Below, piece after piece: positions 1 to 35,587 of a DNA stretch of 35,587 bases; the stretch's first letter is position 1; each line of letters starts with the position of its first letter. Made by a program: the position numbers and the translations under genes. Source of the stretch: a virus; the IMG/VR virus record IMGVR_UViG_3300046524_000608, positions 1 to 35,587 of that record; one strand, written 5' to 3'. The notes beneath the pieces were generated by a model that worked only from the letters and a program-made list of their open reading frames with translations, was not told the DNA's origin and made no database searches.

Positions 1-1065
1 ATGAAGAGACTTTCGTACCGTAAAAAGGTCTACTCAGACCGTCGATCATTGCAGGTACCAAGCCATGCTCGACGTGCGGCACGCAAAGCTAAACAGCTTC
101 GTAAGCCTAGGAGAATTCGTCTTGATCGGCCTGTCTTTATTAGGGCTCCTGAAACTTTTCATCTAACGGATCTTCTTTGGCGCGCACGGTTGTTTAGGCT
201 GTTTGATGAGGTTGACTTAGCGCTAAGTCAAGGGCGCAAGGTAAGTTTAAGCTTCAAAAATACTGAAAAGATGTACCCATGCGGCACCCTCGTTTTCATG
301 GCAAGGCTTGACTTGTGGTTGGCGCAACATCCAGGGATGATAAGTTGCGACTACCCAGAAGATGAGGTGGTTGAGCAGCTACTCCAGCACTTCTCTGTAC
401 TTAGCAAGCTTGGTCTAAAGAGCCGCAAGACGATCAATAGTGAAAGAGTTGCGTATTGGCACTTTTATTCAGGCGCAAAAGCTGATCTGTCAGGTTTTAA
501 AGATGTCACCTTGTCTATTATTAAGGGCATTGAGCACCCGCAGAAAGAGCTGTTTGCGGACTGCTTGAATGAAGCCGTAGTGAACACTGTACATCACGCT
601 TACAAGAACTACACTGAAGTCGAGGTGCCGTCAGAGCTGCGACGCTGGTGGATACTTTCGCAGTTCCGTGGCGATCGTATGTATGTAGCGATTTATGATG
701 TCGGTGAGGGCATTCCAGGAACCTTAAGACGTAAGCCCGAGTGGCTTGAATATTTGAAGCATCGACACTATAACGATGACAGGACGATTGAGTCAGCGAT
801 CATCAGTCAACGCTCGAGCACGTTACAACCTGAACGAGGGCAGGGCCTTCCCGAGATGCTAGAATTCTCTCAAAGCCTCGAAGGTGGCGGCCTGTCTATC
901 GTCAGTTCTAAGGGTGCCTTTGAATACAACGCGGATGTCGAGACAATGCGCAGGCGTAAATATTCGCTGCCCCTAAAAGGCACGCTTGTCCAGTGGGAAA
1001 TACCGTTCCGCAAGGAGCAAGAAAATGGAAACCATGAACTTATCAATAGCCAAACAGTTCAGTGA
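1..1065 (+). CDS. STAS-like/GHKL ATPase protein, cassette gene 1
   Basis: A 354-residue cytosolic protein. A basic N-terminus (about 1-45) precedes a region at about 46-130 whose beta-strand, 'CGTLVFM', helix pattern looks like a STAS-type fold. A Bergerat (GHKL) ATP-binding domain follows at about 160-335, with the N box E191/N195, the G1 box D233-V-G-E-G and the G2 box R279-G-Q-G-L. This is the arrangement of SpoIIAB/RsbW-type and histidine-kinase ATPases. No phospho-acceptor histidine domain or receiver was seen. The gene overlaps the next one by 41 bases, so the two are probably co-translated. It is much more AT-rich than the phage core. The true start is uncertain because the window opens on its ATG. 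Biological function is unknown; a partner-switch role with the downstream DUF4325 protein is inference. Confidence 0.85.
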   Translation: MKRLSYRKKVYSDRRSLQVPSHARRAARKAKQLRKPRRIRLDRPVFIRAPETFHLTDLLWRARLFRLFDEVDLALSQGRKVSLSFKNTEKMYPCGTLVFMARLDLWLAQHPGMISCDYPEDEVVEQLLQHFSVLSKLGLKSRKTINSERVAYWHFYSGAKADLSGFKDVTLSIIKGIEHPQKELFADCLNEAVVNTVHHAYKNYTEVEVPSELRRWWILSQFRGDRMYVAIYDVGEGIPGTLRRKPEWLEYLKHRHYNDDRTIESAIISQRSSTLQPERGQGLPEMLEFSQSLEGGGLSIVSSKGAFEYNADVETMRRRKYSLPLKGTLVQWEIPFRKEQENGNHELINSQTVQ

Positions 1066-1357
1066 GACACCTGCAGGACGATATGTCCAGGATGGACCAG
1101 CGTCGGGGCAAAGGTTTCGTGACGAATTTTTGGTGCCAGCATTGCAGTCGGGCAAAAGAGTTTCTGTCGACCTGGATGGAGCAGTTGGCTTCGGTTCATC
1201 GTTTCTAGAAGAGGCGTTTGGCGGTTTGGTCCGTGTCGCAGGGTTTAGGGCTCCCGATCTTCACTCCCGCTTGACTATTCTGTCTGGACTGAAGACCTAT
1301 CGTGATCGCGTCTGGCGATACATCGACGAGGCCCAGGCCCGCGCTCCTGCTCGCTGA
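1025..1357 (+). CDS. DUF4325 (STAS-like) protein, cassette gene 2
   Basis: A 110-residue protein matching the DUF4325 STAS-like family: an N-terminal G-R-Y element (18-20), the R-F-R-D-E-F helix (30-35), the strand V-S-V-D-L-D (46-51) and the signature S58-S59-F60 followed by L-E-E-A-F-G. I chose the ATG at 1025 because AAGGAG lies at 1012-1017, seven bases upstream; an in-frame start at 986 lacks this signal. The gene begins inside the GHKL gene. GHKL plus STAS pairs form kinase/antagonist switches in SpoIIAB-SpoIIAA and RsbW-RsbV. Whether S58 or S59 is phosphorylated here is only a guess. The family has no established biochemical activity that I can cite. Confidence 0.82.
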   Translation: METMNLSIAKQFSETPAGRYVQDGPASGQRFRDEFLVPALQSGKRVSVDLDGAVGFGSSFLEEAFGGLVRVAGFRAPDLHSRLTILSGLKTYRDRVWRYIDEAQARAPAR

Positions 1358-1362
1358 CTGTC

Positions 1363-1938
1363 TTGGATATCGGGCAGCTCATCAAGGACTATGGTCCAAC
1401 CGTCGCGTGGATCATTGCAATCACTGGATGGGCGATTGGTAATTCTCAAGCAAACAATCGGGAAAAACGGAAGGAGTTCCGTGCCGAGATTACTGCTATC
1501 GAGGCGTCCCTCAAGAGTCTTCTTGAAAAGGTAGAAAAATACCTTCGCGAGGCGGCGCGCAACGATGCGGCAAGGAAACTTGAGCTCGAAATCGTTGTTT
1601 TGTTTCGCTCGCTAGACTTGATGCACGAGCGTTTGGATAAGCGACAAAGTGGCGGTGAACTTGGGCTCTATATAGATGTTGTAAAGCGCTATCGAGAAGA
1701 GCTTTACGATCTGGCTACTGGGTCCTATTTCGAGACTGCAGACCGTATTCCGGACGAGGAACTTCATCCTCGCATTCAGGCCCTTCATACAAAGGCCTAT
1801 CTCCTCATCGAGTCCTTGCATGACCTGTTCTTGGCGAAGTTTGATGATGTTCGGACGGAGGCCGTGGTTGGCCCGCAACACGGTGTGGGGCTCATGTCTT
1901 ATCTCAATGGCTTGATGACCTCGGGCCGCCGCCGGTAA
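1363..1938 (+). CDS. Membrane-anchored helical protein, cassette gene 3
   Basis: A 191-residue protein I do not recognise. A single hydrophobic segment (about 12-28, rich in W, I and A) is followed by a charged, mostly helical domain with coiled-coil-like stretches (about 34-75), predicted cytoplasmic. The only workable start is TTG at 1363, five bases after the previous stop and without a strong ribosome site, so translation probably depends on coupling. Its end runs 40 bases past the integrase stop on the other strand, a convergent overlap. Position and AT-rich composition suggest it belongs with the GHKL/DUF4325 pair as a membrane effector or anchor; this is inference. Confidence 0.68.
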   Translation: MDIGQLIKDYGPTVAWIIAITGWAIGNSQANNREKRKEFRAEITAIEASLKSLLEKVEKYLREAARNDAARKLELEIVVLFRSLDLMHERLDKRQSGGELGLYIDVVKRYREELYDLATGSYFETADRIPDEELHPRIQALHTKAYLLIESLHDLFLAKFDDVRTEAVVGPQHGVGLMSYLNGLMTSGRRR

Positions 1939-2948
1939 ACCCGTTCGGTAATCTTACCGTCGGCGTGGGCTAGCAACTGGCGCGCGTGCTCGAGCGTCTC
2001 GGCATCGCTGGCGCACTTGGCCCGCAGGTCATGCTCCGTAAAATGTTCTTCGACCTTCGTTTCTTCCATCACCCGGGTCATAAAATTGCGCCATAGAGAT
2101 TCCCAACCGCCGGCGCGGCCGTTCTCGTTGAAGTAGCATTCCCCGACCCGGTTGCAGAACAGGTAGGGAGATAATTTCACTGGGTGTGCGGCCTTCGCCA
2201 TTTCAACAGCCTCGCGTAGCTCCTCGGACCACTCGATGATCATCCGCTTTCCAGTCGAGCCCTCGGTTTTTCCTGGCTCCAGGTAGATCCCGTCATTCCG
2301 CAGGTCGGACATCGTCAGGCGGAGCATGTCCCCCCGGCGGATACCGGTGAGCAGTTTCAGACGGATATACGCCTGGGCGGCCAGCACGCTGCCGGATTTC
2401 CGGCGCGGCTCCAGCGACAGGCACTCCACAATCTCCCAGTCCTCAACGTAGCGCGTGCGCGCTTTCTCACCTTCCAGTCGGACCTCGCCTTTGAAAGGGT
2501 GGCGGTCCAGATATCCCCATTCCACGGCTTTCGTGAGCGCGTGCGACAACAGCTCCATTTCCCGCTTGGCCGACGTCTTGGCTTCGCGCCGATCGACGTA
2601 CTGGTAGACGTGCCGCGGCTTGATGTCCGCCAGGGCCATCGGGCCGAAGGTCGCGCGCACTGGTTTGATCGCGATCTTATTCTGGTTCTGGGTGGTCACC
2701 TTCTTTTTCGGGATCACCTCGAGAGCGTACCGATCGAGCAGCGCGGCCACCGTCTTGGCCTGGTCGACGACCTGCAGGCGTTCCGCCCAAACCTTATAGG
2801 CCTCGGGGAGGTTGGAGCCCAGTCGAAACGTCTGCTTCCCGTCCCAAGCGGCTTCCTGCCCCGGCGGCACCTGGTAGTAATAGCCACCATGCGTATGGCG
2901 CCACCGCTTCGGCAGCCCCTTGTTCTCCGCTTTACGCTCGCGCGGCAT
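1899..2948 (-). CDS. int: Phage integrase, tyrosine recombinase
   Basis: A 349-residue site-specific recombinase expected to integrate and excise the prophage at att sites. An N-terminal arm-binding region (about 1-65) and core-binding domain (66-150) precede the catalytic domain, which shows R204 (T-G-I-R), K227 (P-G-K-T), H306-x-x-R309, H328 and nucleophile Y338. All catalytic residues are present, so it should be active. It overlaps the upstream DUF4224 gene by 17 bases and is the last gene of the leftward integration operon. Its 3' end is overlapped convergently by the gene at 1363-1938. Confidence 0.95.
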   Translation of the reverse strand: MPRERKAENKGLPKRWRHTHGGYYYQVPPGQEAAWDGKQTFRLGSNLPEAYKVWAERLQVVDQAKTVAALLDRYALEVIPKKKVTTQNQNKIAIKPVRATFGPMALADIKPRHVYQYVDRREAKTSAKREMELLSHALTKAVEWGYLDRHPFKGEVRLEGEKARTRYVEDWEIVECLSLEPRRKSGSVLAAQAYIRLKLLTGIRRGDMLRLTMSDLRNDGIYLEPGKTEGSTGKRMIIEWSEELREAVEMAKAAHPVKLSPYLFCNRVGECYFNENGRAGGWESLWRNFMTRVMEETKVEEHFTEHDLRAKCASDAETLEHARQLLAHADGKITERVYRRRPEVIKPLR

Positions 2949-3168
2949 TCAACGCTCCCCAGTTCGGTTCGGTCGGCGGCCTCGCGCGCTTGGGCGCGCT
3001 GCCGATACCGAATGATTGCTCAACGTGCGCGCGCAGGACAGCCAAGCTGCCGTCCGGGCGAGCGCGGTGCTCGATTCCCATCGATCGTAACACCCGCGCT
3101 TGCGCGGCCCGCTGAACGCGCTGCGTCAGGCTCGACACTTCCTCATCGTTCAAGAACATTTCGTTCAT
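2932..3168 (-). CDS. DUF4224 small protein upstream of integrase
   Basis: A 78-residue protein with the DUF4224 pattern: F-L-N-D-E-E, then S-L-T, an A-Q-A-R-V-L-R-x-M-G-I helix, and R-P-D-G-S-L-A-V-L-R. The ATG at 3168 is preferred over longer in-frame starts because GGAGG sits just upstream (gene-strand reading GGAGGAATC-ATG). Members of this family commonly sit directly before phage integrases and look like small DNA-binding folds. An excisionase or directionality role is plausible from context but unproven. It overlaps int by 17 bases. Confidence 0.85.
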   Translation of the reverse strand: MNEMFLNDEEVSSLTQRVQRAAQARVLRSMGIEHRARPDGSLAVLRAHVEQSFGIGSAPKRARPPTEPNWGALNAARA

Positions 3169-3188
3169 GATTCCTCCATACTTCCTTT

Positions 3189-3674
3189 TCAATTCTTGCC
3201 GGCAGCGCTCGCGAGACGCTGGAGTTCCTCGTTCGCTTTCGCTACCCAATTGGGACCGTGGCTCAGGTAATGATTCAGCAGAAAAAGGATTGTGGCGGCC
3301 TGCTCGTCCTCGGCGCGCCTTTCGATTTGTTGACCACTCGCCCGCAGGGCGCCAGCGATCTCGATGCAGGTGAAGTTCGGCCTGCCCAGGATCTTGCGCA
3401 GATTGTCGTCCAGCTCGAGCTGCATAAACCCTTCCTTGGTACCGATGCTCTCGGCGGCCACCTCCGGTACAGCCAGGCCGACGCCCCGGGCACGCAGATC
3501 CGCGATCTCGGCCTCCATCGCGCGCTCGACGTCGGTCGGCGCATGCAGCGGAAAGTCCGCCGCGGCGCCGATGCGCTCGCGCCAGGTGCGGACTGGTCTG
3601 GCTGGGTCGTCATCCCAGGTCAGTTGGACGAGGGGACGCTGATCATCGCGTCGCTGGGGCTTTTTGTCGTTCAT
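3189..3674 (-). CDS. Hypothetical protein, first gene of the integration operon
   Basis: A 161-residue acidic, soluble protein that I do not recognise. It has no signal peptide or membrane segment; the N-terminus is charged and disordered-looking, and the C-terminal half (from about 85) is helical. The ATG at 3674 has an AGGAG element about ten bases upstream on the minus strand. It lies 20 bases before the DUF4224 gene in the same direction, so it is probably co-transcribed with int. Confidence 0.7.
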   Translation of the reverse strand: MNDKKPQRRDDQRPLVQLTWDDDPARPVRTWRERIGAAADFPLHAPTDVERAMEAEIADLRARGVGLAVPEVAAESIGTKEGFMQLELDDNLRKILGRPNFTCIEIAGALRASGQQIERRAEDEQAATILFLLNHYLSHGPNWVAKANEELQRLASAAGKN

Positions 3675-3739
3675 ACCGGTGCTCCTGTAACTGTTGGTGT
3701 GGTCGTGATACGATCTGCCGGAAATTTCACGGGAGAATC

Positions 3740-4387
3740 ATGTTTTCGAAAATCAGGGAGTGGCTTCGTCCGTGGTACAACATCTACGCGGTGATGGTGC
3801 TGAGCGCAGCAGCTGGTCTTGGCACATACGAAGCTGTGCCTTGGGCAAAGCTCGACTCCACCGGATGGGGCACGGTTGGTACATGGGCTGGTTCGATAGG
3901 TACAGTTGCCACCCTGATCGGCACAATCGTCCTGGCTACTGCGGACAGAAGGGCGGCGCGAAGGCAAGCACATGACCGGGCCGTCCTTGCTGCCGCGGCA
4001 TTGACATCTCGACTGAAGATCATTGCAGATTCGCTGCAAATTGCCGTGGAACACTTCCTCGATGACTCGTCCAGAAAGGAGCCGGTTGATTACAGAATGT
4101 ACGGCAAAGTTCTCGAAGGCCACGGCACTTGGACTGACGACGAAATTCTGCCGCTTATAGTGCTTCCCAAACACGTTTGTATTCGCCTCGCAGTAATTCG
4201 TGCTGAGATTTTGGAAGTAACTCGAAAGATGCTGAACCTTGCCGATAATTTCGCTTATAGCTGGATTCAAGACACGCTTAACGAAAGGCAGGCGGAAATT
4301 GTGAGCAGCCTGATCAAGTCGCGAGATACCCTTCAGTTCGCCGTTATGGAATGCGAATCCGCTGTCAAAAACGCTGTGCGCTCTTAA
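3740..4387 (+). CDS. Two-helix membrane protein, possible moron
   Basis: A 215-residue protein with two hydrophobic segments (about 13-31 and 47-67) joined by a short loop, followed by a basic stop-transfer stretch (R70-R71, R74-R75) and a cytoplasmic helical domain of about 145 residues. The ATG at 3740 follows GGGAGAA at 3731-3737. It is the only rightward gene between the two leftward operons, diverging from the integration operon and converging on the DUF2786 gene, and is more AT-rich than either. This isolation suggests accessory cargo. I do not recognise the family; membrane-located exclusion of other phages is one untested possibility. Confidence 0.72.
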   Translation: MFSKIREWLRPWYNIYAVMVLSAAAGLGTYEAVPWAKLDSTGWGTVGTWAGSIGTVATLIGTIVLATADRRAARRQAHDRAVLAAAALTSRLKIIADSLQIAVEHFLDDSSRKEPVDYRMYGKVLEGHGTWTDDEILPLIVLPKHVCIRLAVIRAEILEVTRKMLNLADNFAYSWIQDTLNERQAEIVSSLIKSRDTLQFAVMECESAVKNAVRS

Positions 4388-4428
4388 ATCAAGCTGGCAC
4401 GCACCATAAGCGAAAACGTCGGCCTGGT

Positions 4429-4974
4429 TCATGCTGCCGCCTGAAGATCTATTTGCCGATGAATCGGCGTCGGCCTCATGGTTTGCATTAGCGCCATGAT
4501 GGCCATCAGCTCGTCCATGTTCATCGGTTCGTCGTTGCTGGCGTCACCCGCACTACGCACGCCAAGGTCATTCGCTTGTACGAACGCCTGGTACACACGT
4601 TCGGTCGTCTTCTCCAGATCCTTGCTGAGCACCTTTCGGTATGCCGTGTAACGCACATCCACTTCGGCAAACTGCAGCGCGGTCAGGTCAAACCTCACGG
4701 TGCGCGATCGCTTGTCACGCCGGCGCCAGCTAGTGATCGACGTTGTGCCGAGCACGAAGGCGACGATTTGCGACAGCAGGCGGCGCTCGAAGTCGGTGGA
4801 GTACTTGAACTCGCGCCTGGTGGTTGGTTGCGCTACTTCGTCGAGGTCCGCTACCGTCATTCCGTATTTCTGCAGCAGCTTGTCGAGCATGGCCTCGGCG
4901 GTGGCCTTCTCGCCACCCACCCCGCGGCGCGCCAACGCCAGGATCTTCTTCATGCGCTCGATCGGCGTGCTCAC
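4429..4974 (-). CDS. DUF2786 domain protein
   Basis: A 181-residue protein. The first 45 residues match DUF2786: I-E-R-M-K-K-I-L-A-L-A-R-R-G-V, then E-K-A-T-A-E-A-M-L and an L-L-Q-K-Y-G-M helix ending in A-D-L. The remainder is helical with basic patches. The start is GTG at 4974, overlapping the TGA of the upstream gene as GTGA, which indicates translational coupling. It is the last gene of the early-left operon. The molecular role of DUF2786 proteins is not established; they are common in phages and plasmids. Confidence 0.82.
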   Translation of the reverse strand: MSTPIERMKKILALARRGVGGEKATAEAMLDKLLQKYGMTVADLDEVAQPTTRREFKYSTDFERRLLSQIVAFVLGTTSITSWRRRDKRSRTVRFDLTALQFAEVDVRYTAYRKVLSKDLEKTTERVYQAFVQANDLGVRSAGDASNDEPMNMDELMAIMALMQTMRPTPIHRQIDLQAAA

Positions 4975-5192
4975 GCTGCGGCCCTTTCCTCAGCCTGGCG
5001 CAGTGCGGGCGCCGCGGGCAGCGGCATCCAGTGCGTCACGCGCTCGCTGGTGATCGGCATGGCGTCGACGTAACGCCAGATCCCGCCGTCCCGGTACCCA
5101 GGCCACACGTCGTCATCGTTCAGCGCGAGCAGCACCAGAGCGTCGTCGTCGGGCAGCGAGACCGCGACGTGATTCCATGCGAGCGCGCTCAC
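4971..5192 (-). CDS. DUF551-like small protein
   Basis: A 73-residue protein that fits the DUF551 pattern of short phage proteins: an N-terminal S-L-P-D-D-D-A-L-V-L-L element, a central W-P-G-Y-R-D-G-G-I-W segment, and the terminal V-T-H-W-M-P-L-P signature. A longer reading frame exists upstream, but its extra 42 residues only mirror the neighbouring gene in another frame. I place the start at GTG 5192, which overlaps the upstream TGA as GTGA. Function unknown. Confidence 0.75.
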   Translation of the reverse strand: MSALAWNHVAVSLPDDDALVLLALNDDDVWPGYRDGGIWRYVDAMPITSERVTHWMPLPAAPALRQAEERAAA

Positions 5193-5569
5193 GCTGCTGC
5201 TCCACCAGTGGCCGGGCCGAAGAACGCGATGTCCAGCCAGTGGCGGAACATGCCGATCTGGCGCGCCGGGACGATCGTGACCCCTGCTGGAATTTCCACG
5301 GCGCTGCCGAACGTCCACAGCTCGCGGCGGTATTGATCGCGCGTTCCCGTGCGCTTCGCTTCCCCGCTTTCGTCCAGGCGGCGCAGGTAGTCGTGCGCGC
5401 TCCCGCGGCTGACGCCGAGCGCCTCGGCGACGTCGACGCTCGACATGCGCTTACTCTTCAGCAGGTCGATCAGCTTGTCCAGCTTGTCGTCACGGCGCAC
5501 GGTCATCTCGTCGACCGTAAGGTGCCGGCCGCCTTCAAATTTGTTCGATGAATTGGTGGTGGGCTTCAT
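5189..5569 (-). CDS. Winged-helix DNA-binding protein
   Basis: A 126-residue protein. Residues about 28-75 form a winged helix-turn-helix: L-D-K-L-I-D-L-L, then V-D-V-A-E-A-L-G-V-S-R-G-S-A-H-D-Y-L as the recognition unit, then a short wing. The C-terminal part (80-126) is an uncharacterised phage extension. The ATG at 5569 overlaps the upstream stop as ATGA. A transcription regulator in the early-left operon is the simplest reading; the target is unknown. Confidence 0.72.
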   Translation of the reverse strand: MKPTTNSSNKFEGGRHLTVDEMTVRRDDKLDKLIDLLKSKRMSSVDVAEALGVSRGSAHDYLRRLDESGEAKRTGTRDQYRRELWTFGSAVEIPAGVTIVPARQIGMFRHWLDIAFFGPATGGAAA

Positions 5570-5826
5570 TGTTGGCTTTCTTCTTTGCTGTGCGTGGTTT
5601 TGATCTGGATCTCGCTGCTGTCGATCGCCTCAGGGCTTCCCTTGAGGTAGACGGTCATCGCGACGCGGCCGCCGTCGTGGTGCAGCGTCAAGCTGTTAAT
5701 GAACCGGTGCAGCCCGCGGTGGAGGACCGGCCGGCAGCAGTGCGCGGACTTCAAGAGCTGCAGGTGGTGCCTGTACGCGACCTGGTCGTTCGGCTCGTCC
5801 TGGGTGCTTGATACGGGACCGACCAT
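5566..5826 (-). CDS. Hypothetical protein of the early-left operon
   Basis: An 86-residue soluble protein, rich in histidine and charged residues, with no recognisable domain. It starts with ATG at 5826, two bases after the upstream stop, and ends in an ATGA overlap with the winged-helix gene. Coupling to its neighbours is the main evidence that it is real. Confidence 0.6.
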   Translation of the reverse strand: MVGPVSSTQDEPNDQVAYRHHLQLLKSAHCCRPVLHRGLHRFINSLTLHHDGGRVAMTVYLKGSPEAIDSSEIQIKTTHSKEESQQ

Positions 5827-5828
5827 GA

Positions 5829-6017
5829 TCAGCTCCAGTCGTTGGCCTGCAGCTTCTTCACGTCGACCCGGGCGCGGCGTTCCATGTGCATGCGCGCGAC
5901 GCGGCGCAGGACAATGCGAAAGGTCGGGTGCTGAAGCATGGCGTCGAGGGGAGTGGTCACGCGCAGCATGCGGTGCGCGACCTCGAGCGCGGCCTGGTCC
6001 GGTTCAGCGTGAACCAT
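5829..6017 (-). CDS. Small hypothetical protein of the early-left operon
   Basis: A 62-residue basic, helical protein. Its ATG at 6017 begins one base after the stop of the 50-residue gene upstream, and its stop lies two bases before the next ATG. No domain was recognised. Confidence 0.58.
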   Translation of the reverse strand: MVHAEPDQAALEVAHRMLRVTTPLDAMLQHPTFRIVLRRVARMHMERRARVDVKKLQANDWS

Positions 6018-6018
6018 A

Positions 6019-6171
6019 TCAGCGCGCGCCGGCGACGATGGTCAGGCCGTAAGGCTGGTCGCCCAGCAGCTCGGCGGTCAGCAGGGCGGCGCCGACGCTC
6101 GAGGCGGCGAGGGCGCTGAAGGTGATGCAAGCGGTTGCGGTACGGACGGTGATGAGGAAGGGGCGGCGCAT
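6019..6171 (-). CDS. Small membrane-type peptide, first gene of the early-left operon
   Basis: A 50-residue frame read from the gene strand: ATG at 6171 and TGA at 6019. GGAGAGC lies just upstream of the ATG, a good ribosome site. The product has a basic start (M-R-R-P) and one long hydrophobic stretch, about residues 5-33, rich in A, I, T and L, so it is probably a single-span membrane peptide. It is the first reading frame behind the predicted early-left promoter and is spaced one base from the next gene. Function unknown; a lambda N equivalent is not evident here. Confidence 0.62.
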   Translation of the reverse strand: MRRPFLITVRTATACITFSALAASSVGAALLTAELLGDQPYGLTIVAGAR

Positions 6172-6220
6172 GTGCTCTCCAGTTTGCGGCTCGGCGGGTG
6201 CTGAGCTTGCTTTGGTGGAG

Positions 6221-6243
6221 AAAGTATAGATCAGCTATACTTT
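6221..6243. promoter_or_regulatory. CI operator OL1 (perfect palindrome)
   Basis: AAAGTATAG-ATCAG-CTATACTTT is a perfect inverted repeat with 9-base arms and a 5-base spacer. Its core, GTATAG-N5-CTATAC at 6224-6240, is identical in half-sites to the operator at 8403-8419 beside the cro promoter. This ties the two control regions to one repressor. Confidence 0.85.
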
Positions 6244-6252
6244 AGAAGTAAA
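6223..6252 (-). promoter_or_regulatory. Early-left promoter (pL analogue)
   Basis: On the minus strand, TTTACT (6252-6247) and TATACT (6228-6223) are separated by 18 bases, a fair sigma-70 promoter. It reads toward the six-gene operon starting at 6171. Both elements are overlapped by the two CI operators, so repression in the lysogen is expected. Confidence 0.72.
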
Positions 6253-6264
6253 GGAAAACTATAC
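6248..6264. promoter_or_regulatory. CI operator OL2
   Basis: GTAAAG-GAAAA-CTATAC differs from the consensus GTATAG-N5-CTATAC at one base. It lies 24 bases from OL1, about two helical turns, the same phasing as in the right operator cluster. Confidence 0.7.
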
Positions 6265-6274
6265 AAGAGGGAAC

Positions 6275-6295
6275 AAAAAAACCCGCCGAAGCGGG
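6275..6295 (-). terminator. Intrinsic terminator of the repressor operon
   Basis: Read on the minus strand, CCCGC-TTCG-GCGGG is followed by seven T residues. It lies downstream of the 315-residue gene and just before the early-left promoter, so it separates the repressor operon from the lytic leftward operon. Confidence 0.88.
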
Positions 6296-6328
6296 CAGAG
6301 TAGATCTCGATCCGTCTACAAGTACTTG

Positions 6329-13548: not shown

Positions 13549-14051
13549 GCGACCGCCGCGCTACGATTACCGTGGGCTGGAGGCCAACCGGCGCACCAGC
13601 TCGGCGCGCGGACGACTTCCTGGAGGTGGCGGCCGAACCGGCGTCGGCCCCGCGCCGGCCAGCGCCGCCAGTCGAGCAGCGTTGCCTGGAGTCGAGGATG
13701 CAGAACTGGGCCCGGTGGTGCACCACCTGGGGCTCCTACCCGCGCGGCGGCGAAGATAGCGCGGCGCGCGCATGCCGGATCGCATACGAGGCCAAGTTCG
13801 GCCCGGCGCCAAGCGCCGGCACCGGAGCGGAACGTCGCGAGATCGACGAGCAGGATGCAATCCTTGTGGAGCGCAGCCTATGGCAGCTGCCCAACCAGCA
13901 GCGCGACCTGGTCCGGCTCCATTACGTGAAGGGGAGGAAGTGGTTCGAGATCTGCCACATCGTCGGCATGCGAGCACGGCGTCCGCTGTTTGACGAGAAG
14001 CTCACCGCCGCCCTGTGCGCGATTGCGACGATTCTTGAATGTGAGCAATAA
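13545..14051 (+). CDS. Q-like late antiterminator or late regulator
   Basis: A 168-residue protein. The C-terminal half (about 100-165) resembles phage antitermination Q and sigma region-4-like regulators: L-P-N-Q-Q-R-D-L-V-R-L-H-Y-V-K-G-R-K-W, then an HTH-like I-C-H-I-V-G-M-R-A-R-R-P-L-F. The N-terminal 45 residues are Pro/Ala/Arg-rich and probably flexible. The start is TTG at 13545 inside a TTGA overlap, supported by AAGGAGG at 13534-13540. It lies directly before a strong promoter/terminator pair, the expected place for Q. Confidence 0.72.
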   Translation: MSDRRATITVGWRPTGAPARRADDFLEVAAEPASAPRRPAPPVEQRCLESRMQNWARWCTTWGSYPRGGEDSAARACRIAYEAKFGPAPSAGTGAERREIDEQDAILVERSLWQLPNQQRDLVRLHYVKGRKWFEICHIVGMRARRPLFDEKLTAALCAIATILECEQ

Positions 14052-14057
14052 AATGTC

Positions 14058-14086
14058 TTGACTGTTCGAAATCTTAGCAGTACATT
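14058..14086 (+). promoter_or_regulatory. Candidate late promoter (pR' analogue)
   Basis: TTGACT (14058-14063) and TACATT (14081-14086) are separated by exactly 17 bases, immediately after the Q-like gene. Transcription would start near 14093 and meet a hairpin and an intrinsic terminator within about 110 bases, the layout used by lambdoid Q-dependent late promoters. Confidence 0.65.
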
Positions 14087-14122
14087 CCAATCTACAACTT
14101 ATTTCCATCTTTCAAGATGCGT

Positions 14123-14146
14123 GCGGGGTCCCAGAAGGGAGCCCGC
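14123..14146 (+). other. Hairpin in the late leader
   Basis: GCGGG-G-TCCC / AGAA / GGGA-G-CCCGC folds into a stem of nine pairs around one G-G mismatch with a four-base loop. There is no T-run, so it is not a terminator. It may be a pause or antiterminator-related element. Confidence 0.5.
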
Positions 14147-14164
14147 GGCGTCTCAACAGATAAC

Positions 14165-14200
14165 AAAAAGCCCCATGTCATTGCTGACGTGGGGCTTTTT
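14165..14200 (+). terminator. Strong intrinsic terminator after the late promoter (tR' analogue)
   Basis: AAAAAGCCCCATGTCA pairs with TGACGTGGGGCTTTTT around the loop TTGC, with a single G-U-type mismatch. A-run and T-run on both sides make it work in both directions, so it can also end the leftward gene at 14214-14417. Confidence 0.88.
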
Positions 14201-14213
14201 ACTTGAGGGACCG

Positions 14214-14417
14214 TTATCCCATCAAACGTACATAGAGGACACTTTCAGGGTGGAAGATGTGGAGACCCATTCCCGTCTCCATCGTGTACATCTCGGTAGG
14301 GTGTCCGAGTTTATCGGGTACCCGCTCAAACTTTTTACTGGCTTTCTGCGACCCATCCTTGAAAGTCACCTCGATCATGTTGGTGGCGCGCGCAAGCGCT
14401 GCAGCAATGATGTCCAT
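14214..14417 (-). CDS. Small leftward hypothetical protein in the late leader
   Basis: A 67-residue protein with a helical start and a beta-rich body (M-I-E-V-T-F-K-D-G-S, then a lone terminal strand L-Y-V-R-L-M-G). The ATG at 14417 is preferred because GGGAGAA lies about seven bases upstream on the gene strand; a longer in-frame start at 14588 has no such support. It is oriented against its neighbours and sits between two terminators, as cargo or regulatory genes often do. No family was recognised. Confidence 0.6.
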   Translation of the reverse strand: MDIIAAALARATNMIEVTFKDGSQKASKKFERVPDKLGHPTEMYTMETGMGLHIFHPESVLYVRLMG

Positions 14418-14604
14418 CGTTTGATTCTCCCGTAGTTGTTGGCCTAATGCCGGCACTTCCAAGGTAGGACTGCCCGGCCGATCCATACTAATCGTTCGTT
14501 GTCTTTGCTGCAATCTTTGGCTGCCTTGGCTCGACCCATAGCAGCCGCGTTGCTCCGTATCGTGTCTCCCGCTCGTGGTCGTTGCCAACCGCTCCGAGCT
14601 TTCG

Positions 14605-14626
14605 CCCGCCTCGTGCGGGTTTTTTT
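14605..14626 (+). terminator. Second terminator before the late genes
   Basis: CCCGC-CTCGT-GCGGG followed by seven T residues. It lies 15 bases before the first small late gene, so late transcription from 14058 must pass two terminators. Confidence 0.85.
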
Positions 14627-14640
14627 ATTCCTGAGGCGTC

Positions 14641-14742
14641 ATGAGCGTAGAAGATGAACTGATCTGGCTGCGCTTCATGGCGCAGGTGCGGCGCGAGGAC
14701 GCCGCCATTGACCGTATGCGGACTGAGTCATGCCTAACTTGA
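14641..14742 (+). CDS. Possible 33-residue late-leader peptide
   Basis: A short frame from ATG 14641 to TGA 14742, helical and charged. GAGG lies four bases before the start. It overlaps the next gene by 13 bases. There is no homology evidence, so this is tentative. Confidence 0.38.
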   Translation: MSVEDELIWLRFMAQVRREDAAIDRMRTESCLT

Positions 14743-14957
14743 ACCTGGACTACCGGGACCAGATGGTCCGCGCGGTGATGGGGCCCGGCCCCGCGGTGCT
14801 GACCAAGGCGGCGAACACTGTATCGCTCGCATGCTTGGCCCAGCGCCTGGCGGATGCGGAAGAGGCGACCCGGCTGCTGGTCGCGAACGGCTGTGGCATC
14901 CCGTCGCAATCGCTGCCCGACCTGGTGCGCACCGCCTTGAACCTGAAGGCCTCCTAA
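14730..14957 (+). CDS. Small hypothetical protein before the HNH nuclease
   Basis: A 75-residue helical protein with an L-A-C-L-A-Q-R-L-A-D-A-E-E-A-T-R-L-L-V heptad-like stretch. It ends in a TAATG overlap with the HNH gene, which supports co-translation. The ribosome site is weak. Function unknown. Confidence 0.58.
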   Translation: MPNLNLDYRDQMVRAVMGPGPAVLTKAANTVSLACLAQRLADAEEATRLLVANGCGIPSQSLPDLVRTALNLKAS

Positions 14958-15277
14958 TGGCCTGGGGCACGAAGTCGCGCCATGAACGTGGCTACGACTA
15001 CGCTTGGGTGAAGCTGCGCAAGCAGATCCTGGCGCGTGACGAGGGCCAGTGCCAGCCGTGCAAGCGCGCCGGGCTGACCGTGCTGGCCCACGCTGTCGAC
15101 CACATCGTAAGCAAGGCAGAGGCTGCGCGGCGCCGCTGGTCGCGAGAAAGAATCGACGACCCTTCGAACTTGGAAGCGATCTGCGACCCTTGCCACCTGG
15201 TGAAGACCGAGGCCGAGCAGGGGAAGACGAAGCGCCAGGCGAAGCGCGGGGTCGGCGCCGACGGTTGGCCAGTATGA
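14957..15277 (+). CDS. HNH endonuclease next to the terminase
   Basis: A 106-residue HNH nuclease: zinc-binding C32-x-x-C35 and C76-x-x-C79, catalytic D48-H49 in A-V-D-H-I-V, and N71-L-E-A-I-C-D-P-C-H80. The ATG at 14957 is set by the TAATG overlap; a longer frame upstream is a shadow of the previous gene. In HK97-type phages an HNH protein (gp74) beside terminase helps cos cleavage, and this one is in the equivalent place. Confidence 0.9.
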   Translation: MAWGTKSRHERGYDYAWVKLRKQILARDEGQCQPCKRAGLTVLAHAVDHIVSKAEAARRRWSRERIDDPSNLEAICDPCHLVKTEAEQGKTKRQAKRGVGADGWPV

Positions 15278-15742
15278 TCAGCTGAGCTGTGCGATGTCAC
15301 CGCGCAGCCAAGTGAAGCGAAAGTCTGGCAAACGCTTTTCTGCGTATTCGGTTCGATAAGCGGCGTGATGTGTTTGCAGCATCGAGTGACCTTCGCACCG
15401 GAACCGGTCGACTCGGATAAGCAGATCTGGCTGGATATTCAGCTGATCCAGCGTTCGCAGGACAAAAATTCCTTCGATGATCAGTGGTCGATCCTCAGAT
15501 AAACGAACTTCGATAGGCACTTTCAACGACGCCAGGTCGACCACGTAATTCGCGGGGTCTCGTTCGCTTCTAAATAAATCGGTCTCAATCAGTGGCACCT
15601 CCAACTGCCATGCTAAATAGCGGGCAAGCGAGGATTTGCGTGCGCCGTCGACTCCATCGACGGCGATGGTCAGCTTCCGCCACGGGTCGAGATGAAGGCG
15701 AAGTGCAGATACGAGGTCATTGTGAGCGGCTGTGACTTTCAT
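15278..15742 (-). CDS. P-loop kinase-like protein with altered Walker A
   Basis: A 154-residue protein of the uridine-kinase/nucleoside-kinase-like P-loop class. A-V-D-G30-V-D-G33-A-R35-K36-S37-S38 is a Walker A motif in which the invariant glycine before lysine is arginine (codon CGC, one base from GGC). Downstream come an E-T-D-L-F element and L-I-I-E-G-I-F (Walker B-like) near 95-101. The ATG at 15742 is chosen; an upstream in-frame TTG has no support. It runs against the late operon, abutting the HNH stop, and is more AT-rich. Probably cargo; it may be catalytically impaired. Confidence 0.7.
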   Translation of the reverse strand: MKVTAAHNDLVSALRLHLDPWRKLTIAVDGVDGARKSSLARYLAWQLEVPLIETDLFRSERDPANYVVDLASLKVPIEVRLSEDRPLIIEGIFVLRTLDQLNIQPDLLIRVDRFRCEGHSMLQTHHAAYRTEYAEKRLPDFRFTWLRGDIAQLS

Positions 15743-15790
15743 GCCGGCTAGTGTACGAAGTAGTTGCACCAGTAGCAACCGATACGCCTA

Positions 15791-15850
15791 CCCCGAGGGG
15801 GGCGCGAAATCTCTGGACCGGTCGCGGATAGGGACCGCTCCCTGCCTCTT
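15791..15850 (+). other. Candidate cos / packaging site region
   Basis: Between the leftward kinase-like gene and terS lies a G-rich element beginning CCCCGAGGGGGGCGCG, followed by the related repeats GGACCGGTCGC and GGGACCGCTCC. Its place, after an HNH gene and just before a P27-type small terminase, matches cos of HK97-type phages. The assignment rests on position and composition only. Confidence 0.45.
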
Positions 15851-15893
15851 TTCGCACGACCGCGAAATGAAACTTTTTTTTCAGGAGGTCGCG

Positions 15894-16367
15894 ATGGCCG
15901 GAAGGCGCCCGACACCAACGGCGCTGAAGCTGGTCACCGGCAACCCCGGCAAGCGAGCGCTGAACAAGAAGGAACCGAAGCCGCGCGTCAAGGCGCCGAC
16001 CTGTCCCGCGCACCTGGACGCGAAGGGGAAGGCGATTTGGAAGAAGCTGTGCGCCCTGCTGAAGGCCATGGGCGTTCTGACGGAGGCGGATGGCTTCGCG
16101 CTTGAGCGCTTGGTTGCCTGCTATGTCGACATCCAGGAATGCCGCGAGCTGATCGAACGCGATGGCCGCACGTACGAAACCATCGACCAGAACAGCAACA
16201 CCCTCATCAAGAACAACCCCGCGGTCAACCAGCTGCGCGCCGCCGACGCCCAGTTTAAGAGCTACCTGGTCGAATTCGGCCTGACGCCGGCCGCACGCTC
16301 GAAAGTGAACGTGGAGCCCCCGGATGGCGACAAGAAAAAGGACCCCCTCGGCGGCTACTTCAGCTGA
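15894..16367 (+). CDS. terS: Terminase small subunit, P27 family
   Basis: A 157-residue packaging subunit. It opens with the typical G-R-R-P-T-P-T-A-L-K-L-V-T-G-N-P-G-K-R of P27-type small terminases, followed by helical L-T-E-A-D-G-F-A-L-E-R-L and the terminal L-G-L-T-P-A-A-R-S-K-V-like segment. The ATG at 15894 follows CAGGAGG at 15882-15888; a longer frame from 15732 lacks a ribosome site. It recognises phage DNA for packaging. The next gene begins 44 bases before its end. Confidence 0.93.
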   Translation: MAGRRPTPTALKLVTGNPGKRALNKKEPKPRVKAPTCPAHLDAKGKAIWKKLCALLKAMGVLTEADGFALERLVACYVDIQECRELIERDGRTYETIDQNSNTLIKNNPAVNQLRAADAQFKSYLVEFGLTPAARSKVNVEPPDGDKKKDPLGGYFS

Positions 16368-18042
16368 CCCCGTTACCACGTATGCGCGCGAAGTCGTCGC
16401 CGGCACCCGGATCGCCGGGCCGCACGTGCGCGCTCAGTGCGCGCGGCACCTCGCGGACCTGGAGCACGGCGCCGCGCGCGGGCTGGTCTGGGACCTGGCC
16501 GCCGCGCTGAAGGCGATCGGCTTCTACCAAGACGTGCTGAAGCTGAACGGCGGCGACTTCGAAGGCCTGCCCTTCCTGCTGCTGCCCTGGCAGAAGTTCG
16601 TGGTCGGCAGCATCTTCGGCTGGAAGACCGACGACGGGTACCGGCGCTTCCGTGTCGCTTACGTCGAGACGGCAAAGGGCAGCGGCAAGTCCCCGCTGGC
16701 GGCAGGCGTCGGAATGACGGGCCTCGTCGCGGATGGCGAGGCGCGCGCCGAGGTCTATGCCGCGGCGACGAAGAAGGACCAGGCGATGATCCTGTTCCGC
16801 GACGCGGTCGCCATGCACGATCAGTCGCCCGAGCTGCTGAAGCGCCTGACGAAGAGCGGCACCGGCGAAAAAGCCTGGAACCTGGCCTACCTGCAAACCG
16901 GCTCGTTCTTCAGACCGATCAGCAGCGACGACGGCCAGTCTGGTCCGCGTCCACACGTGGCCCTGATCGACGAGTTCCACGAGCACAAGACCCCCACGGT
17001 CCTGGAGATGATGCGCGCGGGCACGAAGAGCCGCCGCCAGGCCCTGATCTTCATCATCACCAACTCGGGCGCGAGCCGGAAAAGACCGTGCTGGAACTAC
17101 CACGAGTACGCCGGCAAGGTCGCCGCCGGCGAGCTGCAGGACGACTCGTTCTTCCCGTACGTCTGCGCGCTGGATGACGACGACGACCCGTTCGAGAGCG
17201 AGGAGTGCTGGCCGAAGGCGAATCCCAGCCTGCAGGACGCGAACCTGCCCGGCTATAAGTACATCCGCGAGCAGGTTCGCGAAGCACGCGGCATGCCGTC
17301 GAAGGAATCGATCGTGCGCCGGCTGAACTTCTGCCAGTGGACCGATGCCGAGTCGCCGTGGATCAGCCACGAGATCTGGAAGGGTGCGCAGCTGGAGTAC
17401 GACGTCGAAGAGTTGCGTGGGCGCCGCGCCGTTGCCGGCTTGGACCTGGCGAGCACGACCGACCTTACCGGCCTGGTCCTGCTCGTCGAGCCGGTCGAGC
17501 CGGGCGAGCCGTGGAAGCTGGTGCCGTTTGCATGGCTACCCGACGCCGACCTCGCGCGGCGCGCGCAGCAGGACCTGGTGCCGTACGTCGAATGGATGGC
17601 GGAAGGCCTGCTGAGCACGACGCCGGGTCGCGCGATCAGCAAGCGCGTGATCCTGCAGAAGCTGTCCGCCCTGTGCGACTTCTTCGAGATCGTCGCCTGC
17701 GCGTACGACCGCTGGCGGATCGAGGACCTGCTGCAAATGGCGGCCGACGACGGCATCAGCCTGCCACCGATGGAACCATTCGGCCAGGGCTACAAGGACA
17801 TGAGCCCAGCCCTTGAGACCTTCGAGACGATGCTGCTGAACGGTGAGATCGCCCACAACGGGCACAAGGTACTGACCATGTGTGCCGGTAACGCGGTCAC
17901 TGACCAGGACGGCGCCGGCAACCGGAAGCTGGACAAGGAAAAGGCCACCGGCCGCATCGACCTGATCGTGGCCGGTGTGATGGCGGCCAGCCTGGTAACC
18001 CGCGCGGCGGAGCCGACGAAATCATTTTGGGACACAGATTGA
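16324..18042 (+). CDS. terL: Terminase large subunit
   Basis: A 572-residue packaging motor and nuclease. The ATPase domain (about 65-280) has a Walker A variant E-T-A-K-G-S-G-K122-S123 and Walker B V-A-L-I-D216-E217-F. The RNase H-like nuclease part (from about 370) shows A-G-L-D-L-A-S-T-T-D-L, Y-D-R-W-R-I and a late D-L-I-V-A-G. It overlaps terS by 44 bases. Length and layout are normal for the HK97-type family. Confidence 0.95.
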   Translation: MATRKRTPSAATSADPVTTYAREVVAGTRIAGPHVRAQCARHLADLEHGAARGLVWDLAAALKAIGFYQDVLKLNGGDFEGLPFLLLPWQKFVVGSIFGWKTDDGYRRFRVAYVETAKGSGKSPLAAGVGMTGLVADGEARAEVYAAATKKDQAMILFRDAVAMHDQSPELLKRLTKSGTGEKAWNLAYLQTGSFFRPISSDDGQSGPRPHVALIDEFHEHKTPTVLEMMRAGTKSRRQALIFIITNSGASRKRPCWNYHEYAGKVAAGELQDDSFFPYVCALDDDDDPFESEECWPKANPSLQDANLPGYKYIREQVREARGMPSKESIVRRLNFCQWTDAESPWISHEIWKGAQLEYDVEELRGRRAVAGLDLASTTDLTGLVLLVEPVEPGEPWKLVPFAWLPDADLARRAQQDLVPYVEWMAEGLLSTTPGRAISKRVILQKLSALCDFFEIVACAYDRWRIEDLLQMAADDGISLPPMEPFGQGYKDMSPALETFETMLLNGEIAHNGHKVLTMCAGNAVTDQDGAGNRKLDKEKATGRIDLIVAGVMAASLVTRAAEPTKSFWDTD

Positions 18043-19259
18043 AATTCCTCGACCGCATTTTCGGGCGCAAAGCAGCCCAGCTCACCTACGACCAGGTCGC
18101 AGACCTGATCGACGGTACGGGCGACAGGATCATCGCCGGCGTTCACGTGAACGCGAAGACGGCGCTGCAGGTCGCGACCGTCCTGGCCTGCGTGAAGGTG
18201 ATCGCCGACGGCTGCGCCACGCCGAACCTGGGCGTCTTCCGCGAGAAGGGCGACGGCACGCGGGAGCGCGCCGTCAACATCCCGGAGTACCGGCTGCTTG
18301 CGCGCAGGCCGAATGAATGGCAGACCTCCCTCGAGTGGCGCCGCATGATGACCACGCACGCGGCGCTCACCGGTACCGGGTTGTCGATCAAGGTGCGCGG
18401 CGACAACCGCCGCGTACGCGAACTGATTCCGGTCGAGCCAGGCCAGTGGGACGTGCGCCGCATCTCGCGCTATGAGCTCCGCTACCGCTGCTGGGACGAG
18501 TTCGGCCTGATCGGTGAGTTCGAGCCGGACGACGTCTTCCTGCTGAACGGCCTGCAGTGGGACTGGACCAAGAGCATGAACGCCGTGACGCTGGCGCGCT
18601 CCGCCGTCGGGCTGGCGATGGCGACCGAGCGAAGCCAGGCCGCGATGCACGAGAACGGGCTGCGCCCGAGTGGCTTGTACACGGTCGACAAGACGCTGGA
18701 CGATAAGCAGCACGAACGGCTCACGGCCTGGATCCGGAAGTTCGTCGGCGTCAACCGCACCGGGGACCCGTTCGTGCTGGACAACAGTGCGAAGTGGACC
18801 CCGACTACGTTTACCGGCGTCGATGCGCAGCACGTCGAGACGCGGCGGCTGCAGATCGAGGAAATCTGCCGGGTCTACGGCGTCTTCCCGATCATGATCG
18901 GCCACAACGACAAGTCGTCCACCTTCGCCAGCTCTGAGGCGTTCTTCGCCGCGCACGTGAAGCACACCCTCATGCCGTGGCACCGAGCTTGGACTCAGCG
19001 CATCGACGAGATGCTGCTGGACGGCTCCGGGCCTCTGTTCGCCGAGTTCGACGTCCGGTACCTCACCGAAGGCTCGATGCAGGCGCGCGCGGTGTGGGCC
19101 AGGACGATGGTCGAGCTCGGCATCTACACCCGCAACGAAATCCGGGACATGGAAGGCATGGACCCGCTGGACGGCCTGAACGAACCTCTCACGCCCCTGA
19201 ACATGAGCCAGGGCGGCAAACAAGGAAGCGACGATGAAAAAACGACCACTCCCGACTGA
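18039..19259 (+). CDS. Portal protein, HK97 family
   Basis: A portal subunit of about 406 residues that forms the dodecameric DNA gate. Family features include V-A-T-V-L-A-C-V-K-V-I-A-D near the start, P-N-E-W-Q-T-S-L-E-W-R, the I-P-V-E-P region and the late E-E-I-C-R-V-Y-G-V-F-P-I-M-I-G. No ATG is near the start. I favour TTG 18039, which overlaps the terL stop as TTGA and gives the usual M-K-F-L-D-R-I-F-G opening; TTG 18027 is an alternative that adds four residues. Confidence 0.92.
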   Translation: MKFLDRIFGRKAAQLTYDQVADLIDGTGDRIIAGVHVNAKTALQVATVLACVKVIADGCATPNLGVFREKGDGTRERAVNIPEYRLLARRPNEWQTSLEWRRMMTTHAALTGTGLSIKVRGDNRRVRELIPVEPGQWDVRRISRYELRYRCWDEFGLIGEFEPDDVFLLNGLQWDWTKSMNAVTLARSAVGLAMATERSQAAMHENGLRPSGLYTVDKTLDDKQHERLTAWIRKFVGVNRTGDPFVLDNSAKWTPTTFTGVDAQHVETRRLQIEEICRVYGVFPIMIGHNDKSSTFASSEAFFAAHVKHTLMPWHRAWTQRIDEMLLDGSGPLFAEFDVRYLTEGSMQARAVWARTMVELGIYTRNEIRDMEGMDPLDGLNEPLTPLNMSQGGKQGSDDEKTTTPD

Positions 19260-19938
19260 CCTGGAGCGCCGGGAAGCAGCCGGCGGCCGCGAGGTGCGCA
19301 ACATCGCCTTTGAACTGAAGGCGGCCGGCGACGACGGCACCGTCGAGGGCTACGGCTCGGTGTTCGGCGTGCGCGACGACTACGACGACGTCATCGCACG
19401 TGGCGCCTACGTGGCCTCGCTGGCGGCCCACAAGGCGGCGGGCACGATGCCGGCGATGCTGTGGCAGCACGACCCGAGCGCCCCGATTGGTGTCTGGACC
19501 GAGATGGTCGAGGACAGCAAGGGCCTGAAGATCAAGGGCCAGCTTGCCTTGGACACGGTCAAGGGCAAGGAAGCGCATGCGCTGCTCAAGATGGGAGCAA
19601 TCAACGGTCTGTCGATCGGCTTCCTGGCCAAGCAGTGGGCGTACGACCGGGAAACCGACGTGCGGACGCTAACCGAGATCGACCTCTGGGAGGTCTCCCT
19701 GGTGACGTTTCCGGCGAACGACAAGGCACGCATCACCGGCGTCAAGGCGGCCGACGTCGCCGGCATCAAAACAATTCGTCAAGCCGAGCAGGCCCTGCGG
19801 GATGCAGGTTTCTCGGCGGACGCGGCCAAGGCGTTGATCGCCGAGGTCAAACGCATCGCCTTCGATGAGCGGGACGCTCATGAGGCTGCTGCGGCGCTGA
19901 AGGCGGCCGACCGGCTGCTCAACTCCCTCACCTCGTGA
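19234..19938 (+). CDS. Prohead maturation protease, HK97 (S78) family
   Basis: A 234-residue serine protease that trims the capsid precursor. It has the V-E-G-Y-G-S-V-F-G entry motif, catalytic H79 (L-W-Q-H-D), S127 (N-G-L-S-I-G-F) and E153 in D-L-W-E-V-S-L-V. The C-terminal about 60 residues are helical. The ATG at 19234 lies inside the portal gene, with AAGGAAG upstream. It ends just at the GTGA before the capsid gene. Confidence 0.94.
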   Translation: MKKRPLPTDLERREAAGGREVRNIAFELKAAGDDGTVEGYGSVFGVRDDYDDVIARGAYVASLAAHKAAGTMPAMLWQHDPSAPIGVWTEMVEDSKGLKIKGQLALDTVKGKEAHALLKMGAINGLSIGFLAKQWAYDRETDVRTLTEIDLWEVSLVTFPANDKARITGVKAADVAGIKTIRQAEQALRDAGFSADAAKALIAEVKRIAFDERDAHEAAAALKAADRLLNSLTS

Positions 19939-19949
19939 AAGTAGATCAC

Positions 19950-21359
19950 ATGAACAAAACTATCCTGCTGGCCCTCATGGCCTCCCATTTTGGCGCGTTC
20001 CAGGCCAAGGCGGCCGTCCCGTACGAGAAACGCGAAGAGCCGAGCCTGCGCTCGGTAGCCGATGCGATCGACAAGATCAACACCGCCTTCACCGAATACA
20101 AGCGCACGAACGACGAGCGCATGGAGGCGATCAAGGCCGGCAAGTCGACGGCAGACCTGGACGCGAAGCTGGCGAAGATGGACACCGCGATCGACTCGCT
20201 GAACGAGCAGAAGAGCCGCCTCGAGAAGCTCGAAGGCAAGATGGCCCGTCCTGGCGCCCTGGGCGGCGGCGACGTCGACAAGAAGGAAACCGACGAGGCG
20301 ATCGCCTACAAGGGCGCCTTCCTGGCTTGGATGCGCAACCCGGGCGACCCCGAGCGCCGCGACGCGTTGTACCGCCGCGGCAAGGAGCTGAAGAAGGTCG
20401 AGACCCGTGCGGCGCCGGACGACGACGCCGACTGGGCGCAATTCGAGACCCGCTCGACCCAGACCGTGGCCGGCACCGGCGCCGCCGGCGGCTATGCGGT
20501 TCCGAAGACGATCGAGCAGCAGATCGCGCGCCTGTCGGTCGACATCTCGCCGATCCGCCAGCTGGCCACCGTGCGCCAAGTCGGCACTACCGACTACCAC
20601 GAGCTGTTTGACGTCAACGGCGCCAGCTTCGAATGGTTGGGCGAGGGCGACACCCGCAACCAGGGCAATACCCCGGACCTCGCGGAAATCGTGCCGACGT
20701 TCGGCATGGCATCGGCCAAGCCGCAGGCCTCCGAAGAAGCGCTCGAAGACCTGTTCTTCGACGTCGAATCCTGGCTGACGATGTCCGCTGCCGAAGCCAT
20801 CGCCCAGGGCGAAGGCGCGGCTTTCCTCAACGGCAACGGTACCAAAAAGCCGACCGGCATCTTGGCCGGCCTGACGCCGGTGGCCACCGGTGACGCCGCC
20901 CGCGCATTCGGCGCCCTGCAGTACATCGCCTCCGGCCAAGCCGCGGCGCTGCCGACGAGCCTGGACACGTTCTACGACATGGTCTACGCACTGCGCGCGC
21001 GATATCGCAACAACGCGCGCTGGGTGACCTCGAAGCTGCTGCTGGCCTCGCTGCGTAAATACAAGGACTCGACTGGCCAGTACATGTGGCAGAACGCCGT
21101 CGCCGCCGGCCAGCCGGACAGCTTCATGGGCTACCCGGTGGTCGAAGCCGAAGACATGCCGGGCGTTGCCGCGAACTCGTTCCCGCTGGCCTTCGGGGAC
21201 TTCAAGGAAGGCTACCTGATCTGCGACCGCGTCGGCATGCGCATGACCCGCGACGAGATCACGCAGCCGGGCTTCGTCAAGTTCTACGTGCGCAAGCGCG
21301 TCGGCGGCAAGCTGCGCAACACCCAGGCGATTAAGCTGCTGAAGATCGCGGCGTCGTAA
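19950..21359 (+). CDS. Major capsid protein with scaffolding delta domain
   Basis: A 469-residue HK97-fold capsid precursor. An N-terminal coiled-coil delta domain (about 30-150) precedes the shell domain beginning near T-Q-T-V-A-G-T-G-A-A-G-G-Y, where the protease probably cuts. A-E-G-E-typical core strands, the G-N-G-T-K-K-P-T-G-I-L loop and a C-terminal V-K-F-Y-V-R-K-R-V-G-G are present. GTG 19935 (overlapping the protease stop) is an alternative start. The first about 20 residues resemble a signal peptide, which is unusual but probably coincidental for a scaffold tail. Confidence 0.94.
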   Translation: MNKTILLALMASHFGAFQAKAAVPYEKREEPSLRSVADAIDKINTAFTEYKRTNDERMEAIKAGKSTADLDAKLAKMDTAIDSLNEQKSRLEKLEGKMARPGALGGGDVDKKETDEAIAYKGAFLAWMRNPGDPERRDALYRRGKELKKVETRAAPDDDADWAQFETRSTQTVAGTGAAGGYAVPKTIEQQIARLSVDISPIRQLATVRQVGTTDYHELFDVNGASFEWLGEGDTRNQGNTPDLAEIVPTFGMASAKPQASEEALEDLFFDVESWLTMSAAEAIAQGEGAAFLNGNGTKKPTGILAGLTPVATGDAARAFGALQYIASGQAAALPTSLDTFYDMVYALRARYRNNARWVTSKLLLASLRKYKDSTGQYMWQNAVAAGQPDSFMGYPVVEAEDMPGVAANSFPLAFGDFKEGYLICDRVGMRMTRDEITQPGFVKFYVRKRVGGKLRNTQAIKLLKIAAS

Positions 21360-21370
21360 TCCACCAACCC

Positions 21371-21396
21371 GAAAAGGCTGCTGCTGCGGCCTTTTC
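21371..21396 (+). terminator. Weak terminator-like hairpin after the capsid gene
   Basis: GAAAAGGC pairs with GCCTTTTC across a GC-rich loop, followed by C-rich sequence rather than a pure T-run. It may reduce readthrough or protect the capsid message. Confidence 0.55.
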
Positions 21397-21411
21397 CCCT
21401 CTGGAGCACCA

Positions 21412-21645
21412 ATGAAACTGATCGTGATCACCGCATTCAGCTGGGCGCACCGCGGCGTCGACATCCAGGCATACGCCAAGGGCGACGAAATCGAGACCGA
21501 AGACCAAGACCTGATCGACGTTTCGACCCGCGAAGGCTGGGCCAGCGCGGCCGGCGAGGCCAACGGCGAGCAGGACGAGCCGGCCGGCGAGCTGTCGGGG
21601 ACGGCGACGGCCGCGGCACCGCGTGCTGGCCGCGCCAAGAAGTAA
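21412..21645 (+). CDS. Small head-region hypothetical protein
   Basis: A 77-residue protein with a folded N-terminal beta part (M-K-L-I-V-I-T-A-F) and an acidic then Ala/Gly-rich tail ending in K-K. CTGGAG lies upstream of the ATG. It sits between capsid and connector genes, so a minor head or decoration role is possible; no family was recognised. Confidence 0.65.
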   Translation: MKLIVITAFSWAHRGVDIQAYAKGDEIETEDQDLIDVSTREGWASAAGEANGEQDEPAGELSGTATAAAPRAGRAKK

Positions 21646-21649
21646 GCCG

Positions 21650-21829
21650 ATGCGCACCGACATCGCCGCCCAGCTCGCGAACGTGCGCGCCGCGGCGGCG
21701 CTGCCGGGCGCTCGCTTCGTCACCGTTCGCGGCCCGGACGGCGCGGTGACGCTTTCCACGAAGGACATCGTCGGCAAGCCCGACAACGAGCTGCTAGTGG
21801 TCATCGCCGAGCGGCTCGCCGAACAATGA
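21650..21829 (+). CDS. Small hypothetical protein in the head-connector region
   Basis: A 59-residue protein: a helical start, then a beta hairpin (A-R-F-V-T-V-R-G-P-D-G) and a closing helix. The ATG at 21650, four bases after the previous stop, is chosen over an upstream in-frame TTG. It lies 10 bases before the connector gene. Function unknown. Confidence 0.6.
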   Translation: MRTDIAAQLANVRAAAALPGARFVTVRGPDGAVTLSTKDIVGKPDNELLVVIAERLAEQ

Positions 21830-21839
21830 AAGGTAGCCG

Positions 21840-22379
21840 ATGAGCGAACGACTGATTGCTCCGCCAGCGGCGCTGGCCCTGTCGCTGGACGCAGCGCGCC
21901 GGGCCGCGCGTGCGAGCGGTACCGCGCTGGACGCCGAACTCACCGACAAGGTGCAGGGCATCGCCGAGGACGCCGAGCACGCCACCGGCCGAGCCTTCAT
22001 CACGCAGACCTGGGAGCTGGCCATGGCCGCCTTCCCAGAGGCGATCCGGCTGCCGCACCCGCCGGTCGCGAGCGTCGTGCACGTGAAGTACTACGATGCC
22101 GCCGGCATACAACAGACCCTGAGCCCGCAGGACTACCTGGTCGACGCGAAAAGCGAGCCGGGTTGGATCCTGCCGGCGCCGGGTAAGACCTGGCCACCGA
22201 CCGCCGCGCGCGCCAACGCCGTCGAGGTGCAGTACGTGTGCGGCTACGGGCCCGACTCCACGAGCGTGCCCGGCGCGATCCGCGAGTACATCGCCGGCAT
22301 GCTGGAGAACCACTACTACCCGAATCCGAATGCAGAGTACCTTTGCCGCAAGCTCGACCGCTACTGGGTGCCGGGATGA
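21840..22379 (+). CDS. Head-tail connector (gp6/gp8-like)
   Basis: A 179-residue helical connector protein. It shows the family pattern of an early helix of aspartate/alanine repeats, A-T-G-R-A-F-I-T-Q-T-W, then F-P-x-A-I-R-L-P-H-P-P-V-A-S-V and the late Y-V-C-G-Y-G, P-G-A-I-R-E-Y segment. It would bind below the portal ring. It overlaps the next gene as ATGA. Confidence 0.85.
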   Translation: MSERLIAPPAALALSLDAARRAARASGTALDAELTDKVQGIAEDAEHATGRAFITQTWELAMAAFPEAIRLPHPPVASVVHVKYYDAAGIQQTLSPQDYLVDAKSEPGWILPAPGKTWPPTAARANAVEVQYVCGYGPDSTSVPGAIREYIAGMLENHYYPNPNAEYLCRKLDRYWVPG

Positions 22380-22723
22380 CGGCGCCGTTCCGACTGGACG
22401 AGCAGGTGACGATCGAGCAGCGCACGGTCGCGCGGGATCCCGACTACGGGACCGAGACCGAAAGCTGGCAGGTCGTCGCCGACAAGGTGTGGTGCAACGC
22501 CCAGGACCAGCTGCCGAGCCGCGGCGAATCGACGGCAAACGGCGCCGTCACTTCGCTGACGCGCACGCGGCTACGCATCCAGGTGGACGACCGGATCACC
22601 ACGGCCATGCGCGCCACACTGCACAGCAAGGACGACCGCGTCATGCAGATCGTCGCCGGGCCCGCGCTGCTAGACGATCGCAGGCACATCGAATTCATGC
22701 TGGAGGGGTATGGCCGCCAATGA
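22376..22723 (+). CDS. Head closure / head-tail adaptor protein
   Basis: A 115-residue beta-rich protein of the phage head-tail joining class (SPP1 gp16-like): F-R-L-D-E-Q-V-T-I-E-Q-R-T, W-Q-V-V-A-D-K-V-W-C-N-A, and the late R-H-I-E-F-M-L-E. The ATG at 22376 overlaps the connector stop as ATGA. A longer frame upstream is a shadow. Confidence 0.82.
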   Translation: MTAPFRLDEQVTIEQRTVARDPDYGTETESWQVVADKVWCNAQDQLPSRGESTANGAVTSLTRTRLRIQVDDRITTAMRATLHSKDDRVMQIVAGPALLDDRRHIEFMLEGYGRQ

Positions 22724-23198
22724 GGAAACCATCGTCGGCGGGCGCGCGCTCGACGACTTCCTGCAGCAGCTGCCGGTGAAGGTCGAGCGCAACATCATGC
22801 GCGCGGCCATGCGCGCCGGAGCCAACGAATTCAAAAAGGCAGCGCAGGACGCCGCGCCCGTCGACGACGGCGACCTTCGCGCCAGCATCCGGGTCACGAC
22901 CAGGTCGAAAAAGGGCACCGTGTACGCCTCGGTGAAGGCCGGCGGGAAGAAGGCGCCGCACTGGCACTGGGTCGAATTCGGCACCGCCGCCCACAAGATC
23001 AGGGCGACACCGCAGCACGCCCTGGAGGTCAACGGCAAGACGCTGCGGGAGGTGGACCATCCTGGTGCCCGGGCCCAGCCGTTCATGCGCCCGACGTTCG
23101 ATGCGCATGCCGCGGCGGCTATCGCTGCCACGGCGGTCAAGATCCGGCAGCGCCTGACGAAGGAAGGGATCAACGTTCCAGCACCGGAGGAATCATGA
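22710..23198 (+). CDS. HK97 gp10-family tail protein
   Basis: A 162-residue protein of the HK97-gp10 tail-completion family: A-M-R-A-G-A-N-E-F-K-K-A-A-Q-D-A-A-P-V-D-D-G-D-L-R-A-S-I, then the H-W-H-W-V-E-F-G-T loop and P-F-M-R-P-T-F. It begins 14 bases inside the previous gene and overlaps the next by four bases. Confidence 0.88.
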   Translation: MAANEETIVGGRALDDFLQQLPVKVERNIMRAAMRAGANEFKKAAQDAAPVDDGDLRASIRVTTRSKKGTVYASVKAGGKKAPHWHWVEFGTAAHKIRATPQHALEVNGKTLREVDHPGARAQPFMRPTFDAHAAAAIAATAVKIRQRLTKEGINVPAPEES

Positions 23199-23596
23199 GC
23201 GTGAAGGTCATCCGCGCGTTGCTCGTCGGCGCTGCCGCAGTCACCGCGAAGGTGCCGGCGGCCCAGATCGCTGCCGGCGTCGTGAAGGAGGGCACGCCGC
23301 TGCCGGCGTACGGCCTGACGGAGATCGGCCTGGTACCGGTCGGCGCAATTGATGGCCAGGCCGAGTACTCGGTCGTGACCAGCCGCGTGCAGGTAACGGC
23401 GATGGCGAAGAGCTACCCCGAGGTGAAGGAGCTGCTCGACCTGGCGCGCCGGGCCTGCAATTTCCAGCGCGGCCGAATCGCAGGCCTCGACGTCGTGAGC
23501 GTCGTGCGCGCCACCGTCGGGCCCGACCTCGAGGATGACGCCGGCCAGCACTTCCAGAGCATCGATTTCATGGTCACGTACCACGAGCAGAATTAG
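23195..23596 (+). CDS. Tail terminator-like protein (DUF3168)
   Basis: A 133-residue protein of the DUF3168 type, which acts at the head-proximal end of the tail tube. It has an N-terminal helix, a central strand S-R-V-Q-V-T-A-M-A, the S-Y-P-E-V-K-E-L-L-D-L-A-R-R-A helix and the late F-Q-S-I-D-F-M-V-T-Y. It overlaps the gp10-like gene as ATGA. Confidence 0.82.
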   Translation: MSVKVIRALLVGAAAVTAKVPAAQIAAGVVKEGTPLPAYGLTEIGLVPVGAIDGQAEYSVVTSRVQVTAMAKSYPEVKELLDLARRACNFQRGRIAGLDVVSVVRATVGPDLEDDAGQHFQSIDFMVTYHEQN

Positions 23597-23618
23597 CCTG
23601 ACCAACATCACCAACCAG

Positions 23619-23649
23619 GCCCGCACAGCATCCGCTTGCGGGCTTTTTT
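23619..23649 (+). terminator. Intrinsic terminator before the tail-tube gene
   Basis: GCCCGCA and TGCGGGC pair across an 11-base loop and are followed by six T residues. It lies inside the late operon, so readthrough is needed to express the tail genes. Confidence 0.82.
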
Positions 23650-23667
23650 CATACCCGAAGGAGAAGC

Positions 23668-24879
23668 ATGGGAACCGCAAGCGGAGTATTCAAGCAGGTC
23701 ACCTATAAAGTGGAGACCACCTACGGCGCGCTGCCGACCGCCACCGCCGCGCAGGCGCTGCGCCGCGTCACGTCCGGCCTGGACCTGACCAAGGACACCT
23801 ACCAGTCGAACGAGATCCGGCCCGACTTCCAGTTGGCGGACTTCCGCCATGGCCTGCGCAAGGTTGGCGGCTCGATCAGCGGCGAGCTGTCGGCCAAGAC
23901 CTGGGGCGACTTCATCGCGGCCGCGCTCAAGAAGGATTTCGTTGCCGGCGTGTCCGTCACCGGTGCATCGATCACGATCGGCGGCACCGCCGGCGCCTGG
24001 ACCATCACCCGCGCTGCCGGCTCCTGGCTGGCCGACGGCGTCAAGATCGGTGATGTGATCCGCCTGACCGCCGGTGCCTTCAACGCCGCCAACCTGAACA
24101 AGAATATCCAGGTGACCGCCGTTACCGCGCTCGCGCTGACCGGCATCGTCCTGAATGGCTCGGCGCTGGTGGGTGAGGGACCGATCGCGACCGCGACTAC
24201 GACCGTCATCGGCAAGAAGACTCTCACCCCGCAGACCGGCCACACGGACAAGTCGTTCTCGATCGAGCACTGGCACCCGGACGTCCCGGCCAGCGAGGTC
24301 TACAGCGGATGCAAGGTGTCGAAGATCTCCTTCACGCTGCCAGCGACCGGCATGGCGACCGTGGCCGTCGAGTTTGTCGGCAAGGATGCGACCGCAAGCG
24401 CCTCGCAGTACTTCACCAGTCCGACCCCGGTGACAGTCACCGGCACCATGGCGGCCGTGAACGGCGTGGTCAAGGTCGGCTCGGCGACCGGCGGCACTAT
24501 CACCAGCGCGAGCATCGAGATCTCGTGCGGCCAGGCCAGCGAGCCGGGCATCGGCTCGAACACCGCCGACCAGGTCGCCACCGGCCGCGTCATCGTGACC
24601 GGCCAGATCACGGCGAAGTTCGACTCGACGGCGTTGCGCGATGCGTTCTACACCGAGACCGAGACCAGCGCCTATCTGGCGTTCACGGCGGACAACACCC
24701 CTGCATCCGACTTCATCGCCTTTGCCCTGAACCGCATTAAGGTCAACGGCGCGGCCAAGGACGACGGCGAGAAGATCCTGATCCAGACGATCCCGTTCCA
24801 GGCGCTGCTGAACACCGACGGCGGCGCCGGCCAGCCGGAAGACCTGACCACCCTCGCAGTGCAAGACAGCGCTGTCTAA
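23668..24879 (+). CDS. Major tail tube protein
   Basis: A 403-residue beta-rich protein typical of siphophage tail tubes. It has the S-G-L-D-L-T-K-D-T-Y-Q-S-N-E-I-R-P-D entry, repeated Thr/Ala/Gly-rich strands in the middle (about 95-210), and a late F-T-A-D-N-T-P-A-S-D-F-I-A-F-A-L region. It is longer than minimal tube proteins, so an inserted or additional domain is likely. AAGGAG lies just before the ATG. Confidence 0.87.
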   Translation: MGTASGVFKQVTYKVETTYGALPTATAAQALRRVTSGLDLTKDTYQSNEIRPDFQLADFRHGLRKVGGSISGELSAKTWGDFIAAALKKDFVAGVSVTGASITIGGTAGAWTITRAAGSWLADGVKIGDVIRLTAGAFNAANLNKNIQVTAVTALALTGIVLNGSALVGEGPIATATTTVIGKKTLTPQTGHTDKSFSIEHWHPDVPASEVYSGCKVSKISFTLPATGMATVAVEFVGKDATASASQYFTSPTPVTVTGTMAAVNGVVKVGSATGGTITSASIEISCGQASEPGIGSNTADQVATGRVIVTGQITAKFDSTALRDAFYTETETSAYLAFTADNTPASDFIAFALNRIKVNGAAKDDGEKILIQTIPFQALLNTDGGAGQPEDLTTLAVQDSAV

Positions 24880-24987
24880 CCCTTTCGCCGCGCCAGCGGC
24901 AACCAGGCACCGACCGGCTGCCGTCGCCTTTCGCGGACGCGGCGGCTGGCACGGGCATTTTCCTACCTCTCCGCGAAAAAGAAAACC

Positions 24988-25440
24988 ATGAACGTGAACA
25001 CCGCACAACCCTCCGACCTGCTGACCAAATTGGTGGCCAACCTCGACATTGACGCCTTCGACGACGTCTACAGCGGCAAGCTGGTCCTGGTGAACCCGAA
25101 GACCAAGGAGCCGACCAGCACCTACATCGAGCTGGCCAGCCCCGAGCACGAGTCGCGTAAGCGCATCGACCTGACGCGCACCCGCAAGCTGCGCGCCGAG
25201 TTCGCCGCCACCGGCAAGATGCCCTCGAGCGATCCGCTGGAGGATATCGAGGACGAAACCGACTACCTGGTGGCGTCGGTGCTGGGCTGGAACGTCGTGC
25301 GCGGCGGCCAGTCGGTCGAGTGCACGCCGGCCAACGTGCGCGCGCTGCTGACCGACCCGACCAAGCAGTGGCTTCGCGCCCAGGTACGCACCGGCATCCA
25401 CAAGACCGAGCTTTTTATCGCCGACTCCGCGAAAGCCTGA
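24988..25440 (+). CDS. Tail assembly chaperone (G-type)
   Basis: A 150-residue chaperone for tape-measure assembly. It shows the family pattern of an N-terminal beta part, L-A-S-P-E-H-E-S-R-K-R-I-D, and an acidic D-P-L-E-D-I-E-D-E-T-D-Y segment with W-N-V-V near the end. It follows the tube gene and is followed by a frame open in -1, the classic G/GT arrangement. Confidence 0.82.
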   Translation: MNVNTAQPSDLLTKLVANLDIDAFDDVYSGKLVLVNPKTKEPTSTYIELASPEHESRKRIDLTRTRKLRAEFAATGKMPSSDPLEDIEDETDYLVASVLGWNVVRGGQSVECTPANVRALLTDPTKQWLRAQVRTGIHKTELFIADSAKA

Positions 25441-25766
25441 CGGAGTGCTGCCGCGCCGAGTACGAACTATCGGAGCGGCAGGGTGACGGCGCCACGCTGC
25501 GCACGCACCTGCAGCGCGCCGCCAGGAACACTGGCGCGTCCGACCCGCGGCTGAACATCCCTTGGCCCCGGGCCGCCCGCCCGATCTGGGAGGCGTTCCG
25601 GGGGATCGGGCGCTCGATCACGGCGAACGGCCCCGGGCCGATCCAGCCGGAGAACATCCTGGCCTACCAGCAGCTGCACGGCGTGCGGTTCACGCCATGG
25701 GAGCTGGACGTGATCGACGCGTTCGATGCGGTGGCGCTGGCGGCATTGGCGAAGAGAACAGACTGA
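25416..25766 (+). CDS. -1 frame extension of the tail chaperone (GT-type)
   Basis: An open frame of 116 codons, overlapping the end of the G-type gene and lacking any ATG, GTG or TTG start near the junction. Its W-E-A-F-R-G-I-G-R and G-V-R-F-T-P-W-E-L-D-V-I-D-A-F-D-A-V segments are typical of tail-assembly proteins that follow G. A -1 slip on the T-run CTTTTTA at 25411-25417 would give a fusion of about 259 residues. A CTG at 25437, overlapping the G stop, is a less likely independent start. Confidence 0.68.
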   Translation, partial: YRRLRESLTECCRAEYELSERQGDGATLRTHLQRAARNTGASDPRLNIPWPRAARPIWEAFRGIGRSITANGPGPIQPENILAYQQLHGVRFTPWELDVIDAFDAVALAALAKRTD

Positions 25767-25777
25767 AAGTGATAGGT

Positions 25778-25805
25778 TTGACAACCACTTGCTTTCGTGT
25801 AATAT
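25778..25805 (+). promoter_or_regulatory. Promoter of the late-region moron
   Basis: A consensus -35 TTGACA (25778-25783) is followed after 16 bases by TAATAT (25800-25805). It lies between the tail chaperone and the next small gene, where late genes normally need no promoter. Confidence 0.66.
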
Positions 25806-25829
25806 CCGCCATCTTTGATGGAGAGAGAG

Positions 25830-26117
25830 ATGGACCGATACTACTTGCTGATGCTGGGCGCTGCTGCATTGCCGGCAGTCTGGGTCTTGGTTACCTGGTT
25901 GGAAGCACATGCGTTCAGGCGCAAGCTGTACGGTTTGGGTCATTTGTCCGGGCGTTCCAAGGACGAGATTATCGTCGCGATCGGGATGCCGAGCAGCTTT
26001 TCGAAAATCGATGTGGACAAGGAACTGTTGCAATGGCAGCGGCCCGGCTATCACATCGCCCTGATGTTCGAGGGCGGCGTTTGCCAAGGTGCGACGCATG
26101 AATACAAGGCGTATTGA
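25830..26117 (+). CDS. Membrane-anchored BamE-like small protein, moron
   Basis: A 95-residue protein with one N-terminal membrane segment (about 5-25) and a soluble domain. The pattern G-R-S-K-D-E-I-I-V-A-I-G-M-P-S, then L-L-Q-W and H-I-A-L-M-F-E-G-G, recalls the SmpA/OmlA (BamE) fold, a weak resemblance. The ATG at 25830 follows GGAGAG; in-frame starts lie upstream at 25818 (ATG) and 25815 (TTG). It has its own promoter upstream and two terminators downstream, and is AT-richer than the tail genes. Expression in lysogens is predicted. Confidence 0.7.
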   Translation: MDRYYLLMLGAAALPAVWVLVTWLEAHAFRRKLYGLGHLSGRSKDEIIVAIGMPSSFSKIDVDKELLQWQRPGYHIALMFEGGVCQGATHEYKAY

Positions 26118-26135
26118 TCGCCTGTAAGGGACTGG

Positions 26136-26161
26136 AGGCCGGCGATATGCCGGCCTTTTCG
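26136..26161 (+). terminator. First terminator behind the moron
   Basis: AGGCCGGC-GATAT-GCCGGCCTTTT: a strong stem with a five-base loop and a short T-run, 18 bases after the moron stop. Confidence 0.82.
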
Positions 26162-26166
26162 TTTGT

Positions 26167-26189
26167 AGCCGCCTCCGGGCGGCTTTTTT
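26167..26189 (+). terminator. Second terminator before the tape-measure gene
   Basis: AGCCGCC-TCCG-GGCGGCT followed by a T-run. Together with the preceding hairpin it forms a tandem terminator directly ahead of the tape-measure gene. Confidence 0.85.
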
Positions 26190-26202
26190 ATTGAGGAATC
26201 GG

Positions 26203-29200
26203 ATGATCATCGGGGACATGGAAATCCGGCTGCGTGCCGACATCGCGCGCCTGCAGCGCGACATGGACGACGCCCGCCGCGTGGTCGGCGGCGCCATGGA
26301 CGGCATCGCGCGCGCGGCCTCGCTGGCCAAGGGCGCACTGGCGGGTATCGCGGCCGGCCTGTCCCTCGGCGCCCTGGCCCACCAGGTGATCGACGCGCAG
26401 CGCGAGTTCGACAAGCTCAACGCCTCCCTGATCACCGCAACCGGATCGACGGCGAACGCGGCCGGCGCCTTCAAGGCCCTGCAGGCCTTTGCCGCGACTA
26501 CCCCGTACAGCGTGGCCGAGGCGACCGAAGCATTCATCAAGATGCGCAACCTCGGCCTGGACCCGTCCGAGAAGGCGCTGCGCTCTTACGGCAACACGGC
26601 GGCGGCCATGGGAAAGGGCCTCAACCAGATGGTGGAAGCCGTCGCCGATGCCGCCACCGGCGAGTTCGAACGCCTGAAGGAATTCGGCATCACTGCCAAG
26701 CAGAACGGCGATCGTGTGGCGCTGACCTTCAAGGGCATGACGTCGCTGATCGGCAACAACGCGTCCGAGATCCAAGGTTATTTGCGCAAGCTGGGCGAGA
26801 CGGACTTCGCCGGCGCGATGGACCGCCGTGCCGACACGCTCGACGGCGCGATCAGCAACCTGAAGGATGCCTGGGACGGTCTGCTGCTGAAGGTGTCGCA
26901 GTCCGGCTTGGGCGACGCCGCGCGCGGTGCGGTCGCGAAGCTCTCCGACGTGCTTGGCTCGCTGGGCGACCGGGTCGGCCAGCTTTCGGGCGCTCTCACG
27001 ACCGGCGCCAAGGTCGGCGCCGCGTACATCGGGGTTTTCGTCGTCGCGCCGGCCGCCTTCAGCGCGGCGGCTACCGCGATCGGTACCCTGCAGGTCCAGC
27101 TCGCGCTCGCGCGCATGGAAATGGCGAGCGGCGCGTCGGCGGCGAGCCTGTTCTCGGTAGGCTTGGGCGGCGTCACGGTTTCCGCACAGCTGGCGGCCGG
27201 CGCCCTGGGCAAGCTGAAGGTCGCCGCCGGCGTGCTGTTCGCTGCGTTCGCAGGCTGGGAAATCGGCACTTACCTCAGCGAGAATTTCGTCGAGGCGCGC
27301 GTGGCTGGCCTCGCGTTCGTTGGCGCTACGCTCAAGGGATGGGAGAGCGTGAAGTACGGCGCCCAGATGGCGTGGGAGGCGATCGGCTTTGCCTGGGACA
27401 AGACCATCGGCACCATGAAGGAAGGCTTCGCAACCTTCCTGTCCGGCGTCGCCTCCGGCCTGAGCCTGGTGGGCGCGAAGGACACGTCGAAGGATATCCA
27501 GGCGTATGCCGATCAGCTGCGCAGCGCGGCCGCCGCACAGGGCACGTTCGCCGAGCGCACCGCAGGGATGACGGCAGCCCACAAGGCCGCGATGGACCAG
27601 ATCGACGACAACATCGTCGAATTGGTGCATTACGAAATGACCACGAAGAAGGTGGCGGATACCGAGCTCGGCCAGTACCAGGTCCGGCTGAGCGCGGACG
27701 AAAAGCGCAAGAAGGCCAAGCTGGACATCCTCGAGATCGAGAATCGGCTGAACGGCGTCAACGGCCAGACAGCCGGCGAGCTGGCGAAGCTGAAGGTCGC
27801 GCTCGACGCTGGCGCCATCAGCCAGCAGGAATACGCGAAGTACACGGCCAAGATCAACAAAGAGGCGCGCGAGAACTCGACCGTCTACAAGGAAGCGGTG
27901 AAGCAGATCGACCTGCAGACCGAGGCGCTGAAGCGCCAGGCCGCCGCGCGCGCCTTCGACAACCAGCAGCTGCAGCTGCAGCTCGGCTTCCTGAACCGCA
28001 CCGGGCAGCTGAACGGCGAGGACTTCATCAACAAGGGTGCTGACGCCGACATCAAGGTGATGCGCGACCAGATTGAAATGCTGGAGAAGCAGAAGAAGCT
28101 GGAAGGTGAAAAGATCGACAACAAGAGCAAGGTGCTCGAGCTCAAGGGACAGATCGACCAGGCGAACAAGGACATCGACGCGCGCGAGCTGAAGCGCGAA
28201 AACGACCTTTTCGAACAAGAGCAGCAGCGCTACCGGCTGGCAGTGAACAACACGGCCGACCTCATCGAAGCGGCGCAGGCCCAGGCGAAAGCCCAGCAGG
28301 ACCAGACCCGGGAGCAGCAGGATTACATTGATGCCCTTGGCATGACCGGCATGCAGCTTGCGGAGTTGACAGCCGCCCGGTTGCGTGACCAGGCCGCGCA
28401 GCTCGACAGGAAGGCCGAAATTGCGATAATCGAGGAACAAACCGCCTCCTATCGCGCGCAGGCGGAAGAGCTGCGCAAGCAGGCCGGTCTCGCCGTCAGC
28501 GCCGAGCGGCTGAAGGAGCAGCAGGAGTTCTGGGGCGATGTCGAGCGCACCGCCCACGACACCTTCGTGTCGATCGCGGACGGCGGCAAGGACGCGTTCA
28601 CGCGGCTGAAAGAGTCGGCGAAGAACATCTTCTTCGAGTGGCTGTACCAGATGACGCTCAAGAAGTGGGTGATCAACATCGGTGCGGCAACGGACGGCGC
28701 CGGCGCGGTGGCGGGCCTGCAGACGGGATCGAGCGTGCTCACCCAGGGCGGCAGCATCTTGGGCGCCGCCTCTAACCTATACAGCACGCTCACCGGCGGC
28801 ATGACGGCAGCAGGCGGCCTCGGTACCGGCTTCATGGGTAGCCTGGCCGGCGGCCTGAATGGCGCCGGCATGGGTTCTGGGCTGACGTCGTCGCTGGGTC
28901 TCCAGATCGGCGGCAGCATCGCCGACGTGGTCGGGCCCTCGATCGCTGGCGCGATGTCGACCGGCCTGGGCGCCATCGCCACCGCGCTGCCGTGGGTGGG
29001 CGGCGCGCTGGCGGTGGCCGGCCTGGCCAAGGCAGCGTTCGGCCACGGCTCGCGCGAGTACACCAGCAGCACGCTGTCCGGATCGATCGGTGCCGATGGC
29101 TTCTCAGGCGCCGTCAACAATGCCTGGAAGGAGAAAGGCGGCTGGTTCAGCAGCGACCGCCATGGCGTCGATTCGAAAGCCGCGGATCCGGCGCTGGCCG

Positions 29201-30972
29201 CTGGCCTGACGTCGACCTACCAAGCGCTGAAGGACGCTACCAGCTCCTACGCCAAAGTGCTCGGGCTGAATGCGGACAGTATCGCCAACCGCACCCAGGC
29301 GATCAGCATCGCCTTGGGTAAGGACGAGGCGGCGAACCAGAAGGCGATCGCCGACTACTTCGCCGGCGTGGGCGACCAGCTAGCGAAGGAATTGGCGCCT
29401 GACCTGGACAAGTTTGCTAAGTCCGGAGAGGCGGCATCCGCGGTGCTGCAGCGGCTGGCCGGCGACTTCCAGGTGACCGACCAGGTCGCCCAGCTGCTGG
29501 GCTCGACAGGGCAGAAGTTGTTCGGCTCGTCGGGGATGCAATCGGCGGCCGCGCGCGAGCAGCTGATCGGCGCCGCCGGCGGTCTGGCCGCGTTGACCCA
29601 GCAGGCGCAAGCCTTCAACGAGAACTTCCTGACGGACGCCGAGAAGCTGGCACCGGTGGCGGCCGCCCTGGACAAGGGGCTGGCCAGCCTTGGCCTGAGC
29701 ACGATCCCGACCACCAGGGACGAATTTAAGGCCCTTGTGCAGGACATGATCGCGTCCGGTGCCACGGCGACCGAGATCGGTGCCAAGCAGCTGGCCGGAC
29801 TGCTGGCCTACAGCGACGCGTTCGCCAAGGTTCACCCGCAAATTGACGCGGCGGCCGAGGCAGCGACGAAAGCTGCGGCAGCCATGCAAGCCATGAAGGA
29901 CTCGGCGAGCAACCTGCTGGGTGGCGTCAACGACGCCTTCGGTGCACTGCAGCGGGTGGTCGACCGCGAGAAAGCGGCTGTTCAGGCGAGCATCAAGGCC
30001 CAGACGGCGGCTGTGGATAACCTGCGGTCGCTGTCGCAAGCGCTGCACAGCGCCCTGGACAGCTATGCAACCCCGGACCAGCAGGTCGCTGAACGTGCCC
30101 GTGCGCAGGCCGAGATCCGCGCCGACCTGGGCATCACGAAGGCCGGGGGAACGCTCTCGGCCGGGCAGGTCGATTCGCTGAAGAAGGCGCTGAGCGTGGT
30201 CACCCAGGACGCGAGCGCGCAGTTCAGCTCGTACTTCGACTACGTACGCGACCTGGCGCAGACCAAGAGCGATATCGCACAGCTTGCCGGCGTCACCGAT
30301 GATTCCCTGTCGGTGGAGCAGCGCTCGCTGGATGCCCTGCAGGATCAACTGCAGCGCCTCGACGACATCGTGGCCAACGGCCAAGCGCAGCTCGACGCGT
30401 TGCACGGCCAGTCGGTCGCGACCCTGTCGTTGGCCCAGGCCTTGGCGGCGTTCCAGTCATCGATCGGATCTGCGCAGGCGAACCCGCTTGTCGGCGGCAC
30501 GGCGACCATTGCCGGCTTCTACCAGGACCTGCTCGGCCGCGCGCCGGACCAGGCCGGCCTGCAGTACTGGCAGGATGCGCTGGCCAAGGGCAACTCGCTC
30601 GACGCGATCCGCTCCGGCTTCATGGAGAGCGCCGAGTACAAAGCCCGGCAGAAGCGGCTCGGGATCCCGGGCTTTGCCAATGGTGGCGACTTCGCCGGCG
30701 GTGTGCGCGCGGTGGGTGAGGTCGGCGTCGAAATCGAGGCAACCGGCCCTTCGCGGATCCACAGCACGCAATCGATCGTCGACGCGCTGCGCAACCCGTC
30801 GAGCAACAGCGAAGCGCTGGTGGCCGAGATCAAGCTGCTACGCGTCGAAGTCAGGCAGTTGCGCGAGGCGAACAGTGCAGAGAACCGCGCGATTGCGAAA
30901 GGTGCGCAGCAGACGGGGGAAATCCTCGATAAATGGGATGCCTCCGGGCAGCCTCAAACAAGGACAGCTTAA
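26203..30972 (+). CDS. Tail tape-measure protein with DUF4214 module
   Basis: A 1589-residue tape measure. The N-terminal tape-measure domain (about 1-260) has D-I-A-R-L-Q-R-D-M-D and the F-A-A-T-T-P-Y-S-V-A-E-A-T-E-A-F helix. Long coiled coils fill about 430-800, a Gly/Ala-rich hydrophobic region spans about 825-950, and a DUF4214-like module (F-Y-Q-D-L-L-G-R-A-P-D-Q-A-G-L-Q-Y-W) lies near 1435-1485. The end has the usual G-F-A-N-G-G-D and a coiled coil. The ATG at 26203 follows GAGGAA; TTG 26191 is a longer alternative. Helix length suggests a tail of roughly 0.24 micrometre if unprocessed. Confidence 0.94.
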   Translation: MIIGDMEIRLRADIARLQRDMDDARRVVGGAMDGIARAASLAKGALAGIAAGLSLGALAHQVIDAQREFDKLNASLITATGSTANAAGAFKALQAFAATTPYSVAEATEAFIKMRNLGLDPSEKALRSYGNTAAAMGKGLNQMVEAVADAATGEFERLKEFGITAKQNGDRVALTFKGMTSLIGNNASEIQGYLRKLGETDFAGAMDRRADTLDGAISNLKDAWDGLLLKVSQSGLGDAARGAVAKLSDVLGSLGDRVGQLSGALTTGAKVGAAYIGVFVVAPAAFSAAATAIGTLQVQLALARMEMASGASAASLFSVGLGGVTVSAQLAAGALGKLKVAAGVLFAAFAGWEIGTYLSENFVEARVAGLAFVGATLKGWESVKYGAQMAWEAIGFAWDKTIGTMKEGFATFLSGVASGLSLVGAKDTSKDIQAYADQLRSAAAAQGTFAERTAGMTAAHKAAMDQIDDNIVELVHYEMTTKKVADTELGQYQVRLSADEKRKKAKLDILEIENRLNGVNGQTAGELAKLKVALDAGAISQQEYAKYTAKINKEARENSTVYKEAVKQIDLQTEALKRQAAARAFDNQQLQLQLGFLNRTGQLNGEDFINKGADADIKVMRDQIEMLEKQKKLEGEKIDNKSKVLELKGQIDQANKDIDARELKRENDLFEQEQQRYRLAVNNTADLIEAAQAQAKAQQDQTREQQDYIDALGMTGMQLAELTAARLRDQAAQLDRKAEIAIIEEQTASYRAQAEELRKQAGLAVSAERLKEQQEFWGDVERTAHDTFVSIADGGKDAFTRLKESAKNIFFEWLYQMTLKKWVINIGAATDGAGAVAGLQTGSSVLTQGGSILGAASNLYSTLTGGMTAAGGLGTGFMGSLAGGLNGAGMGSGLTSSLGLQIGGSIADVVGPSIAGAMSTGLGAIATALPWVGGALAVAGLAKAAFGHGSREYTSSTLSGSIGADGFSGAVNNAWKEKGGWFSSDRHGVDSKAADPALAAGLTSTYQALKDATSSYAKVLGLNADSIANRTQAISIALGKDEAANQKAIADYFAGVGDQLAKELAPDLDKFAKSGEAASAVLQRLAGDFQVTDQVAQLLGSTGQKLFGSSGMQSAAAREQLIGAAGGLAALTQQAQAFNENFLTDAEKLAPVAAALDKGLASLGLSTIPTTRDEFKALVQDMIASGATATEIGAKQLAGLLAYSDAFAKVHPQIDAAAEAATKAAAAMQAMKDSASNLLGGVNDAFGALQRVVDREKAAVQASIKAQTAAVDNLRSLSQALHSALDSYATPDQQVAERARAQAEIRADLGITKAGGTLSAGQVDSLKKALSVVTQDASAQFSSYFDYVRDLAQTKSDIAQLAGVTDDSLSVEQRSLDALQDQLQRLDDIVANGQAQLDALHGQSVATLSLAQALAAFQSSIGSAQANPLVGGTATIAGFYQDLLGRAPDQAGLQYWQDALAKGNSLDAIRSGFMESAEYKARQKRLGIPGFANGGDFAGGVRAVGEVGVEIEATGPSRIHSTQSIVDALRNPSSNSEALVAEIKLLRVEVRQLREANSAENRAIAKGAQQTGEILDKWDASGQPQTRTA

Positions 30973-32534
30973 TGATTATTGTTGATCCTGTAACACTGGG
31001 CGACGTGGCCTGCACGCGCGCGTCGTCCAAGTGGGTATTCGACAGGTCGGGCACGATGGTACAGGTGCCGGCCAACGCCCTGGCGGTTACGTACGATCCG
31101 AGCGACCTGACCAAGGCGCCGTACGCGCTGGTGGAGCCGGCCGCCACGAACCTTGCCGTACAGTCGGAAGTTATGTCGGCCTGGCAGTCGTCAGCCGCAA
31201 CCGTGCAGACGGACATCGGCTACGCGCCGAACGGAACGCTGACCATCGACAGGATCACCGGCAGTGCGGCAGTCTCCGGGCTGTACAGGTTTATCACGCT
31301 GAACCCTGGTGAAGTCTCCTGCGCATCGATTTTTGTGAAGTGGGAATCGGGTGACACTCTGCTAAGGTTTGGCAGCGACCAGGGTGGCACCGCGCTCTAT
31401 GCGGTTTTCGACGTCTCTGCTGGCACGGTAAGCTCGCTTGGGTCTGGCATTGTTGCAGCTGGGGTTATCCGGTGTAACACGCCTTACGGCATCTTCTACC
31501 GTCTATGGGTTGCGTTTGCTGCGCCGCTCGCGAGCACGCCGTTTATCCTTTATTCGGCAGCTGCCGCGATGACCCTGCAGGCGTGGGGATTTCAGGTCGA
31601 GCCCGGGAAATCACCGACCAGCTACATCGCCACCACTGCAGCTGGCCCCGTTACCCGCGCCGGCGACGTCATCGGCGCCGGCTCCGGCCTGGTGTATTCG
31701 AACGTGGCGATTACCGAGCCGACCTACAGCACGGCCACCACTTACGCCAAGGACGACAAGGTCTACGACCCGGTGACCCACAACGTCTTCCAATCGCTCA
31801 TCGCGGGCAACGTGAATAAGGCGCTAGCCGACACGACCGCATGGACGCCGCGCGGCGCCGTGAACCGCTGGGCCATGCTGGATCAGTACAACAACACGCA
31901 GACGGCCAATGCGGACGAAATTCTGCTGGTGCTGTCGCCCCAGGCGATCAGCCAGGGTCTCTACCTGGGCAATCTTTTCGCCGACGAGGTGCGCGTCAGC
32001 GTGGTCGATTCAATCGAAGGGCTGGTGTACAGCGAAACCAAGTCGCTGGTCGAATCGAACTCGGGGGCTAGCTTCTTCAACTGGGGCTTCAAGCGGATAA
32101 GGCGGAAGGACTACTTCCTGACTCTGAAGCTGCCGACCTACGCCAACGCCCTGGTAACGATTAGCCTGCGCAAGGTTGGCGGGACAGCGAAGTGCGGCAT
32201 GTGCACCGTCGGCCCAGTGGACGATTTCGGGCCCACGCTCGCCGGCCTGTCCACGGAAGGGAAGGACTACTCGTCGACCACCTTCAACTTCGATGGTACC
32301 AGCAGCACCGTAATACGCCCCTACGCCAAACGGGTGACGTGTGACGTGATGGTCTCGAATGACCAAGTTGACTACCTGCAGGCGCGCCTCTTCGAGCGCC
32401 GCCAACAGCCGCTCGTCTGGGTTGGCGGCCCGTATGGCAGCACGGCGGTCTACGGGCGGTATGGCAGTTTCAAGAATGTGTTTCAGTACCCAGCACATTC
32501 ACTCATGAATCTCACGATTGAAGGAGCCGTCTAA
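30972..32534 (+). CDS. Tail-tip / carbohydrate-binding tail protein
   Basis: A 520-residue tail protein. The N-terminal part includes L-V-E-P-A-A-T-N-L-A, a hallmark of phage tail modules with lectin-like jelly-roll domains. The central segment (about 255-300) has T-T-Y-A-K-D-D-K-V-Y-D-P-V-T-H-N-V-F-Q-S-L, a carbohydrate-binding-like repeat. It starts in a TAATG overlap with the tape measure and ends in one with the fibre gene. Receptor contact is inferred from position. Confidence 0.75.
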   Translation: MIIVDPVTLGDVACTRASSKWVFDRSGTMVQVPANALAVTYDPSDLTKAPYALVEPAATNLAVQSEVMSAWQSSAATVQTDIGYAPNGTLTIDRITGSAAVSGLYRFITLNPGEVSCASIFVKWESGDTLLRFGSDQGGTALYAVFDVSAGTVSSLGSGIVAAGVIRCNTPYGIFYRLWVAFAAPLASTPFILYSAAAAMTLQAWGFQVEPGKSPTSYIATTAAGPVTRAGDVIGAGSGLVYSNVAITEPTYSTATTYAKDDKVYDPVTHNVFQSLIAGNVNKALADTTAWTPRGAVNRWAMLDQYNNTQTANADEILLVLSPQAISQGLYLGNLFADEVRVSVVDSIEGLVYSETKSLVESNSGASFFNWGFKRIRRKDYFLTLKLPTYANALVTISLRKVGGTAKCGMCTVGPVDDFGPTLAGLSTEGKDYSSTTFNFDGTSSTVIRPYAKRVTCDVMVSNDQVDYLQARLFERRQQPLVWVGGPYGSTAVYGRYGSFKNVFQYPAHSLMNLTIEGAV

Positions 32535-33532
32535 TGCCGGTCAATACTTTCCTCGACGTTTCGCAGATGCCTGCGCGTACGCAAGACCAGCAGACGTTCG
32601 ACAACCTGATGGGGGCCTTCATGCAGAAGCTGCCGACGTTCGGCGCCGAGGTCAATGCTCTGGCTGCCGCGCTGAACGCCATTGCCGCGGGCGGGGCCTA
32701 TGCAATTCCCTACGTGTTCGACACGACGACCGCGGACGCAGATCCAGGTAACGGCAAGCTGCGGCTGGACAGCGCAACGCAGACTTCGGCTACCACGGTG
32801 CGATTGGACCTGCTCAGCAACGGCCTCGGTGACGTGACCAGTATTCTGGATCGCTTCGACGCCTCGACCAGTGCCGTCAAGGGTTCCATCCGTATGGTGA
32901 AGCAGGGCGACGTTACGAAGTGGCTGACCTTCGACATCACTGCGCGCGCAACGGCGACCGGCTATCGCAACATTACCCTGACCAACGGCGTAGGCAGCTC
33001 GGCCGCGCCCTTCGCTAATGGTGATGCCGTGATGCTGTTTTTCCAGCGCAACGGCGACAAGGGCGACACCGGCGCGGTCGCGTCGTTCCCGATCCTGTAT
33101 GTACGTGAAGAGCAGCCCAGCGGAACTGCATCATCCTCGTCAGGGACATTCGGTGTGACACAGTGCCCGCTGAATACCGTGAAGGTCAACGAGATTTCCG
33201 GGGCTTCGCTGGCGAGCAATCAGGTGACGCTGCCAGCGGGCACTTATGAGTATGAGGGATCGACGGTCGCGTACGGCAGCGCCCTCACCCACAAGGCGAT
33301 GCTCTACAACGTCACTGACCTTGTCTACACGGACTACGGCACATCGAGTTCGTCCAACAGCACGGCAAGCGACACCTCGAGAGCTTTCTTGCGAGGCAAA
33401 ATGACGCTCACCTCGCCAAAGGTCTTTCAGCTGCGCCGGTACAACACAGGCAGCAGCGCAGGCCCTGCGCAGCCGGCGAGCGCCGCGGCAACGGAGGTTT
33501 ATTTTGAGATCCTGTTCAAGAAGGTGGCGTGA
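32534..33532 (+). CDS. Tail fibre protein with C1q-like tip
   Basis: A 332-residue fibre. The N-terminal attachment part (M-P-V-N-T-F-L-D-V-S-Q-M-P-A-R-T) is of a type I associate with Burkholderiales phages. A short collagen-like N-G-D-K-G-D-T-G lies near 173-180, and the C-terminal about 120 residues resemble a C1q/TNF jelly-roll receptor-binding tip. It overlaps the next gene as TGATG. Confidence 0.78.
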   Translation: MPVNTFLDVSQMPARTQDQQTFDNLMGAFMQKLPTFGAEVNALAAALNAIAAGGAYAIPYVFDTTTADADPGNGKLRLDSATQTSATTVRLDLLSNGLGDVTSILDRFDASTSAVKGSIRMVKQGDVTKWLTFDITARATATGYRNITLTNGVGSSAAPFANGDAVMLFFQRNGDKGDTGAVASFPILYVREEQPSGTASSSSGTFGVTQCPLNTVKVNEISGASLASNQVTLPAGTYEYEGSTVAYGSALTHKAMLYNVTDLVYTDYGTSSSSNSTASDTSRAFLRGKMTLTSPKVFQLRRYNTGSSAGPAQPASAAATEVYFEILFKKVA

Positions 33533-33966
33533 TGGAAAACGTTCGATATGTAACATATGACGAAGATGGCAAGCTGACTGGATGCTTCCTGCAAGCGCCG
33601 CCCGAGGAGCACGCCGAGCGCATGATCATTGTGACCGAGGAGCAGGCCGACGACTGGGTGCACTTCCGCGCCAACGCAGCGCGTGACGGCTTGGAAGAGA
33701 CGCTGCCTGCCGCACCGCCGCCGCCAACCCCGGAACAGGTCACCATGCGCCAGGCCCGACTTGCGCTGCTCGGTGCCGGCCTGCTGGACCGAATCTCACC
33801 GGCGATCGACGCGCTGCCCAGCCCTCAGAAGGAAGTAGCGCGCATCGAGTGGGATTACTCGAGCACGGTGGTGCGCAGCCGCCCCCTAGTTGCCATGTTG
33901 GGGCAGCAGCTGGGCATGACTGACGCGCAGCTGGACCAGCTGTTCGTCACCGCCGCGGGGCTGTGA
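33532..33966 (+). CDS. Tail-region protein, possible fibre chaperone
   Basis: A 144-residue protein: a beta N-terminus (V-R-Y-V-T-Y-D-E-D-G-K-L-T-G), a proline-rich linker (about 60-67) and a helical C-terminal domain. It directly follows the fibre gene with a TGATG overlap, where fibre-assembly chaperones are common, but no family was recognised. Confidence 0.6.
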   Translation: MENVRYVTYDEDGKLTGCFLQAPPEEHAERMIIVTEEQADDWVHFRANAARDGLEETLPAAPPPPTPEQVTMRQARLALLGAGLLDRISPAIDALPSPQKEVARIEWDYSSTVVRSRPLVAMLGQQLGMTDAQLDQLFVTAAGL

Positions 33967-34457
33967 TGCTGCGCGCCGCCTTTTATAAGGGTACGCACGC
34001 CGGCCTGCCGGGCATTTACAATCGTCTGGTGCGCTGGTGGACCCGCAGTCCATATTCGCACGTCGAGCTGATTTTCATGGAAGGCCCACGCACGGGCCGG
34101 GGCTTGGCCTTCTCTGCGTCCTACATGGATGGTGGCGTGCGAGATAAGGCGATCGATTTCGACCCGCAGAAGTGGGACTTCGTCGATCTCCCACACGAGC
34201 TGAGGGAGCAGGCCTGGGACTGGTTCTGCGCCCATGAGGGCCAGGGCTACGACCTGCTGGGCAACCTGCATTTCATTCTGTCCGCTGTCGGTGACGATAA
34301 GCGGCGGTGGTTCTGCTCCGAAGCGGTCGCGGCCGCTCTTGGCATGCCGAACCCTGAACGCTTCGACCCTGGGACGCTGCGCGCGGCTCTGACGTTCCTC
34401 AACCAACCGGCTCATGCCGGTTTTTTTTCGCCCACTGCGGCAGAAAGCGCTCCATGA
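33966..34457 (+). CDS. Papain-like (NlpC/P60-type) hydrolase
   Basis: A 163-residue protein of the permuted papain-like amidase type: catalytic-like H32 in Y-S-H-V-E-L, a G-Y-D-L-L-G-N helix (94-100) and the presumed nucleophile C117 in R-W-F-C-S-E-A-V-A-A-A-L. Such proteins in tail or lysis regions probably cut peptidoglycan peptides. A terminator hairpin is embedded in the coding end (34405-34428). It starts at ATG 33966 in a TGATG overlap, and overlaps the holin as ATGA. Confidence 0.78.
   Translation: MLRAAFYKGTHAGLPGIYNRLVRWWTRSPYSHVELIFMEGPRTGRGLAFSASYMDGGVRDKAIDFDPQKWDFVDLPHELREQAWDWFCAHEGQGYDLLGNLHFILSAVGDDKRRWFCSEAVAAALGMPNPERFDPGTLRAALTFLNQPAHAGFFSPTAAESAP
34405..34428 (+). terminator. 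Terminator hairpin inside the 3' end of a gene
   Basis: AACCGGC-TCAT-GCCGGTT is followed by a run of T residues (34421-34428). It lies within the last 53 bases of the hydrolase gene and ahead of the lysis genes, so it can attenuate them. Confidence 0.72.
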
Positions 34458-34822
34458 ACCAAACTCCTCCGCCGAGCGGCTTCGACCTCGATGCTGTGCT
34501 GAGCTGGGCCCTGCTGATCGGCCTGTCCCTCTGGGGCGGCTTCGCCTCCTTCGTTCGCAAGATGAAGGAAGGCCACGTGCGCGTCTGGAACCTCACCGAG
34601 TTCGTCGGGGAACTAGTGATCTCCGGCTTTACCGGCATCGTCACAGCAAACCTGTGCGAAGCCATGAGCGCGCCGGCGCCGCTGAAATATGCCTTGGTCG
34701 GTATCGCCGCCCACATGGGCTCGCGAGCACTGTTCAAGCTGGAAACGGTGCTGAACACGAAGTTCAATCTGCCTGCCGATGCGCCGACGCAAGCAAAGGA
34801 GCAGACCAATGAGCCCCGCTGA
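34454..34822 (+). CDS. Phage holin
   Basis: A 122-residue membrane protein with three hydrophobic segments (about 15-32, 48-66 and 76-92), typical of small holins of the LydA-like group, and a charged polar tail with P-T-Q-A-K-E-Q-T-N-E. It overlaps the hydrolase gene as ATGA and runs 14 bases into the endolysin gene. Confidence 0.83.
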   Translation: MNQTPPPSGFDLDAVLSWALLIGLSLWGGFASFVRKMKEGHVRVWNLTEFVGELVISGFTGIVTANLCEAMSAPAPLKYALVGIAAHMGSRALFKLETVLNTKFNLPADAPTQAKEQTNEPR

Positions 34823-35276
34823 GTTCATCGACCAGATCCTGGTGGGCGCGCGCACCTGCCAGCGCACGGCCGGCATCCCCGCCAGCTTCACCATCGCCCA
34901 GGCCGCGCTCGAGTCGAGCTGGGGCAGCCGCGCCCCCGGTAACAACCTCTTCGGTATCAAGGCGGACCCGAGCTGGAAAGGCCCGACGGTGCCGATCCTG
35001 ACCCACGAGGTCGTGAACGGCGAGCGCGTCAAGATCACGGCGAAGTTCCGCGCCTACCCGACCCTGGCCGACAGCCTGGTCGACCACGCGCGGTTCTTCC
35101 TCGATAACCCGCGCTATCGGAAGTGCTTCCTCGAGAAGACTGGCGAAGGCTGGGCCCGCGCTGTGCAGGCTGCCGGCTATGCCACCGACCCGGGCTACGC
35201 GGACAAGCTGATCTCGATCATTCGCGGACGCCACCTCGCGGACTATGACCGGCTGCCCGACCAGGAGAAACCATGA
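34809..35276 (+). CDS. Endolysin, FlgJ-like N-acetylglucosaminidase
   Basis: A 155-residue cell-wall hydrolase of the GH73 glucosaminidase type. Catalytic-like E35 lies in A-L-E-S-S-W-G, followed by N-N-L-F-G-I-K, F-R-A-Y-P-T and the late G-Y-A-T-D-P-G-Y-A-D-K-L. The ATG at 34809 follows AAAGGAG, seven bases upstream. There is no signal peptide, so release through the holin is expected. It overlaps the next gene as ATGA. Confidence 0.9.
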   Translation: MSPAEFIDQILVGARTCQRTAGIPASFTIAQAALESSWGSRAPGNNLFGIKADPSWKGPTVPILTHEVVNGERVKITAKFRAYPTLADSLVDHARFFLDNPRYRKCFLEKTGEGWARAVQAAGYATDPGYADKLISIIRGRHLADYDRLPDQEKP

Positions 35277-35587
35277 AACTGACCGATCTGAACCCGGAGT
35301 GGACGAGCGCTGGCGGCCAAGGCGTGACTGAAACTGCAACCGAGAAACCAGTCCCGCTACGCGAGCGGCTGGGTGTCTCGCTCGATTGCCCATGTGGCTG
35401 CCCGCACCGCCTACACCTACCGTTTGCAAATCCTCCGGATGGCCTTGGGCCAACTTGGCCGGGCTATAGCTGGCAGCGCTCGGGCGAGACGTTCCACGAT
35501 CTCACACTCACGCCATCGATCCAGCGCGAGCGGCCGGCACGCTGCTGGCACGGTTTTATCACCAGTGGGGAGATCGTGACGGTATGA
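35273..35587 (+). CDS. DUF6527 family protein
   Basis: A 104-residue protein with the DUF6527 pattern: M-K-L-T-D-L-N-P-E-W at the start, a C-P-C-G-C-P cluster (about 39-44), L-T-L-T-P-S-I and C-W-H-G-F-I-T-S-G-E at the end. The cysteine/histidine arrangement suggests a metal site. It follows the endolysin with an ATGA overlap. The stop ends the window, so downstream genes are unknown. Function not established. Confidence 0.78.
   Translation: MKLTDLNPEWTSAGGQGVTETATEKPVPLRERLGVSLDCPCGCPHRLHLPFANPPDGLGPTWPGYSWQRSGETFHDLTLTPSIQRERPARCWHGFITSGEIVTV

Follow-up and report, generated by a model that had tools for sequence, protein, structure and literature searches.

A three-gene cassette adjoins a prophage integrase

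The window analysed here, the whole of a virus record of 35,587 bases, opens with three ORFs on the plus strand: G1, the presumptive kinase (K; positions 1–1065, 354 amino acids); G2, its presumptive STAS-like partner (S; 1025–1357, ATG start, 110 amino acids), which overlaps G1 by 41 bases; and G3 (1363–1938, TTG start, 191 amino acids), which begins 5 bases past the G2 stop codon. A tyrosine integrase gene of the prophage lies on the minus strand (1899–2948; Phage_integrase in Pfam, 7.7e-10; phrog_1 in PHROGs, 5.2e-38), convergent with G3 and sharing 40 bases with its end. Both this neighbourhood and the layout of the three ORFs agree with the initial annotation, which had also called the cassette AT-rich; its GC content (0.49–0.53) is indeed below that of most of the phage (0.60–0.68), but the 7–8 kb region of the phage is equally AT-rich. 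The first base of the record is the G1 ATG, so DNA 5′ of G1 is absent from the window. The G1 start may lie further upstream than the window edge, although the G1 of the closest relative (locus L009, 77% identical) begins at the same residue. No tRNA gene was found within the window, and no att-like ends were seen among the 20 direct-repeat families listed of at least 60, the record being trimmed at gene ends.

G1 and G2 resemble a GHKL kinase and a STAS-like partner

The AlphaFold2 model of G1 (pLDDT 89.4) predicts a basic N-terminal region (residues 1–44) with a single helix (6–34), a STAS-like α/β domain (about 44–150) and a GHKL kinase domain (about 152–338). The last of these is nearest to SpoIIAB and RsbW: SpoIIAB was ranked first by VIA (Z 12.9, rmsd 2.7 over 128), and in Foldseek the first row for G1 was the response regulator LvrC (E 1.8e-5, TM 0.3), narrowly above SpoIIAB. 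The Bergerat-motif residues E191, N195, D233, G235, R279, G280 and G282 were found as claimed. Conservation was counted in 72 non-redundant relatives, 71 of which reach the motif columns; E191, N195, D233, G235, G280 and G282 are invariant in these 71, and R279 is kept in 69. By its sequence, G1 has a complete SpoIIAB-like kinase domain with intact motifs. Nearly all G1s also have a Trp-Trp pair (W216–W217) and most a basic N-terminal stretch. G1 matches the PHROGs family phrog_3364 (unknown function; 1.3e-41).

The sole Pfam family matched by G2 is DUF4325 (7.7e-15) and its GSSF motif is present, which bears out the DUF4325 assignment and S-S-F signature proposed for it; in PHROGs it matches phrog_5816 (unknown function; 4.2e-16). 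One G2 motif retrieves 203 viral contigs. In STAS partners of the SpoIIAA type a serine stands at the start of helix 2, and the adjacent serines S58 and S59 of G2 sit at this expected phospho-site. The same position has been described for the STAS partner in recent work (PMC13373217). Because the motif used to fetch the viral G2 set itself includes the serine, invariance in that set was discarded as evidence and only the 17 loci found via G1 were counted: S59 is present in all 17 and S58 in 14, with one of these loci (G103) aligned by eye.

G3 is a predicted membrane-anchored helical bundle

The AlphaFold2 model of G3 (pLDDT 89.3; helices 3–61, 68–94, 101–119 and 131–160) predicts one long helix running into a four-helix bundle, and we take G3 to be a putative membrane-anchored protein with a presumed effector role. 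The initial annotation had described an N-terminal membrane segment followed by a helical domain; the model and the pattern across the family support this, although the segment of the window G3 is weak when taken alone. It spans about residues 11–28 and is weakly hydrophobic (best 15-mer 1.47, best 19-mer 0.94), so that strict application of the usual 19-mer cut-off of 1.6 would not call it membrane-spanning. With control ORFs started at the first ATG or GTG and G3 starts picked differently, a 15-mer of at least 1.35, a lenient cut-off chosen after the window G3 value was known, was found in 71 of 73 non-redundant G3s and 75 of 256 control ORFs; the corresponding counts were 62/73 and 52/256 for 15-mers at 1.6, 59/73 and 41/256 for 19-mers at 1.35, and 48/73 and 32/256 for 19-mers at 1.6. 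In all 73 non-redundant G3s, lysine and arginine are more numerous after the N-terminal segment than before it, and this positive-inside pattern, by which the membrane topology is shown at the level of sequence, would place the bundle in the cytoplasm. G3 had no Pfam match above the gathering score and no Foldseek match at E ≤ 0.001 in the PDB or among viral models; a sequence search of the PDB returned weak matches, with syntaxin at the top, and neither a catalytic signature nor an informative fold match was found.

The three genes recur and co-vary as a unit

G1, G2 and G3 form a real, recurrent and conserved three-gene unit. The initial annotation had made its proposal depend on G3 accompanying the other two genes, and G3 proved to be their nearly constant partner: a third ORF follows G2 in 88 of the 88 loci with room for one, and G3 is present in eight of nine genomes found through G1 alone; G103 is a G1–G2 pair without G3. 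The test for a third ORF (at least 90 amino acids, starting from 40 bases before to 250 bases after the G2 stop) is loose, and we therefore place the weight on the N-terminal pattern of G3 and on co-variation. Across 68 loci, pairwise distances correlate between G1 and G2 (r = 0.81), G2 and G3 (0.73) and G1 and G3 (0.83), and none of 2,000 permutations reached any of these values. In 14 loci, the distances of the three genes correlate with one another at 0.90–0.94 as against 0.62–0.69 with the integrase, although the integrase correlations were likewise reached by none of 2,000 permutations. On the N-terminal pattern of G3 and the co-variation of distances, a chance trio of ORFs was rejected.

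The cassette is exchangeable cargo in slots that hold defence genes

In a locus set drawn mainly from virus collections, the cassette occurs on prophages and plasmids across at least three host phyla and adjoins an integrase in 14 of 67 non-redundant loci. It was found in nine of 398 Pseudomonadota genomes and in two of 101 relatives of the centre genome (the centre genome counted in both), a patchiness that speaks against chromosomal housekeeping genes, an outcome that the initial annotation had named as refuting. In E. coli, one cassette is present in 20 of 5,426 genomes and another in 136 of 5,426 (10 at ≥99% and 126 at 60–80% identity), the matches listed for the latter covering a quarter to half of the cassette.

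The assignment to prophage cargo was upheld by the closest relative, in which the cassette sits between a tRNA-Ser gene, 131 bases before G1, and an integrase gene after G3. Locus L087 has the same order with tRNA-His. In both, the cassette is flanked by the tRNA on one side and the integrase on the other, and on this ground ordinary host genes beside a prophage were rejected. Among 30 contigs whose integrase is related to that of the window, 11 have the 3′ end of a tRNA-Ser 77–153 bases beyond the integrase, and none carries the cassette, which is also met with unrelated integrases. A tRNA was absent in seven of eight genome copies; in the other (L101), a tRNA-Met precedes the G1 frame by 428 bases. 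The window record ends at G1, and it is these relatives and the E. coli loci that show an exchanged-gene slot inside the prophage.

In three E. coli loci (L169, L171 and L176) the cassette lies beside the integrase, and the compared slots L172–L175 hold other cargo. Integrase copies 96–97% identical carry AbiLi/AbiLii (4.2e-101, 4.9e-29) in this slot, and others equally close have an AAA ATPase there together with a PD-Lambda-5_B methylase (5.8e-124); two of five extra E. coli slots hold genes without a defence match. In an E. coli P2-like prophage (L170), the cassette has the replication endonuclease gene on one side and the portal gene on the other, a site described as an anti-phage hotspot (PMC9122126). 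The hotspot systems resemble the cassette in being small, exchangeable and placed between conserved phage genes, and some combine an enzyme with a transmembrane effector; the main text of that paper does not mention STAS, GHKL or DUF4325. The cassette is thus patchy, exchangeable mobile cargo in slots otherwise occupied by known defence genes, and this position argues for a role in defence.

PADLOC gave no match for G1–G3 of the window or for L170, and for nine more G1/G3 copies nothing beyond one marginal 2TM-effector match (0.0074). Among 74 neighbour ORFs of the eight genome copies, PADLOC and Pfam revealed no convincing defence neighbour. Several single matches were rejected: an RT_UG29/RTasDnaG-like protein (L101, 807–2642) is probably DnaG, because Pfam found a DnaG primase in the same set; the mad3 match (3.8e-26) is to a single AAA/ABC-type protein (L104, 3131–4945) and covers only short stretches; and HTH_VI, AriA, RmrA, capH and mad8 were single matches at 4e-8 to 9e-6.

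The kinase–STAS pair is related to CapKS and VapKSC

The initial annotation regarded the cassette as undescribed. This no longer holds for its first two genes: PHROGs families already exist for G1 and G2, and the kinase–STAS module is that of CapKS and VapKSC, published in June 2026 (Chambers et al., EMBO J 2026, PMC13373217). In that work, VapKSC protects E. coli by the kinase-released-toxin logic proposed below for the cassette, CapK phosphorylates CapS, CapK responds to DNA damage with ssDNA as its trigger, and the output gene stands third in both systems (PMC13373217).

VapKSC shares with the cassette the order kinase, STAS protein, effector, a kinase of STAS and GHKL domains without a helix–turn–helix (HTH), and a DUF4325 STAS protein in which a Ser/Thr is conserved and a C-terminal extension follows the STAS core. 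Its third gene is a VapC/PIN nuclease, whereas G3 is modelled as a membrane-anchored, all-helical protein. A K-S-PIN locus found here (L115; PIN, 5.7e-9) provided a VapK-like protein that stood in for the published VapK, and the G1 profile matched both of its domains (hhalign probability 96%, E 4.8e-9, 264 columns). Against the L115 S protein, G2 reached a probability of 45% (E 2.2e-4). Solved VapS matches DUF4325 (3e-14), as G2 does; its direct profile match to G2 is weak (E 0.05), with the VapS Ser at S58 and Pro at S59. A VapS fragment searched against plasmids gave no match. At the ssDNA groove, VapK and CapK have an aromatic residue (F54 and W68; PMC13373217); G1 columns 91 and 92, opposite the Trp-Phe of L115, are aromatic in 6/70 and 11/70 sequences, their equivalence to F54/W68 being uncertain. 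Unlike VapKSC, then, G1s mostly have the basic stretch and nearly all the Trp-Trp pair, and an aromatic ssDNA contact is not evident.

CapK and CapS likewise resemble G1 and G2 in that a STAS and GHKL kinase is followed directly by a STAS protein. CapK, however, has an N-terminal HTH where the G1 model has a single helix in residues 1–44, CapS has a winged helix that is absent from G2 (DUF4325 alone in Pfam), and the CapKS output is promoter control, whereas the cassette would presumably act through a protein encoded in its own operon. SpoIIAB/SpoIIAA and RsbW/RsbV share the kinase fold, N-box and GHKL motifs, but G1 adds a STAS-like domain and the cassette a membrane partner. On these comparisons, G1 and G2 are homologous to the kinase and the STAS protein of the VapKSC/CapKS module, with G3 in place of VapC. 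The earlier partner-switch reading stands as far as a SpoIIAB/RsbW-like kinase, a STAS-like partner and a membrane protein are concerned, but a kinase-released antitoxin is a closer analogy than a switch of the sigma-factor type.

A proposed kinase-gated membrane effector

We propose, with a probability of roughly 0.6, that the cassette is a kinase-gated membrane-effector toxin–antitoxin unit carried by temperate phages as anti-phage cargo. Membrane-anchored G3 would be kept in check by G2; on infection or under some other stress, G1 would become active and phosphorylate G2 at S58 or S59; phosphorylated G2 would release G3; and free G3 would act at the inner membrane, where it would arrest or kill the cell and thereby prevent spread of the attacking phage. 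In this scheme we infer the phosphorylation, the G2–G3 binding, the toxicity and membrane target of G3, and the protection against phage. A more specific version has about even odds: the cassette would be a third output branch of the kinase–STAS immunity module, in which G2 cages a membrane-perturbing G3 and G1 receives its signal through the basic tail and Trp-Trp pair rather than the ssDNA groove of CapK, spread on prophages and plasmids over at least three host phyla and sharing slots with AbiL, PD-Lambda-5_B-type and P2 hotspot systems.

It is unlikely, though the strongest of the alternatives, that G3 is a membrane sensor feeding into G1, with G2 acting at the end of the chain on a host target. 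The best VIA alignments of the G3 bundle are to an MCP model and to four-helix sensor domains, those of chemoreceptors and of kinase-linked receptors (Z 13–14), but such scores are commonplace for helical bundles, the third place belongs to the output in VapKSC and CapKS, and the charge pattern points to a cytoplasmic bundle. Slightly less probable is an addiction or stabilization module of prophages and plasmids, for which phage defence would be a side effect or absent; the anatomy would be the same, and the plasmid copies (L004–L006 and L008) lie near other toxin–antitoxin-type genes, yet simple addiction needs no kinase input and the slots carry AbiL, a PD-Lambda-5_B-type gene and P2 anti-phage systems. 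We consider it improbable that the unit serves its own prophage as a damage sensor tuning induction, excision or lysis timing. The response of CapK to DNA damage, the integrase-adjacent loci and, in Marinobacter phage AS1, a nearby Cro/CI gene fit such a role, but not its occurrence with unrelated integrases, on plasmids and at the portal-side hotspot of P2, nor its absence from the contigs with window-related integrases. A classical partner switch for a sigma factor or host transcription, with G3 incidental, is very improbable despite the SpoIIAB/RsbW-like kinase domain, as, among the annotated loci inspected, the recurrent unit includes neither a sigma factor nor a PP2C phosphatase gene and G3 distances track G1 about as well as those of G2 do.

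The triad as a system was not found in the literature within reach, which excluded supplementary files, most subscription papers and nearly all preprints. A 2021 Francisella phage table includes it, unrecognized, and it may also stand without a name in Table S5B of PMC9122126. If the proposed kinase-gated effector is correct, kinase–STAS pairs would gate a membrane effector besides releasing a nuclease and controlling a promoter, giving one sensor module three kinds of output. E. coli prophages carry such cassettes, so the idea is directly testable in that host; if true, it would account for 'hypothetical' genes beside DUF4325 in prophages.

A phage-borne unit that is conserved across loci

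The window, a virus record of 35,587 bases, encodes a temperate tailed phage with an integrase, a CI-like repressor (7588–8346, − strand), O-like and DnaB-like replication genes, a large terminase and a tape measure. The first base of the record begins the ATG of the kinase gene G1 (1–1065, + strand), which with the DUF4325 gene G2 (1025–1357, +) and the membrane-protein gene G3 (1363–1938, +) forms a single tight + strand unit head-on to the tyrosine integrase (1899–2948, −), whose gene overlaps the last 13 codons of G3. A second tyrosine recombinase (11920–12975; Phage_integrase 1.1e-15, phrog_1 6.2e-44) lies directly 3′ of the DnaB-like gene, far from the first. Within the O-like gene (9465–10547), a near-palindromic 18-base repeat of the TAGTCCCAAATCGGGACA type occurs five times at positions 9821–9919; the copies look like origin iterons, as for lambda O. 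Amid the − strand early genes, a + strand open reading frame of 215 amino acids (3740–4387) appears hydrophobic near its N terminus and helical thereafter; it matched nothing in PADLOC or PHROG and nothing in Pfam over the gathering score, and is possibly a second cargo gene.

When G1 was searched by tblastn, two phage records out of 50,697 and five plasmids out of 72,556 served as seeds, and in all seven G1 is followed by a DUF4325-type gene and then a G3-like frame, which is unannotated in the Novosphingobium seed. A scan for the G2 motif picked out 203 viral contigs; with the 80 that we retained, the set compared comprised 89 loci (the window, L002–L009 and L011–L090). G1 was found in 86 of the 89, the other three contigs starting inside G2, and a third frame follows G2 in all 88 loci with room for one (L019 has none). 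Among 398 Pseudomonadota genomes, G1 occurs in nine, including the genome at the centre of the survey (2 of 101 among its relatives, itself one of the two). DUF4325 adjoins G1 in all nine and G3 is present in eight, seven by profile and G075 by frame reading; G103 has no G3 beside its G1. A divergent tenth triad (L127) was also found in this survey. Pairwise distances correlate between the genes (G1–G2 0.81, G2–G3 0.73, G1–G3 0.83; 68 loci, each 0 of 2000 permutations, in a test that ignores shared ancestry). Integrase distances correlate too, at 0.62–0.69 (0 of 2000 permutations), with the cassette genes reaching 0.90–0.94 among themselves at the same 14 loci. We regard the three-gene cassette proposed in the initial annotation as real and conserved, and as almost certainly a functional unit. 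On an Acinetobacter plasmid (L008, 4040–4531), an ISAba14 transposase adjoins a truncated G1, and G2 and G3 are retained.

PHROGs families exist for G1 and G2, both without function. The table for Francisella phage KIRK has three consecutive rows for a 293-amino-acid protein with similarity to phage AS1, then a DUF4325 protein, then a transmembrane protein (PMC7924643).

A kinase, its predicted substrate and a probable membrane output

The AlphaFold2 model of G1 (pLDDT 89.4) has an N-terminal helix (6–34), an α/β domain to about residue 150 and a GHKL domain whose best structural match is SpoIIAB (Z 12.9, r.m.s.d. 2.7 over 128 residues; ranks 1–5), with CheA and RsbW next. We call the middle domain STAS-like on the basis of its secondary structure and alignment to a VapK-like protein, rather than a match of its own to a solved STAS domain. 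At least 20 residues precede this domain in 52 of 72 non-redundant G1 proteins, with a median net charge of +13 (lowest −1); the other 20 lack the stretch, several being cut by contig ends. Although missing in those 20, the basic tail suggests that G1 may contact nucleic acid. Tryptophans at positions 216 and 217 are kept in 69 and 70 of the 72. The frames that contain G1 in L102 (6242–8206) and L104 (5839–7386) span 655 and 516 codons from stop to stop, far above the usual length, and possibly encode an extra N-terminal domain.

Published work describes two kinase–STAS systems, CapK–CapS and VapKSC: ssDNA activates CapK, which phosphorylates a CapS serine; VapS binds and inhibits VapC, an effect abolished by the S48E mimic; and vapKSC protects against phage Bas42 by about 2 logs, a protection that the S48A, F54A or D28A change removes (PMC13373217). 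Neither 'transmembrane' nor 'DUF4325' appears in the main text of that paper. G1 shares the STAS–GHKL domain make-up of VapK and G2 the DUF4325 match and conserved Ser/Thr of VapS, whereas G3 does not resemble VapC, a PIN nuclease. In the same Pseudomonadota survey, a VapKSC-like locus (L115, 867–2669) encodes a STAS–GHKL kinase, DUF4325 and PIN, which makes the two kinds coexisting branches of a single module. DUF4325 overall occupies 31 places in 29 of the 398 genomes, fused and other arrangements included.

G2 has 110 amino acids; all 17 loci found through G1 have its S59, and 14 of them have S58 (G103 aligned by eye). Profile alignment places the VapS serine on S58 and a proline on S59. 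G1 very probably phosphorylates G2. We consider ssDNA as the trigger somewhat less likely than not. The G1 columns aligned with the aromatic residue of the ssDNA site are not conserved, and the placement of that residue in G1 is uncertain.

G3 is modelled (pLDDT 89.3) as helices 3–61, 68–94, 101–119 and 131–160; confidence is low in roughly the last 30 residues, of which about the final 20 are absent from the 171-amino-acid homologue in L009, the closest relative. Conservation peaks at G22–W23 in the hydrophobic segment (60 and 63 of 73), R36 (59 of 71) and the residue that closes helix 3, T119 (64 of 72). G3 is probably the output of the unit, and we lean towards membrane damage as its action.

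Integrases and tRNA sites

Fourteen of the 67 non-redundant loci that offer 1.5 kb of space have a convergent integrase whose end is no more than 72 bases from G3 (22 of 82 when all loci are counted), integrases being called by an iterated profile search seeded with the window integrase, which distant integrases may escape. The window's call was confirmed by Pfam and others by annotated E. coli loci. Integrases 84–93% identical accompany cassettes whose G1 proteins are 52–57% identical; at L022, G1 is 57–59% identical to six others, yet the adjoining integrase is merely 12–16% identical to theirs. The cassette occurs in none of 30 viral contigs carrying relatives of the window integrase, 9 of which stop at the integrase end and 16 of which have at least 645 bases beyond.

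In 11 of these 30 contigs a tRNA-Ser 3′ end lies 77–153 bases past the integrase, 7 oriented as in L009 and 4 opposite; five contigs of the set hold a complete tRNA-Ser(GGA) gene, 887 bases off in L144. L009 (identity to the window: G1 77%, G2 90%, G3 68%) runs from the end of tRNA-Ser(GGA) at 7869 to the G1 start at 8001, then G3 and the integrase, and L087 has the same order, with tRNA-His at 886–961, a G1 frame that opens at 1108 and the integrase lying from 3016 onwards. We infer att sites at these tRNA ends. At L009 (7779–11256), the integrase, cassette and one small gene adjoin tRNA-Ser; because a reading of the frames across the next 6 kb showed nothing that was evidently a phage gene, the locus looks like a remnant that kept the cassette. 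A frame in the integrase-side slot of L139 (6050–6695), where the phage integrase is 90% identical, contains HPFINGNGRTAR, which we take to be a Fic-like motif.

Copies in E. coli and defence slots

The L045 cassette is present at at least 99% in 20 of 5426 E. coli genomes; in strain 4012 it sits between the replication endonuclease and portal genes of a P2-like prophage, an interval described as an anti-phage hotspot (PMC9122126). The L030 cassette matches 136 of the 5426, 10 at at least 99% and 126 at 60–80%. Strains 2A and UM146 carry two cassette alleles (G1 52% identical) between glaH and an integrase whose gene occurs in 410 of the 5426 genomes. In five loci examined from 30 listed matches to this integrase (96–97% identical), the integrase-side slot holds the cassette (L176), AbiLi/AbiLii genes (L175), a PD-Lambda-5_B methylase accompanied by an AAA ATPase (L173; the 25 matches listed do not include the other PD-Lambda-5 part) or genes without a defence match (L172 and L174). 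The cargo of L173, L174 and L175 is codirectional with the integrase, not convergent, and glaH adjoins L169, L171, L174 and L176. The uncharacterised genes of L172 (2265–3453) and L174 (2634–3413) lie on the same integrase side as AbiL, the PD-Lambda-5_B-type methylase and the cassette do elsewhere, and are candidates for further defence systems.

The cassette is real, conserved and mobile. We put the probability that it acts against phages at about two in three; infection or stress would lead G1 to phosphorylate G2, releasing G3 at the membrane. In the likeliest reading, it is a phage-defence system in which a kinase gates a membrane effector.
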